A DNA stretch of 59,278 nucleotides from Desulfobacteraceae bacterium. Lineage in GTDB: Bacteria > Desulfobacterota > Desulfobacteria > Desulfobacterales > JAABTS01. Position 1 is the stretch's first letter, and every line of letters starts with the position of its first letter. The notes below the pieces were generated by a model. That model searched no databases and was not told where the DNA came from. It was given only the letters and a program-made list of their open reading frames with translations. Position numbers and translations under genes: made by a program. Shown here in pieces: positions 1 to 59,278 of this stretch. The stretch is from NCBI GenBank assembly GCA_011389735.1, contig JAABTS010000014.1, forward strand, positions 1 to 59,278. The letters run 5' to 3'.

Positions 1-80
1 AATTCGCTCTCAATGGCGATAGAGATAGCGATCCCGATTTCAAAGTGTAAACTGACAGATGAAGGATGCCGAATTTTATT
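1..80. repeat. Repeat family B copy (GGGATC-type hexamer repeat), cut by window start
   Basis: A run of degenerate GCGATA/GCGATCCCGAT units is followed by the conserved flank CAAAGTGTAAACTGACAGAT and then GAAGGATGCCGAATTTT. The same flank occurs at 3148-3181 and, in reverse complement, at 15103-15140. The left end of this copy lies outside the window. Confidence 0.7.
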
Positions 81-164
81 ATGTTGAATGTGAGTCCTCC
101 TCATTTAGCATTTAGCATTTAGCATTCAACACAAATAATTTGGCGTTCAACACAAAATTCAACA

Positions 165-212
165 ATCCCGGGCCTGCCGCCTTGTGAAATTTGATTTCCG
201 GAAAGCTATAAT
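165..212. repeat. Repeat family A, half copy
   Basis: Contains CCCGGGCCTGCCGCCTTGTG followed by AAATTTGATTTCCGGAAAGC, the right half of the palindromic repeat seen complete at 8444-8550 and 9769-9873. It overlaps the 3' end of the neighbouring minus-strand gene, so it may act as its transcript end; no U-run is evident. Confidence 0.6.
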
Positions 213-973
213 TCAAAGATCTGCCCTTTTTTGACAAACCCCTTGAAACCGTCCATTTCAGGCTGATGTACAGGATTGGGTTGATAATGGTAGAGCCACA
301 TCTTACGTTTGACGGATAACGGCAGGGTCTTGAGTTCATCGTAATGTGCATGGACAGTGCTTTTAAACGGACTGGTTTCGCAATCATGAAATATCAGCGC
401 CGCTTGATCCGCCATGCGGTTGATCAAACCAGGCTGGAATTGAGTATCGGTGGTAAGAAAAATCCAGGGGCTTCTGGTTTTTAGATCCCTGAATATGAGT
501 CCATAGCTGTATAAATTTTTATAACCGTTCATGATATGCCTCATTCTGATAATCGTGAACTGAATCCTTTCCCATTCGAAAGTTCCCTCGTTCGGGATTC
601 CTGTACATCGAAAAAAATCCGTCAAATGCATCCGTTTTCCTTCTATACTGCCTAATCCGCCTTTAAGAGAACTCTCCCAGATTTCTTTGATCAATTCTTT
701 TTCCATGAATAACCGGGGACGATCTTTTTTGGGATTGAAATAGGTCGTAAAGGCCATCCATTCCATTCCGCCGATATGGTCGGAATGAAGATGAGAAATA
801 TAAATGGCGTCGATTTCTTCATTGGAAATCGAATTTTCCATCATGGAAAAGCGCACATCCGTGCCGCAATCAATGAGAAGTTTTTTTCCGCTTTCCGCGG
901 TGATTTGAAGATTCGATTGGAAATACTCCTGAGTAGTAAAAGCGGACCCGACGCCCAGGAATTTGATTTGCAT
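206..973 (-). CDS. MBL-fold metallohydrolase (ribonuclease Z-like)
   Basis: A 255-residue soluble protein of the metallo-beta-lactamase superfamily. The metal-binding motif HLHSDHIGG is at residues 61-69, preceded by the strand LLIDCG (33-38), and further His/Asp ligands are plausible in TTDTQF (about 174-179) and HAHYDEL near the C-terminus. Members hydrolyse phosphodiesters or thioesters with two metal ions; the short, tail-less form resembles RNase Z-like or phosphodiesterase subfamilies, and the exact substrate cannot be read from the sequence. The start ATG at 973 has AAGGA upstream. It lies downstream of the cyclase gene on the same strand, about 90 bp away, so they may share a transcript. 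Confidence 0.85.
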   Translation of the reverse strand: MQIKFLGVGSAFTTQEYFQSNLQITAESGKKLLIDCGTDVRFSMMENSISNEEIDAIYISHLHSDHIGGMEWMAFTTYFNPKKDRPRLFMEKELIKEIWESSLKGGLGSIEGKRMHLTDFFRCTGIPNEGTFEWERIQFTIIRMRHIMNGYKNLYSYGLIFRDLKTRSPWIFLTTDTQFQPGLINRMADQAALIFHDCETSPFKSTVHAHYDELKTLPLSVKRKMWLYHYQPNPVHQPEMDGFKGFVKKGQIFEL

Positions 974-1062
974 TTTTTTATCCTTAGTTCGATATCAATT
1001 TTAAAAAGCGATTTATGGACAGGTTTTCTGCAATACACATTTCAACCAATGAAAAAATTTGA

Positions 1063-2544
1063 TCAAATATTGTATCGATATCTAAAAAACGCTTTGATTT
1101 CCGGAGGCGTGGACGTAAAATTGAGCTGATACGTCTTTTCGCCGTTTCCGTTCATTTCCCTGGTCATTTTCGCATATAAAGCGGTCGTCACCTCATACCC
1201 CTCCTCGTCAAAAAGCGTCACTTTCAAATTGGTCAATTGCTGAATCGACATATCGGTCTTTATTTCGGCGACATCCGTAATTAATTTGACAATCCGCCCC
1301 TTGTAAACAGCTCCGTCGGCGTGCTTTCCATCCAACATCGTAAATTCGATATTGAGCGGATTCGGGAGTTCCAACAGCTCATCTTGTTGCTTTTCTTCAA
1401 TGTATAGGTCGAATTCACCTCCGATACCGCCGACCTCGTAGATGGTTATCGGTTCGTTCATCCCTTTTGGAAGGACTTCCATACTGTTGTCGATCCGGAT
1501 CATATCGCCGCAAGCCTGCCGGGTGCTTTCGGAAATGAGAGTCTGGCCGCCGATGGTGTAGGATTCAATCCGGGATGTCAGATTCACGTTCCTCCCCACC
1601 ACGCCGTATTTTGAACGCTTTTCAGACCCGATATTGCCGACGACGATATCCCCTGTATTAATCCCGATCCCCTGTTCGACTTCAGGGTAACCCTCTTTTC
1701 GATTCCGCTCGTTAACATCTTTCATGGTCAATTGCATTTCCATGGCGCAGGCCACGGCCCGATGAGCGTCGTTGTCCCGCTTGATCGGGGCTCCGAAAAT
1801 AACGAGGATCGAATCGCCGATGAATTCGTCGATCGTTCCCTGATATTTGAAAATTATCTCGGTCATCGTTTCCAGGTAAATATTGATGATACTGACGACC
1901 GTTTCGGCGGGCAAACGTTCGCTCATGGCTGTGAATCCGCGCAGATCGCTCATCATGATAGTCACCCGGCGTTTTTCACCCCCCAGTTTCATCCCTTCGG
2001 GAGACTCCAGAATCCGGTCGACAACGTCGTCGGAAAGATACCTGCCGAAGGTCTGGCGGATAAAACGGTTACGGATTTCCAATTGCTGCTGGCTTTCCAA
2101 AAGAGCTTTGAACGCTTCGTTCCTTTCCAGCATATTGATATAACCTTTGGAATGATACCGGATTCTTGCGACGACCTCCAATTTGTCCGGCAGTTTCACC
2201 ATATAATCACTGGCGCCCAGGGCGAAAGCTTCCGCTTTGGTGTAAGGCTCCTCTTTTCCGGACAAGACTATCAGAGGAACATCCCGAGTCGACTTATTGG
2301 CCCTGAAATACCGAACAAGGGTCAACCCTTCGATTTCAGGCATGACAAGGTCCTGGAGAATGACGGTGGGGGAAATCCGGTTTGCGGTTTTTATCGCGAG
2401 CATGGCGTCCTGGCAAAAGTGAAAATCGATATCCGTTTCTTCCGATAGCATACGTCGCACCGCTTCACCGATAATCGCCTGATCATCGACCAGCAGTACG
2501 ACAATTTGATGTTTGGTTAACGTAATTGTATCGGACTTTTCCAT
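1063..2544 (-). CDS. Response regulator with class III adenylate/guanylate cyclase domain
   Basis: A 493-residue cytoplasmic signalling protein. A receiver domain spans about residues 14-135, with the acidic patch VDD (19-21) and phospho-acceptor Asp65 in LQDLVMPE. A linker coiled coil follows, then a class III nucleotide cyclase domain from about 190 to 375, with VTIMMSDLRGFT carrying the first metal-binding Asp, FIGDSILVIFGAP carrying the second, and the KYGVVGRNVNLTSRIES region. The last ~110 residues may form a PilZ-like beta domain, which is weakly supported. The expected activity is phosphorylation-controlled synthesis of cAMP or cGMP; the substrate-specifying residues were not assigned. 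No strong ribosome site precedes ATG 2544, so the start is somewhat uncertain. No partner kinase is adjacent. Confidence 0.88.
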   Translation of the reverse strand: MEKSDTITLTKHQIVVLLVDDQAIIGEAVRRMLSEETDIDFHFCQDAMLAIKTANRISPTVILQDLVMPEIEGLTLVRYFRANKSTRDVPLIVLSGKEEPYTKAEAFALGASDYMVKLPDKLEVVARIRYHSKGYINMLERNEAFKALLESQQQLEIRNRFIRQTFGRYLSDDVVDRILESPEGMKLGGEKRRVTIMMSDLRGFTAMSERLPAETVVSIINIYLETMTEIIFKYQGTIDEFIGDSILVIFGAPIKRDNDAHRAVACAMEMQLTMKDVNERNRKEGYPEVEQGIGINTGDIVVGNIGSEKRSKYGVVGRNVNLTSRIESYTIGGQTLISESTRQACGDMIRIDNSMEVLPKGMNEPITIYEVGGIGGEFDLYIEEKQQDELLELPNPLNIEFTMLDGKHADGAVYKGRIVKLITDVAEIKTDMSIQQLTNLKVTLFDEEGYEVTTALYAKMTREMNGNGEKTYQLNFTSTPPEIKAFFRYRYNI

Positions 2545-2685
2545 AGCACCGGCGAATCTGTTTATTTCTGACGCGTATTCTATCGAATTTTTTCAAAATG
2601 TAAAGGAAATAACTATCGAGGGTATTATAATCCGTGTCGTAAGGAAACTCATCCTATTCATTACGAAACTTCTTGCGTAAAAATT

Positions 2686-3111
2686 TCAATTTCCGAATTT
2701 CCTGAATCCCAAGCGCATCGGAAAAATGATCTTCAGTTGTAGCTCTGCAAACAGAGCTATAACGGAAGGCCACTCTTCCAAACCTGTGGTAAATGCGATA
2801 TCAATGGCGACCATGCCGGGTTCGATGGGATAAAGATCTAAGCGGTATTCGTATTACCCGGATTCGAACCCGGCCGCCAATCCATTCGTTATTCGCATAT
2901 CCGCCGTATCGAAATTGTCGTCAGGATCGTTGAGAGTGATAATTATCGGGATGGGATAGACGACGGCGATATCCGCGACAGCCTGCGCAATAGTGATCGC
3001 CGGCGGCGAAGGCGTCTCGACGGTCGCCGGATCAGCCTCATTGTCATTTGGATGATCATTTGAATTTGAGGAATCCTTCATAAACCCAGGAAAGTGGTTG
3101 ACACTTTCCAA
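2686..3111 (-). pseudogene. Decayed open frame with in-frame stop, starting inside a family B repeat
   Basis: From ATG 3111 the frame runs through an acidic, Pro/Thr-rich stretch and a hydrophobic segment (AVADIAVVYPIPIIITL) to a TAA at 2854-2856, and then stays open in the same frame to a TGA at 2686-2688 with ordinary-looking coding content (YPIEPGMVAIDIAFTTGLEE). The first dozen codons (MESVNHFPGFMKD) come from the repeat itself and recur at 15200-15230, so they are not a real N-terminus. I read this as the remains of a larger gene of unknown function; a chance frame cannot be excluded. Confidence 0.35.
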
Positions 3112-3182
3112 GTCGGGATCGGGATCCCGATAGCGATCCCGATTCCAAAGTGTAAACTTACAGATGAAGGATTCCGAATTTA
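3078..3182. repeat. Repeat family B copy with palindrome and hexamer core
   Basis: Starts with GGAAAGTGGTTGACACTTTCC-type dyad symmetry (arms GGAAAGTG/CACTTTCC), then a GTCGGGATCGGGATCCCGAT core, then the CAAAGTGTAAACTTACAGAT flank and GAAGGATTCCGAATTT. It shares both flanks with the copy at 15100-15240 in inverted orientation. Confidence 0.75.
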
Positions 3183-3640
3183 AAAAAAAAATTATTTAAA
3201 AATCATATCGGGAGGCTTTCATGGTTTTCGTGAAAATCGATTTTGCTACAGTCCGACCTAAATTCTCAATTGTCAAGTAAGCCGGGAATTCGGTAGAGAA
3301 GCGATTGCAATTTTAGGTGTTAGCTATAAAGCCAATGAAGTTATCGGCCGAGGCGTCAGGAATGCGCTGGACGCATCAGACCGATAGCTTTACTATCCTC
3401 ATCACGGGCTATGTCTTTTTTCAGCTCATCGAATATAATTTGTTTTAAATTTCCGGACAATTGTATATCGAGTGAAATCGAATCGTTTTTCTGAATCGGT
3501 TTAGCGAATTTGTTTTTTTATCCTTGATCATAAAACTGCGCCATTGTATGGTTGGATCATGATACCGGTGAAATCGAGTCTCTTAAAACCGGTGTTTATT
3601 TCAGAAAGGGTTTACCATAAGGCGAAAGAACAAAATAGTT
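3183..3640. other. Intergenic stretch without a convincing gene
   Basis: AT-rich spacer. A short open segment at about 3286-3396 encodes EAIAILGVSYKANEVIGRGV, which loosely resembles a RuvA C-terminal domain but lacks a start and ends at once; it may be gene debris. No clear promoter was identified. Confidence 0.4.
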
Positions 3641-4027
3641 ATGGAAAAGAAAACGATTCGATATTTGAAAGTGGTTATGATTACGGTAGCCGCCGTTTTA
3701 ATTGTGTTAGGAGCCGGGATGGGCGTCATTTATGATAAGGACAGGATCGGATTTGACATCCAAAAGTTAAAACAATCCGTGGGAATCGCTAACGCCATGA
3801 ACCTTAAGGTTTCCTTCGCGGACGGTTATATCGTTCTGAACAGAGTAGGTACCTTTGATGGTCCGAAAATCGAGATTCCCACCCTGGAGAATGTCGAAGT
3901 TAAAGAGGAATCCGTCGAGCTTGAATTTAAATCGATATTTTTCAAGGAAACATTGACAATTCAAAATTCATCCCCTCTCGATAACGCCCCGGAAGAAAAT
4001 CTGCCCGGAAGAATCGATCAAATGTAA
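3641..4027 (+). CDS. Small membrane-anchored protein of unknown function
   Basis: A 128-residue product with a basic N-terminus (MEKKTIRYLK) and one membrane segment at about residues 11-32 (VVMITVAAVLIVLGAGMGVI), followed by a ~95-residue domain that should be periplasmic. The body alternates hydrophobic and charged residues (VKEESVELEFKSIFFKETLTI), suggesting beta strands. I do not recognise the family. It stands alone between repeats, with ATG at 3641 after a weak purine-rich stretch. The absence of frame damage and normal codon use favour a real gene. Confidence 0.55.
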   Translation: MEKKTIRYLKVVMITVAAVLIVLGAGMGVIYDKDRIGFDIQKLKQSVGIANAMNLKVSFADGYIVLNRVGTFDGPKIEIPTLENVEVKEESVELEFKSIFFKETLTIQNSSPLDNAPEENLPGRIDQM

Positions 4028-4416
4028 AGCCGGTTTTTCCCGTTGCGCCGGAGTCGATTCGATGTTCGTTTTTCATGGAGCCGGTTTTCGACGGGATGAC
4101 GAAATGTATATGCGCGGCAAAGAACAATGTTGACCAATCGATAAAATTGTGTAATAAATTCCCGGTTGAATGAGCGTTATGACTGGTTGTTCAGAAGTTG
4201 TATTTTTAAAACAAATATATGGCCTTCCGGAAATCAAATTTTATCGTTATTGTCGCCTCGATATATATATGAATAGGGTAATCTCGCGCTCGCCGCATTG
4301 TGAAACTTAATCGCTGAAAACCTGTAACATTGATTTTTTCAAAAAATGGATTTCAGGAAATAGATTCCGGAATGAAACGAATAATATGACAAATCACGCC
4401 CGCCGCCAAAAAAACA
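4028..4416. other. Intergenic region with a diverged family A palindrome
   Basis: Between 4218 and 4325 the ends GGCCTTCCGGAAATCAAATT and TTGTGAAACTTAATCGCTGA are imperfect inverted repeats matching the family A arms. The rest shows nothing recognisable. Confidence 0.5.
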
Positions 4417-4461
4417 GTGTTTCGTATCGCTTTTTCGAGACCGCATCGTCAAATATACATC

Positions 4462-7089
4462 ATGGATTGCCCAAACTGTAAAATACCTTTAGATACTCAA
4501 AACAAATGCCCTAAGTGCGGGATCGAGGCTGTTAAACCGGATTCTTTGAACGGACAGGAAACCGGCCTTTATTCCGTTGAAACCGAAGGGAAACCCGCCG
4601 ACGCCGAAAAATCGAGCAGAGTCGTATTGGTGAACGACGTCAACATGTTCGGACGAAAGGTGGCGATCAAGCGTTTCAGCCACGCCGAACTCAGCCGGTT
4701 CGATTCTACGGGTTCCGATTCTCATGAAACAGAGGAAAAACTGGTCGCCGAAGCCAAAATTATCACGGAACTCAAGCATCCGAACATTATTGATATTTAT
4801 TTTGTCGGAAAATACAAGGACGGCGTTCAGGTGGTCATGGAGTATATAGAAGGGGATAATTTGGACCGCACTATCCGGGCGAAAGGGCCTGCGGACACGG
4901 AATCCGCCGCGCTTATAGGCATGCAGATTTGCGAAGGGCTAACCATGCTGCATGACCGGTCCGTTATTCATGGAAATATCCGGCCTGAAAATATTATGCT
5001 GAACGACCAGAACGTCCCCAAGCTGGTTGGGTTCGGGCCGGTTCCTGAATTAATAGGGCCGAATAATGACGACGCCAATGCTTTTGAAGGCTACATGGCT
5101 CCTGAACGTCTCAAAAACAGGGAGCGAAACCCCCGTAGCGACATCTATTCCCTGGGAGCCGTCCTTTATTTCGCCGTAACCGGGGAGCCGCCGGTCGATC
5201 CGGACTTCGCCCGGCTGCCGGAAGGCCTTGTGGAACCAGTAACCACGGCGATGAATGTCAATCCGGACAACCGATTCAGCTCGATTCGAGAGATGGGCGA
5301 AGCACTCAGCAATGTGTTTATCGGACGCCGCCATGAAAAAATCATTTCCAGGGAATCCGGAGATTTTTCCTGTTACCGGTGTGAATCCCCCGTGCCTCCC
5401 ACCGCGTCTTTTTGTCCTTCGTGCGGCATTGAAATCAAGATGGTCTGGCGGGAAAAAGAATCGTTGTACCGCGAAACCGTCAAAAGCGTTGAAAAGATGG
5501 TCATTGAGGGCCTGTTCGGCGATGCGGTGCTCAAGCTCGATCAAGTCAAAAAAGATTTTACCCATCAGCATTTTTTGCATTTGAGCGACGAAATCGCAAA
5601 CAAAAAAATATGGGTTCAGGAAGAATGGAACAAAGCGGATCATAAAAAGGAAAAGTTGTTAAATCGCTTGAAGACGGCGGAAGCAGCCGTCGCCGGACGG
5701 GAATATGATTCCGCGGCGGAAATCGCCGAAGACATAAAACAGCACCGGGAACCCTATTTTAAGACCGTTTATAACGGGGCCTGCAAGGTCATTGACGAGA
5801 TCAACCGCATAAAATCCGATGAAAAACGCCTTCAAGAGGAATTGAGCCGGTTCCATGAGAAGGCGTTGTCCTATATCAAGCGAGGCGATTTTGAAACGGC
5901 CGACTCCGAAATTCGAATGATTATCGAATCCATCAACCGCCCCCTTTTTCCTGAAGTCTTTCAGGAAGCTGTTCAGGAACGGGAATGGTTGAAGTCCGAA
6001 AAAGAAAAGGCCGATCTTGTCTTCGCCGATTTGAAAAAGCGGATCGATGAAGCCGTTATAGCTCTTGAAACCCTCAATCTTGACGCAGCCTTGCAAATCG
6101 CCAGATCCCTCGAAGATATCGACGGCGGATATTATCAAACGATTGTAGAACAATCACGGAAAATTACGGAAGACGCCCGAAAAATCATTTCGACTCGAAA
6201 AGAAATGGAACGTAATTTATCCCGCGTTCAGGAAAAAGCGTCGGCAAAAAAATACGCCACTGCGTTTCACCTTCTGGACCGGATTCTGGCCACGCCGGGA
6301 AAGGCGTATGAAAATCAGCGTCAACGAGCCGCCGAAGCCAGGGAAAAAATTACCCTCGAGCGCCGCAATTATATTGAAGAACTCAGGGAACTATACGCGG
6401 AGAAGCTGGTACAGGCCGAAAAGACGATGGTCGGCGCCAAAACGATTCTCAACGATATTATATCCAACCAGGACGATGAACTTGAAGACCTCAGAGAAAG
6501 CGCCAAAGAGATTTTAAGACGCCGTTTTATTCGTAACGCGTTCGCTTTGGCCGGTGTGTTTCTAATTTTATTGATTATCGGAATCATGGCGCTTAAAAGT
6601 TTGGATTTTTCCGGCGGAGAAACAAGCGAAGTGGTTCAAATTTTTACAAAGCGAGCCAATTTCAGAACCGGTCCCAACACCACGTTCGAAGTGGTGGAGT
6701 CGATAAAACGGGATGAAAATTTAAGCCTTCTGGCGAAAGGGGTTCGCATTTCGCCGGACGGTCATCCCTGGATGCGGGTCTATATACCGGAACTGGATAA
6801 GGAGGGATATGTCAGCGCCAAGCTTCTGGTCAATGAAGAAGGGCGAATTTTATTTCTGAACGCCGAGGTTATTACCGATGATTGCAAAGTTATGGAGCGG
6901 CCGCGGCTGGACAGCCGTTATGTGGGAGTACTCAAAAAAGGCGTTCAGGTGGCTTTGCAGCGGTGGGAGATAGACGATAACGAGCAAATCTGGTATTTTT
7001 GCGATGTGGAAGGCGCCAAAGGCTATATCGGAGCCAGCAATTTAAAGCTCCTGCCTTCAGGTGAATTCGCTGTAAACATGGAAGAATGA
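4462..7089 (+). CDS. Membrane-anchored Ser/Thr pseudokinase with zinc ribbons and SH3b repeats
   Basis: An 875-residue protein. An N-terminal zinc ribbon (CPNC...CPKC, residues 3-19) precedes a protein kinase-like domain (about 45-295) that keeps the VAIK lysine, the helix C glutamate, the APE motif and IYSLGAVLY. Its catalytic loop, however, reads HGNIRPEN instead of HRDxKPxN, and the metal loop reads VGFG instead of DFG, so phosphotransfer is unlikely. A second zinc ribbon (CYRC...CPSC, about 303-322), a long coiled coil (about 340-690), one membrane segment (about 691-713) and two SH3b-like domains outside the membrane complete it. The start at ATG 4462 (MDCPNC) is chosen because the zinc ribbon begins there; GTG 4417 would add a poorly folded extension. 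A role as a scaffold or sensor linking the periplasm or cell wall to cytoplasmic partners is inferred. Confidence 0.85.
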   Translation: MDCPNCKIPLDTQNKCPKCGIEAVKPDSLNGQETGLYSVETEGKPADAEKSSRVVLVNDVNMFGRKVAIKRFSHAELSRFDSTGSDSHETEEKLVAEAKIITELKHPNIIDIYFVGKYKDGVQVVMEYIEGDNLDRTIRAKGPADTESAALIGMQICEGLTMLHDRSVIHGNIRPENIMLNDQNVPKLVGFGPVPELIGPNNDDANAFEGYMAPERLKNRERNPRSDIYSLGAVLYFAVTGEPPVDPDFARLPEGLVEPVTTAMNVNPDNRFSSIREMGEALSNVFIGRRHEKIISRESGDFSCYRCESPVPPTASFCPSCGIEIKMVWREKESLYRETVKSVEKMVIEGLFGDAVLKLDQVKKDFTHQHFLHLSDEIANKKIWVQEEWNKADHKKEKLLNRLKTAEAAVAGREYDSAAEIAEDIKQHREPYFKTVYNGACKVIDEINRIKSDEKRLQEELSRFHEKALSYIKRGDFETADSEIRMIIESINRPLFPEVFQEAVQEREWLKSEKEKADLVFADLKKRIDEAVIALETLNLDAALQIARSLEDIDGGYYQTIVEQSRKITEDARKIISTRKEMERNLSRVQEKASAKKYATAFHLLDRILATPGKAYENQRQRAAEAREKITLERRNYIEELRELYAEKLVQAEKTMVGAKTILNDIISNQDDELEDLRESAKEILRRRFIRNAFALAGVFLILLIIGIMALKSLDFSGGETSEVVQIFTKRANFRTGPNTTFEVVESIKRDENLSLLAKGVRISPDGHPWMRVYIPELDKEGYVSAKLLVNEEGRILFLNAEVITDDCKVMERPRLDSRYVGVLKKGVQVALQRWEIDDNEQIWYFCDVEGAKGYIGASNLKLLPSGEFAVNMEE

Positions 7090-7148
7090 TTCCGTCGCCT
7101 TTGTTCGGAATTGTTTTCGTGTATTTTCGTGTATTTCGTGGTTCCTTT

Positions 7149-7178
7149 AAGTTGGCCGAAATTAGACCAATACCCATG
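7149..7178. repeat. Repeat family C, single end
   Basis: Contains TTGGCCGAAATTAGACCAAT followed by ACCC, matching the GGCCGAAxxTAGAACCAAGCCC end of family C elements. A weaker second relic in the same orientation lies at about 7297-7316 (TATTGAAATTAGAACCATGC). Confidence 0.5.
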
Positions 7179-7323
7179 CATGAATACAATTCATATTTTT
7201 AAGCAAAATTAAAAACGGCGTCGACAGGCGGTTTAAACAGGCAAGGATTCCTGTTCTACGAGGATAAAACCGGCTGAATGGTATTCATTCACGGGTATTG
7301 AAATTAGAACCATGCCGGCGTTT

Positions 7324-8406
7324 TCATTCAGATCCATTTTGGTCAGTTTCGTATTTAGCGATTTCATCGAGCAACGTTTCGACCAGGTTTTCGCCAGGTA
7401 TTTTACGAACAACTTTTCCGTTCTTGAACAAAATACCGATATCTCGCCCTCCGGCCACGCCGATATCGGCTTCCCGGGCTTCGCCGGGCCCGTTCACCAC
7501 GCATCCCATAACAGCGATTTTTATGGGAACGGTTTTTGTCATCAAGGCCTTTTCGATCTGTTCGACTATTTCAAACAGGTTTATTTCGCATCTGCCGCAG
7601 GTCGGACAGGATATCAGTTCAGGCCCCCGGCGGCGAATATCCAGTGCTTTTAGAATTTCGAATCCGGTCCGGACTTCATCGGCCGGATCACGGGTCAATG
7701 ACACTCTGATCGTATCTCCGACGCCTGCAGCCAGAAGCATGCCGATACCGAGCGATGATTTGACGATTCCTGAATACAGTGTTCCGGCTTCGGTTACGCC
7801 CACATGAAACGGAATATCCGTTTTTTCGGCCAGAAGACGATAGGCCGAGACGGTTCGTTTCACATCCGACGCTTTCAGGGAAATTTTCAAGGCGTCAAAT
7901 TGGAGCGACTCCATAAGGTTGATCTGTCGGAGCGCGCTTTCGACCATGGCCTCGGCCGTCGCTCCGCTGTATTGTTTTAGTAGATCTTTTTCCAGCGACC
8001 CCGCATTGACCCCTATACGGATCGAAATGTTCAAATCTTTTGCGCAATCCACAATTTTTTGAACCCGCCCGACCGGGCCGATATTGCCGGGATTGATCCG
8101 CAGGCAGTCCGCGCCTGCTTTGGCGGACGCCACGGCAAGACGGTGATCGAAGTGAATATCGGCGATCAGAGGAATGGTGATTTGCTGTTTGATTTCACGA
8201 ATCGCATCGGCCGATTTTTGATCCGGAACCGCGACCCGAATGATTTCGCATCCCACCGATTCCAGCCTTCGGATTTGTTCGACAGTGGCGTCGATGTCGC
8301 AAGTCAGGGTGTTGGTCATGGATTGAACGGAAATCGGAGCACCTCCTCCGACCTGAACATTGCCCACAAACACAGGCCTTGCGGGTCTTCGTTGTATCGT
8401 TTCCAT
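7324..8406 (-). CDS. ispG: 4-hydroxy-3-methylbut-2-enyl diphosphate synthase
   Basis: A 360-residue enzyme (GcpE) of the methylerythritol phosphate pathway that reductively converts 2-C-methylerythritol 2,4-cyclodiphosphate to HMBPP. The N-terminal TIM barrel is recognisable from VQVGGGAPISVQSMTNT and ADIHFDHRLA; the C-terminal [4Fe-4S] domain has the cysteines in SCPTCGRCEI and the signature VMGCVVNGPGEAREADIG. The length is close to the usual ~370 residues. I take ATG 8406 (METIQRRP), which matches the family N-terminus and has AAGGGA upstream; a longer start at 8472 would add 22 unrelated residues. It is a single gene between intergenic repeats, with no neighbouring isoprenoid gene. Confidence 0.97.
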   Translation of the reverse strand: METIQRRPARPVFVGNVQVGGGAPISVQSMTNTLTCDIDATVEQIRRLESVGCEIIRVAVPDQKSADAIREIKQQITIPLIADIHFDHRLAVASAKAGADCLRINPGNIGPVGRVQKIVDCAKDLNISIRIGVNAGSLEKDLLKQYSGATAEAMVESALRQINLMESLQFDALKISLKASDVKRTVSAYRLLAEKTDIPFHVGVTEAGTLYSGIVKSSLGIGMLLAAGVGDTIRVSLTRDPADEVRTGFEILKALDIRRRGPELISCPTCGRCEINLFEIVEQIEKALMTKTVPIKIAVMGCVVNGPGEAREADIGVAGGRDIGILFKNGKVVRKIPGENLVETLLDEIAKYETDQNGSE

Positions 8407-8443
8407 ATGAATTAATAATCCCTTAAAATTGACGTCGTTTTTT

Positions 8444-8550
8444 ACAGGTTTTCGGGAATTAAATTCCCTCAAGGCGGCAGGATCTGGGTTATACTATTCG
8501 TATATCCCGGGCCGGCAAAAGAGTGAAATTTCATTTCCGGAAGGTGATAT
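8444..8550. repeat. Repeat family A, full copy
   Basis: The left arm CGGGAATTAAATTCCCTCAA and right arm GTGAAATTTCATTTCCGGAA are imperfect inverted repeats flanking GGCGGCAGG and ATCCCGGGCCGGC. It could fold as a long hairpin in RNA or DNA. It sits upstream of ispG. Confidence 0.75.
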
Positions 8551-8680
8551 TTGCTTATAACACGTATCATAAAACGCTAATCAATACAATACTATCCGGT
8601 AAAGGGGAATCGTATCAGGCGCAATGCAAAGCCATTTTTGTAAAAACGAGCTAAGTAAGCAAAAAAATTTCAAAAAAGTG

Positions 8681-8709
8681 TTGCCACGGTTAAAAACTCG
8701 TGTTATATG
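8681..8709 (+). promoter_or_regulatory. Sigma-70-type promoter for the tRNA-Thr gene
   Basis: TTGCCA (8681-8686) and TATATG (8704-8709) are separated by 17 bp; the tRNA starts 15 bp beyond the -10 element. Confidence 0.7.
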
Positions 8710-8724
8710 CAACGGTTAAATCAG

Positions 8725-8797
8725 GCCGGCGTAGCTCAGTTGGTAGAGCAGCTGATTCGTAATCAGCAGGTCGCGGGTTCGAGTCCCATCGCCGGCT
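8725..8797 (+). tRNA. tRNA-Thr (anticodon CGT)
   Basis: A cloverleaf is visible: acceptor arms GCCGGCG (8725-8731) and CGCCGGC (8790-8796) with discriminator T, D-arm containing AGCTCAGTTGGTAGAGC, anticodon stem GCTGA/TCAGC with loop TTCGTAA, giving anticodon CGT (8758-8760, reads ACG), and T-loop TTCGAGT. The 3' CCA is not encoded. The T-stem GCGGG/CCCAT has one C-A mismatch and one G-T pair, which is slightly unusual. It has its own promoter and terminator. Confidence 0.95.
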
Positions 8798-8810
8798 CTG
8801 ACCAAATCAT

Positions 8811-8849
8811 GGATTTTTCGGGCCTCATCGGAAAATCCTTCATTTTTTT
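8811..8849 (+). terminator. Rho-independent terminator after tRNA-Thr
   Basis: Stem GGATTTTTC (8811-8819) pairs with GGAAAATCC (8830-8838), 9 bp with one T-G pair, followed by CATTTTTTT. Confidence 0.75.
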
Positions 8850-9020
8850 AAACGGATTTTTTGATATTTAATTTCAGAAGATCGGAAAACCGGATTAAGG
8901 CGCACGTGTCGTTCATCATGTTCAAAACCGGTAAAAGTCTGAAGTATAGATTTTCAAAAAAATAAATTTCTGAAAGACTATATAATTGTTGAAAAAATCC
9001 GCGTGGCAATACATACATAC

Positions 9021-9151
9021 ATAGATAGTGGCTGAACGAGAAGTCTCAAAACACGGCTCTAAGCGGGTTTGCAACCTGCGTCTACCCTCTCGCGGCAAAC
9101 GGGGATTGCAAATCCCCTTGGAGCGTGAGGAGGTTTTCGTTCAGCCACTAT
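9021..9151. mobile_element. Family D miniature inverted-repeat element
   Basis: A ~125-bp element with perfect inverted ends: ATAGTGGCTGAACGA at 9025-9039 and its reverse complement TCGTTCAGCCACTAT at 9137-9151. The interior has dyads such as GGGGATTGCAAATCCCC. It has no coding capacity, so any mobility would need a transposase in trans. ATAGAT precedes it (9021-9026) and recurs at 9332-9337 beyond the neighbouring element, as expected if another element has inserted into its right edge. A diverged copy lies at 32205-32339. Confidence 0.75.
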
Positions 9152-9333
9152 ATGGGCTTGGTTCTAAAATCGGCCGGAGCGCCCCATGGTAAGCCGGGGG
9201 GTTGCAAACCCCCTCTGAGCAGGTCTCTTGCTCTGAGCGGGTTTGTAACCCGCGACTTACGAAGCGCGGTCTCCGGCTTTGGCGCTCCAACCCGAGAAAT
9301 TATGGCCGAAATTAGAACCAAGCCCCACTATAT
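9146..9333. mobile_element. Family C miniature inverted-repeat element with 8-bp target duplication
   Basis: Ends GGGCTTGGTTCTAAAATCGG (9154 on) and GGCCGAAATTAGAACCAAGC (9304 on) are inverted copies with two mismatches; inner arms GGAGCGCC (9176-9183) and GGCGCTCC (9281-9288) also pair. The element body is about 9154-9325. The octamer CACTATAT flanks it on both sides (9146-9153 and 9326-9333), a classic target-site duplication, and the left copy is the terminus of the family D element, so this element landed in the other one. There is no ORF of its own. Confidence 0.75.
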
Positions 9334-9389
9334 AGATGTTTTCGGTAAAGAATGAACCGGCTTTTTTGTAAAACGATCCGTATTTTTTT

Positions 9390-9431
9390 TATCGGTTTTT
9401 TAGAAATTTGGTTTCATAAGGCGGCCGCCTG
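9390..9431. repeat. Repeat family A, half copy
   Basis: TAGAAATTTGGTTTCATAAG followed by GCGGCCGCC resembles the left arm of family A; the right arm is missing. Confidence 0.4.
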
Positions 9432-9532
9432 GTGAATGGAGTACGCTACGGTCTGCCGCATTCGGCGTTGATCCCGGGAATTCCAGGCGCCGGAAACGCC
9501 GGTTTAATCGGTCATGTTGTTTTGGAGCGAAG

Positions 9533-9697
9533 ATGGATCGGAAAAATGAAAAATCATGGAACGATGATCTGGACGATGTAAGCGTTAAAGACGAGCTGGA
9601 CCGAATTTCAGAGAGAATTGAGCGGATCGTCAAGACTTTTGAAGAGGAGGGCCGGATCGGTAAAACGGATCGGAAAAAAGAGAAGAGGGGAGGATGA
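9533..9697 (+). CDS. Short charged coiled-coil protein, unknown function
   Basis: A 54-codon frame beginning MDRKNEKSWNDDLDDV, with a predicted amphipathic helix (DELDRISERIERIVKTFEEE), a basic tail and a TGA stop at 9695-9697. GGAG lies about 8 nt upstream of the ATG. The high charge and heptad spacing are protein-like and unlike the surrounding repeats, but the length leaves doubt. It sits about 320 bp before the IHF-like gene; no family is recognised. Confidence 0.5.
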   Translation: MDRKNEKSWNDDLDDVSVKDELDRISERIERIVKTFEEEGRIGKTDRKKEKRGG

Positions 9698-9768
9698 TCC
9701 GTTTATACGTTTTCAGTCATGCAATATCTGGAAGACTTCAGTTGAGAGACCGTCGGTTATACTGTGTT

Positions 9769-9873
9769 ACAGGTTTTCAAAAATTGAATTTCAAGGCGGC
9801 AGGCCCGGGATCATTCTATATACTCGCATATTCCAGGCCGACAACACAGTGAAATTTGATTTCTGGAAGGCTA
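9769..9873. repeat. Repeat family A, full copy
   Basis: Inverted arms TTCAAAAATTGAATTTCAAG and GTGAAATTTGATTTCTGGAA enclose GGCGGCAGGCCCGGGAT and a central ATATACTCGCATAT. It fills much of the gap between the 54-aa ORF and the IHF gene. Confidence 0.75.
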
Positions 9874-10020
9874 TGCCTCCTGATGAAGCTTATCCCGCCG
9901 ATATTCGATCATTAAATTATATCTCCAAAAATGACGAACCATAAAAATGACCGCCAGGAACCGTATTCGCCATATTGTCTGTAATAATGAATAATTCAGG
10001 AGGGTTTTAGGAGGATAACG

Positions 10021-10302
10021 ATGGCTTTGACAAAAAACGACATTGTGGCAAGGGTGCATGATTTAGGATTCACCAAGAAAAAATCCATTGATATCGTTGA
10101 GGATTTATTGGAAATCATCAAGGAGAATCTGGAAGATGGGAATGACGTATTGATTTCCGGCTTCGGAAAATTTTGCGTCAAGGATAAAAAAGCGAGACGG
10201 GGCAGAAACCCGGCGACCGGAGACGACTTGATGCTTCGCGAACGTAAGGTGGTCACGTTTAAATGTTCCGGAAAGTTAAGAGATCGGATTAACAGCTTTT
10301 AA
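10021..10302 (+). CDS. ihfA: IHF alpha-type DNA-bending protein
   Basis: A 93-residue member of the HU/IHF family. The N-terminus MALTKNDIVARVHDLGFTKK and the core ISGFGKFCVKDKKARRGRNP followed by TGDDLMLRERKVVTF match IHF alpha better than HU, including the GRNPxTG beta-arm tip that intercalates DNA through the proline. Dimers bend DNA and support sigma-54 promoters and recombination, which fits the sigma-54 regulator and flagellar genes nearby. A strong AGGAGG site precedes ATG 10021. fabH follows 27 bp later and is probably cotranscribed. HU cannot be fully excluded. Confidence 0.88.
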   Translation: MALTKNDIVARVHDLGFTKKKSIDIVEDLLEIIKENLEDGNDVLISGFGKFCVKDKKARRGRNPATGDDLMLRERKVVTFKCSGKLRDRINSF

Positions 10303-10329
10303 TATGGAAAAATTTTGTAAGGCCCAAAC

Positions 10330-11319
10330 ATGAAAGCTGCAATTACGGGGATTGGCCATTTTTTACCGGAAAAGCGAATTACAAACCATGATCTGACGAA
10401 AATGGTGGACACCACGGACGAATGGATTATGACGCGCACCGGAATCAGGGAACGGCGGATTCTGGAAAAAGGCAAAGGAGCCTCGTACATGGCCGCCGGA
10501 GCGGCTCAAATGATCCTTGACGAAAAGCAAATGGACCCGAACGACCTGGAACTGATTATTGTCGCCACGACCACTCCGGACATGCCTGTCCCCACCACAG
10601 CCGCTTTTGTTCAAAAAAAATTGAAAGCCGATCGTTGTTGGGGGTTTGATTTAAACGGCGGGTGCGCCGGTTTTCTTTGCGCGCTTTCCACCGCCGCACA
10701 GTTCATTGAATCCGGGAAGCATAAAAAGGTCATGGTGATCGGTTCCGACATGATGAGTTCCATTATCGATTATGAAGACCGGAACACCTGTGTTATATTC
10801 GGCGACGCGGCAGGCGCAGTATTGCTGGAACAGTCGATGGACGACAACGCCGGCGTGGTGGATTTTCATATGCGCCTGGACGGTGAAGGGGCGTCGTATT
10901 TATATGTTCCGGCCGGCGGCAGCCGAACGCCTGCATCCCATGAAACCGTGAAGGAGAAGCTCCATTTTGTATATCAGGACGGCCGCACCGTTTTCAAGCA
11001 CGCAGTCAAATATATGACGGAAATATCCCGGCAGGTGGTCGAACGGAATAATTTGAACTCAAAAGAAATCGGTCTGCTGATTCCGCATCAAGCCAATCTG
11101 CGGATCATTGACGCAGTCGCGCGAAAGCTGGATCTCGATTCGGACCAGGTGGTGGTCAATATCGAGAAATACGGCAACACTACGGCGGCGACCATCCCTC
11201 TGGCCATGTCGGAAGCATATCGTGAAAACCGTATGGCCAAAGGCGACTGGATCCTTTTATCCGCCTTTGGCGCCGGTTTTACCTGGGGCAGTATTCTTCT
11301 AAGATGGACGATGGATTGA
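10330..11319 (+). CDS. fabH: 3-oxoacyl-[acyl-carrier-protein] synthase III
   Basis: A 329-residue condensing enzyme that starts fatty-acid synthesis by joining acetyl-CoA (or another acyl-CoA) to malonyl-ACP. The catalytic triad is visible: Cys in NGGCAGFLCAL (about residue 112), His in LLIPHQANLR (about 257) and Asn in EKYGNTTAATIPLA (about 287); GVGFTWGS-like GAGFTWGSILL closes the fold. Length and the start MKAAITGIGHFLPEK match the family. It follows the IHF gene by 27 bp and converges with the NtrC-type gene, whose stop lies 13 bp away; no obvious terminator separates them. Confidence 0.95.
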   Translation: MKAAITGIGHFLPEKRITNHDLTKMVDTTDEWIMTRTGIRERRILEKGKGASYMAAGAAQMILDEKQMDPNDLELIIVATTTPDMPVPTTAAFVQKKLKADRCWGFDLNGGCAGFLCALSTAAQFIESGKHKKVMVIGSDMMSSIIDYEDRNTCVIFGDAAGAVLLEQSMDDNAGVVDFHMRLDGEGASYLYVPAGGSRTPASHETVKEKLHFVYQDGRTVFKHAVKYMTEISRQVVERNNLNSKEIGLLIPHQANLRIIDAVARKLDLDSDQVVVNIEKYGNTTAATIPLAMSEAYRENRMAKGDWILLSAFGAGFTWGSILLRWTMD

Positions 11320-11332
11320 TAAGGCCATTGCA

Positions 11333-12733
11333 TTAAAATTGGGTGATGTGATAGGCCTTCATTTTACTCAAAAGCGAAGGATGGCTGATTTCAAGCAACC
11401 TGCTTGCTTTGGTCCGATTTCCGCCGGTTTCGGTGAGCGCCTTGATGATCATTCTTCGTTCCAGGACTTTTTGCGCGGCTTTTATAGAATATCCATCGAA
11501 CAATTCTTCGAATTTACTATCATAATCCGCTTCCATATCATTCGTATTCAGGAGCGGAAAACAGTCGATCTTGAGAACCTCTTCGTCCGACAGCACGACC
11601 GCCCTCTCGATGGCGTTTTCGAGTTCCCGCACATTTCCCGGCCAGGAATATTTTAGCAGCGCCGCCATGGCTTCAGGCGCAATGCTGATTTTCGTTTTAT
11701 CAAGCGTCTTCTTGAATCGTTGTATAAAGTGGTCGCATAACAGGGGAATATCTTCGATCCGTTCTTTCAAAGCCGGGAGTGCAATCGGCAACACATTGAG
11801 CCGGTAAAACAGGTCCTGCCGAAAAACGCCCTGTTTGACATCTTCTTCCAGGTTTTTAGCGGTGGCTGCGATAACGCGCACGTCCACTTTTTTGGTCCTG
11901 GAATCGCCGATTTGCCTGATTTCTCTTTCCTGAAGAACGCGTAACAGCTTTACTTGCAGGTTGAGCGGCAGTTCTCCGACTTCATCCAAAAAAATCGTTC
12001 CGCCTTCTGCTTCTTCGAACAGTCCTTTCTTGTTCCGATCCGCGCCGGTGAAAGATCCTTTGCGATAACCGAAAAATTCGCTTTCCAGTAAATTCTCAGG
12101 AATGCCGCCGCAGTTCACGGCGATCATCGGATTTTGAGACCGCTGCCCGTATTCGTGAATTCCTTTGGCGATCAGTTCCTTTCCCGTCCCGCTTTCCCCC
12201 GAGATAAGGACTGTCGTGTCGTATTTGGCCGCCTTCGTGGCCAGTGAAAACACCGACTGCATGATTTTGCTTTTTCCCACCATCTTTCCAAAGGTGTAAT
12301 CTTGTTCAATCTTATGGATACGTTCTTTCAGAAGCGAATTTTCAAATCTCAGGCTTTCGCGTTCTTCCGCTTTTTTCAGGGCCAGGCACACTTCATCGGC
12401 CTTGAACGGTTTGGAAATATAATCGTAGGCGCCGCGTTTCATGGCTTCGATCGCCGTATCGACGGCTCCGTATGCGGACATGACGATCACTGTCGAATCC
12501 GCCAGTTTGTCTCCGGCGGCTTCAAGAAATTCCATGCCTCCCATTCGGGGCATTTTCAGGTCGCATAAAATAAAATCATAGAACTGTGTTTCGATAATTT
12601 CGAGAGCCTCCTGTCCGTCGGACGCCGTATCGACTATATAATTCGATTTTTGGAGCAGTATTGTCAACATGTGCCGCATGTTCTCTTCGTCGTCTATGAT
12701 CAATAAGCGTTTTTGTTTATCGGATTTCGACAT
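11333..12733 (-). CDS. Sigma-54-dependent two-component response regulator (NtrC family)
   Basis: A 466-residue regulator. The receiver domain (about 8-125) has the DDEE acidic patch and phospho-acceptor Asp58 in [11 protein letters not shown]. The AAA+ domain has Walker A GESGTGKE, the sigma-54 contact loop GSFTGA (a frequent variant of GAFTGA), Walker [14 protein letters not shown] and an arginine-finger region. A Fis-type helix-turn-helix ends the protein ([20 protein letters not shown]). Phosphorylation should drive ATP-dependent open-complex formation at sigma-54 promoters. GGGAGAGG lies upstream of ATG 12733. The histidine kinase gene directly upstream is its likely partner; target genes are unknown, though the flgF operon has a sigma-54-like promoter. 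Confidence 0.95.
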
Positions 12734-12809
12734 ATTTGATAACCTCTCCCGTATTAATGAATTTCAAGGTTGATTGTCGTGTGTGAGGGCTTTTACTTCG
12801 AAGTCCCCT

Positions 12810-14387
12810 TTATTTTTCTCTATAGCCTTCTTGAATACTATTTTCGAGCCCTTGTAAAAGCGGCAGGTATATGATTAAGGACGTGCCTTCCTGATCGCCG
12901 TTGCTTCTTGCTTCGATACCTCCGCCAAGGGATTCGATAATTTGAAATGTCACGGAAAGCCCCAGGCCCGTGCCTTTACCGGGATCCTTGGTGGTATAAA
13001 AGGGATCGAAAATATTTTCGATATCCTTATCTGAAATACCGATTCCGTTATCCGTAAATGAAAGTTCCAAGCACTGTTGGTCTTTCCCGCTAATGGTCGC
13101 CTTTCTAATCCGGCTGGAAATAAACAGTCTGCCGTTGTCCTGATTTTGAGATACGGAAACGGCGTCGGCCGCGTTGATAATCAAATTTAGAAAAACCTGG
13201 CGCAGGCGATTCGGATTGGCTTTGAATTCGTCTTCGTCCGCAGTGAGGTTCAGTTCAATATCGAGTTTTGCGGTAAGCGGCTGAAATTCGAGCATTTGAA
13301 TGACATCCTGAACAAGATCGTGAACGGATATCACATCCTCTTCATCTCCGGATCGTCTTGAAAAATCTAGAAGCTGCCGTATAATCAGGTTGATTCGATT
13401 GATTTCGCTTTCGACTCGATCAATGAACTCGATCCTTTCAGTTTCATTGATGTCCGAATGTTTCAAAAGTTCCAGGTATCCGATCACGATACCGATCGGA
13501 TTTCCGATTTCATGTGCGATACCGGCCGAAAGCCGGCCAATCGACGCCAGCTTTTCGGCTCGAATGATATCGTTTTGAGCCTTATGCAAATCCGTATTCG
13601 CTTTTTCCAGGGATGCGATCATCGATTTAAGCTCCTCACGATCCGCTGAAATCCGTTTCAACATTCGATTCAATGCAGTCGACAACTGTCCGAATTCATT
13701 GGTGTCGCTTTCGTGTAAAAAATATTCGTCCGTGTAATGGCGATATTCCTCGGCTCGCTTTAAAAGCCTGTATAACGGTTTCAGAGTAAGCCGGTTGATC
13801 CGCATCAGCCCGATCATCGAAAAAAGAACCGTGTTAGTCAAAATATACAACAAAATGAACATTTGCGCTTTTCGAAGCGAGGAATAAATATGATCCAACC
13901 GGTATATTACTCCCATTCCCGCGAAAACCGATCCGTCCCGCCTTAAAGGCGCGGACAGCACAGCGTACTTGTTTTGTTTTTTGAAAATCCCCCAGGTGGC
14001 CCCGAAATAACCGGCGTCTCTTGAATCAGTCCGCATCGCTTTTACGGCCCGGGATTCTATTTCATTGTGGGATTCGCAATTGACGCCGTTCATATAAATC
14101 AGATTGAGATTCACGTCCAAAACAATGACGCAATCCGCGCCGGATTTGTAGAGCAGGTTGTTCATTCCCGCTTCAATGTGGGGATTTAACATAATAAACT
14201 CAGATTTCAATACGTTTCCCAATATGGTTTCCATAGCCCGGATCATTAAACGGCCTTTGGATATTTCAGAACGAACCAGCAAGTTCTGAACAGACACTAT
14301 AACGACGATATTGGTGAGCAACATCGCGGCCAATAGGAGCAATGCGATATTTAACGTGATATTAGTCTTTATGCCGTGAGAAATCAA
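12810..14387 (-). CDS. Membrane sensor histidine kinase
   Basis: A 525-residue kinase with a membrane segment at about 12-34, a periplasmic sensor of about 135 residues (35-170), a second membrane segment at about 174-197, a HAMP linker, a HisKA domain with His292 in SAGIAHEIGNP, and an HATPase domain with N-box NLIINAADAV, and DNGIGISD and GKGTGLGLS boxes. It probably phosphorylates the NtrC-type regulator encoded 76 bp downstream. The frame opens with TTG at 14387 and no clear ribosome site; the true start could be slightly different. The periplasmic region resembles sensors that lack a recognisable ligand motif. Upstream DNA holds an inverted repeat (14435-14521). Confidence 0.93.
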   Translation of the reverse strand: MISHGIKTNITLNIALLLLAAMLLTNIVVIVSVQNLLVRSEISKGRLMIRAMETILGNVLKSEFIMLNPHIEAGMNNLLYKSGADCVIVLDVNLNLIYMNGVNCESHNEIESRAVKAMRTDSRDAGYFGATWGIFKKQNKYAVLSAPLRRDGSVFAGMGVIYRLDHIYSSLRKAQMFILLYILTNTVLFSMIGLMRINRLTLKPLYRLLKRAEEYRHYTDEYFLHESDTNEFGQLSTALNRMLKRISADREELKSMIASLEKANTDLHKAQNDIIRAEKLASIGRLSAGIAHEIGNPIGIVIGYLELLKHSDINETERIEFIDRVESEINRINLIIRQLLDFSRRSGDEEDVISVHDLVQDVIQMLEFQPLTAKLDIELNLTADEDEFKANPNRLRQVFLNLIINAADAVSVSQNQDNGRLFISSRIRKATISGKDQQCLELSFTDNGIGISDKDIENIFDPFYTTKDPGKGTGLGLSVTFQIIESLGGGIEARSNGDQEGTSLIIYLPLLQGLENSIQEGYREK

Positions 14388-14434
14388 TGATGTTCGGACA
14401 GTCGCCGGGTTACAAAAGTTTGTACACAGCCTTT

Positions 14435-14521
14435 CAGATATTCGATTTCAATACGTTCCCGGCCGGCTACGTTCGGCTTGTTTGGTTTCCTCCTTACAAT
14501 CCTTCTGAAATCGAATATCTG
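14435..14521. repeat. Inverted repeat upstream of the histidine kinase gene
   Basis: CAGATATTCGATTTCA (about 14435-14450) and its exact complement TGAAATCGAATATCTG (about 14506-14521) are 16-bp arms around ~55 bp. The arms resemble diverged family A ends, so this may be another repeat copy rather than an operator. Confidence 0.6.
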
Positions 14522-14580
14522 GACACCTATAGAAAAAAACGCTGAAAAGCGGTTGATTATTGGAAACTCAATTTTAAAAA

Positions 14581-14692
14581 CCTGCAAAGCTGTTTTTCAG
14601 GAATTCAATTTTAAAAGACGGCGCGCCCGGGATCATATGATTCGTATATCCAGGGCCGACTGGTCAGAAAAATTTGATTTCCTGAAGCCTAT
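14581..14692. repeat. Repeat family A, full copy
   Basis: Arms TTTTTCAGGAATTCAATTTT and AAATTTGATTTCCTGAAGCC enclose GACGGCGCGCCCGGGAT and ATTCGTATATCCAGGGCCG. Confidence 0.7.
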
Positions 14693-14839
14693 AAAATATT
14701 CCTGTTATATGTAATTTCATTTTTAATGATAATGCATGTCGCGTTTTTTTCCACCGCCATGTGGCAAGAAAAGTATCGTTGATTTTCGTAAACACGATTT
14801 CACCAGGCCGGCGTCGTCTTAAAAGCTCCCGGAACCCGT

Positions 14840-14946
14840 TATAGTTACTCGAAAATTAAATTCCGGCAGGTCATATGGCGAAGATGACGCAAATTTTATT
14901 TCTTTGCCTGATAACGCACTGAAATTTAATATCCGAAAGGCTATAT
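14840..14946. repeat. Repeat family A, diverged copy
   Basis: Left arm CGAAAATTAAATTCCGGCAG and right arm CTGAAATTTAATATCCGAAA; the GGCCCGGG core has been lost. Confidence 0.5.
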
Positions 14947-15099
14947 CCGTAACACAATTCGGCTGTCAATGCAATTTTGAGGATAAATATCGATTTTCCA
15001 ACATGGTTCTTGAATAAACCTCAGGAGTGTGCGAAATATGGAGGTGAAAGATCAATTTTTATCGATGACAGGTCGCTGAATATGCAAAAATGTCCGTTT

Positions 15100-15240
15100 T
15101 ATGGCATCCTTCATCTGTCAGTTTACACTTTGAAATCGGGATCGCTATCGAGAGCGAATTGTTTCGATCCCGATCCCGATCCCGATCCCGACTTGGAAAG
15201 TGTCAACCACTTTCCTGGGTTTATGAAGGATGCCCGTTTT
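15100..15240. repeat. Repeat family B copy with four tandem GATCCC units
   Basis: In inverted orientation relative to 3078-3182: the CTGTCAGTTTACACTTTGAA flank, ATCGGGATCGCTATCGAGAG, then CGATCCCGATCCCGATCCCG and a further unit, then the dyad GGAAAGTGTCAACCACTTTCC and TTTATGAAGGATGCC. The tandem hexamers are a candidate for slippage or local structure. Confidence 0.8.
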
Positions 15241-15466
15241 ATACTGGAAATATTCACGAAAAAGCCGGCAAACGCCGGTATCGCGGCGAATTTTGACGGC
15301 CGGCCGAGAGAACACCCCTTCCGCTGTGATGATTCAAGTATATTTTATACCGTTCGCATCAATGGCGCAACATTTGAATTTTGTTCGCCGGCTACTAAAC
15401 AGCGGGCGGCAAGCGTATTTCCGCTCCCGATTGGATGATAAAGGGGTGAATTTTTTTGGTTGTTCC

Positions 15467-15614
15467 TATAGTCCGGAAATTTAATTTCACAAGACGGCAG
15501 GCCCGGGATGTACCCTACATTTTTAATTCGGGGAGAAAAGCAGCGATTAAAAAATCCCTGTGCATCATATCCCTGACCGGCGATATCATTAAATTGAATA
15601 TCTGAAAACGGGTA
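15467..15614. repeat. Repeat family A copy with expanded centre
   Basis: Left arm AGTCCGGAAATTTAATTTCAC-type sequence with AAGACGGCAGGCCCGGGAT (15471-15509); the right arm ATTAAATTGAATATCTGAAA is weaker and lies about 80 bp further on. Confidence 0.6.
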
Positions 15615-15739
15615 GTATGAGCCCCCGTGGCGGCAAAATCGAAACAACAATCCGGGAAACGCTCAAACGTTTTAGCTCTAAAGTTCAATAGGATTTGCTA
15701 TTTTACGCCGAATAAGGTAAGTTTACACTTGATTGAATC

Positions 15740-15762
15740 GTTGATTTTCCAGGAAAATCAAC
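15740..15762. promoter_or_regulatory. Perfect 11-bp dyad, possible operator
   Basis: GTTGATTTTCC and GGAAAATCAAC flank a single A. It lies 179 bp upstream of the start codon of the solute-binding protein gene. The regulator is unknown; a stem-loop role is equally possible. Confidence 0.4.
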
Positions 15763-15940
15763 TCAAGGGTGTCGCAAGGACCAGGGGGCCTGGCGGATTG
15801 TTTTTTACCAGGTTTTACCGGATTCCGGACTTTCTTTTACCGAGCCCGCTGCTTTTTGACCCTGCATTTGTTACATCACCCGGAGGCTGGAATCTGTATT
15901 CCCAAAATTCCGTAAATTTTTTTAACATAAGGAGCCGGCT

Positions 15941-16825
15941 ATGAATTTCATGGCGCAAATCAAGGTTATGGCGTTGTCCGCAGCGGTTGTTTTTTCTTTT
16001 TGTATGGGCGTTGCGGCCGCCGAAGAAACCGTCGCCTGGATGGAAGTTATATTTCCGCCCGGATATATTCAGGAAGGCCCTTTCAAGGGCCAGGGATATG
16101 AGGATGTCGTCACCGACATCCTTCAGGAGAATCTCCCCGAATATCGGCATGAAGTTATGATGGGCAATGTGGCCCGTATGTTTCACGAGTTCAAGCAAAA
16201 GAAAAATGTCTGTAATGTCGCTTTGTTCAAAACGCCTGAACGTGAGAAGTTCATGCATTTTTCAATTCCGAGCACTTTTACGCTCCCCAACCGGCTTATC
16301 GCTTTAGCCGGCGGTTCCGAGTCGTTGCACGAGGGCTCCGCTGTATCTCTGGACGCCTTATTGAAAAAAGACGTTCGGCTGGGAGTTTCCAGGGGACGTT
16401 CCTATGGAAAGCCCATTGACAAAGTTTTGAAAAAATATGAATCCGACGGTTCGGTTTTTCTGCATTCCGGGGAGGATGTTTTTCAGAGTCTTCTCAAGAT
16501 GCTTCTGAAAGGCAGGCTCGATTATATGCTGGGGCTTCCGGAAGAAGCGGTTTATGTGGCTGAACGAATGGGCGTGAAAGATAAAATCGTCACTTTTCAA
16601 ATTCAGGAAAGCAAAGGCGGGTATGACGCATGGCTGGGGCATGTCGCCTGTTCCAAAACGGATTGGGGAAAACGGTTGATCGACAGGATCAACACGATTT
16701 TATTGAAGCAGCGGCCCACGGACCGGTATCGCATGGCCTATGAAAGATGGCTGGATGAAAACAGTATAAAAATATATAGCCGGTTGTATGATGATGTATT
16801 TTTGAAAACGTCTGTTGCAAAATAG
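15941..16825 (+). CDS. Periplasmic solute-binding protein, family 3 type
   Basis: A 294-residue exported protein with a Sec signal peptide (about residues 1-27, ending AAA-EE) and the two-lobed extracellular solute-binding fold. The block GYEDVVTDILQENLP, a conserved MGNVARMF and VCNVALFKTPEREKF resemble the TIGR02285-like group rather than a typical amino-acid transporter subunit. No permease or ATPase gene is nearby; the sensor kinase gene starts 35 bp downstream, so it may serve as a ligand-binding partner for that kinase. AAGGAG precedes ATG 15941. The ligand is unknown. Confidence 0.85.
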   Translation: MNFMAQIKVMALSAAVVFSFCMGVAAAEETVAWMEVIFPPGYIQEGPFKGQGYEDVVTDILQENLPEYRHEVMMGNVARMFHEFKQKKNVCNVALFKTPEREKFMHFSIPSTFTLPNRLIALAGGSESLHEGSAVSLDALLKKDVRLGVSRGRSYGKPIDKVLKKYESDGSVFLHSGEDVFQSLLKMLLKGRLDYMLGLPEEAVYVAERMGVKDKIVTFQIQESKGGYDAWLGHVACSKTDWGKRLIDRINTILLKQRPTDRYRMAYERWLDENSIKIYSRLYDDVFLKTSVAK

Positions 16826-16860
16826 CGGCTCGGGGGCGAAAAAAACAGTCCCGGCCATGA

Positions 16861-19764
16861 GTGTTCAAAACCGGAATGAACAGGAGAACATCTTTTAATA
16901 CTGTAAAAAAGGCGGCCGCCCGGCGCAGGGGATTGTTGACCGGCGGCGCATGCATTTTAATATGCCTGTGTTCGGCTCTGGTTATCTGGTATAATATCCG
17001 AGCCGTCAATAAAAATATGAATGAACGGCTGGACAAGTCCCTTCAGCTTGCCCGGCAAACCTTGCCCCCGGCGATCTGGCAATTTAACTACGATTACCTC
17101 CGAAATTTTTCAAGAGCTTTGTTTCTGGACGAAAAAGTGGTCTGGACGAGAATTTTGACTGATCAGGAAGTCCTTGCGACAAAATTCAGGCCTGAATTCG
17201 AGAATAAACCATTTTCCTATTTTCAAAATTCCGATGATTTCATGACCGGGCGGGTCAATATTGAATATGATAATAAAACAATCGGATCAGTTCAAATTGC
17301 TCTTTCACGCAAGGGCGTTTTTCTTGGGCTCATTTTAAATACGATTCTCGCCGTTTTCATTATAACCGCTGTGGTTATCACAATGGCGGCTTATTACGCC
17401 AGGCTTCAGGCGTCCGAAAAACGATTCCGAAGGTTATATAACAACGCAATCGAAGGAATATTTCAGTCCACCGCGGACGGGCGGTTCCTCAACGTGAATC
17501 CGGCGATGGCGAGAACACTGGGATACGAATCGCCGGAAGATTTGCTTGCAAAGGTCGTTGACATCGGAAGACAGGTGTATTCCAATCCGGAAGATAGGCG
17601 GCAGGTGGTAAATACGCTGTCCACACGAGGATATCTCGTTGGTTTTGAAACTCAATTCAAAAAAAAGAACAGGGAACTTATCTGGGTGTCGATTTCAGCG
17701 CAGGCAAGGCGGGATTCTACCGGGGAGCCCCTCCGTTTTGACGGCCTGATCATTGAAATATCTGAACGAAAACAGAGGGAAAAGGCGGAAAGGGAAAAAG
17801 AGGCGGCCGAGATGTCCGCAAGGGCCAGAAGTGAATTTCTCGCCAATATGAGCCATGAAGTCAGAACTCCCATGAATGCGGTTATCGGCCTGATCAATCT
17901 TGTCATGAAAACGTCTTTGAACGAACGGCAAAAAGAATATATGGAAAAGGTGAAATATTCGGCGCTCGCCCTTTTGAGAATCATCAATGATATTCTCGAT
18001 TTTTCAAAAATTGAAGCAGGTAAGCTTGATTTCGAATACGTCGGTTTTACCCTTCAGGACATATTTGAAGATCTAACGATCATGTTCGCCGATTTAGCCG
18101 CGGAAAAAGGAATTAGTTTCCTGATTTCCGTGGACGATAAAATTCCGCCGACGATTATCGGCGATCCGGTGCGGCTAAGACAAATTCTGATCAATCTGGT
18201 CGCCAACGCCGTTAAATTTACGGAATTTGGAGAGGTCGTCGTGGGTGTCGAGCCGGTTCCCTGGCTCCCGTCGGACATTAGAATGCAAAATCGGGTCAAA
18301 TTGAAATTTTTCGTAAAAGATACGGGCATCGGCATCGAAGAACAAAAGATTCACCGGCTTTTCAAAGCGTTTACCCAGGCGGACAGCTCCACAACCAGAA
18401 AATACGGCGGCACTGGACTTGGTCTGACGATTTCAAAGCATCTGGTCGAAATGATGGGCGGAGCCCTCGATGTGTCGAGTGTTCCGGGGAAAGGAAGTGT
18501 TTTCAGCTTTACCGTCATGCTTTCCATCAGCGAAGATCAGCCTGAAAAGCTGATGCTTCCTCCGGAACTGAAAATTTCCAAAATTCCGGCTGCGGACAGC
18601 AGCCTGTCCTCTCAACCGGAAACATCCAGGGAGCCGATCCGTATCTTATTGGTGGAGGACAACAAAATCAACCAGGTCGTCGCATCGGAAATATTAAGAT
18701 ACGCCGGTATTACTGTGGATATAGCATGCAACGGCCATGAGGCCGTTTTGGCCGTTCAGGAATCGGAGCACCATTTAATTCTTATGGATATCCAGATGCC
18801 GGTGATGGATGGGTACGAGGCCACGCGCCGGATCAGAAAGCTACACGAATCGATGCGAACCGGAAAGAGTGACGCGGGAACGGGGCGACCGCCGATTATC
18901 GCCATGACCGCTCACGCCATGAGCGGAGATCGTCAAAAGTGTATCGACGCCGGCATGGATGATTACCTCCCCAAACCCATTGAAACGGACAAGCTTTTCA
19001 AAATGATCGAAAAGTGGGTTCCGAACGGATTTGACAGGGCGGCGGCCCTCAATAGCGCGGAAAAGTCCCCGGAAAACGGTTCTGAATCGGGATTCGACAC
19101 GCTTGAAAACGAGGTAAAGGCGTTTACGGATGTCCATCCCTTATATATCGATATCAATAATGCGCTGAAAAGAATTAACTGGAACAGATCCTTGTTGATC
19201 ACGATTTTAAAGGAATTCCGAGAACGTTATCAGCACGCCGTGGCCACGATAGAGGATTTTATGAATCGAGGCGATCTTGAATCGGCCGCAAAATATGTTC
19301 ATGAAATAAAGGGCGTTTCTGCGAACATTTCAGCAAAATCTCTTCATTATGCCCTGGAGCATTTTGAAAGCATGATAAAATCCCGCGCCCCGGAGGCTTG
19401 CTTACAGGCTTTTGAAGAGTCAAGCGCCTTGATGGAAAAAACTTTGGCGGAAATCCCGGAGACGATCAGCATGTTGGAATCATTGGAAGTGGAGGACAAA
19501 AACAAAAATGATCGTTCGGAGAAAGAATCCATCGAAGAAATTATCATAAAGTTAAACGAGCTGGCGGGTCTGATCCAAAAAAACAGCATCAAGGCGGAAA
19601 CCTTTTTTAACGCCTTTAAACAATCTCTTTTTGATTCGGGTTTTCAAACCGACGGAAAAGAACTGGAAAAGCTTATTCAGTCGTACAACTTCAAGGACGC
19701 CGCCCGGCGGCTGGAAGGATTGTTGAAAAAAGTGCATTCAACCGTTGAATCGCCGCGACTATGA
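16861..19764 (+). CDS. Hybrid sensor histidine kinase (PAS-HisKA-HATPase-REC-HPt)
   Basis: A 967-residue membrane protein. Two membrane segments (about 25-46 and 157-178) enclose a small periplasmic domain with WQFNYDYLRNF, typical of small CHASE-like sensors. Then come a PAS domain (about 190-305), HisKA with His in NMSHEVRTPMN (about 338), HATPase with DTGIGIEE and GGTGLGLTISK, a receiver domain (about 588-720) with Asp in LILMDIQMPVMDG, and an HPt domain with His in YVHEIKGVSANI (about 813), followed by a helical tail. It thus contains a complete phosphorelay except for an output domain. GTG 16861 is used; ATG 16876 is an alternative. Its stop overlaps the next gene by 4 bp (ATGA). Confidence 0.93.
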   Translation: MFKTGMNRRTSFNTVKKAAARRRGLLTGGACILICLCSALVIWYNIRAVNKNMNERLDKSLQLARQTLPPAIWQFNYDYLRNFSRALFLDEKVVWTRILTDQEVLATKFRPEFENKPFSYFQNSDDFMTGRVNIEYDNKTIGSVQIALSRKGVFLGLILNTILAVFIITAVVITMAAYYARLQASEKRFRRLYNNAIEGIFQSTADGRFLNVNPAMARTLGYESPEDLLAKVVDIGRQVYSNPEDRRQVVNTLSTRGYLVGFETQFKKKNRELIWVSISAQARRDSTGEPLRFDGLIIEISERKQREKAEREKEAAEMSARARSEFLANMSHEVRTPMNAVIGLINLVMKTSLNERQKEYMEKVKYSALALLRIINDILDFSKIEAGKLDFEYVGFTLQDIFEDLTIMFADLAAEKGISFLISVDDKIPPTIIGDPVRLRQILINLVANAVKFTEFGEVVVGVEPVPWLPSDIRMQNRVKLKFFVKDTGIGIEEQKIHRLFKAFTQADSSTTRKYGGTGLGLTISKHLVEMMGGALDVSSVPGKGSVFSFTVMLSISEDQPEKLMLPPELKISKIPAADSSLSSQPETSREPIRILLVEDNKINQVVASEILRYAGITVDIACNGHEAVLAVQESEHHLILMDIQMPVMDGYEATRRIRKLHESMRTGKSDAGTGRPPIIAMTAHAMSGDRQKCIDAGMDDYLPKPIETDKLFKMIEKWVPNGFDRAAALNSAEKSPENGSESGFDTLENEVKAFTDVHPLYIDINNALKRINWNRSLLITILKEFRERYQHAVATIEDFMNRGDLESAAKYVHEIKGVSANISAKSLHYALEHFESMIKSRAPEACLQAFEESSALMEKTLAEIPETISMLESLEVEDKNKNDRSEKESIEEIIIKLNELAGLIQKNSIKAETFFNAFKQSLFDSGFQTDGKELEKLIQSYNFKDAARRLEGLLKKVHSTVESPRL

Positions 19765-22700
19765 AGCTGCGGCGAAGAGAACGACACATTTCGGACGCCA
19801 TGAACAGAATGTTTCTAATCTTATCCGGTGTTTTTATCATTTGCTGCTGCAAGTCTTGGTCGGCGGGCCTTGACGATTTGCAGTCCGAATACCTGAAACG
19901 ATATCAATGGACCTTGAACTGGTATAATGTCGAAGGGAAACCGGCCTTGAAGTCAGAGGCCGAGCCGGAATTCGACATCCGTCTGAACCTGCACCTTTTC
20001 AAGATCGATCCGGGCCGGGAGATCACCGTGATGATACCTCCGGATGAAATATTGCGTCTGACGGAACCTTATGATTATCTTGTTTTTGATGATGTCGCCG
20101 TCGATTTTTCGCATGGAACGGGACTTTGGCTGCGAGATAAGGGACAAAAACAATCGGATTCCAACGCCGTATTTTATTTTCCGGACAGTTCAGCTCCCGT
20201 TCTTGCGCGCATCAAGCGTCCCGCTGCATTCAAATCGCCTATCACCCTTGCCGTCTTTGTTTCGAGGAGAATCCGCCTTGACGACATTGCGCCATATTTT
20301 TCGACCGTTCCTCTCGACGCTCCGGAAACCGTTCTTCATATCGGCGATTCGGAATCATGCAGCCCTTTTTATCGCATCGAGGCCCGCGAAGATTATAACG
20401 TTCGTATCAAAGGGCCCTTGCGGTTATCCGTGGAAGCAAGATATCGACATCCCGCTCGAGATACAAATCGTTTTCAGAATTTTCAGATCTTTTTCAAATC
20501 CAGGGAGCGTTTGTATAGAACCCTGGATTGTGAAACCCGTATCGACGCGGATGATCTTGTCTTGATGGACGACCGTCCTGTTGTGGCCGGCCGTTTGGAA
20601 ACCATGAGATTCGATATTCCCGAAGGCGTCGAGATAACTCGAATTCAGTCGAACGTCGATCTGTTCATCCGCTTTTTCGCGCTTGATTCGAAATCGTATC
20701 TGTTTTCAAACTGGAATTCGCCTCCTGACCAGGCTCGGATGATGGAAATAACCAGCGATTATATTGCCGGTTCTTCCATATGGAGCATATCCGATGCGAA
20801 AATGATGAAAATACTGTCCGGAGACGAGCTTCCAGCGTCGGTTCTGGAACGTTTCGCAATGAAAATTTTAAAAGATAACGAACGGCGGGGCGGCGCTCCG
20901 GCCGGTGTTTCCCTAATGGCGTCCGCCGCCCGCCGACGCCCCGAATATCCGGAAATCAAGTATCGGATGCGCGAAATGGATGGACGGCATACTTTTTTTC
21001 GGGATCTTTTCCCCGCACACTGTCGCCAGGCCCCGGCAATGATGTTCAACAGTTTTTTCGCGCGGCGTTTAAAAGCCGAACCCCGTTCCGATTTAATGAG
21101 AATCGCGGCGGAACAGCATGCGGCCGATCTCGTGGACAACCTGCCCGAAGCTTATTTTGTGAGATTGCCTGAGTTTCCGGAAAACGAAAAAATCGTTTAT
21201 GATCTTCCCGAACGGTTCAACAGCGGCTCGCTACGGATCGTTGTGGATACATCCTTACCGGGCTCCGCTTTTGAAATTTGCTATGACAATGGACAGGCTT
21301 ATGAATTCTATGTCGAACCGGAAAGCAGGGTTCAAACGGATTGGTTTATCCCTTCAGCCCCTGAAATGGGCGCTGCGGTTAAGCGATGGCGCATGACGGA
21401 GGATAAAATTCCTTGCGTATTTGGAACCCGGGAGTTTTTTGATGGCGATTCGTCTCTGATCGAAGCCGGCGTCTGGGAAATTCCCCTTCCGCCGGGAGTT
21501 CAACGGGTCTTCGTTCGATCTTCCAAAACCTCCCAACCGCCGGCCCCCTTCAAAATCGCTTTACAATACAAGGCGTCAACATCATTCTCGCTTTCGGAAA
21601 CCCAATTTTTGAATATACGGGATATGGCGGGAGATCAGGAGGCCTGGTTTAGGACAGCGGCCGGTTTTTTGGCCGGAAAACAGCAATATCCGCCAAATCC
21701 CGGCTTGAATGGAATGAACGGCGAGAACGACGTTCGATACGTCTGTTACAGGGAAATGTTGAATCATCTTATACCGCTTCGGCGTTTCCTCCGGTCGCGA
21801 GCCGAATCGTTCACTGCGTTTGTCCCTGAATTCGAATCATCGCCCGACCTCCCCGAAAAAAATTCGGAAGTCCATTACTTGATCGAATCCGCCTGCGCCT
21901 TTGAAGCTGATTCCCAATTGATCTGCGCCCTTGAAGAGTGGTCTGAGGTAATTCATGCAACGTCTGGAAAACAGCGCGTCCGGGCCTTGTTCGAACGAAT
22001 CCGGCTGCTGCTGATCCTCGGCGAAGAATATGCGGCCGAACGTCAACTCAAGTCTATCTTTGTTCACAGCCCTGAACCGGAATACCGCAATCGCGCTCAT
22101 GCTGAATTAAAACAATTATACCGGGATCGAAACCGCCCTGAAACGGCTATCGCGCTCGATGCTGCCATGCTGCTCCATCATTCAGATTTCACCATCATCC
22201 CTTCACTGGTGGAAGAGCTTGTCGATAATGGAGATGATGAGCAGGCTTTGATGCTATCCTTGATAATCCCGGATAATCAACTGCCCGAGGGCCATTTATT
22301 ACGCGTCTGTTTGCAAATGGATTGGAAAATCCTGTTTCATCGGATCGTAGACCGGTTGCAGGATGAATCCGAAAAACATTTCTTACTGGGAAAGGCCGCC
22401 TGTGATTCAGGAATGATTCGCCGGGCCTTAGACTGGTTTTCACAAGCCGGAGACGGAGGAAAGAATTACATTGATTTGATCGAGGAAGGCCTGTCGATTC
22501 GGAATCAATTGGACGCCGGTTCGGATGATCGAACGGCCGGACTTCGCCGATGGATCAAATGGCGTGATAAACAGCCCGGTCCTTTTGTTTGGCGGCCGAT
22601 ATCGCGCCGGATTGACGATCATGACGGCCCCGTTTTGTTATACGGAATCGCGCGCGATCTTTATTCCACTGCTTTCAAAACTAGATCTCAAAAGCCGGTG

Positions 22701-25247
22701 CGATTTAAAATAATCGGTCCCGCCCGGCTTAAAATTGATATGAGACCGATTCATCCTCCCGAATCGGATAAGCCTCTGGAAGGGTGGGCGGTCATAAGGG
22801 ATAAACACCGCAAATGCGTTTATCCTATAGATCGCAACACGCCGGTCGATGGCTTGATAAACGCGATGGACGGCGACATGCGGATCGGGCGCAAGGAGAC
22901 CGTGGAATTGACCGTTGGGTCCGGAATCCGTGAGCTGGAACTGTTTTCAGACGATTTTCCCATGCTCGTTCAGGTGTATCAAAAACATCCGGAATCGTTT
23001 GTGGGCGTTTTACCCCGGATGTCATTCAAAACCATTGCAGCGCTTTTCAACGACGAACGCCGTCCCCTTATCGATTTTATCGAGGCTCCCAAAACCCGTC
23101 ACAAAGACGACCTGCTGGCGATCCTTCCCCGATTTTCGGACTCGCCCGTTTTTGCGGATTTAAACGCGGTTTTCCAAAGTCCGGATACCGAACTGCATGA
23201 AACGGTGGATCGAATGGTCAACAATTCTTTCAGGCCTCGCAATATCGAGCCTTCATTGAAAAGTGATTGCGCCTATTGTTTCGATGTTGGAGAGACCGTT
23301 CGAACCTGCCATGAAGCGCCTGCGGTTCAAGAGAAGTCTGTCATCGCCGCAATGGCCGGGCTGGCCTATGAGCTTGAAAAAAAGCCCGATGAAGCTGACC
23401 GGATTATCGTCGAAGCCCATGAATTGTTCAACGCCAACCGCTCCCTTCGCGGCTTGAAATCCGTGTTTTCGCGAATTGATAAGGTTGCGGAATGGAAAAA
23501 TACTCCTTTGATTCAACAAAGCGCCGGGGTAAAGCATGTGGAAATCCGTGGATGGAATCCGGAGTCTCCGTCTTTGCGAGTCGTAAAAGCCATGACCCAG
23601 CCCCTTTCATACGAGGATCATATTTTGTTCGATGAAAGGCGGATGGCGCTTTATATCGAGAATTACGAAGCCTCAACGCTTACTGTTTCCATGAATACAA
23701 TGGACGCCGGATTTCTTCCCGCCGGGGATATGGCCGTCCGCTGTTATCTTGACGACGAGCCGCTTCACCGCATCATGCTGACTTCGAATCATCCTGAATC
23801 CACATTCACTTTGGATGTCGAGCCCGGAGAACACGTTCTGCATATCGAGATTCTGGAGAAAATCGAAAATCAGGTGTTGAAAATCAACATTCGCGATCCG
23901 TTATCTGATCAACGTATCGATTCGAAAAGAACCGTCCTGGAAAATATATATGAACGAACGTATCATATCGCCACTGCCGAGGCGCCGGTAGTGTTCGAGA
24001 TCGAAGGGCCGGCCGTGATCCGGATCGATGAACGACGGCGCGGTAAACAGACCATTCGATATAAAACGATCGGTTACGGATGGGAGAAGGTTTTGTTACA
24101 TCCCCCCCCAGGCGAAGATCGCGCCCTTTTCAGAGTATTCCGGCTCATGAAATCCCGGCCGTCGGAAATTACGCGAATCCGCCGCACGAAAAAAACGCCG
24201 CAGCCGGTTCCGGAACCGCTCATCAAAAGCGATATGTCGGTTATTCCGGAGTCGTTTCCAATTCATGACCGGTACGATCTCGGCGGCCAGGAAGACGGGC
24301 TGTTTTCATTAACCGGTGGATTTCATAGACGGGCGGAAGAGGATCTGGAAGGAGGATCTGACTATGAAAGCCGGGAACACGACGAATTTTTTGAAATCGA
24401 AGGCGCTTATCGTTATTATGATGAATATTCGAATCGTTACAGCCGGTTGTCGGTTTTATCCCGGCGCCGCTCCCGAGGCGATCCCAGCTATGGAATTATC
24501 GGAGACCTGACGCTGAAAAAACGAGGCCGCCCATTATCGCATAGGTTTTTGACGCATTTATATATGCAGGATGTGAAGACGGATAAAGGCGAACACGCAG
24601 CCTGGTCGGCCGGGTTACGAACGATTCATCTGAAAACCGATTCATTAGGGCTTCGAACCCGTCATACGCCTTATATTTCACTGTTTTTCAGGCACTCGAG
24701 TTTAAATAAAAAAACGGTTGAATCCGTTGAAACGGTGGATCGGGATGTGTTTACATTGTACAAGCGTGATCATAAAGGCGGGTTGCGGTTAGGCGACACG
24801 ATCGTGTTTCGGCCCTGGACGGACACCGAGTGGTTCTTGCGGGCGGTGCTGTCGTCCAATGAAAATTACATTCCGTTATACCCGGATCATGTGTCTTTGA
24901 CATATGGATGGAAACAGTTTATCAGGGACTTTCAGATCGATTTCCAGCATAAAATGACATATTACCTCGAAGACAATGACCGCGACGGAGGGTATCCCGA
25001 AAATTCTGTCGGCGTTGACCTTTCATGGCGGCGATGGCGAGTGGAAACCCTGTGTCTCGAAGCGCGAGCGGGACTGGAATGGGTCAGCGAAACCGGCGGG
25101 TTCAACGGCGCCGCTTATCTGTCCGTTTATTATGGAAACGGCAGGGCAAACCGGGATTTCAGACCCGGAGAAATCGATTTTCCATCCCTGCGCAAACGTC
25201 GAATGTACTTCGATACATATTACTCTAACGAAGATGAAACCGATTGA
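19761..25247 (+). CDS. Very large exported protein of unknown function, with C-terminal beta-rich region
   Basis: An 1828-residue protein with a hydrophobic signal at about residues 17-35 (MFLILSGVFIICCC...SWSAG); ATG 19800 would give a shorter classical signal peptide. I do not recognise the family. Visible features: a module containing VRIKGPLRLSVEARYRH (about 213), FKIIGPARLKIDMRPIHP (about 980) and FEIEGPAVIRIDERRRG (about 1413), which look like three related beta domains; an alpha-helical TPR-like zone (about 700-910); and a C-terminal ~320 residues rich in alternating aromatic strands (FFRHSSL, DFQIDFQHKMTYYL, LSVYYGNGRA) that look like an outer-membrane barrel, although the last residue is not Phe. 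The gene overlaps the sensor kinase gene by 4 bp and the HEAT gene by 14 bp. An envelope assembly or polysaccharide export role is only a guess. Confidence 0.8.
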   Translation: MKLRRRERHISDAMNRMFLILSGVFIICCCKSWSAGLDDLQSEYLKRYQWTLNWYNVEGKPALKSEAEPEFDIRLNLHLFKIDPGREITVMIPPDEILRLTEPYDYLVFDDVAVDFSHGTGLWLRDKGQKQSDSNAVFYFPDSSAPVLARIKRPAAFKSPITLAVFVSRRIRLDDIAPYFSTVPLDAPETVLHIGDSESCSPFYRIEAREDYNVRIKGPLRLSVEARYRHPARDTNRFQNFQIFFKSRERLYRTLDCETRIDADDLVLMDDRPVVAGRLETMRFDIPEGVEITRIQSNVDLFIRFFALDSKSYLFSNWNSPPDQARMMEITSDYIAGSSIWSISDAKMMKILSGDELPASVLERFAMKILKDNERRGGAPAGVSLMASAARRRPEYPEIKYRMREMDGRHTFFRDLFPAHCRQAPAMMFNSFFARRLKAEPRSDLMRIAAEQHAADLVDNLPEAYFVRLPEFPENEKIVYDLPERFNSGSLRIVVDTSLPGSAFEICYDNGQAYEFYVEPESRVQTDWFIPSAPEMGAAVKRWRMTEDKIPCVFGTREFFDGDSSLIEAGVWEIPLPPGVQRVFVRSSKTSQPPAPFKIALQYKASTSFSLSETQFLNIRDMAGDQEAWFRTAAGFLAGKQQYPPNPGLNGMNGENDVRYVCYREMLNHLIPLRRFLRSRAESFTAFVPEFESSPDLPEKNSEVHYLIESACAFEADSQLICALEEWSEVIHATSGKQRVRALFERIRLLLILGEEYAAERQLKSIFVHSPEPEYRNRAHAELKQLYRDRNRPETAIALDAAMLLHHSDFTIIPSLVEELVDNGDDEQALMLSLIIPDNQLPEGHLLRVCLQMDWKILFHRIVDRLQDESEKHFLLGKAACDSGMIRRALDWFSQAGDGGKNYIDLIEEGLSIRNQLDAGSDDRTAGLRRWIKWRDKQPGPFVWRPISRRIDDHDGPVLLYGIARDLYSTAFKTRSQKPVRFKIIGPARLKIDMRPIHPPESDKPLEGWAVIRDKHRKCVYPIDRNTPVDGLINAMDGDMRIGRKETVELTVGSGIRELELFSDDFPMLVQVYQKHPESFVGVLPRMSFKTIAALFNDERRPLIDFIEAPKTRHKDDLLAILPRFSDSPVFADLNAVFQSPDTELHETVDRMVNNSFRPRNIEPSLKSDCAYCFDVGETVRTCHEAPAVQEKSVIAAMAGLAYELEKKPDEADRIIVEAHELFNANRSLRGLKSVFSRIDKVAEWKNTPLIQQSAGVKHVEIRGWNPESPSLRVVKAMTQPLSYEDHILFDERRMALYIENYEASTLTVSMNTMDAGFLPAGDMAVRCYLDDEPLHRIMLTSNHPESTFTLDVEPGEHVLHIEILEKIENQVLKINIRDPLSDQRIDSKRTVLENIYERTYHIATAEAPVVFEIEGPAVIRIDERRRGKQTIRYKTIGYGWEKVLLHPPPGEDRALFRVFRLMKSRPSEITRIRRTKKTPQPVPEPLIKSDMSVIPESFPIHDRYDLGGQEDGLFSLTGGFHRRAEEDLEGGSDYESREHDEFFEIEGAYRYYDEYSNRYSRLSVLSRRRSRGDPSYGIIGDLTLKKRGRPLSHRFLTHLYMQDVKTDKGEHAAWSAGLRTIHLKTDSLGLRTRHTPYISLFFRHSSLNKKTVESVETVDRDVFTLYKRDHKGGLRLGDTIVFRPWTDTEWFLRAVLSSNENYIPLYPDHVSLTYGWKQFIRDFQIDFQHKMTYYLEDNDRDGGYPENSVGVDLSWRRWRVETLCLEARAGLEWVSETGGFNGAAYLSVYYGNGRANRDFRPGEIDFPSLRKRRMYFDTYYSNEDETD

Positions 25248-27243
25248 TTATCTTGAGGCGGAATTGCCTCCGATCCAAATCCGTCTGGACGGAAAGCAGA
25301 TCGAAGCCCTTGCGGCGGAATACGCCGACTGGGATAAATCCGTGGCCGGTGATAAAGGGGCGGGGGAAACGCTGCTGGAAAAAATGGTGTTGTTTCTGGG
25401 TTACACGCTAAAAGAAAACCATGACGCCGTTTTGGCGCTTCATATCCGGTTCAGCGACTTCAACAAACGATATTCAGGCGCCTCCACGGATCTTGAAAAG
25501 AAAACCCATATTCTCGATTTTGCAAGGGAACTGGGCGCGGGTGAAAAATCGCTCAAAAAGGACAAAGCCGCTTTTTCAAGGTGGTTTGGGCCGGATGCGG
25601 TGACCGACCGGTACAATAAAAGGGTGTCGGCGTTTCACCGTAAGGCCGCTTTCTGTCTGGACCGATTGGGTGTTCTCCTTTCCATGCTGCTCCGGGAATC
25701 GGATAGTCCGCTTCAAATCTGGCGACGGATCAAAATCGAGCGGGCCGTTATGCCCATGATCGAATATGAAGACGACACCCGGGTTCGAATCCAGGCCTTC
25801 AAATGCTTTTCCAGGGCGCTAGAACAGGTTCCAGGGGAATTTCAAAAGGATATTGTGGAAGAGGGCGTACTTCATTATCTTTTTCGCGCGGCCCTGGATC
25901 GCGGCCAGGATGTCTGGATTCAGTGTGAAGCGTTGAATTTGCTGCAAAGCGTATCCCCGGAAACGCTCAAAAAAGCGCTTCAAAATCGATTGGAGTCGCC
26001 AGGGGACGGAGATGATTTTTTTGTACGGCGAAGGGCGCTGGAAATACTGGGACGAAATCCCAATCTAATGGCCGATATTCGATTTTTGTTCCACGCGGCG
26101 CTCCATGATCCAAGCCCGTTTGTCCGGCAGGGTCTGGTGAATTCCATCGGAAACCTTGAACAAGACGAACTGGAAACAGTGTTGACAAAACTCGTTGATA
26201 AAGATCCCGAAACAACGGTTCGAGGCGCCGCTGTTCTTAAAATCACGGATTTGTTGAGCAAGCCGAATCTGTTTGAATATTTGATAAAGCTGCTTGTCGG
26301 CGTATTCCGCGCTGAAACGGATTCTTTTGTGGTTCGCGTCGCCATTGAAACGGCCAATCGAGGACAAATCGTTTTAAAACGGCTGGAGAGGTCGGAGGAC
26401 GCCGGAATTTGGTTCGATACGCTGGTCCCTGAGCTGGAAAGGATTCATTTGAATTTTCCTGACTACGCCGTCCGGCGATGGGCGGCCGAGGCCCGTGAAA
26501 CAATGTGGGTCATGCACGACACGGATGCATACCGGTTAAAACAAATGCTGGAAAAACGGGTGTCCAAAATTGCCGCCGGTAAAAGCGTTCGTATACCGCG
26601 TTCACTCATGGTTTCCTATGATGAAGAAATGATCGGCAGAACTCTTTCCGTCATCAGTCGGCAAGATTACGGCCATGAAATCGCCCATGGTTTATTCGGC
26701 GGCAGAATTTACAAAGGATTTAGATTCGATTTCAGAACCTGGCGGTTCCTTCACGAGTTCAGGAATCCGTCCCCGGATAAACGCCAGGCGTTTTCACACA
26801 CCACTGGAAGATGGTTCCCCGGGAAAATCCAGTGTCCGTCCACGATCCTGAGCGAGCTGACCGCCACAAAAGTTCCAGGCGAACCTCTGTTGATGGATGA
26901 AGAATCCGGATGGCGGCCTTACCTGCCGTTGGTGGATCAGATGCTGTCATCGCTGGATTGCGGTTTTTTTGGAATTCGAAATACAAAGATTTATACGAGC
27001 GAAGGAATCACCGAAATTCAGCCGCCCAAATGGGTTTTCAGGCGATGGTTCGCTCGTTTCCGGCTGACGCTGAAATTCGCCCAATACGCGCAACGCCGGA
27101 ACTGGAGCAAGGGCGGATCCGAACCCCCGAATTCCTATATCCAATCCCTCAAAAAACTGGGGTTCGTCATAGTCTTCAACGCTTATTCGGATAAATTTTT
27201 AAAGACAGCTTCAGATAAATCGGTGACCAGGTTTTTTGACTGA
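25234..27243 (+). CDS. HEAT-repeat protein with conserved C-terminal domain, unknown function
   Basis: A 669-residue soluble protein. After ~180 helical residues there are HEAT-type repeats (about 170-420), e.g. DTRVRIQAFKCFSRAL, FVRRRALEILGRNP, PSPFVRQGLVNSIGNL and TTVRGAAVLKITDLL. The C-terminal ~200 residues form a separate domain with HEIAHGLFGGRIYKGFRF, DKRQAFSHTTGRWFPG and TKVPGEPLLMDEESGWRPYL, strongly patterned but of no family I can name; several His, Asp and Glu residues could be catalytic. I use ATG 25234 (MKPIDYLEAELPP), overlapping the upstream stop by 14 bp, because the longer frame only covers the neighbouring gene. There is no signal peptide, so it should act in the cytoplasm next to an exported partner. 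Confidence 0.82.
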   Translation: MKPIDYLEAELPPIQIRLDGKQIEALAAEYADWDKSVAGDKGAGETLLEKMVLFLGYTLKENHDAVLALHIRFSDFNKRYSGASTDLEKKTHILDFARELGAGEKSLKKDKAAFSRWFGPDAVTDRYNKRVSAFHRKAAFCLDRLGVLLSMLLRESDSPLQIWRRIKIERAVMPMIEYEDDTRVRIQAFKCFSRALEQVPGEFQKDIVEEGVLHYLFRAALDRGQDVWIQCEALNLLQSVSPETLKKALQNRLESPGDGDDFFVRRRALEILGRNPNLMADIRFLFHAALHDPSPFVRQGLVNSIGNLEQDELETVLTKLVDKDPETTVRGAAVLKITDLLSKPNLFEYLIKLLVGVFRAETDSFVVRVAIETANRGQIVLKRLERSEDAGIWFDTLVPELERIHLNFPDYAVRRWAAEARETMWVMHDTDAYRLKQMLEKRVSKIAAGKSVRIPRSLMVSYDEEMIGRTLSVISRQDYGHEIAHGLFGGRIYKGFRFDFRTWRFLHEFRNPSPDKRQAFSHTTGRWFPGKIQCPSTILSELTATKVPGEPLLMDEESGWRPYLPLVDQMLSSLDCGFFGIRNTKIYTSEGITEIQPPKWVFRRWFARFRLTLKFAQYAQRRNWSKGGSEPPNSYIQSLKKLGFVIVFNAYSDKFLKTASDKSVTRFFD

Positions 27244-27414
27244 TTCGTGGTCGTCGGCCTTCCCGTTTGTTTTGATTAAAAGGCACATTTTGCATCCAAA
27301 CCCGGAAAAAAATACCTGAAATTCAGATTCACAAACTCGATTTCCGTTTTTAAAACCAGTTCCAGGTTCTCGCAAGACCCGGCTTTATAAGCGATTCAGA
27401 TACGTTTTCCTGAG

Positions 27415-27431
27415 TTGGTATAATTTTTGCT
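27415..27431 (+). promoter_or_regulatory. Sigma-54-like promoter of the flagellar operon
   Basis: TTGGTATAATTTTTGCT has the invariant GG (27417-27418) and GC (27429-27430) separated by exactly 10 bp, with TTGC in the -12 half; the -24 half departs from TGGCAC. The predicted start lies about 40 bp upstream of flgF. An IHF gene and an NtrC-type regulator are encoded upstream in the window. Confidence 0.6.
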
Positions 27432-27480
27432 GATTCCCTAATTATTGTATGTATTGTGTTTAATTCAACGAGGAGATGGA

Positions 27481-28221
27481 ATGAGCAGCGCTCTTTATAC
27501 GGCTGCGGCGGGAGCCGCCGCGCAACAGGTAAGAATCGAAATTCTGACCAATAATCTGGCGAATATCAACAGCAGCGGATACAAAGCGGAAGCGTCTGCT
27601 TTTCGGATACCGGAAAACGAACCACAGGCGGAAGCGCTCGTTCAACAACTGCGATATAAACCCGCCATTTTGCCTCACGAAATCATAACCGATTTCAGCC
27701 CTGGCGTATTGAAGCCCACGGAAAACCCCCTTGATATGGCGTTAAAGGGAGATGGTTTTTTTTGTATCGGAACCCGGGATGGAATCAGGTATACTAGAAA
27801 CGGCCGTTTTGCATTGAACGGCCTGGGCGAACTCACCACGGCCGAAGGTCATTTTGTTTTGGGACAGCGAGGCGTTATCCGGCTGGAGGGGGACAATGTG
27901 CGGATTAAACCCGACGGAACTATATCAACGAACGAAACAGTGGTGGATTCGCTTCGTATCGTTAGTTTTGAAACGCCTTATCCCCTGAGCAAAGAAGGCG
28001 ATGCGCTTTATGCGCTCACCGATCCGGACGCGCTTCAAATTGACGCTTTCGATACGGAAGTGATTCAGGGGAGTATCGAAACCGCCAATGTGGACGCCGT
28101 ACTCGAGATGACCCGGCTTATCGAGGCGGGCCGTATGTTCGAAGCCTATGGCAATGTCATCAAAACGCTGGATGGTTCGACAGGACAGCTTATCAACCGA
28201 ATCGGAAACGTAACGGCGTAA
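27481..28221 (+). CDS. flgF: Flagellar proximal rod protein FlgF
   Basis: A 246-residue flagellar rod/hook family protein. The N-terminal coiled-coil motif is visible (LYTAAAGAAAQQVRIEILTNN followed by LANINSSGYKAEAS), the central DGFFCIGTRDGIRYTRNGRF is the family signature, and the C-terminal helix contains GSIETANVDAVLEMTRLIEAGR. FlgF forms the proximal rod in the periplasm and is exported by the flagellar type III system. GAGGAGATGGA lies just before ATG 27481, favouring it over an upstream in-frame start. It is the first gene of the run flgFGAHIJ and is separated from flgG by 13 bp. Confidence 0.93.
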   Translation: MSSALYTAAAGAAAQQVRIEILTNNLANINSSGYKAEASAFRIPENEPQAEALVQQLRYKPAILPHEIITDFSPGVLKPTENPLDMALKGDGFFCIGTRDGIRYTRNGRFALNGLGELTTAEGHFVLGQRGVIRLEGDNVRIKPDGTISTNETVVDSLRIVSFETPYPLSKEGDALYALTDPDALQIDAFDTEVIQGSIETANVDAVLEMTRLIEAGRMFEAYGNVIKTLDGSTGQLINRIGNVTA

Positions 28222-28234
28222 TTCAGGAGGAAAA

Positions 28235-29023
28235 ATGATCAGAACCTTGTGGACCGCTTCTACCGGAATGCAGGCTCAAACGCTCAAAATCGATGTTATC
28301 GCCAACAACCTCGCCAATGTCAACACCAATGGGTTCAAAAAAAGCGACGCTGAATTCCAGGATCTTCTGTATGAAACATTGAGACCCGCCGGCGTTGCGT
28401 CGGCTGCGGGCAATCAGATCCCGACAGGCTTGCAATTAGGGCATGGAACCCGATCTGTAGCGACTCATAAAATTTTTACTCAAGGGGATTATCAAAACAC
28501 CAACGGCCAGTTGGACATGGCCATCGAAGGCGACGGATTTTTCCAGATTATGCAACCGAACGGCGAAATCGCATATTCCCGGGCCGGTTCGTTCAAATCC
28601 GACAGCGAAGGCCGCGTGGTCAATTCCGACGGGTATTCTCTGGAGCCCGAAATCATGATTCCTCCGGATACACTGGCTGTTCATATCGGAACCGACGGGA
28701 CGTTTTCGGTGTTGCAGGCCGGCGAAACCGAACCGAGTGAAATCGGAACGGTGGAACTGGCCAAATTCGTCAATCCGGCAGGTTTGAACAGTATCGGCAG
28801 GAATCTGTATCTTCCCACCTCCGCATCCGGGGACGCTGTCGCAGGCACGGCGGGCGAAGAAGGATATGGAACGATCACGCAGGGCTTTCTGGAAATGTCC
28901 AACGTGAATGTCGTCGATGAAATGGTGAACATGATTACGGCGCAACGGGCCTATGAAATCAACAGCAAGGCCGTTCAAACGGCGGACGACATGATGCAGA
29001 CCGCCAATTCCCTCAAGAGGTAG
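28235..29023 (+). CDS. flgG: Flagellar distal rod protein FlgG
   Basis: A 262-residue protein, the usual FlgG length. The N-terminal signature ASTGMQAQTLKIDVIANNLA followed by NVNTNGFKKSDAEFQDL is close to canonical FlgG, with IEGDGFFQIMQPNGEIAYSR in the centre and EMSNVNVVDEMVNMITAQRA near the C-terminus. It builds the distal rod that crosses the periplasm through the P and L rings. AGGAGG precedes ATG 28235. flgA begins 8 bp after its stop. Confidence 0.97.
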   Translation: MIRTLWTASTGMQAQTLKIDVIANNLANVNTNGFKKSDAEFQDLLYETLRPAGVASAAGNQIPTGLQLGHGTRSVATHKIFTQGDYQNTNGQLDMAIEGDGFFQIMQPNGEIAYSRAGSFKSDSEGRVVNSDGYSLEPEIMIPPDTLAVHIGTDGTFSVLQAGETEPSEIGTVELAKFVNPAGLNSIGRNLYLPTSASGDAVAGTAGEEGYGTITQGFLEMSNVNVVDEMVNMITAQRAYEINSKAVQTADDMMQTANSLKR

Positions 29024-29031
29024 TCGATGTC

Positions 29032-29781
29032 ATGACTGAAAAACGGACGCTGACATGTTTTTTCCGGCTTTTTGTGTGGATACCGTTTGTATTTTTCATG
29101 GAACCGCATATATCGGGGGCCGGACAAACCGGAGAGGAATTGATTGAAATTCCTGCGTCCCGAATCGAAGCCGAAGTCGGGGAGCATTTTCGGGAAAAAT
29201 TAAAAGGCGTTGGATACCCGTTTACCATCAAAAACATTTTTGGTTGCCGGGACGTGAAGGTTCCGCGAGCCTATCCGGATATGCGGATTCATTCCGAATC
29301 GGACATCGGACTGAAAAACCGTTTTCCGGCCGACATCGTTTTTTCGGAGGGAACGGAATTTGAAAGGCGTATCAGGGTCATTGCGGATATTGAAATTTTG
29401 GGCGTGGTCGTTACCACCTCGAAACCGCTGGCCCGGTTCCAGCCGATTGAAAAAACAGACCTGGCGCTGACCACGCGGGATATCAGTCAAATCCGGTCAA
29501 ACGCTTTTTTTCGCATCGAAGATGTGATCGGCAAACGAGCCAGAAGAAAAATCAAGGCTAAAACCGTTTTAAGAAAAGATCTTGTTGAACTGCGGCCTAT
29601 TGTGGAAAGAGGCGATATGGTGACCGTAATTTTGGAAACCGGGGGATTTAAAATTACATCCGTCGGCGAAGTCCGCCAAAAAGGAGGCCGGGGCGATATG
29701 GTGCGGGTGGAAAATTTGGATTCCAAAAAAGACGTGCTCGCCCGCGTGGTAGACAAAAATACGGTGCGTATCGATTTTTAG
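29032..29781 (+). CDS. flgA: Flagellar P-ring assembly chaperone FlgA
   Basis: A 249-residue exported protein with an N-terminal hydrophobic signal (CFFRLFVWIPFVFFM) and a C-terminal SAF-like beta-clip domain: LARFQPIEKTDLALTTRDIS, IGKRARRKIKAKTVLRKDLV and GDMVTVILETGGFKI are the family blocks. FlgA helps FlgI polymerise into the P ring around the rod. Its position between flgG and flgH matches its assembly role. No Cys pair is obvious. Confidence 0.92.
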   Translation: MTEKRTLTCFFRLFVWIPFVFFMEPHISGAGQTGEELIEIPASRIEAEVGEHFREKLKGVGYPFTIKNIFGCRDVKVPRAYPDMRIHSESDIGLKNRFPADIVFSEGTEFERRIRVIADIEILGVVVTTSKPLARFQPIEKTDLALTTRDISQIRSNAFFRIEDVIGKRARRKIKAKTVLRKDLVELRPIVERGDMVTVILETGGFKITSVGEVRQKGGRGDMVRVENLDSKKDVLARVVDKNTVRIDF

Positions 29782-29803
29782 AAGAAGTGAAAGAGGATTG
29801 ACA

Positions 29804-30574
29804 ATGAGCGACTGTTTTCGGGATATGGACGGAGGCTTTTTGCAGGCTGGAATACGAATCATCGCGTTTTTGCCGTTATTGCTATTGTTCGGAGCCGGTT
29901 GTGTTTCGGGCGTGAAGCAGGCCGACCCGTTCAGTGAAAACGCAATTACGCCGCATATCGCGCCGACGACGATAGATGATGCGAAACGCGAACCGGAATC
30001 CGGTTCGCTATGGGACGACAACGGATCCATGAGCGAGCTTTTCGTATCCAACAAGGCCGGACGTATCGGCGATATTCTCACCGTGAGTATCGTGGAGTCC
30101 GCCAAGGCGGCCAACAATGCGGACACCAAGACCGAAAGGAAATCGGATTTCGCGGCGAGCGTCAGTAAATTTTTCAATGTGGAGCAACGGTATCCGGGCG
30201 GCCGTTCTCCTCAGTCGTTCCCCTATTTGAATCCGTTTTCCGAGCTGAAGGCCGGTTTGAGCAGCACGTTCGACGGAGGCGGTTCAACCAGCCGGAGCGG
30301 TCAACTGGCGGCGTCGATCACGGTCAGGATCACCGACGTGCTTCCAAACGGAAACCTGGCTCTGGCGGGATCTCGTGAAGTCGCCGTGAACAAAGAACGG
30401 CAGTATATTACCTTGACCGGTATCATTCGCCCGCAGGATATTTCATCGGATAACGTAGTGCAGTCCACTTATGTGTCGGACGCCCGAATTTCCTACAGCG
30501 GCGTGGGCGTATTAAACGACCGGCAGCGGCCCGGGTGGATAGCCAGGGCGCTTGATTTTATCTGGCCTTTTTAA
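29804..30574 (+). CDS. flgH: Flagellar L-ring lipoprotein FlgH
   Basis: A 256-residue lipoprotein: the signal peptide ends in the lipobox FGAGC (about residues 30-34), placing it in the outer membrane. The family core is clear: GSLWDDNGSMSELFVSNKAG, VGDILTV-like IGDILTVSIVESAKAANNAD, and ITVRITDVLPNGNLALAGSR with GIIRPQDISSDNVVQST. ATG 29804 is preferred over TTG 29798 because AAGAGGA is 6 nt upstream. It forms the L ring with FlgI below it. Confidence 0.95.
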   Translation: MSDCFRDMDGGFLQAGIRIIAFLPLLLLFGAGCVSGVKQADPFSENAITPHIAPTTIDDAKREPESGSLWDDNGSMSELFVSNKAGRIGDILTVSIVESAKAANNADTKTERKSDFAASVSKFFNVEQRYPGGRSPQSFPYLNPFSELKAGLSSTFDGGGSTSRSGQLAASITVRITDVLPNGNLALAGSREVAVNKERQYITLTGIIRPQDISSDNVVQSTYVSDARISYSGVGVLNDRQRPGWIARALDFIWPF

Positions 30575-30596
30575 TACAAGAATCGGAGGCGTTTAC

Positions 30597-31694
30597 ATGC
30601 GAAATGCGTGTCACGGTCTTATTTTAGTTTTATGCATTGGGTTCATATCGCCGGTTTATGCTGTTCGGATCAAGGACATAGCGGACATCAAAGGGGTTCG
30701 TTCAAATCCGTTGATCGGTTACGGACTGGTGGTCGGTCTTGAAGGCACGGGCGACGGCAAGAAAGCATTGTTCACCACGCAATCGCTGACATCCATGCTC
30801 GAACGTATGGGCGTTACCGTCAATCCCGACAAAATGAAGGTCGGAAATGTGGCCGCAGTCATGGTCACCAGCGAACTCCCCCCGTTTGCGCGATCCGGAA
30901 GCCGGATCGATGTTACCGTCGCATCCATCGGAGACGCAAAAAGTTTACAGGGCGGAAATTTGCTGCTAACGCCGCTTAAAGCCGCCAACGGGAAAATCTA
31001 CGCCGCAGCCCAGGGGGCTGTCAGTATCGGAGGTTTTTCCGGCGGGGGAGCGGGAGCCGGAGTTCAAAAAAACTTTTTGACCGCAGGTCGGATTCCAGAC
31101 GGCGGCGTGATTGAAAGAAGCGTCGAGTCTGAATTTACGCTGGAAAACCGGTTGACCCTCATACTAAGAAATCCTGACTTTACAACCGCTTCGCGGATCG
31201 TTCACGCCGTCAATTCGGCGTTGCCGGAAAAAACCGCTGTTTCCCGGAACCCCGCCACAGTCGAAGTCTCCATACCTGAGCGGTACGCGCAAAATATCGT
31301 GGAATGGGTGATGCTGGTCGAAGGGCTGTCCGTTGTTCCGGACACGCCGGCCAGGGTGGTGATCAATGAAAAAACCGGCACTGTCGTCATGGGGGAAAAT
31401 GTTCGTATTTCCACAGTCGCAGTGGCTCACGGCAATCTTACCATCGAAATCAAGGAACGTCCCGATGTGTCGCAACCGGCCCCTCTGTCAAGAGGGCGCA
31501 CCGTTGTCACTCCGAACACCGAGGTGTCGGCCGAAGAAGAACAAAACCGGGTTCATGTGATCGATTCCGGCGTCAGTATCTCCGATCTGGTGAACGCGCT
31601 AAACGCCCTCGGCGTTTCCCCAAGAGATCTGATCGCCATTTTCCAGGCCATCAAGGCCGCCGGAGCGCTTCAAGGGGAACTGGAAATCATATGA
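30597..31694 (+). CDS. flgI: Flagellar P-ring protein FlgI
   Basis: A 365-residue periplasmic protein with a signal peptide (about 1-22) and highly conserved blocks: IKDIADIKGVRSNPLIGYGL, VGLEGTGDGKKALFT, MKVGNVAAVMVTSELPPFAR and GTVVMGENVRISTVAVAHG. FlgI makes the P ring in the peptidoglycan layer. ATG 30597 with CGGAGGCG upstream is chosen; an in-frame start at 30552 lies inside flgH. The stop overlaps flgJ by 4 bp (ATGA). Confidence 0.97.
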   Translation: MRNACHGLILVLCIGFISPVYAVRIKDIADIKGVRSNPLIGYGLVVGLEGTGDGKKALFTTQSLTSMLERMGVTVNPDKMKVGNVAAVMVTSELPPFARSGSRIDVTVASIGDAKSLQGGNLLLTPLKAANGKIYAAAQGAVSIGGFSGGGAGAGVQKNFLTAGRIPDGGVIERSVESEFTLENRLTLILRNPDFTTASRIVHAVNSALPEKTAVSRNPATVEVSIPERYAQNIVEWVMLVEGLSVVPDTPARVVINEKTGTVVMGENVRISTVAVAHGNLTIEIKERPDVSQPAPLSRGRTVVTPNTEVSAEEEQNRVHVIDSGVSISDLVNALNALGVSPRDLIAIFQAIKAAGALQGELEII

Positions 31695-32071
31695 CCGTTT
31701 TCTTCAATCCGATCGACAGCCCCTCCCTGCAAATAGATTCTTCCGGTTATAACAACAGGCAAACCAATCCGGCGGTCAGGGACGCAACCATTGGCCCCAA
31801 TTCCAAATGCGACGATTTACAAGACGCCTGTGACGAGATGGAATCCCTGTTCTGGTTTTATATGATCAAGGCCATGCGGGCTACTATCCCTGAGTCCGGG
31901 CTTTTCCCAAAATCAAATTCCCACCGGATATACAACTCGATGCTCGACAGCCGTTTATCCGAATTAATGTCTGAAAAAAGCGGCGACGTTTCCCGGATGA
32001 TGTTCAGCCGGCTCAACCCGTTATCTGCATATGAAGAAAACAACACCTTTACGGATATCGATTCTGAATGA
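31691..32071 (+). CDS. flgJ: Rod-binding protein, FlgJ N-terminal domain type
   Basis: A 126-residue protein with only the rod-binding domain: ACDEMESLFWFYMIKAMRAT, a SGLFPKSNSHRIYNSMLDSR block and LSELMSEKSGDVSRMMF. The muramidase domain of enterobacterial FlgJ is absent, as in many deltaproteobacteria, so a separate lytic enzyme must open the peptidoglycan. It is translationally coupled to flgI. The motility cluster is interrupted after this gene by a ~500-bp repeat-bearing gap. Confidence 0.88.
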   Translation: MTVFFNPIDSPSLQIDSSGYNNRQTNPAVRDATIGPNSKCDDLQDACDEMESLFWFYMIKAMRATIPESGLFPKSNSHRIYNSMLDSRLSELMSEKSGDVSRMMFSRLNPLSAYEENNTFTDIDSE

Positions 32072-32107
32072 TCGATCGGCCGAACGTTTGTTTTTCGAAA
32101 TACCGTT

Positions 32108-32158
32108 CCTGCATCCCAGCCCGGCGACGAAGTGAAATTTAATTTGCGGAAGAATATA
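32108..32158. repeat. Repeat family A, half copy
   Basis: ATCCCAGCCCGGCGACGAAG followed by TGAAATTTAATTTGCGGAAG matches the right half of family A. The rest of the gap 32072-32573 holds the element at 32203-32342 and no convincing gene. Confidence 0.5.
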
Positions 32159-32202
32159 TAAAAAGATTAAAGTTCTGCGACGATTCCGGCGATAAACCGA
32201 TT

Positions 32203-32342
32203 ATATAGCGGCTGAACGAAAACATCCTAACGCTCCCAGGTCCCAGGGGATTTGCAATCCCAGTAGGCCGCGAGAGCGACGCTCGGTTACAAACCCGCTC
32301 AAAGCCGTATTTTGCGGCTTCTGGTTCAAGCGCTACATAGGT
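32203..32342. mobile_element. Family D miniature element, diverged copy
   Basis: Left end ATATAGCGGCTGAACGAAAA and right end TTCAAGCGCTACATAG are imperfect inverted repeats related to the ATAGTGGCTGAACGA ends at 9025-9151. The interior shares GGGGATTTGCAATCCC and GTTACAAACCCGCTC with that copy. It splits flgJ from flgM. Confidence 0.6.
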
Positions 32343-32573
32343 TTCCAGGAATTCATTTTCTGAAAACTCGTACACAGGCTTTCGGAAAATCAAACCTCTG
32401 TAAATCGCATATTCGGGGTTAAGGAGGCCGGGGCGGCCGAAACGCCGGAACAAAGCCCCATCCATCGCCCTGCCGCCGGGTGAAATAAATATAATCAAGC
32501 CCGTGTGCGGATGAACGTTGACCCATTCTCTTCTTTCTGTTATAGATAAAAACAAAAGGAGCTAACAGATAAC

Positions 32574-32888
32574 GTGGATATTTCGATAAAAAAAACCAGG
32601 ATGAACGTCAATCCGTATGCGGTGGATTCAGTTAAACAAAAGCCGTTCAAAGAAACCGACGCCAGTAGCGGCGGTAACGCTCCTGAAAGACCGCCGGACA
32701 CAGTGTCCTTTTCGGCTGAAGCCGAACTGATCCGAGACGCCGGGCGTCGAATCAAGGCAATGCCGGACGTTCGAGAAGATGTGGTCGTTGACATTAAAAA
32801 ACGAATCGATACCGGTTCCTATAAAATCGATTACGATAAGCTGGCGTCGAAGATGGTCCGTGAAACTCTTCTTGACGTAAGCGGATAA
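32574..32888 (+). CDS. flgM: Anti-sigma-28 factor FlgM
   Basis: A 104-residue protein starting at GTG 32574 (an AGGAGCTAAC site lies upstream). The C-terminal sigma-28-binding helices are visible: VSFSAEAELIRDAGRRIKAM and VVDIKKRIDTGSYKIDYDKL with ASKMVRETL. The N-terminal part is low-complexity, as expected for a disordered exported inhibitor. FlgM holds FliA inactive until hook completion. flgN follows 50 bp later. Confidence 0.88.
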   Translation: MDISIKKTRMNVNPYAVDSVKQKPFKETDASSGGNAPERPPDTVSFSAEAELIRDAGRRIKAMPDVREDVVVDIKKRIDTGSYKIDYDKLASKMVRETLLDVSG

Positions 32889-32938
32889 ATGTTGTTTTTA
32901 TCGGTTTAATCAAAAAGGCGGTAACCCGAAAAACTATC

Positions 32939-33439
32939 ATGAACGAATTATTGGAAAAACTTTTAGCGCATTTGAAATTGGAGATCGGAGCCTGCCGGGA
33001 ACTGCTTTCTGAAACTAAAAAAGAAAAAGAGGCGATCGTCGCTTCCGATATTGAGTCGATCAATGCGGTCTGTCTTAGAAAACAAATTCTGGTCGAGCGC
33101 ATAAACAGCCTTAACAGCGAACGTCTGGAAATGAAACCGGCCCTGACGGAACATTTTGGAATCGATCAGGACGAATTCTCTTTGACGAATTTGTCGGGAT
33201 TGGTTAAAGAACCTTATTCAAGTCGGATAAAAGCGGATTGTCAACGAATCAAGGAACTGGTCGAAAAGGTGAACGAAACGAATCGCACGAACACTGTTTT
33301 ATTGGAAAATTCCCTCGAACTTGTAAGGGGCGCGCTGGATCTGCTGAATCATTTATCCTTCGGCGGCGGGATGTACGGTCCCGCCGGAAAAGTTCTGAAT
33401 GAAGATCGACAGGGCAGATTTGTTTCGGAAAATTGCTAG
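32939..33439 (+). CDS. flgN: Flagellar export chaperone FlgN
   Basis: A 166-residue, almost wholly alpha-helical protein: LLEKLLAHLKLEIGACRELL, ETKKEKEAIVASDIESINAV and RQIKELVEKVNETNRTNTVL-type heptads fit the FlgN family, the chaperone for FlgK and FlgL. Those two substrates are encoded 7 kb downstream in the same direction. The family is weakly conserved, so the call leans on context between flgM and the che genes. Confidence 0.8.
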   Translation: MNELLEKLLAHLKLEIGACRELLSETKKEKEAIVASDIESINAVCLRKQILVERINSLNSERLEMKPALTEHFGIDQDEFSLTNLSGLVKEPYSSRIKADCQRIKELVEKVNETNRTNTVLLENSLELVRGALDLLNHLSFGGGMYGPAGKVLNEDRQGRFVSENC

Positions 33440-33551
33440 AGCGCCGGGTGTTTTGGATTTCAGGTTGGATCAGGTGTCAGGTGAATACGTTGTTCCCAAA
33501 ATCCATTCCCTTAAAAAAACGAAGTTCGATATGATATAAAGGTCGAAATAT

Positions 33552-36413
33552 ATGTCTGACCAGGTTTTGTCCCAAGAAGAAGTGGATGCACTCTTTTTGA
33601 GCATGTCCAAAGGAAAAGACGACAACATGTCCCCAAAAAAAGAAAATGTTATTCAGTCTCTGGAAAAAATCAGTGAAGATATCGAGACTCTCGGCATCAA
33701 TGATGAATCCGGATGGAAAAATCTTTGCACCTCTTTTGAACATGAAGTCTCGCAATTAGCGGATACTGCGGATGAAATAGAGGATCTGCTGGCCCTGTCG
33801 GCCGAGGCGCTGGAATCGATCTCCGAAAAGACCGCCGCGGATTCATTGCAGACCATTGACGCGCTGTTCGATGCGCTGGCCGCAATCATCGAATTTTTGA
33901 AGCAGACTCCGAGAGCCCTCGATAACGCTGATGAAGCTGTTGTGGCCCTCAAAAACGCTCTGGAAACCGAAGAAGAAAAGGTTTTCGACGCCGACGCCGA
34001 TACGGAAGATAAGGGGGAGTTAGAGGAAGCGACCATGATCAAGGTCGATGACATGACCCTCGATGATATCGCGGCGCTTCTGATTGAGCTGGAGCCTGAA
34101 AACACCGAAGATCTGAAACGCTTTCGGGGGTTGTTGAAAAAAATCGTCAGCGACGAAATTTATCCTGATCCTTGCCGGGAGCAATTGCACGATGCAATCG
34201 ATCTCATTCAGGACGTCATTGATCTCAAGGCTGAAGATCCCGATGAAGCCCTCGATCTGACCGGAAAATTAATCGAGAACGCTCTAATTCTTCTTGAAAA
34301 AGAAGAGATTGAACCGGTGGTTGCAACCGCCGACGGTTCTGTTGCGGCGGATATTGAAGCCGTGGCCGGAAAGTCTGGTAAGCATGCTCCGGATGGCGAC
34401 GGTTCCCAAACAGAAGAACCTGTCGAGGAAGAGCCTTTTACGGAATCGGCGATGTACGAAGCTGAACCCGAATATGAGCGGACTGAAACTTCCGTTGCAT
34501 CGGGCGTTAAAAAGCCTGATGCTGAAGAACCTGCGGCTGTAGAAGAATCGAGTGTTTTACGGGACGAACCGGAAAAGGATTACATGCCGGATGATGCGGA
34601 ACCTGAACTGCTGGCGGCTTTCGTCACCGAAAGCAGCGAATTGATTACTAACGCGGAAGACGCCCTGCTCGCGCTCGAAACCGACCCTGAAGATATGGAG
34701 GCGATCGGAAGCGTATTCCGGGCGTTCCATACTATCAAAGGAACCGCCGCGTTTTTGGAATTATCGCTGATCGCTGAAATGGGGCATCACGCGGAATCTC
34801 TTCTGAGCCGGGTTCGTGACGGTGAAATCCGTTATGAAGGCGGTTATGCGGATTTATCCCTGAAAACCCTGGATATGCTCAAGGAACTGATCATGGCGGT
34901 TCAAAGCGCCTTGAGCGGCGGTCCTCTTCTGAGGCCGGCCGGTTATGACAGCCTGCTCTGGATCTTGAAGAATCCCGAGCAATCCGGTGTTTCCGCCTTT
35001 GGCGGGGATGAAGAGGATCTCCCGCTCGCCAAGGCCAGGGTCGGCGATATACTGGTGGCGCAGGGCAAAGTTCAGCCGGGTGATGTGGAAAAGGCGCTAT
35101 CCAATGAATCCGGAGAAATGATCGGTACAAAACTGGTGCAATCTAAAGCTGCGTCGGTGACCGACGTAGCCCACGCCCTGAGGACTCAGAAAAAGCTGGA
35201 CAATACGAAAAAACCGGTGGTGGATTCTTCCATACGGGTGCCCACTGAGCGTCTGGACCGATTTATCGATATGGTCGGCGAGCTTGTGGTCGCCCATTCA
35301 ATGGTGGTGCAAGACGATATCGTGGCGAGCGGAAAGCATCATGATTTATTCAAGAAAGTGAACCATACCAGTAAAATCGTCCGTGAATTGCAGGATATGA
35401 GCATGTCCATGCGGATGATCCCTTTAAAATCGACTTTTCGAAAAATGGCCCGCCTGGTCAGGGATCTTTCCCGGAAAATCGGAAAAAACGTGACTTTCAT
35501 CACTGAAGGCGACGACACCGAAATTGATCGCAATATGGTCGATATCATCAATGATCCGCTGGTTCATATGGTCAGAAACGCGCTCGACCACGGTATCGAA
35601 TCTCCCGAAGTCCGGGAAACGAAAGGCAAGCCGCCCTATGGAACCGTCAAACTGTCCGCTTACCATTCCGCCGGAAACGTTATCGTGGAAATCGCCGATG
35701 ACGGCAAAGGAATCGACAAAGACGCCATCGTCAAGCGCGCCGTCGAACGCGGGCTGATCAGCGACGCCGAACAAATGAGCGAAAGGGATATTTACAACCT
35801 GCTTTTCGAACCGGGTTTTTCCACGGCGGAAATTGTTTCGGACGTTTCCGGGCGCGGCGTGGGCATGGATGTGGTAAAAAAGAATATCGAAAACCTGCGC
35901 GGTCAGATCGAGATTCAATCAACCGTCGGAAAAGGCAGCGTGTTCAGGGTCGGTCTCCCGCTGACGCTGGCCATTATCGACGGCATGGTTGTCCGGGTTG
36001 GAAGTGAAAAGTATGTGATTCCCACAGTTTCCATCATCCGATCCGTCAGACCTGAGGAAAACGATATTTCAAGCATCCTGAACAAAGGAGAGATGATCGC
36101 CATTCAGGGGAAATTAATTCCCTTGTTCAGGCTGGGAGAGCTGTTCTACATTGACGACGCTGAAAACGATCCAACCAGCGCGCTTGTCGTGGTTGTCGAA
36201 AATCACATGAATCAGGCCGGATTGCTGATCGACGAATTAATCGGGAGCCAGCAGATCGTTATCAAAACGCTGGGCGAAAGCATGGGTTACATCCCGGGAA
36301 TATCAGGCAGCGCTATTATGCCTAACGGAAGAGTCGGATTGATTCTCGATGTCGGCGAGATTGTCAGACTCGCCAACTCCGAAAACGGAAAAAAGGTGAA
36401 AGAAACTCTTTGA
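33552..36413 (+). CDS. cheA: Chemotaxis histidine kinase CheA with FliM-like N-terminal peptide
   Basis: A 953-residue kinase. Residues 5-14 (VLSQEEVDAL) match the CheY-binding N-terminus of FliM/FliN-family switch proteins, not usual in CheA. An acidic helical region (about 20-350) follows, then an HPt domain with His in FRAFHTIKGTAAFLEL (about 392), a short repeat-like segment (VAQGKVQPGDVEKALSNE, about 500), the dimerisation helices (about 560-620), HATPase with MVRNALDHGIESPE and GRGVGMDVVKKNI, and a CheW-like domain to the end. It phosphorylates CheY and CheB. The stop overlaps cheR (TGATG). The acidic region may carry extra protein-docking helices. Its ribosome site is weak. Confidence 0.95.
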   Translation: MSDQVLSQEEVDALFLSMSKGKDDNMSPKKENVIQSLEKISEDIETLGINDESGWKNLCTSFEHEVSQLADTADEIEDLLALSAEALESISEKTAADSLQTIDALFDALAAIIEFLKQTPRALDNADEAVVALKNALETEEEKVFDADADTEDKGELEEATMIKVDDMTLDDIAALLIELEPENTEDLKRFRGLLKKIVSDEIYPDPCREQLHDAIDLIQDVIDLKAEDPDEALDLTGKLIENALILLEKEEIEPVVATADGSVAADIEAVAGKSGKHAPDGDGSQTEEPVEEEPFTESAMYEAEPEYERTETSVASGVKKPDAEEPAAVEESSVLRDEPEKDYMPDDAEPELLAAFVTESSELITNAEDALLALETDPEDMEAIGSVFRAFHTIKGTAAFLELSLIAEMGHHAESLLSRVRDGEIRYEGGYADLSLKTLDMLKELIMAVQSALSGGPLLRPAGYDSLLWILKNPEQSGVSAFGGDEEDLPLAKARVGDILVAQGKVQPGDVEKALSNESGEMIGTKLVQSKAASVTDVAHALRTQKKLDNTKKPVVDSSIRVPTERLDRFIDMVGELVVAHSMVVQDDIVASGKHHDLFKKVNHTSKIVRELQDMSMSMRMIPLKSTFRKMARLVRDLSRKIGKNVTFITEGDDTEIDRNMVDIINDPLVHMVRNALDHGIESPEVRETKGKPPYGTVKLSAYHSAGNVIVEIADDGKGIDKDAIVKRAVERGLISDAEQMSERDIYNLLFEPGFSTAEIVSDVSGRGVGMDVVKKNIENLRGQIEIQSTVGKGSVFRVGLPLTLAIIDGMVVRVGSEKYVIPTVSIIRSVRPEENDISSILNKGEMIAIQGKLIPLFRLGELFYIDDAENDPTSALVVVVENHMNQAGLLIDELIGSQQIVIKTLGESMGYIPGISGSAIMPNGRVGLILDVGEIVRLANSENGKKVKETL

Positions 36414-37225
36414 TGAACTTGATGTCCGTCGAGCTTTCGCCCAAACAATTCGAACGCGTCAGCAGCCTCGTTTATCGGCTGTGCGGAATTAATTTGAAGG
36501 GAGGCAAAGAAGCGCTTGTCAGGGCCAGGCTGATGAAACGGTTGAGGGCTTTGGGCATGAAGGACTTCAGCCAGTATCTCAAATATTTGAACAGTGAACA
36601 GGGCAAGGAGGAGCTGTTTTTCATGGTCGATGTCATTACGACCAATAAAACCAGTTTCTTCCGGGAACCCGCGCATTTTGAGTTTTTAAAAGAAACAATT
36701 TTGCCGAAGTTTAAAAATGGTAAATTGAGGTTTTGGACGGCCGCCTGTTCTTCAGGGGAGGAACCTTTTTCTCTGGCGATTTTATTGCGAGAGGAAATAC
36801 CCGGCCTGGACAGGGAGGATGTTCTGATCCTCGCCACCGATATTTCGCGAAGGATGCTGGAAAAAGCGAGGCAGGCGATTTACGGCAAGGAAACCCTCAA
36901 AGACCTTTCGCCTGATATTTTGGCCAAATATTTCATTGAAGTGGCCAGCGCTCCGGCCATGTATCGTGTAAAGGACAATGTTCGAAATATCGTCAGACTT
37001 GCATGGCTGAATTTAATGGACGCCTGGCCGATGAGAGGCCCTTTTAACGTGATTTTCTGCAGAAACGTGATGATCTACTTTGATCGGCCTACGCAGCAGC
37101 GGTTGATCAATCGTTTTTGGGATATGTTGGAGCCCGGCGGATTCCTGTTTGTGGGGCATTCGGAAGGGCTTTCAGCGGTTTCTCATAACTTTCGCTATGT
37201 TAAGCCCGCTATTTATCAAAAATGA
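36413..37225 (+). CDS. cheR: Chemoreceptor glutamate methyltransferase CheR
   Basis: A 270-residue S-adenosylmethionine-dependent enzyme that methylates receptor glutamates. The N-terminal helical domain (about 8-75) has LVRARLMKRLRALGMKDFSQ; VITTNKTSFFREPAHFEFL and the SAM motif FWTAACSSGEEPFSLAI are clear, as is FNVIFCRNVMIYFDRPTQQR. No pentapeptide-binding tail extension is visible. ATG 36413 shares bases with the cheA stop, indicating coupled translation. Confidence 0.96.
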   Translation: MNLMSVELSPKQFERVSSLVYRLCGINLKGGKEALVRARLMKRLRALGMKDFSQYLKYLNSEQGKEELFFMVDVITTNKTSFFREPAHFEFLKETILPKFKNGKLRFWTAACSSGEEPFSLAILLREEIPGLDREDVLILATDISRRMLEKARQAIYGKETLKDLSPDILAKYFIEVASAPAMYRVKDNVRNIVRLAWLNLMDAWPMRGPFNVIFCRNVMIYFDRPTQQRLINRFWDMLEPGGFLFVGHSEGLSAVSHNFRYVKPAIYQK

Positions 37226-37253
37226 AACTGCGCCGTGAGATGGGTTTGAGCAT

Positions 37254-37724
37254 ATGAAACATGTTGTTTTAGTGGGGGATATGAAAGTCGCCAGAAAAGG
37301 CGACATACTCGTAACCCACGCATTGGGAAGCTGCCTGGGGCTTATGGTCTACGATCCCGTCATTCAAGTGGGCGGGTTGCTTCACGCGATGCTGCCCTTA
37401 TCGAAAATCAATCCGAAAAAAGCCGAGGAAAATCCGTATATGTTTGTGAATACCGGCGTTCCTGAATTATTCAAAGCGATATACGCCATCGGAGGGGAAA
37501 AATCACGGTTGATCGTCAAAGCCGCCGGTTGTGGAACCCCTTTGGGGAATAATGAAATGTTCCGGATCGGAGAGAGAAATTATACGGTGTTGAAAAAACT
37601 GCTTTGGAAGAACAATGTGTTGTTGAAGTCCGAAGATGTAGGCGGGACGGCCAGCCGGACGGTGCATTTCGATATTTCGTCGGGCCAGGTGATTGTAAGT
37701 ACAAGCGGAATGAGAGAGTTATAA
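37254..37724 (+). CDS. cheD: Chemoreceptor glutamine deamidase CheD
   Basis: A 156-residue enzyme that deamidates receptor glutamines and, in other bacteria, works with CheC/CheX-type phosphatases. The catalytic Cys in THALGSCLGLMVYD and His in GGLLHAMLPLSK are present, with conserved KAAGCGTPLGNNEMFRIGER. A CheX-like gene lies in the same operon. The stop overlaps the HDOD start codon by one base. Confidence 0.95.
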   Translation: MKHVVLVGDMKVARKGDILVTHALGSCLGLMVYDPVIQVGGLLHAMLPLSKINPKKAEENPYMFVNTGVPELFKAIYAIGGEKSRLIVKAAGCGTPLGNNEMFRIGERNYTVLKKLLWKNNVLLKSEDVGGTASRTVHFDISSGQVIVSTSGMREL

Positions 37725-38572
37725 TGCCATTGGATCATATAAAAATCATGCAGGAAGTCAGGTCGTTCCCTACCATGACCGGAACGGCGACGAAGCTTTT
37801 ATCAATGATCGACGATCCAAACACGGATGTCGCAAAAATCGAGGAAGTGTTGAGGCTCGATCCCGGACTTACGGCGAACATCCTGAAGCTTACCAATTCC
37901 GCCTATTTCGGGCTCCCCTGCACGGTCGGATCGGTCAGGCAGGCCATCGTGCTATTGGGCTTGAAAAGACTGACTCAATTGATTCTTGCGTCCTGCGTCA
38001 ATGCGATCATTGACAAACCGGTGCCGGGTTATGATTTATCGCCCGGAGAACTGTGGCGCCATTCAATCGCCGTGTCCATTGCCGCGGAAGATCTGGTGCG
38101 GGAGCTGAGGCTTCCGGAAATGCCCGAAATATTTACCGCCGCCTTATTGCATGATTTGGGAAAAATCGTCCTGGGCGGCTATGTCAAGGACGAATTGCAG
38201 GCGATCGACGATAAAACATCGGAGGATGTTTCTTTTGTGCAGGCGGAACGGATGGTTTTAGGAACGGATCACGCTGAAATCGGAGCCATGATTTTGACAA
38301 GCTGGTCTTTCCCGTCTGAAATCGTGGAAGCGGTTAGGTGGCATCATATGCCCGACGAATACGAAAAAAAGACGATTTTAATCGATGTCGTTCATCTGGC
38401 CAATGTGCTTTGCCTGATGATCGGTATCGGGGTTGGCCGGGAAGGGCTTCTTTATGTTCCATCTCCCGAAGTCACCCGAAGATTAGGTCTCAAAACAACT
38501 CATCTTGAAGTAGTGGCAAGCCGTACGTTGGAGTGGGTGAATGATTTTACGGAAAGATTCGGTTCGAATTAG
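37724..38572 (+). CDS. HDOD-domain signalling protein
   Basis: A 282-residue HDOD protein. The N-terminal helices (VRSFPTMTGTATKLLSMIDD, VLRLDPGLTANILKLTNSAY) and HD-like core (FTAALLHDLGKIVLG, TDHAEIGAMILTSW) are typical; the motif HD-x-GK is partly kept, so metal binding is possible although many HDOD proteins are inactive. Such genes often sit in chemotaxis or motility operons and act as regulators, in some species with a nucleotide-related function. The start ATG 37724 overlaps the cheD stop (TAATG). Confidence 0.9.
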   Translation: MPLDHIKIMQEVRSFPTMTGTATKLLSMIDDPNTDVAKIEEVLRLDPGLTANILKLTNSAYFGLPCTVGSVRQAIVLLGLKRLTQLILASCVNAIIDKPVPGYDLSPGELWRHSIAVSIAAEDLVRELRLPEMPEIFTAALLHDLGKIVLGGYVKDELQAIDDKTSEDVSFVQAERMVLGTDHAEIGAMILTSWSFPSEIVEAVRWHHMPDEYEKKTILIDVVHLANVLCLMIGIGVGREGLLYVPSPEVTRRLGLKTTHLEVVASRTLEWVNDFTERFGSN

Positions 38573-38647
38573 AGTTCTTCCATATTCAAGGTTTTTTCCT
38601 TTGGTGTTCGGACGGCTTAATTCAACAACCAGAGCAGAGGTTAAAAA

Positions 38648-39037
38648 ATGTCGATAAATGTCCTGGTGGTCGATGACAGCAGCGTAATGCGAACGATGAT
38701 CATTAAGACCATTCAAATGAGCGGCCTGCCCGTCGGCCGAATACTGCAAGCGTCGAACGGCCGGGAAGGTCTTGAACAGTTGAATCAAAACTGGATAGAT
38801 CTGGTTATTGCCGATATCAACATGCCCGTAATGAACGGCGAAGATATGATAGACCAGATGCGGGAAAAAACGGAAACCAAAGATATACCGATTTTAGTCA
38901 TTTCGACCGAAGGCAGTAAAACCAGGATCGAACGACTGAAAAACAAGGTGAAAGGATTTATCCGGAAACCTTTCACCCCGGAAATCATAAGAGACACCAT
39001 TATCGAGATTTTGGGAGTGAACGATCATGGAGAATGA
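38648..39037 (+). CDS. cheY: CheY-type response regulator
   Basis: A 129-residue single receiver domain. Acidic residues in VVDDSS (8-13), phospho-acceptor Asp56 in VIADINMPVMNG, Thr/Ser in VISTEGS and Lys in FIRKPFTPE are all present. It should carry the signal from CheA to the flagellar switch. It overlaps the CheX-like gene by 11 bp. AGCAGAGG lies upstream. Confidence 0.93.
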   Translation: MSINVLVVDDSSVMRTMIIKTIQMSGLPVGRILQASNGREGLEQLNQNWIDLVIADINMPVMNGEDMIDQMREKTETKDIPILVISTEGSKTRIERLKNKVKGFIRKPFTPEIIRDTIIEILGVNDHGE

Positions 39038-39533
39038 TCGTCTGAATGACGTACTTTACAATGTGGCGGAGAGCGTTCTTGAACGGCTTGCATTCATTTT
39101 TTCGGTTCCGGCGGAAAACCGGGACGAAATACCCGTGGACTCCACCGACGCCTCATGTGTTTCGTTTTCGGGCCCTTTCAACGGCTCAGTCGTATTGGCG
39201 GTGGCCGGCAACGCGCTTTCGGAAATCGCTGAAAATATGCTGGGCCTTCCCGAAGGCGAAGGGTTGTCGCTTGATCAGCAGCATGATGCGTTGAAAGAAT
39301 TGGTGAACGTCATATGCGGCAATCTGCTTCCGGAAATCGCCGGGAAACAGGCGGTTTTTAATTTTGACATGCCACAGATGACGACCGAAAAAACGCCGTC
39401 ATGTAACGAAAATAACGAAACGAAGAAATCCTTAGCAAAACTGGACCTGGAACGTGGCCGATGTGATGTTATCCTGTTTGCAAACGATTACATTCATCAG
39501 TACTTGAGTTCTTTGCCGGCCGAAAGCGAATAG
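39027..39533 (+). CDS. CheX-like chemotaxis phosphatase
   Basis: A 168-residue CheC/CheX-type protein expected to dephosphorylate CheY. The helix ELVNVICGNLLPEIAGK carries the E-x-x-N active-site motif, and FSGPFNGSVVLAVAGNALSE is the preceding strand-helix block. The last ~40 residues are less typical. Overlap with the cheY gene supports a direct pairing. Confidence 0.85.
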   Translation: MENDRLNDVLYNVAESVLERLAFIFSVPAENRDEIPVDSTDASCVSFSGPFNGSVVLAVAGNALSEIAENMLGLPEGEGLSLDQQHDALKELVNVICGNLLPEIAGKQAVFNFDMPQMTTEKTPSCNENNETKKSLAKLDLERGRCDVILFANDYIHQYLSSLPAESE

Positions 39534-39578
39534 CGTTCGATGAAATACAAGGGCCGGCGCATATCCAAAAAGGGTTAA

Positions 39579-40637
<1,059 letters not shown>

Positions 40638-40657
40638 CAACAAGGGGGATTCAAGAC

Positions 40658-42037
40658 ATGCAAAGTATCAATGGAAACGTTTTCGATATTGCGAGATCCG
40701 CCCTCTATGCCGCTCAACAGGGTATGAGCATCACATCCCAGAATATCGCCAATGCAAATACGCCCGGTTATTCGCGCCGAAGGCTAGTGTTGACCGCCAA
40801 TGCGCCTTACATGGGGCCGACGGGATACATTTCCACGGGCGTTTCCACCGGAGAAGCAATCAGTATCCGCGATCAGTTTCTCAATAACCGGATTTTATCG
40901 GAAACACAGGATTTAAACCGATGGGAAACATCAGGCTACGCTGCGCAACGCCTGCAATCCGTATTCGGGGAATCATCCGATTATGGATTGAACACCTTGA
41001 TGAGCGAGTTCTGGAATGGATGGCAGGAGGTTTCGAATAGCCCCCTGGGATATGCCGAACGGTCTGTTTTGTTGGAAAACGGAAGCGCCATGGCGGATCA
41101 ATTCAGGCGGATGTACGAAGAAACGGCCGCGATTCGCCGGGATCTTGATTCGAGAGTCAGGCTGAGCGTCTCTGAGGTCAACCGGCTGGCCTCCGAAACA
41201 GCGGACTTGAACTCAAAGATCGGTCAATTGGAGGCCGGGGGACAGACCGCCAATGATTTTCGGGATATGCGGGATATCGTTTTGAAAGAACTGTCGGAGC
41301 TGATCGATATCACGGTCATCGAAGACGAAGAAGGTATGGCGTCGGTTTCTCTCGCCAACGGCTTGCCTCTGGTGTCAAAGGGAATTTCCTGGAGCATCGA
41401 GACCGGAGCGAATTCGGAAGGCTATGCCGATTTATTCTGGGATGATACGGCCGCCCCGTCGAACAATATTACTAACTCGATCCGCAGCGGCGAACTGAAA
41501 GGGCTCATAGAGGCCAGGGACACGACGATTCCGGATTTTACGCAAATGCTGAACGATCTGGCGGGCGAAATCATCAATCAGGTAAATGCGCTTCATCAGG
41601 CCGGCGATGATTTGAACGGCGATCCGGGCGGCGTATTTTTTGAAGGCTCGGATGCTTCCGATATCGCCCTGGGCGTCTTCAACTGGGAAGAAATAGCCGC
41701 CGCGGAAACGGGGGCCGGCTCCGGAAACAACAAAAACGCTCTGGAAATCGCCGGGCTGGCGGAAGAAATGGTCATGGCGGGCAATAAGAGTACGTTTGCG
41801 TCATATTTGAGCGGAATCGTAAGCGACGCCGGCAATCATGCGCTTCAGACGGAACGTAATTACAATTATCGTAAAGATATACTGAATCAGTTGGAAAATT
41901 ACCGGGAATCGGTTTCCGGAGTTTCTATCGATGAAGAAATGATCAATCTGGTTCAATATCAGCACGCTTATTCCGCAGCGTCCAAATTGATCAGCGTGTC
42001 CGATCAAATGCTTCAAACATTGATGGACGCCGTTTAA
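40658..42037 (+). CDS. flgK: Flagellar hook-associated protein 1 FlgK
   Basis: A 459-residue protein joining hook and filament. The N-terminus (FDIARSALYAAQQGMSITSQ, NIANANTPGYSRRRLVL) and C-terminus (VSIDEEMINLVQYQHAYSAA followed by SKLISVSDQMLQTLMDAV) are canonical. It is shorter than enterobacterial FlgK, mainly in the surface-exposed middle domain. AAGGGGG lies upstream of ATG 40658. A family C repeat end lies a few bases after its stop. Confidence 0.95.
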   Translation: MQSINGNVFDIARSALYAAQQGMSITSQNIANANTPGYSRRRLVLTANAPYMGPTGYISTGVSTGEAISIRDQFLNNRILSETQDLNRWETSGYAAQRLQSVFGESSDYGLNTLMSEFWNGWQEVSNSPLGYAERSVLLENGSAMADQFRRMYEETAAIRRDLDSRVRLSVSEVNRLASETADLNSKIGQLEAGGQTANDFRDMRDIVLKELSELIDITVIEDEEGMASVSLANGLPLVSKGISWSIETGANSEGYADLFWDDTAAPSNNITNSIRSGELKGLIEARDTTIPDFTQMLNDLAGEIINQVNALHQAGDDLNGDPGGVFFEGSDASDIALGVFNWEEIAAAETGAGSGNNKNALEIAGLAEEMVMAGNKSTFASYLSGIVSDAGNHALQTERNYNYRKDILNQLENYRESVSGVSIDEEMINLVQYQHAYSAASKLISVSDQMLQTLMDAV

Positions 42038-42040
42038 ATG

Positions 42041-42070
42041 AAAATGGCCGAAGATAGAACCAGGCTCTAA
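42041..42070. repeat. Repeat family C, single end between flgK and flgL
   Basis: ATGGCCGAAGATAGAACCAG (from 42044) followed by GCTC matches the family C end at 53035-53058 almost exactly. It leaves the cluster intact and may be a solo relic. Confidence 0.6.
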
Positions 42071-42099
42071 AAAATAAATCATCCGGAAGGGAGGTTTAA

Positions 42100-42972
42100 A
42101 TGCGCATTACCCAAAAAATGATGACCGATACGGTCAATCAATCGCTTCTCGCCAACCGGGACCGCCTTTATCGGCTGAATCGAATAGTGTCCACCGGCAA
42201 GCGGATTAACGAACCTTCGGACGATCCTCGAGGAAAAGCCAAAACCATCGAGTTCCGGGCCACGCTGGCGTCCATCGACCAATACATGAACAATATTTCA
42301 CGAGGCCGCACAAGACTCGAAGTCACCGAACAGGTTCTAAACAGCATGGAAGAACACCTTCAAAGCGTCCGGACAATCGCCTTGAACGGATTGAAAACGG
42401 CTTCTGAAAACGAGGGGCTGGCGGCTTACATAAGCTCGATTCGGGACCAGGTAACGGCCTTTGCAAATTACCGGTATGAAAATCAATATATATTCGCCGG
42501 CGGCCAATCGGATACGGCGCCGTTTCTTGCCGACGGAACCTATGTAGGGGACGACGGCGACGTTGGGATAATGACCGGTAGCGGCGTTGAAGTGAAAATC
42601 AATACGGCGGGGTCGGAATTGTTCAATATCACCGGGGGGACAGCGGATATTTTTACCGCCCTGGCCGATCTCGAAGCCGCCTTTATCGCTGGAGACGCCG
42701 CTCAGGTGGAGGCTCAAAGAGATATTATCGACGAGACTGTCAAAAAAATCAATGCAGAACGTACGGTCGCCGGAATGACTCAAAACAGGCTTGCCATTGC
42801 AAATAATTACTGGACCCATTTAAAGCCCAAAATGGAATTGAGTTTGATTGAAATTGAAAACGCCGATATGACCGAAGCCGTCGTTGAATTGCGAAGCCTG
42901 GAAACCGCTTATGAGGCGGCGCTCAATGTTGCGGCCCGGGTCATTCAGCCGACCCTGTTGGACTACTTATAA
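42100..42972 (+). CDS. flgL: Flagellar hook-associated protein 3 FlgL
   Basis: A 290-residue flagellin-related protein at the hook-filament junction. The N-terminal coiled coil (MMTDTVNQSLLANRDRLYRL, VSTGKRINEPSDDPRGKAKT) and C-terminal helix (MTEAVVELRSLETAYEAALN) are typical, as is the central YENQYIFAGGQSDTAPF. GGAAGGGAGG upstream is a strong ribosome site. No csrA or fliW follows, as it does in some bacteria; a transporter gene begins 9 bp later. Confidence 0.94.
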   Translation: MRITQKMMTDTVNQSLLANRDRLYRLNRIVSTGKRINEPSDDPRGKAKTIEFRATLASIDQYMNNISRGRTRLEVTEQVLNSMEEHLQSVRTIALNGLKTASENEGLAAYISSIRDQVTAFANYRYENQYIFAGGQSDTAPFLADGTYVGDDGDVGIMTGSGVEVKINTAGSELFNITGGTADIFTALADLEAAFIAGDAAQVEAQRDIIDETVKKINAERTVAGMTQNRLAIANNYWTHLKPKMELSLIEIENADMTEAVVELRSLETAYEAALNVAARVIQPTLLDYL

Positions 42973-42981
42973 TACCGATAG

Positions 42982-43947
42982 GTGGCTGTTCTTAAAAAAT
43001 ACTGGTTTTTGATCGGGCTTTCATTTCTTTTTCTTCTTAACGTGATCGATCCGTCGCATGTTACGGCGAACGTCGGGACATGGATAAAATCGCACCACGG
43101 AGCGGAAATCACTATCATCACAATCTTTATCATTTCCGGAATGATTATAGATGCAGACCAGGTGAAGGCGGGAATCAAAGATATCCGGGGAACCGCCGCG
43201 GCTCTTATGCTGATTTTCGTTATCGCGCCCTTACTGGCCTGGCTGTTCGGTTTGATGATCGATGACATTCAGATCCTTGTCGGGCTGTATCTGGTCGGCG
43301 TCATGCCCACAACTTTAAGCAGCGGCGTTGTTATGACCGGAGCGGCCGGCGGAAATATCGCTCACGCGCTGTTTCTCACGTTGATCGCCAATATGATGTC
43401 TGCTGCATCCATCCCGGTAACGCTGGGGGCGCTGCTCGGGCCCCATGCCGGAGATTCGGCCGTGATCATCGATAAATCCGCCATGGCCCTTCAATTGTTC
43501 AATCTGATCATTTTGCCGCTGGCGGCCGGGCTTTTGATAAATCGATGGACCCGTGGCGGAATACGCCGTTTTTCGTCAAAGATGCAAATCTTGAACCAGA
43601 TTTTGATTTTGGTTATCGTCTGGATGGCGTTATCCCAATCGAAAAACGCGATTTTATTGGAATATAAAAAAACAGGGATGATTGTGTTTATCGTGTTCTT
43701 GTATCACGGCTGCCTTCTGGCTGCGGCGTGGGGCTTTGCGGCCGGATGCAAAATCGGAAAGGGCCGGCGGGAGAGTCTTTTGTTTATGGGCGGCCAAAAA
43801 ACATTGACGCTTTCCATTATCCTTCAGGTGAAACTTTTCCCGGAATATGGCCTGACACTGGCGGTATGCGTCCTCCACCACATTGTTCATTTATTTATGG
43901 ACGGATATCTCGCGGCCCGAATCGGACACGCTCAAACACAGAAATGA
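42982..43947 (+). CDS. Bile acid:sodium symporter (BASS) family transporter
   Basis: A 321-residue integral membrane protein with about nine or ten hydrophobic segments, e.g. IITIFIISGMII, GTAAALMLIFVIAPLLAWLF and LFNLIILPLAAGLLI. The block GLYLVGVMPTTLSSGVVMT and GGQKTLTLSIILQVKLFPEY match the SBF-like branch of the family, usually sodium-coupled organic-anion transport; the substrate is unknown. It uses GTG 42982 and overlaps the following propeller gene by 4 bp (ATGA), so the two are probably made together. Confidence 0.88.
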   Translation: MAVLKKYWFLIGLSFLFLLNVIDPSHVTANVGTWIKSHHGAEITIITIFIISGMIIDADQVKAGIKDIRGTAAALMLIFVIAPLLAWLFGLMIDDIQILVGLYLVGVMPTTLSSGVVMTGAAGGNIAHALFLTLIANMMSAASIPVTLGALLGPHAGDSAVIIDKSAMALQLFNLIILPLAAGLLINRWTRGGIRRFSSKMQILNQILILVIVWMALSQSKNAILLEYKKTGMIVFIVFLYHGCLLAAAWGFAAGCKIGKGRRESLLFMGGQKTLTLSIILQVKLFPEYGLTLAVCVLHHIVHLFMDGYLAARIGHAQTQK

Positions 43948-46499
43948 CTGATATGCCAATGGCCGGTTCAAATTTAAGCCAAAGCCGTCAGCAAAATGAT
44001 TTTTCCTGTTTGTGGAGCCGCCGTGTCGGAGACCGTTCAATGGCGGTGGCGGTGACCGGGGACGGTGAACGAATCGTGGCCGGCGCCGATAACGGCGCCG
44101 TGGTCTGTTATAGCCGGACGGGCCGTCTTTTGTGGCGAAACCGGGTTCCGGAAGGCAGACCCTTTCGTATCGCGGTTTCCGCAGGCGCTGAAAAGACGGC
44201 GGTGGGAGTTCTAAATGGAAAACGCATATCCGTTTTTGACCGGGACGGCCGGGCGATCGCTCATCCGGCCGTGGGCGCTCAAACCTGGGCCGGTCCCGCA
44301 GTTTCGGCCGACGGCGAACGAATCGCAGGCGGCGCCGATGACGGAATAGTCAGGTTATGGGACGGTTCCGGAAATTTGATTCACTCCTTCGACACCGGCG
44401 GCCGCTTTGTTCGAAAACTTTCCATGACGCCCGATGGAGAACTGATTGCCTTCGGATCGGACGATCGTTGTGTGTATTTGCTTGACCGGTCGTTAAACCT
44501 GATCTGGAAAAAGGAAACCGGCGGAAAAGTCTGGGCGGGAGCCGTGGTCACGCCTGACGGAGCCTGTATCGCCGCCGGTTCTTTTGATCGCTGTTTATAT
44601 CTTTTCAGCCGCTCCGGGAAAACTCTTTTCCGTTTTCGAACCAGAGGCGGAATCCACGCCATTGCGGTTTCCGCCCATGCGGAACGTATTGTGGCGGGAA
44701 CAATCGCCGGAATCGTATATTGCGTGGACCGGTCCGGAATTCCGGTCTGGAAATTCAAAACCGGAGACAGCGTTTATGGCGCCGCTGTATCCGCGGACGG
44801 CCGATTTGCGGCGGCGGCCTCTTATGACCGGCGGGTCTATTTCTTTGATTTATCGGGAAATTGTCTTTATTCACATCAAACCCCGAAAAAACCTTACGGA
44901 ATTGATTCCACCCCCATGGGCCGGTTCATCGCCGCGGCCGCCGCCGACGGATGTGTCTATTTTTTTGAAAATTCACAGGCCCCCTGTGAGCGCTCTGAAA
45001 CAATTTCCGACCCGGCTCTTCCGTTCGATACGATTGTTCAAATACGCCGGCGTTATGTCGATAACCCGGTGCTCGGAATCTGTATGTGGATCGACGAATT
45101 CGAACACCGGCTTCACAGGCGCCACTTCAAGGCCTGTCAATCGCTGTTGACGGAAATACATGATCCGGGATATCGATTATCGGATCATGACCGTCTTTAC
45201 ATCGACAGCCGTAAAGGGGCCTTTTTTTTAAGCAAGGGCCTCCAATCCCGAATAGCCGGTGATTTCGCCGCGGCAAAGCTCCTGGTTGAAAAAAGTCTAA
45301 CCTGTCAAAAACGCACTGGTTACGCTCCTTCGATCGGGCAGACTGAAATGGCGTCGTCCCTTCTAAAAACGGATCGGAAAATAGGGGAACAGGATCAATT
45401 CCTGGGAACGGTCCAAAAGGAATTGCTGGTGTATGGAACTATTGAATCCTACATCATCGAAAAATCGGCCCAAGACGCCTCCTCGACACCCGAAAATTGT
45501 ATCGCCGCCGCTCTTGAACTCGGGCTGACCGCCCCCCTGGCCACTGCTTTGACATCCGAGAACAATCGACTTCGAAAACTGGCCGTATGCGCTCTGGAAA
45601 GATTCAGATCCGTGGATACGAATCATCGATTGGCCGGTTTGATCAACGATTACGACCCGTTTGTCAGGTGGAGATCCGTCGCCTGGGCGGTTCGCAGCGA
45701 TCTGAATGCGGACGCTCCGGCGTCGAGTCGGGGGACAAAAATCGGTTTTGAACCCGACCCAGAAGTTAAATACGAGATGGCGTGCGGTCTGAGCCGGACC
45801 GGCGCATATTCAGCAACGCCCGCACTATGTGAAATGCTCCTGGACCAGGACGCCGATATTCGCTGGGCGGCCGCCCGTTCTCTGGCTGCGGCCGGGGATC
45901 GGCGCGCCATTCCGTACTTGCGTAAAACCAAATCGGGCAAAGATTTTCTGGGAAGAAGCGTTGAGATTGAAACTTTGAAAACAGCGATGGAAATCCGGCA
46001 AAGACATCCTTTTCCGGCCGTTTCGGGATTTTTGGCCGCAAAGATAAAACACCCCCTGTCCCCCGGTCGAACCCTGGAACCGGCCGTCAAGATACAAACC
46101 GGTGAACAGCTCGTTTTTATCGCCGGCCTTTATAATTGCCGGCCATATACCCGGATAAGGCTGAAATGTGTTTTTCAGCCCCACCACATTTTCTTCGAGC
46201 GGGAAGATACCTTCGAGTCCCTGATATCCCAAACCAAACCGTTTTTATTTTCCATGCCGGGCAAAACGGATGTACTGAACCGCCTGTTTATGGAACCGAA
46301 TCTTCCCGGAACAAATTGCCGGCCGTTTTCAGCAAGCACATGGAATGAAACCGAAACGCCCATTCTCGAATATATCTCTTTCAGGTCGCCTCCCTGGGAA
46401 ATAAGGCGGCGGGGGGATATGCAGGTTCATCTGGAAATTTTCGATGAAGACGGTGAATCTTTTGAATCCGTCTGCAAAATTCATCTTCAGACGAGCTGA
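43944..46499 (+). CDS. WD40/PQQ-like beta-propeller and HEAT-repeat protein
   Basis: An 851-residue cytoplasmic protein without a signal peptide. Residues about 25-345 contain at least seven blades with the pattern AVxxDGERIVAGAxDGxVxxxDRSG (e.g. GDGERIVAGADNGAVVCYS, PDGACIAAGSFDRCLYLFSR). A helical linker follows, then HEAT-type repeats at about 535-665 (LRKLAVCALERFRSV, FVRWRSVAWAVRSDL, ADIRWAAARSLAAAGD). The C-terminal ~150 residues are a beta-rich domain of unknown type. ATG 43944 overlaps the transporter stop; a longer frame only covers that gene. Such proteins usually scaffold complexes; coupling to the BASS transporter is suggested by the overlap alone. Confidence 0.85.
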   Translation: MTDMPMAGSNLSQSRQQNDFSCLWSRRVGDRSMAVAVTGDGERIVAGADNGAVVCYSRTGRLLWRNRVPEGRPFRIAVSAGAEKTAVGVLNGKRISVFDRDGRAIAHPAVGAQTWAGPAVSADGERIAGGADDGIVRLWDGSGNLIHSFDTGGRFVRKLSMTPDGELIAFGSDDRCVYLLDRSLNLIWKKETGGKVWAGAVVTPDGACIAAGSFDRCLYLFSRSGKTLFRFRTRGGIHAIAVSAHAERIVAGTIAGIVYCVDRSGIPVWKFKTGDSVYGAAVSADGRFAAAASYDRRVYFFDLSGNCLYSHQTPKKPYGIDSTPMGRFIAAAAADGCVYFFENSQAPCERSETISDPALPFDTIVQIRRRYVDNPVLGICMWIDEFEHRLHRRHFKACQSLLTEIHDPGYRLSDHDRLYIDSRKGAFFLSKGLQSRIAGDFAAAKLLVEKSLTCQKRTGYAPSIGQTEMASSLLKTDRKIGEQDQFLGTVQKELLVYGTIESYIIEKSAQDASSTPENCIAAALELGLTAPLATALTSENNRLRKLAVCALERFRSVDTNHRLAGLINDYDPFVRWRSVAWAVRSDLNADAPASSRGTKIGFEPDPEVKYEMACGLSRTGAYSATPALCEMLLDQDADIRWAAARSLAAAGDRRAIPYLRKTKSGKDFLGRSVEIETLKTAMEIRQRHPFPAVSGFLAAKIKHPLSPGRTLEPAVKIQTGEQLVFIAGLYNCRPYTRIRLKCVFQPHHIFFEREDTFESLISQTKPFLFSMPGKTDVLNRLFMEPNLPGTNCRPFSASTWNETETPILEYISFRSPPWEIRRRGDMQVHLEIFDEDGESFESVCKIHLQTS

Positions 46500-46549
46500 T
46501 CTCTTTTGTTTCTGGGAATTCGGGGCTATAAGAACGGAAAAGCGTTGAA

Positions 46550-47239
46550 TCACCACAGACTCCAGGAATGGGTTTGTAAAATGTAAACGCTCAAAATCAG
46601 ATTGCTGATTCCGTGAGCGACGACGCAGTTCCATATGTCTTTTTTCCAGTATATGAGCGCGTTGATGAGCAAACAATACACAACGGCGGCGGTCCATTCC
46701 GAATGGGCCATCGTGAACAGAACGGTCACCCAAAGAAACGAGGAAACCGTAAACCGGCCGACCGGTTGATTCCGCCAGTCGTCGGGGTCAATCAGCCATC
46801 GCATCAAAAATCCGCGCCAGAACAGCTCTTCGGCCAGCGGAGTAACAACGGCGAGGCCTAAAATTCGGATACAGATAAAGCTCCAAACACCATAAACGCT
46901 TTCAACGTTCGAAAAAGGATCGAATCCGGGACGGGATTCGGGAACCATCCACGACGGAAGAAACCCAAAAATAAATTCGTCGGCGGGAAGACGGCAAATG
47001 ACGATCCATAAAAGGATTCCGATAATTCCCACGACGATTCCAGGTAAAACATTCCCATGAAAGGTAAGCAGTTTGTGTTTCAGGATGACGTAAATCAGCA
47101 GCGCCGAAGTCACAAACGCCGCCATGGGGTATAACAATACGTAATAATCCGGAAATTTCCCCGCGATCTGAGTAAGAACGATATAAAACCCGAAAGGGCC
47201 CGCATATGAAAATATGGGGTTGGTTCTAAGATCGGCCAT
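46550..47239 (-). CDS. CPBP-family membrane protease-like protein
   Basis: A 229-residue membrane protein with about seven hydrophobic segments. The ABI/CAAX-protease signature EELFWRGFLMRWLI (two adjacent Glu plus Arg), the later FTMAHSEWTAAVV and CVVAHGISNLIL supply the expected Glu and His residues of the intramembrane active site. It resembles the CAAX prenyl protease-related group found next to exosortase systems, but no exosortase is here. Start ATG 47239 and the codons for MADLRTNP come from a family C repeat end, see findings; no strong ribosome site is seen. Confidence 0.85.
   Translation of the reverse strand: MADLRTNPIFSYAGPFGFYIVLTQIAGKFPDYYVLLYPMAAFVTSALLIYVILKHKLLTFHGNVLPGIVVGIIGILLWIVICRLPADEFIFGFLPSWMVPESRPGFDPFSNVESVYGVWSFICIRILGLAVVTPLAEELFWRGFLMRWLIDPDDWRNQPVGRFTVSSFLWVTVLFTMAHSEWTAAVVYCLLINALIYWKKDIWNCVVAHGISNLILSVYILQTHSWSLW
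47216..47239. repeat. Repeat family C end supplying a start codon
   Basis: GGGGTTGGTTCTAAGATCGG plus CCAT: read on the minus strand this is ATGGCCGATCTTAGAACCAA, the conserved element end, and it contains the annotated start of the CPBP gene. Confidence 0.65.
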
Positions 47240-47273
47240 TTGAGTATTTAATCTTCACCGAAATTCAAAAAAA

Positions 47274-48428
47274 TCACAAGCTGTTCAAGAATTCAAGCTC
47301 TTTCGACTGCGTATTCTTTGTTCCGACAGCGAGCACCTCTATTCTTTTGTCAAGAGTGTTCCGAAAATACAACCGGCCTTTATAGGAAAACAACACTTCC
47401 AGGACGGTTTCCCTGTTTTTTTTACCGAAAACTTTTCTTTTAATCGTGACCACCTTGGGATCGTCGTTGAGCTGATGCACGACTTCTTCCGCCTTAATCT
47501 TGAGATCTTCGGTCAGCTCGCTGAAACCATCGATGAACCGGTCATGGACGACGACATTTTTATACAGCGCTTTGAAACGCTTTTTCAGCATATCGGAATC
47601 TTTTCTGGCGTGCCGGCCCTCCTTGCGTTTTTCGTACCGCTGGATTTCATCTTTTAACGTGTCGATTTCTTCGAGCTGTTCCTGCTGTAATGCTAAGTTT
47701 TTCTGAAGCTTTTGTTCGAGCTTTTCGATCTCTTCGATCATGCTGTCTTCGTTTTTGTCCGCCTTTTGCCGTTCGTTATCCAGTTCATGCTTGATTCGGC
47801 CCAGTTCCGCCGTTATGGACTTTCGGTCGCTGTCGAGAGTATTGAGTTTATCGGTCTGAATTCGTTCAAGTTCCTGGAGCCGCTGGATTTCTTCAACTCT
47901 CCGGGCTTCTTCCGCCGCCGATTTACGCACGCTTGATTTGTAGTGAAAAAAGATCGTCAACAAAGACAAAAATATAAGTGTAAAAAGGATGCTTAACGAC
48001 AGAGGGCCGCCCCTGTCGATTTCCAGATCAACGGCGATAGTCAAGCCGTTGTCCAACAATCGAAAGTTGTTCGCCGCAATGACGTTAGGATCCTCTATTT
48101 GCATTGCTTCCGGGCCGGTTTCCACCTGAGACGGATAAATCAAGACGCCTTCCTTATCCGACGTCACGGTCACCGACACCGATATGCCGAACCGCGACGG
48201 CCGATGCTCGTTCAAATACCGGTCGATATTGGCGCTTACCGTCTCACGCAAGGGGGAACGGCCTTCGAGAAGCGCTTTTGTATTTCCTGTATACACATCT
48301 TCAATCTCACGAGTAAATTTGTCCGTAAGATAAGTTTCCAGCGATTGCACCAAACCAATGTATAACAAAGGAGGGATTAAAATACATAAAATGACGATTT
48401 TCAATGAAAAATATTTCATGGTAAACAT
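47274..48428 (-). CDS. Membrane protein with periplasmic sensor-like domain and long coiled coil
   Basis: A 384-residue protein of unknown function. A membrane segment (about 7-30) precedes a ~115-residue periplasmic region with alternating strands (RFGISVSVTVTSDKEGVLIY), then a second membrane segment (about 145-165), a coiled coil (about 170-275, with EEIEKLEQKLQKNLALQQEQ) and a C-terminal ~90-residue domain (VVVHDRFIDGFSELTEDLKI). The architecture is like a sensor or a cell-envelope scaffold without a known output domain. ATG 48419 is an alternative start. It follows no clear operon; the CPBP gene lies 34 bp downstream on the same strand. Confidence 0.78.
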   Translation of the reverse strand: MFTMKYFSLKIVILCILIPPLLYIGLVQSLETYLTDKFTREIEDVYTGNTKALLEGRSPLRETVSANIDRYLNEHRPSRFGISVSVTVTSDKEGVLIYPSQVETGPEAMQIEDPNVIAANNFRLLDNGLTIAVDLEIDRGGPLSLSILFTLIFLSLLTIFFHYKSSVRKSAAEEARRVEEIQRLQELERIQTDKLNTLDSDRKSITAELGRIKHELDNERQKADKNEDSMIEEIEKLEQKLQKNLALQQEQLEEIDTLKDEIQRYEKRKEGRHARKDSDMLKKRFKALYKNVVVHDRFIDGFSELTEDLKIKAEEVVHQLNDDPKVVTIKRKVFGKKNRETVLEVLFSYKGRLYFRNTLDKRIEVLAVGTKNTQSKELEFLNSL

Positions 48429-48591
48429 TCCGGATAAAGGTTAAAATTAATTTTCACGGTAAAATGAAAAGCTCCTCTTTTTTACGTTGTTTCGATTAAA
48501 AAGCCGTCAATACGGCCCGATGTCCACAATAAGCGGCTATTTTACATTAAAATGGCAACGGATTACAAGTTAAATTGCAATTTGAATCCAA

Positions 48592-48660
48592 ATCGGGATC
48601 GGTATCGGTATCGTTATCGAAGGATTCAGGTTCGATACCGATACCGATCCCGATCCCGAT
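48592..48660. repeat. Repeat family B variant: long hexamer hairpin
   Basis: Arm ATCGGGATCGGTATCGGTAT... (48592-48621) and arm ...ATACCGATCCCGATCCCGAT (48631-48660) are about 30 nt each around AGGATTCAGG, made of GGGATC/GGTATC units. Flanks TTTGAATCCAA and AAATG are shared with the copy at 52982-53026. It lies in the divergent gap 48429-49004, which holds no gene that I can see. Confidence 0.75.
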
Positions 48661-49004
48661 AAATGCAATATCCTCATAATCATCTTGACATTTCAAAAAT
48701 AATTTGCTCTGATTTCCGTACCTGGTTTTAAAAAACCGACCGTGTCATAAACGTTTAGCTTTATTTTTTACTTTGGCCAAATCTCTGCGCCATGATTCTG
48801 CTTTGAAACGGCATCCTGTTTTTATGGTGTTTTTTGGGCAGGCGCGTGATGAAGACAGATAAGGCCTGAATGACTTTTAAATCGGAATTGCGCAAATCGT
48901 CTGAAAACCTGTGGAATTCTTATCTGGTATAGCACACGCGGCTCCGCATGGGAATTCATTTTAAGACGATTTCTGTCGCAAGCTTTAACAACGGAGAGAG
49001 TTTT

Positions 49005-50132
49005 ATGAAACAGAAAGTATTGTGGCTTATGGTATTGGCTTTGGGGATTGCGCTTTCATCGGCGCCGGGATTATGTGATACAAAAAAATCGGTTCATATC
49101 GGGCTCGCGATTCCGGTGACCGGCCCTTACTCCTCATATGGAAAGCAGCTCGAAAACGGAATCAATCTGGCGGTGGAAGAGGTCAATCAGTCCAAAGGAA
49201 GTGATGAAGCGTCTGTGGAACTGGTGATCGAGGATAGCCGGGGTATTCCTGAAACAGCAAAAAGGGCCGCCCGTAAACTGACTTCCGACAAACGAGTGCT
49301 CGCCGTCATCGGTGATTTCAACAGCAGTTCCTCCATGGCTGCGAGGCCTGTTTATCAGAGAGCCAAAACAGTCCAATTGTCTCCGACGACAACCCATCCG
49401 TCGTTTACCCCTCAAAATCTCTATAGTTTCGAAATAGCCGGAACCCAAGACCGGGAAAGTGAATTCATGGCCAAAACGGCTGTCGAAACCTTCGGCAAAA
49501 AGAAAATCGCCGTGTTGTTTGTCAATAACGACTGGGGTGTTTTCGGTCGTCAGACCTTTTCGGAGGAGGTGGAAAAACTCGGCGGTGAAATCGTGGCTTC
49601 CGAAGGCTTTTTCGAACAGGCGGCTGATGTTTCGGCCGCAGTTGAAAAAGTCCGCTCCGCCGGCCCCGAGTTTCTGTATATTTGCTCGATGACGCCGGGA
49701 GGGATACGGGTGTTGAAACAGATTCACGAGATTGGATGGGACGATGTCATTATTATGGGCGCCAGGCCCATGTATCTGCCGCAATTGATTGATGGAGCCG
49801 GAGAGGCTGCAGAAAACGTTTTGGTGGGATCGATTTTTTTTCACGGGGAAAACCGTCCGGAAGTTCAAGCATTTGTAAAGGCGTACCGTCAAAAGTACGA
49901 TCAAACCCCTGACATGATCGCCGCCATCGCATATGACGCCGCCAGACTGATTATCACAGCCATCCGTAATAGTTCGGGTGATCGTGAATCGGTTCGCAAA
50001 GCTCTCACTGAAATCAAGGATTTCTCAGGTCCTACCTTAAAAAATGCGTCCTTCACCGAGGACCGCCATATGACACGGGAATTCCTTATCCTTCAGGTCA
50101 AAGACGGCGATTTCGTTCTCTATGACCATTAA
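49005..50132 (+). CDS. Periplasmic amino-acid-type ligand-binding protein (LivJ-like)
   Basis: A 375-residue exported protein with signal peptide (about 1-23, LMVLALGIALSSAPGLC) and a two-lobe type I periplasmic fold: HIGLAIPVTGPYSSYGKQLE, IGDFNSSSSMAARPVYQRAK, LSPTTTHPSF and KKIAVLFVNNDWGVFGRQTF match branched-chain amino acid and related receptor families. GGAGAGAG lies before ATG 49005, which is preferred over a start at 48948. No permease genes follow; the next gene is a chemoreceptor, so it may present a ligand to it. The ligand is unknown. Confidence 0.9.
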   Translation: MKQKVLWLMVLALGIALSSAPGLCDTKKSVHIGLAIPVTGPYSSYGKQLENGINLAVEEVNQSKGSDEASVELVIEDSRGIPETAKRAARKLTSDKRVLAVIGDFNSSSSMAARPVYQRAKTVQLSPTTTHPSFTPQNLYSFEIAGTQDRESEFMAKTAVETFGKKKIAVLFVNNDWGVFGRQTFSEEVEKLGGEIVASEGFFEQAADVSAAVEKVRSAGPEFLYICSMTPGGIRVLKQIHEIGWDDVIIMGARPMYLPQLIDGAGEAAENVLVGSIFFHGENRPEVQAFVKAYRQKYDQTPDMIAAIAYDAARLIITAIRNSSGDRESVRKALTEIKDFSGPTLKNASFTEDRHMTREFLILQVKDGDFVLYDH

Positions 50133-50216
50133 AGCCGCCGGCGTTTATAATGATATGAAGTTAATTTTTCCATTCACTTAATTCCAAAACAAAAAGATAA
50201 AGAAGTGATACCGGTC

Positions 50217-52052
50217 ATGGCTATTTTTTCAAATTGGAAAATTACGACTCGAGTGTTTGTCCTGAATCTGGTGTTCATTGTCATCGCAGCCGCCATACTG
50301 ATTGTTGTTCTGGCGTCGTTCAGAAATGTGAAGAGCTTTATTACTTCCGTGGTGGATCGGGATATCAACCGGGTGGTTGAAAACAGCGCTGTAGGAAAGG
50401 AGTTTACAGGCGTATTCGCTGATTTGCTCATGAATTTATTTTATGGTTCCGGGGATTCCGAACAGGGACTGGTTGAACGATTCGCTCGAATCGAAACGGC
50501 TTTGGCCGAAAAGGGGGAAAACCCCGAACTTCAATCTTCGCTTGAAAATTTCAAACAAAGCCTGGGGCCCTTTTTGGAGGACTCCGCGTTGATTCGGCGG
50601 ACGCCGGCTCAATTCGGCGACATTGAAAACGATTTTCTGTACAATCTGGAAACACTTCAATTTGTCATCGAGGAAAAATTGTATTCCACCGATCCGGAAT
50701 CTGATGCGTCACTGATTTATCATCTAAAACAGCTTCAGATGATGAGTACCCGATATCGGGAAAGTTTTGTCAATATTTCAAGGCAGGTAAACGGATTGTC
50801 GGGGCCGGCGGGCGCTAAGGCGGACGCCTCCGCCGGCGAATCCGCAATCAAAGCCGTCGGCTATTTCATGAACGAACTTCAAACTCTGACGGCTTCGGAA
50901 TCCGAAATCGCGGAACAGGGCCAAAAGCTAATCGAAACCCTCGCTGTTTACAAGGACAAAATTGAATTGTTCATGGAAGTGCTCGCCCGGTTTCAAAGCC
51001 GTTTGGAAGATGTCAACAGCGCGAAGGAACAGATCATGGCGCTGTTGAACGCCTCTAACCGTGCGATCGCAGATTCAACTGAAGATATCAAGCAAAATAT
51101 TATCAGCAAAACGGACGCCTCCGAAAACATCGTAACGCTGTTGATCGGCGTTTTGATCATCGTATTGCTGATAATAAGCCTGTTTATCATGAAAATGTTC
51201 CGTCCGATAGTTCATGTCGTGAGTGAATTACGTCGAAATTATGAGCAGCTACTAAATACTGCGGATCAGGTCTCGGTGTCCGGCAAGCAATTATCGGACG
51301 GATCGTCCGAACAGGCCGCGTCAACCGAAGAAACGTCCGCCTCACTTGAAGGCATTACGTCCACAGCCAGACAAAACGCTGCTAATGCGGAACTGGCAAG
51401 GCAATGCGAATCTGAAACCGAATCATTGATCAATCAGCTCAATGAACGGATAAACAAGCTGATTGAATCCCTTGGATCGATTTTGGAATCTGAAAAAAAC
51501 ACTCGCGCAATTATCCGGAAAATCGACGACATCGCCTTTCAAACGAGACTACTCGCTTTGAACGCCGCCGTTGAAGCCGCCAGAGCCGGAAATGCAGGCG
51601 GCGGATTCGCCGTAGTCGCAGGCGAAGTTCGCAATCTCGCAGTAAAAGCAACGGAATCGGCCCAAAATTCAACGGACGTCATTTCTGAAACTGAAAAGAG
51701 AGTTGACGAGAGCTCAAAGCTTATTGCTGAATTGAAAACGTCGTTCATGGAGGTGGATACAAATTCGAAAAAAGTATATAAACTTATCAATGAAATCGCC
51801 GAGGGTTCTAAAACTCAGTTTGAGAGAGTCGATCAGATTAAATACGCTGTCAGGGAAATTGACCGGGTGACACAACAAAATGCTTTTGCATGCAAACAAT
51901 CCTCGGATTGTTCAAAGGAAATGACATTCCAGGCGGAACAAATCAAAGAACTTATAAACAGCTTGCAGGTGGTTATCGGTGGCCGAACGTCGTATTCCGG
52001 ATTGAAAAAACAATCGTTGATATCGGCTTTACAATCCGGTATATTGAAATGA
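50217..52052 (+). CDS. Methyl-accepting chemotaxis protein
   Basis: A 611-residue receptor with membrane segments at about 10-35 and 300-322 that enclose a ~265-residue periplasmic helical sensor. There is a HAMP-like start ([11 protein letters not shown]) and then the cytoplasmic coiled coil with [20 protein letters not shown] and the signalling hairpin [20 protein letters not shown] followed by [18 protein letters not shown]. The tip has the normal [10 protein letters not shown] core. ATG 50217 is preferred over GTG 50205. It sits between a binding-protein gene and a UGA-containing selenoprotein gene plus cheW, forming a small sensory unit apart from the main che cluster. Confidence 0.95.
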
Positions 52053-52069
52053 TTGAACTCAAATCCACC

Positions 52070-52077
52070 AAAGGAGG
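52070..52077 (+). promoter_or_regulatory. Strong ribosome-binding site of the selenoprotein gene
   Basis: AAAGGAGG ends 5 nt before ATG 52083. It supports translation of a gene that otherwise would stop after 12 codons. Confidence 0.8.
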
Positions 52078-52082
52078 TTATT

Positions 52083-52298
52083 ATGGCTGACAAAATTATT
52101 ATTTACGGAAAAAGCGGTTGACCTCACACCGACCGGGCCAGGCAGGCCTATGAAGACCACCGGTACTACGATGTTAAATCCGACTCCGGCAAAATGGATG
52201 AAATGCTGAAGCTGTCCGGAGGGAAAAGGAGAGTTCCCGTCATCTTAAAGGACGGCGACGTCACAATCGGATTTAATCGCGGTAGCTGAGGCGTCTGA
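52083..52298 (+). CDS. Glutaredoxin-like selenoprotein with two selenocysteine codons (UXX-star type)
   Basis: A 71-residue protein read through two in-frame UGA codons (52119-52121, residue 13; 52287-52289, residue 69), stop UGA at 52296-52298. The start reads MADKIIIYGKSG-U-PHTDR, a beta strand then a U-x-x-T redox motif in place of the glutaredoxin Cys-Pro-x-Cys/Thr; later come MLKLSGGKRRVPVIL and DGDVTIGFNRGS-U-GV. This matches my memory of small UXX-star (seleno)proteins with a G-S-U/C-G-V tail. Each UGA is followed by a hairpin with GG in the apical loop at 20-23 nt. A strong ribosome site precedes it. It lies between the chemoreceptor gene and cheW. The role is likely thiol/selenol redox chemistry; substrate unknown. 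Selenocysteine biosynthesis genes are outside the window. Confidence 0.85.
52132..52164 (+). other. SECIS-like hairpin for first UGA
   Basis: Apical stem GGCC (52136-52139)/GGCC (52145-52148) with loop AGGCA; outer ACCGG/CCGGT (52132-52136 and 52160-52164) gives an alternative longer pairing. The loop GG lies 20-21 nt after the UGA at 52119-52121, the spacing expected for bacterial SECIS elements. Confidence 0.6.
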
Positions 52299-52327
52299 TG
52301 ATTTCCGCCGGGAGCGGAAAACCAGAC
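52293..52327 (+). other. SECIS-like hairpin for second UGA
   Basis: Perfect 7-bp stem TTTCCGC (52302-52308)/GCGGAAA (52314-52320) with loop CGGGA, plus outer GTCTG (52293-52297)/CAGAC (52323-52327). The loop GGG is 21-23 nt after the UGA at 52287-52289. The structure reaches beyond the terminal stop into the leader of cheW. Confidence 0.7.
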
Positions 52328-52402
52328 AAAGAACGGATTCACGGCGGCCGGATTCATGAATCGTCCGCGCCGCCTGAATTCCATTGTTAGGGGAGATTCC
52401 CA

Positions 52403-52921
52403 ATGAACGACAACCTCATCGAAGAAACCAATCAATATCTTACATTCATGTTGGACAGGGAATTTTTCGCGCTTGAAATAGGAAAAGTCCGGGAAGTCAT
52501 GTACTGCATGGAAATCACCCGGATTCCCAAAACGCCCGATTATTTTAAAGGCGTTATCAACCTGCGCGGAGACGTGGTTCCGGTCATTGATTTAAGACAC
52601 CTTTTAAGCATCGGCGAGATCAAACAATCCGGAGACACCTGTATCATTATCGTTGAAATCGGATCCGGCGACAATCAGATTCAGATCGGCGCGCTTGCGG
52701 ATTCGGTTCAGGAGGTCATCCATATCCCTTCGGATATGATTTCTCCGGCCCCCAAAATCGGAACAAAGCTGGACACACTGTTTATTCAGGGAATCGGAAA
52801 GAGGAACGATCATTTCATCATAATTCTGAACATCGAAAAAATCCTGACGGTGGAAAACATTTCCGATCTTAAATCCGTCGCTTCGGTAGCCGCCGATTAT
52901 ATGACCGCTGATGAACAGTAG
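52403..52921 (+). CDS. cheW: Chemotaxis coupling protein CheW
   Basis: A 172-residue CheW-domain protein: QYLTFMLDREFFALEIGKVR, ITRIPKTPDYFKGVINLRGD followed by VVPVIDLR and the C-terminal ILNIEKILTV block. It links receptors to CheA. AGGGGAGA precedes ATG 52403. It is the only stand-alone cheW here and lies next to the chemoreceptor and selenoprotein genes rather than in the main cluster 10 kb upstream. Its stop abuts a family C element. Confidence 0.95.
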   Translation: MNDNLIEETNQYLTFMLDREFFALEIGKVREVMYCMEITRIPKTPDYFKGVINLRGDVVPVIDLRHLLSIGEIKQSGDTCIIIVEIGSGDNQIQIGALADSVQEVIHIPSDMISPAPKIGTKLDTLFIQGIGKRNDHFIIILNIEKILTVENISDLKSVASVAADYMTADEQ

Positions 52922-53058
52922 GGGATTGTTTCTAAGATCGGCCGTTAGTTTAGTGATTGGGCTTGAAGTTTTTGAATCCAAATCGGGATCGGGATCGAAG
53001 GATTCAATTTCGATACCGATCCCGATAAATGAAAATGGCCGAAGATAGAACCAAGCCC
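52921..53058. mobile_element. Family C element enclosing a family B hairpin
   Basis: Inverted ends GGGGATTGTTTCTAAGATCGG-like (from 52921) and GGCCGAAGATAGAACCAAGC (from 53037). Between them lies a hexamer hairpin, ATCGGGATCGGGATCGAA (52982-52999) and TTCGATACCGATCCCGAT (53009-53026), 17 of 18 positions pairing. The element begins at the cheW stop. It shows that the B unit can travel inside, or insert into, a C element. The rest of the gap to 53188 shows nothing. Confidence 0.65.
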
Positions 53059-53188
53059 ATTCTCACTCCATTATTGCCTTTACCGCTTCAGGGGCTGGTT
53101 AGAAATTTTGTGTTACGCCACCAGAATTTTCTTAACTCGGATTTGTGCCTCAAAGGGTAAAAAAATAATGGATCTTTTTAACCCCGGA

Positions 53189-53389
53189 TTATATCCAATC
53201 ATCGTCAGCACCCTCGAATGTCATACCATCGCACACCCAAATAGCATGCATAAGACCAGCAAAATAGCCACAGATGGTCAGGATGATACTCAAAACAAAA
53301 TTAATTCCCATACCTTTCTTCAAAAAAATAGCCAGGGGGGGAATGAGCACCATCCAATTCTTAAATTTTATTTTCTTCATTTTCTTCAT
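53189..53389 (-). CDS. yqaE: YqaE/Pmp3-family small membrane protein
   Basis: A 66-residue protein with two membrane segments. The family pattern is plain: VLIPPLAIFLKKGMGINFVL then SIILTICGYFAGLMHAIWV, the hairpin that bacterial and yeast Pmp3 proteins share. Function is linked to membrane potential or stress tolerance in other organisms. ATG 53389 has GGGG 7 nt upstream; ATG 53401 or 53380 is possible. The C-terminal DGMTFEGADDDWI is an acidic extension. A group II intron end lies just upstream, so its promoter is probably new or read through. Confidence 0.82.
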   Translation of the reverse strand: MKKMKKIKFKNWMVLIPPLAIFLKKGMGINFVLSIILTICGYFAGLMHAIWVCDGMTFEGADDDWI

Positions 53390-53418
53390 TTTATACCCCA
53401 TGATTCTGTTAAAGAATG

Positions 53419-53500
53419 ATCGGGTAGGTCAGGAGCTTCCTGTCTCCCTTCCCCTCCCCCTAAAAACCGTGCGTGACAGTTTCCCCTCACACGGCTCAAG
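53419..53500 (-). mobile_element. Group II intron 3' remnant (domains V and VI)
   Basis: On the minus strand, GAGCCGTGTGAGGGGAAACT and the following GTCACGCACGGTTTT form the 34-nt domain V hairpin with the catalytic AGC, the GAAA-type loop and a bulge; a GGGGGAGGGG stretch and a domain VI-like stem lead to CTACCCGAT, the conserved intron 3' end, at about 53419-53427. The reverse transcriptase gene and domains I-IV are not seen upstream, so this is a 5'-truncated piece. It ends about 30 bp before the yqaE start. Confidence 0.75.
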
Positions 53501-53512
53501 CATTTCAAAAGA

Positions 53513-53854
53513 TCACTTTTTTGGAGCGGCCCGGCCATCCACATGCCCCCATGTAATTGCGATTTTCGCTTTCTTGTCATGCCTGCGCTCATAGAAGCAT
53601 ACTGCATCTTCTTTCGTTTTAGGGTTGGTATGGACTCGTATCTTGACGTAGCTTTGAATAACGTTTTTAAACAATTTTGTCAATCGGTATATGCGGGGCT
53701 TTTCGGTATTTTTGGATACCTCCTCGACTGCAAAAGTCCTGTATTCTCCAGAGGCTGACAAGTTCAGGGTGCAGTTGTAGGTCGGGTTAGCGTTACCATC
53801 ATCGAGATCGGCCACGAGCATTTGCGCATTGAACTGATTGCATTCAAACGCCAT
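53513..53854 (-). CDS. Hypothetical protein or gene fragment
   Basis: A 113-residue frame from ATG 53854 (MAFECNQFNAQMLVADLDDG), with GNANPTYNCTLNLSASGEYR and a basic C-terminus (YERRHDKKAKIAITWGHVD). I recognise no family. A longer frame to 53965 runs into a GC-rich low-complexity repeat and is unlikely. It abuts the intron remnant and could be a host gene piece or a passenger. Coding nature is moderately likely. Confidence 0.4.
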   Translation of the reverse strand: MAFECNQFNAQMLVADLDDGNANPTYNCTLNLSASGEYRTFAVEEVSKNTEKPRIYRLTKLFKNVIQSYVKIRVHTNPKTKEDAVCFYERRHDKKAKIAITWGHVDGRAAPKK

Positions 53855-53869
53855 GCCTTCCTCGCGTAA

Positions 53870-53970
53870 CCCGACGTTCAGGGGGCAGGGTTCAGGGTGA
53901 AGGGTACAGGCTTTTTCATAATTCTGGTTTAACCTGCCCCCGACACCTGCCCCTGAAACCTGCACCCTTT
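53870..53970. repeat. Low-complexity CCTGACCC-type repeat
   Basis: Iterated GTTCAGGG/GTTCAGGGTGAAGGGTACAG units on the plus strand, e.g. 53877-53910 and 53936-53970 (CCTGCCCCCGACACCTGCCC). It is typical of dispersed low-complexity sequence in mosaic regions and not coding. Confidence 0.5.
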
Positions 53971-54190
53971 AACCTTACCGCTGGAACGCCCCGACGCTTT
54001 GCACGGCATTTTTTACATATACCCGAAGTACGAAGCCATTTGATTTCTGACGGCGTTTTAACGCCTGTTTGTAGGGAGAGGGAGGTTTTTTATAGCTAAA
54101 TGCGTAAAAGCCGCTGTATGAAATTCTGAGAGCGTCACAGAGGTAAAAAAGAGTTATGTGCGTATTCAAAATATGCGTCCTGCATAAATC

Positions 54191-54346
54191 AGCATAAATC
54201 ATGCGGAAGGTCAGCCGGTCATGGTGATAACGCCGATGGATGGGATCTCTCGATATATAGGTGAGCGTATCGTGCATCCAGCCCATATCCCATTTCATAT
54301 CGAAACCGAGTCCGCCCAAATAAACCGGCCGGGACACTTGTGGCCA
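54191..54346 (-). pseudogene. glgB: Fragment of 1,4-alpha-glucan branching enzyme
   Basis: About 52 codons in one minus frame read [20 protein letters not shown] then [20 protein letters not shown] then [12 protein letters not shown]. This is the conserved segment of GlgB after its catalytic region, with a near-identical family spacing. There is no start, no catalytic part and no continuation, so it is a broken, non-functional fragment. It lies out of frame inside a secreted-protein gene whose frame continues to 54219. Confidence 0.8.
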
Positions 54347-54575
54347 GGATGGGATCAAAGGGAATTGATTTTTTATCCTTTTCGTCATAACATTCATAAC
54401 TGGGGATGACATCATATTTGCCGACGATTTCCATGCAGGCCGGTTTGATTTCTTTTGTGGCGCGATTGTACATGATCACTTTCCGAAGACCCGGCTGAAT
54501 TCCCTGGGCGTTCGCGGGATGAATGAAAGCAGCGGATAAAAGAATGATGATGAACGGAATTGCGGTTTTTGGCAT
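54219..54575 (-). pseudogene. Secreted protein gene interrupted by a glgB fragment
   Basis: A signal peptide (MPKTAIPFIIILLSAAFIHP, cleavage after NAQ) and ~60 residues with IEIVGKYD-like and [17 protein letters not shown] lead into the glgB fragment in another frame. The first ~75 codons look real (typical secreted protein with Cys residues); the rest is foreign. GATCCCATCC occurs at both edges of the insert (about 54350 and 54237). Likely inactive; parental family not recognised. Confidence 0.5.
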
Positions 54576-55033
54576 GTTTTACTCCTTGAAATGATTAAAT
54601 CTGTTTCAAAACAGGGTCTCCATGTGAAGAGTTCAAAATAATTTTCATCTTTGATATCATAACCGCTTTTGATTATGAATCAAATGAAGGTTATTCATGG
54701 AGAGTATGCTTCTACAATATGTTTTCTACAAGGATTTCAGATAAAAAAGGGTTGATAAAAAATGGCTTGATAAAAAAGGCTTGATAAAAAATGGATTCGG
54801 GATAAATGTTTTCCCTGAAGCCTTCATAATTTCGGGTATTCGCCATCGCCATGACGATTCATTTATTTATGACCGGGGAATCGCGCGCCAATCCCGACAA
54901 ACCATTTGCAAAAAGAAGCATCATATTTTATGATTCCCGAAATGAAAAACAAAAGCGGCAAACACCAAAGTCCCGTAGGGACGGCATATAATAGCCCGGT
55001 AATTTATTGCCGGGGCTTATTTGAAAGGCTTAT
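54576..55033. other. AT-rich spacer before the BREX locus, with a short tandem repeat
   Basis: At 54739-54793 four copies of GATAAAAAAxGGxTT occur in tandem. At 54998-55030 GGCTTATTTGAAAG is duplicated just before the brxA start. Otherwise I see no gene; a promoter for brx must lie here but no clear consensus was found. Confidence 0.5.
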
Positions 55034-55807
55034 TTGAAAGAAAAATTCGGCTTCAAATTCAACAAAAGCGGCGTGCATCAGGCCAGGACCATGATGTTTA
55101 GCGAGCTTCAAACCTTGCTGTCGTTTGCCGGCGATCCAAAGGCGGATAAAGCCGCGTATTTCCGGGCGATCGAGGTGGATAATTGTCTGGGCAAGCGATC
55201 CGGAAAAACCAGGATGCTCACCAGCCGCCATCTGGCCGGATTGTACGGGCTTGACCCGTCAATCGCGCTGTTTCGGGCTTTGTTGTATTTCTGGGATCGT
55301 GATCAGGCGGGCAGGCCGCTGCTGGCGTTGCTCTGCGCCTGCGCCCGGGATTCGGTGCTTCGGGAGAACGCCGGGTTTATTCTCGGTCATGCGCCCGGCG
55401 ATCTCGTCAGCCGGGAAGCCCTGGAAAAATTTATCGACAACCGGGAAACCGGCCGGTTCAGCCCGGCCACGCTGAAATCCACGGCTCAGAACATCGACTC
55501 GACGTTCACCCAGTCCGGCCATTTGCAGGGACGCGCCCGCAAAATTCGGAATCGGGCCACGGCCACGGCCGGTTCAACGGCATATGCGCTTTTTCTGGAA
55601 TACCTTTCCGGAATGCGCGGCCTGTCTCTGTTTTCCGGCGAATATATCAAACTGCTGGATTGTCCGCAGGATCAGGCTTTGGAACTGGCTGAAAACGCCG
55701 CAAAAAAAGGCTGGATGAGATTCAAGCGGATCGGAAACGTCATCGACGTTGGATTTCCGAAATTATTGACCGGTCAGGAAATGGAGTGGATTCGTGAGCA
55801 AAATTAA
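55034..55807 (+). CDS. brxA: BREX protein BrxA
   Basis: A 257-residue DUF1819-family protein, first gene of the BREX phage-defence locus. Recognisable are FKFNKSGVHQARTMMFSELQ-like N-terminus, LTSRHLAGLYGLDPSIALFR, and the C-terminal TAYALFLEYLSGMRGLSLFS, which match BrxA, a small DNA-binding helical protein. The start is TTG 55034 with a poor ribosome site; it may lie a few codons further in. The stop overlaps brxB by 14 bp. Confidence 0.85.
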   Translation: MKEKFGFKFNKSGVHQARTMMFSELQTLLSFAGDPKADKAAYFRAIEVDNCLGKRSGKTRMLTSRHLAGLYGLDPSIALFRALLYFWDRDQAGRPLLALLCACARDSVLRENAGFILGHAPGDLVSREALEKFIDNRETGRFSPATLKSTAQNIDSTFTQSGHLQGRARKIRNRATATAGSTAYALFLEYLSGMRGLSLFSGEYIKLLDCPQDQALELAENAAKKGWMRFKRIGNVIDVGFPKLLTGQEMEWIREQN

Positions 55808-56345
55808 ACAATTGATCGCCTCATACAACCGGCATATCGCCATCCCCTGGCGGTCGGACGCGGCCGCGCCCCAGCGGGTCATTTTCTGCATTTATGATGA
55901 ACAGGACGAACTGCGGCTTCGCGCCCGGATCGACGAGTTCGAAATCGCCACCCGGAAACACGGCCATGACTGGCTCCTGTTCGATTTGACCGATTCCTTC
56001 GCCGAATGGGTCACCGGACAAAAATACGCCCGAAGCTATTTTGAACGGCCCGAATTGCTCTCGTCCATTTATCCCAAATACCGGGATTACATCGTCGCTG
56101 GTTTCAAATCGTTTCTTGCAGGCCGGTCCCTCGACGGCGGCGCGGTTGTGGCCGTCAAAGGCGTGGGTTCCCTGTTCGGGTTTCTCAAGGTCAAGGAGGT
56201 GGTCGATCAAATCGCGCCGATGGTTCCCGGAAGGTTGCTCATCTTTTTTCCCGGAAGCCATGAAAACAATAATTACCGTTTGCTCGACGGCTATGACGGA
56301 TGGAATTACATGGCGGTCCCGATTACCGCGGATAAGGATTTTTAA
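55794..56345 (+). CDS. brxB: BREX protein BrxB
   Basis: A 183-residue DUF1788-family protein. Typical blocks are AAPQRVIFCIYDEQDELRLR, KHGHDWLLFDLTDSFAEWV and RLLIFFPGSHENNNYRLLDG with YDGWNYMAVPI. BrxB is one of the six core type I BREX proteins and is needed for host DNA methylation and phage exclusion; its activity is unknown. GTG 55794 overlaps brxA. The next BREX gene is displaced ~700 bp by a toxin-antitoxin pair. Confidence 0.9.
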   Translation: MSKIKQLIASYNRHIAIPWRSDAAAPQRVIFCIYDEQDELRLRARIDEFEIATRKHGHDWLLFDLTDSFAEWVTGQKYARSYFERPELLSSIYPKYRDYIVAGFKSFLAGRSLDGGAVVAVKGVGSLFGFLKVKEVVDQIAPMVPGRLLIFFPGSHENNNYRLLDGYDGWNYMAVPITADKDF

Positions 56346-56369
56346 AGACATTAGAGAGGTAAAAACAAA

Positions 56370-56606
56370 ATGCAATCTATTGATAAATTAAAAGACATAG
56401 GGCCTATTATCACGGATCTGGCCAATCAATTGCATATATCGGAAAATGATGTTGTCAGGCAGGCTGTTTATTATTTCGCTGAAAAAATTAAAAAGAAGAA
56501 AAGGCTCATGACCTTCGCCGGAACGCTGGATAATGATGAAGCCGTCAATATGCTCGACTTTATTTATAAAAGCCGTCTGAATAAGGATCTTGATATATCG
56601 TTATGA
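56370..56606 (+). CDS. Antitoxin-like protein (VapB type)
   Basis: A 78-residue, basic-helical protein: DLANQLHISENDVVRQAVYY followed by FAEKIKKKKRLMTFAG looks like a ribbon-helix-helix-type DNA-binding part, and the C-terminus would neutralise the toxin. GAGAGG lies before ATG 56370. The stop overlaps the PIN toxin start (ATGA), the usual layout for vapBC. It lies between brxB and brxC. Confidence 0.75.
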   Translation: MQSIDKLKDIGPIITDLANQLHISENDVVRQAVYYFAEKIKKKKRLMTFAGTLDNDEAVNMLDFIYKSRLNKDLDISL

Positions 56607-56997
56607 AATATATAATTGATACGGATATTCTGATTTACTTCATGAAAAACACCCCGAAAGTCGTTGAACGATTTGAAAGCGAAGATCTCGAAAACCTGTC
56701 GACCACAATTATCAATCATGCCGAGTTATTGTTTGGCGCTTTTAATTCAGCTAAAGTTGATCAAAACTTGTTAAAAATCAGATCGTTTCTGGATACAATA
56801 GAGATAGTTTCTTTCGATAAACGGGCCAGCGAAATTTTCGCAAGACTGAAAACCGGGTTACGAAAAAAGGCACACCGGTATCTGACATGGATTTGATGAT
56901 CGCGGCGATTTGCATTTCAAACGGCTCTATTTTGGTGACAAATAACACCAGGCATTTTCAAAGGATAAAAGAATTGCAAATTGAAAACTGGAATTAA
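56603..56997 (+). pseudogene. PIN-domain toxin (VapC type), frameshifted
   Basis: The N-terminus MKYIIDTDILIYFMKN has the PIN catalytic Asp, and HAELLFGAFNS the conserved Glu. At about 56862-56868 (CGAAAAAAGG) the frame breaks: the annotated frame stops at 56896, while the +2 frame continues GTPVSDMDLMIAAICISNGS and SILVTNNTRHFQRIK to TAA 56995, restoring the last two Asp/Asn metal ligands. Reading across a one-base shift gives a ~131-residue standard VapC. The run of six A makes a mutation, programmed slippage or sequencing error all possible. Confidence 0.75.
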
Positions 56998-57041
56998 TCC
57001 TTAACAGTTTAGGCGCCATAATTGAAAAGTAGGACTTCTAA

Positions 57042-59278
57042 ATGAAAAACAAAGACATCTACCTCAAAGATCCCTCAGTGCAAAAGCTTGTCAATGAAGG
57101 CGTGGCCAATGTCAATGACGACAAGAGCCGGGAAGCTCTGGCCGTGCTTCGATACGAACTGGAGACCTTTGTTTGCGACGGCCAGTATGAAAAAGGGCTC
57201 GCCCATATCCTGGAAACCTATCTCAAAAATATCGACCAGGCCCAGCAACCCGCGGTGTGGATCAGCGGGTTTTACGGGTCCGGGAAATCCCATTTGGTGA
57301 AGATGCTCCGGGCGCTCTGGGAAGACACCGTGTTCGAGGACGGGGCCACGGCCAGGGGAATCGCCGGGTTGCCGCAACATATCAACGACCTGCTCAAGGA
57401 ATTGTCCGTTTCCGGCAAACGGCACGGCGGCCTCCACGCCGCATCCGGAACTTTGAGCGCGGGCGCGGGCGACAGTGTCCGCCTGGCCCTTCTGGGAATC
57501 ATTTTCAAATCCGTCGGTCTTCCCGAACGCTATCAGAACGCCCAATTCGTCATGTGGCTCCGGCGGGAAAACATTTATGACGCCGTCAAACAGCATGTGA
57601 TCGATAACGGCGCGGACTGGGAAGAGGAAATCGACAACCTCTATGTGGCGGAAACCCTCCATGACGCCCTTGTCTCGGTCAAACCGCAGTTGTTCCCCTC
57701 CAGAGCGGTCTGCGCCGAAACGCTCAACAATCTCTACCCCATGGTTCGGGATATCACCAGCGACGAGATGGTCAAGGCGATCCGCCAGTCGTTGACAAAC
57801 GGCAAAAAATTTCCCCTCACCGCGGTCATCCTCGACGAAGTCCAGTTGTATATCGGTGAAGATTCGAACCTGTCGGCCCATGTCCAGGAGGTGGTGGAAT
57901 CCTGCTGCAAGCATATCGGCGGAAAATTGCTGTTTATCGGCACGGGCCAGACAGCGGTTACGGGCATTCCGATCCTGAAACGGCTCGAAGGCCGGTTCAC
58001 CATCCGGATCGAACTGTCGGACGCCGATGTGGACGCCGTGGTCCGCAAGGTCATTCTGGCGAAAACGCCCGATGCCATCGAACCGGTCGACAAAGCGCTC
58101 CAGGCGAATATCGGCGAAATCTCCAGGCATCTGTCCGACACGGCCATCGGCCACCGGCAGGAGGATGTTCAGGTTTTCAGCCAGGATTACCCGGTTCTGC
58201 CGGTTCGCCGAAGGTTCTGGGAACACACGCTGCGGGCCCTTGATCCCACCGGCGCGGACAGCCAGCTCCGAAACCAGCTCAGCATGATCCACAAAGCCGT
58301 CCGGACCAACCTGAATGAACCCCTGGGCCATGTCATCCGGGGCGATTACATCTATTTCGATACGGCGGACAGGCTGCTTCAGGCCAGGGCTCTGCCGCGA
58401 AAAGTCCACGAAAAAACCATGCGCTGGATCACCGGGTCCGAAACCGAACAACTCACGGCGCGGGCCTGCGGGGCGGTTTACCTGATCAACCGGCTGGCGG
58501 CCGGAGCCGATGAGATCGGCATCCGGGCGACGGTGGACACGGTGGCGGATCTGCTGATCGAGGATTTGCCCAAAGGCGGCGCCGGACTCAGAAACACGCT
58601 CCCGAATCTCATGGACAAATGCGAATTGCTGATGAAAGTCGGCGATGAATACCGGATTCAGACCGAGGAAAGCGCGGCCTGGAACGATGATTTTTTGAGC
58701 CTTCGCCAGCAACTGGCCAATGAAATGCACCGCCTCGACGCGGAACGGGAAGACCGGATACGGCGAAAATTCGGTGAAATCGTCAAAAATTTAACCCCGG
58801 TTCAGGGGAACGCCCGAGTGATGCGTGAATTCTATCCGGTGTTCAACGCCCGGCTTCCCGCCGATGCGGATCAAAAAATTCATGTCTGGGTGCGGGACGG
58901 ATGGAATACCGATGAAAATTCTCTCCTGATCGACGCCCGGCAGGCCGGGAGCGATTCTCCGGCCATATTCGTGTTTGTCCCCAAACGGTCGGCGGACAGC
59001 CTGCGCCGGTATCTGACCGATTTTAAGGCTGCCCGGGCGACGCTCGACCAGCGGGGAACGCCCGGAACCCCTGAAGGCGAGGAGGCCCGCGCCGCAATGG
59101 AAACCACCCTGAAAAACGCTGAACGACGGCTCGGCGAATTGCTCGATGATTGTTTTTCCGGCGCGCGCGTTTTCCAGGGCGGCGGTCAGGAGATCATCGG
59201 CGCCCAATTGCGGGACGCTGTTTCCACTGCTCTTGAAAATGCCCTTCTGCGCCTCTACCCCCAGTTTCAGGCCGCCGA
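57042..59278 (+). CDS. brxC: BREX ATPase BrxC (partial, runs off the window)
   Basis: An open frame of 745 codons from ATG 57042 to the window end without a stop. The start MKNKDIYLKDPSVQKLVNEG and the following VANVNDDKSREALAVLRYEL are typical of BrxC, the ~1200-residue P-loop protein of type I BREX. Walker A GFYGSGKSHLVKML (about 76-89) and Walker B TAVILDEVQLYIGE (about 259-272) are intact. The rest is expected beyond the window, along with pglX, pglZ and brxL. The opposite strand also shows long open frames here, which I regard as shadows. Confidence 0.93.
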   Translation, partial: MKNKDIYLKDPSVQKLVNEGVANVNDDKSREALAVLRYELETFVCDGQYEKGLAHILETYLKNIDQAQQPAVWISGFYGSGKSHLVKMLRALWEDTVFEDGATARGIAGLPQHINDLLKELSVSGKRHGGLHAASGTLSAGAGDSVRLALLGIIFKSVGLPERYQNAQFVMWLRRENIYDAVKQHVIDNGADWEEEIDNLYVAETLHDALVSVKPQLFPSRAVCAETLNNLYPMVRDITSDEMVKAIRQSLTNGKKFPLTAVILDEVQLYIGEDSNLSAHVQEVVESCCKHIGGKLLFIGTGQTAVTGIPILKRLEGRFTIRIELSDADVDAVVRKVILAKTPDAIEPVDKALQANIGEISRHLSDTAIGHRQEDVQVFSQDYPVLPVRRRFWEHTLRALDPTGADSQLRNQLSMIHKAVRTNLNEPLGHVIRGDYIYFDTADRLLQARALPRKVHEKTMRWITGSETEQLTARACGAVYLINRLAAGADEIGIRATVDTVADLLIEDLPKGGAGLRNTLPNLMDKCELLMKVGDEYRIQTEESAAWNDDFLSLRQQLANEMHRLDAEREDRIRRKFGEIVKNLTPVQGNARVMREFYPVFNARLPADADQKIHVWVRDGWNTDENSLLIDARQAGSDSPAIFVFVPKRSADSLRRYLTDFKAARATLDQRGTPGTPEGEEARAAMETTLKNAERRLGELLDDCFSGARVFQGGGQEIIGAQLRDAVSTALENALLRLYPQFQAA

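Follow-up and report, generated by a model that had tools for sequence, protein, structure and literature searches.

A predicted double selenoprotein of UXX-star family 1, with two SECIS-type hairpins, beside chemotaxis genes of a Desulfobacteraceae bacterium

Background

UXX-star family 1 (NCBIfam NF041114, also named 'distant Grx-like protein 1') is tabulated in a 2026 review (PMC13188914) as a UxxT family with two selenocysteines (Sec) per protein; a term search in the main text of the 2008 GOS paper, which the review cites for this family, gave no clear account of it. The same review models the bacterial SECIS element (bSECIS) as a hairpin with a loop of 3-9 nt, a stem of 4-16 bp, a G in the first two loop positions and a spacing of 16-37 nt. 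Three groups of proteins lie close to family 1. UXX-star families 2 and 3 (NF041211 and NF047338) have related profiles. Classical glutaredoxins and NrdH (PDB 7c10, 3grx, 1h75) share the fold of the protein described here (Z about 8-9), yet carry Cys for Sec, a CxxC motif and a longer C-terminus. Finally, the UPYC/UPHC Grx-like proteins of the same phylum (L155-L159, L172, L173) have a Grx-type sequence and a Sec at the first site, but they are UxxC proteins in which a C-terminal extension replaces the Gly-rich tail, and no second Sec corresponds to that of family 1.

Here, I describe a member of family 1 in a stretch of 59,278 nucleotides (the window) from the genome of a Desulfobacteraceae bacterium; all features discussed lie on the forward strand.

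Results and discussion

Family membership and the two UGA sites

The gene spans 52083..52298 and encodes 71 amino acids followed by a UGA stop. Its start codon ATG (52083-52085) and, 5 nt 5' of it, the Shine-Dalgarno-like AAAGGAGG (52070..52077) were read directly; they and the UGA codons 13 (52119..52121, within G-U-P-H-T) and 69 (52287..52289, within G-S-U-G-V) stand where an earlier note, made from the letters alone, had placed them. That note let the gene run to 52327, which takes in the outer stem of the second hairpin, but the coding part stops at 52298 with the true stop UGA (codon 72, 52296..52298), a second UGA following directly 3'. With UGA read as U, the product is MADKIIIYGKSGUPHTDRARQAYEDHRYYDVKSDSGKMDEMLKLSGGKRRVPVILKDGDVTIGFNRGSUGV, of a calculated mass of ~8.0 kDa; it contains no cysteine, the two Sec being its sole thiol or selenol residues.

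The NF041114 profile matches this product end to end (positions 1-70 of 70, 106.3 bits, 6.9e-31, against a curated cut-off of 72 bits), in agreement with its first description as a glutaredoxin-like UXX-star selenoprotein. The product also passes the wider Uxx-star model NF041212, its Pfam match is Glutaredoxin, and it falls far under the cut-offs of families 2 and 3 (43 and 42 bits against 100 and 97). The first site reads U-P-H-T, thus UxxT, and the second Sec lies in a Gly-rich tail near the C-terminus (GSUGV-stop). Length, UxxT motif, Gly-rich tail and the two Sec are common to this gene and the family; the differences are UPHT where the family more often has UPYT or UPFT, FNRGS before Sec69 where G[YF]xGGS is usual, and the chemotaxis neighbours discussed below. 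The gene is therefore a genuine new member of a catalogued family and not a new kind of gene: the two Sec in 71 residues, which had been called striking, are real, but they are a known property of the family and not peculiar to this member.

A search of the whole host genome returned 52083-52298, with its two internal TGA, as the only family-1 locus. In a sample spanning the phylum, 75 of 297 genomes carry a copy over the cut-off, and within the order 152 of 291 do; two TGA occur in most of these homologues across the phylum and in many within the order. The top-scoring relative in the collection of named genomes belongs to Desulfatitalea alkaliphila. Twenty weaker matches were also fetched, and the readable ones proved to be Grx-like, with U/CPxC and an extended C-terminus but no second Sec.

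Reading the family-1 loci on both strands gave 98 distinct sequences, from loci that either the family model or a search with this protein had hit, and then chosen by a pattern permitting U, C or S at either site, a sample that is fair for U versus C inside family 1 and not for more distant relatives. Sites 1 and 2 are U/U in 80 of them and C/U in 18, no other combination being found; hence every member has Sec or Cys at codon 13 and UGA at codon 69. Exactly two residues, mostly conserved and usually Gly-Val, follow the second Sec before the stop in 94 sequences, and three residues in the other 4. As the next codon in those 94 may be of any kind (TGA in 39, TAA in 38, TAG in 17), it behaves as a true stop. 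Judged from these comparisons and from the hairpins and sel genes described below, it is highly probable that the gene is a functional member of UXX-star family 1 with Sec inserted at both UGA codons.

Predicted fold and proposed chemistry

The AlphaFold2 model, built with 62 aligned relatives, has a pLDDT of 88.6 and a pTM of 0.74. Against the PDB it scores highest with glutaredoxins, NrdH and comparable thioredoxin-like proteins (Z about 9 over 61-67 residues), and phmmer against the PDB gave mostly weak glutaredoxin matches; the Pfam match and the predicted structure thus agree on a glutaredoxin fold. In the model helix 1 begins at Sec13, the site of catalysis in this fold, while the C-terminal tail (residues 68-71), Sec69 included, lies outside every alignment to a solved structure.

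Since the protein is devoid of cysteine, the two selenols can only react with one another, with a thiol from outside, or with a metal or metalloid. In the scheme proposed here, the product would be a cysteine-free glutaredoxin-fold protein in which Sec13, at the start of helix 1, serves as the attacking selenol, and Sec69, in the Gly-rich C-terminal tail, presumably comes close to it and acts as its partner. Such a two-selenol redox protein would have both selenols free in its reduced state and, once oxidised, would form a diselenide or join an outside thiol in a mixed selenenyl-sulfide, cycling between the two states. A redox role of this sort has about an even chance of being right. Counting against Sec-Sec pairing as a rule, the first site is Cys in 18 of the 98 relatives, where the partner need not be Sec.

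The main competitor to this redox scheme, possible though somewhat less probable, is that the double selenoprotein binds or carries a metal or metalloid and is not a redox enzyme. Two selenols with zero cysteine would suit such a function, and roles as metal ligands have been suggested for UXX-star families (PMC13188914). No recognised metal-resistance genes adjoin the gene, however, and the mixed neighbours of family-1 genes elsewhere, among them a peroxiredoxin-like AhpC/TSA protein (L077) and a rubrerythrin (L082), would rather suggest redox stress.

The C-terminal Sec is never Cys in the 98 sequences, and the N-terminal one is Cys in 18 (loci L014-L134). Because the C-terminal Sec thus appears indispensable, whereas the supposedly catalytic N-terminal one can be Cys, the alignment also admits an unlikely third reading, in which the Gly-rich GxU tail would be the true reactive centre and would represent a small class of C-terminal selenol chemistry of its own; in this host the protein might have been recruited to the chemoreceptor operon to sense redox state or metals.

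Genomic neighbourhood

The gene had been noted as embedded in a chemoreceptor unit, and its flanks are indeed of that kind: a methyl-accepting chemotaxis protein (MCP; 50205..52052, PF00015, 3.4e-33) lies upstream and a CheW (52403..52921, PF01584, 1.9e-35) downstream. All three lie on the same strand, with 30 nt between the MCP stop and the start of the gene and 104 nt between its end and CheW. Directly before the MCP, at 48948-50132, there is a periplasmic ligand-binding protein (Peripla_BP_6, 1.4e-66), perhaps the ligand-binding partner of the MCP. Near the other side, the window closes at 57042-59276 with the start of a BREX BrxC/PglY gene (PADLOC PDLC02489, 1110 bits), cut by the window end.

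The spacing on one strand might suggest that the UXX-star protein serves the chemoreceptor array as its own redox input (MCP-UXX-CheW). Such a role is very improbable: no MCP or CheW relative was detected beside any other family-1 locus fetched, most of them with at least 1.5 kb of flank, and, along the same line, no family-1 gene was found, with the sequence pattern used above, within the 1.5-kb flanks of 19 CheW loci in other genomes of the order. The neighbours at other family-1 loci vary, the AhpC/TSA and rubrerythrin genes named above being two examples, a universal-stress-like protein (L099, own reading) a third, and selB, in two genomes, a fourth; in the latter (G047, contig C54, 6470-8904; G083, contig C215, 9800-12838) the family-1 gene lies a few hundred bases 3' of selB on the same strand. 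In G510, a genome from the order to which the window belongs, the same frames adjoin the locus at unchanged distances, so that the host most likely falls within the Desulfobacterales. The chemoreceptor setting, common to no other member examined, is no evidence of function; the simplest view is that it arose by local accident or is an association particular to the lineage.

Decoding of the two UGA codons

Behind each UGA stands a bSECIS hairpin of its own, with a G-G or G-U in the apical loop about 20 nt after the UGA; on comparative grounds both codons are decoded as Sec, and translation ends at the UGA two residues past the second Sec. Both hairpins satisfy the published bSECIS model; a scan of the locus with Rfam gave no match to a SECIS family and one chance hit.

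The second hairpin is the better supported of the two. It spans 52293..52327, crossing the stop codon into non-coding DNA, and consists of an upper 7-bp stem (52302-52308/52314-52320, loop CGGGA) and an outer 5-bp stem (52293-52297/52323-52327); its folding energy is -15.0 kcal/mol (z = -2.6). Across 53 aligned sequences, 82% of the cells of the upper stem are paired, against 57% in shuffled and at most 46% in slid alignments, and covariation reaches 0.635, against 0.226 shuffled and at most 0.18 slid. Compensatory changes are seen at 7 of 7 pairs, and 99 cells are doubly changed, where shuffles give 32.5. As the upper stem lies 3' of the stop codon, codon choice cannot account for its pairing. 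The outer stem, described together with the upper one in the earlier note, is present in this gene as a prediction but finds no support in the family, where only 47-52% of its cells are paired and it shows no conservation.

The first hairpin (52135..52149; stem 52135-52139/52145-52149, loop AGGCA at 52140-52144) has its GG at nt 23-24, counting from the U of UGA, and folds at -8.2 kcal/mol. Its stability alone shows no excess over shuffles (z about 0.1 to 0.8), so that it can be told from chance only by comparison; a general search for the best hairpin after UGA13 came out barely above shuffles, and the signal is seen only when the register is fixed. The hairpin sits within a conserved A-R-x-A stretch, and most of its pairs are therefore set by the protein. 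The pair closing the loop, formed by a wobble base and a third base, varies among CG, UA and UG and is retained in 79 of 80 Sec13 genes against 6 of 18 Cys13 genes (Fisher p 3e-10, a value which is uncorrected for kinship and, the sequences being related, too favourable); on visual inspection, the Cys13 members form several dissimilar sequence groups. With the upper stem of the second hairpin covarying and the closing pair of the first tracking Sec13, the comparisons indicate that both hairpins are real SECIS-type elements, as had been proposed.

The machinery for Sec insertion is at hand, for selA, selB, tRNA-Sec (selC, anticodon UCA) and selD, for which a search had been advised, were all found in the host genome. 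Its selD (L075, contig C61) has an in-frame UGA within GAGUASKLSPG, and so the host has a second selenoprotein gene. In six genomes with a double-TGA copy, no selB was detected at E 1e-60. The simplest explanation is that these draft genomes are incomplete; three of the six belong to a genus in which two further genomes do carry selB.

Two rival accounts of the UGA codons fare poorly against this body of evidence. That only codon 13 is recoded, UGA69 being the ordinary stop of a 68-residue protein, was a fair question given its place three codons from the end and the use of UGA as a stop at codon 72 and in the MCP gene, but it is hardly credible for a codon that is UGA in 98 of 98 relatives and never UAA or UAG, that is followed by two mostly conserved residues and any stop, and that has a strongly covarying non-coding hairpin 3' of it. 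A decayed glutaredoxin pseudogene with two nonsense mutations, which the two in-frame UGAs within a short frame and the FNRGS directly before Sec69 might evoke, is equally far-fetched, given dozens of genomes with the same two UGAs, a good Shine-Dalgarno, the retention of family-invariant residues and hairpins, and the presence of sel genes.

Conclusions

To sum up, an 8-kDa gene with two recoded stops could be read correctly from the raw sequence, and its second Sec, three codons from the end, appears genuine on comparative grounds. What is useful to the field holds for the whole family: its second SECIS spills past the stop into non-coding DNA, so that covariation there can be assessed with no constraint from codons. 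Moreover, the family offers a natural Sec/Cys control, the first hairpin decaying where Sec is lost, and none of the members examined has replaced the C-terminal Sec by Cys.
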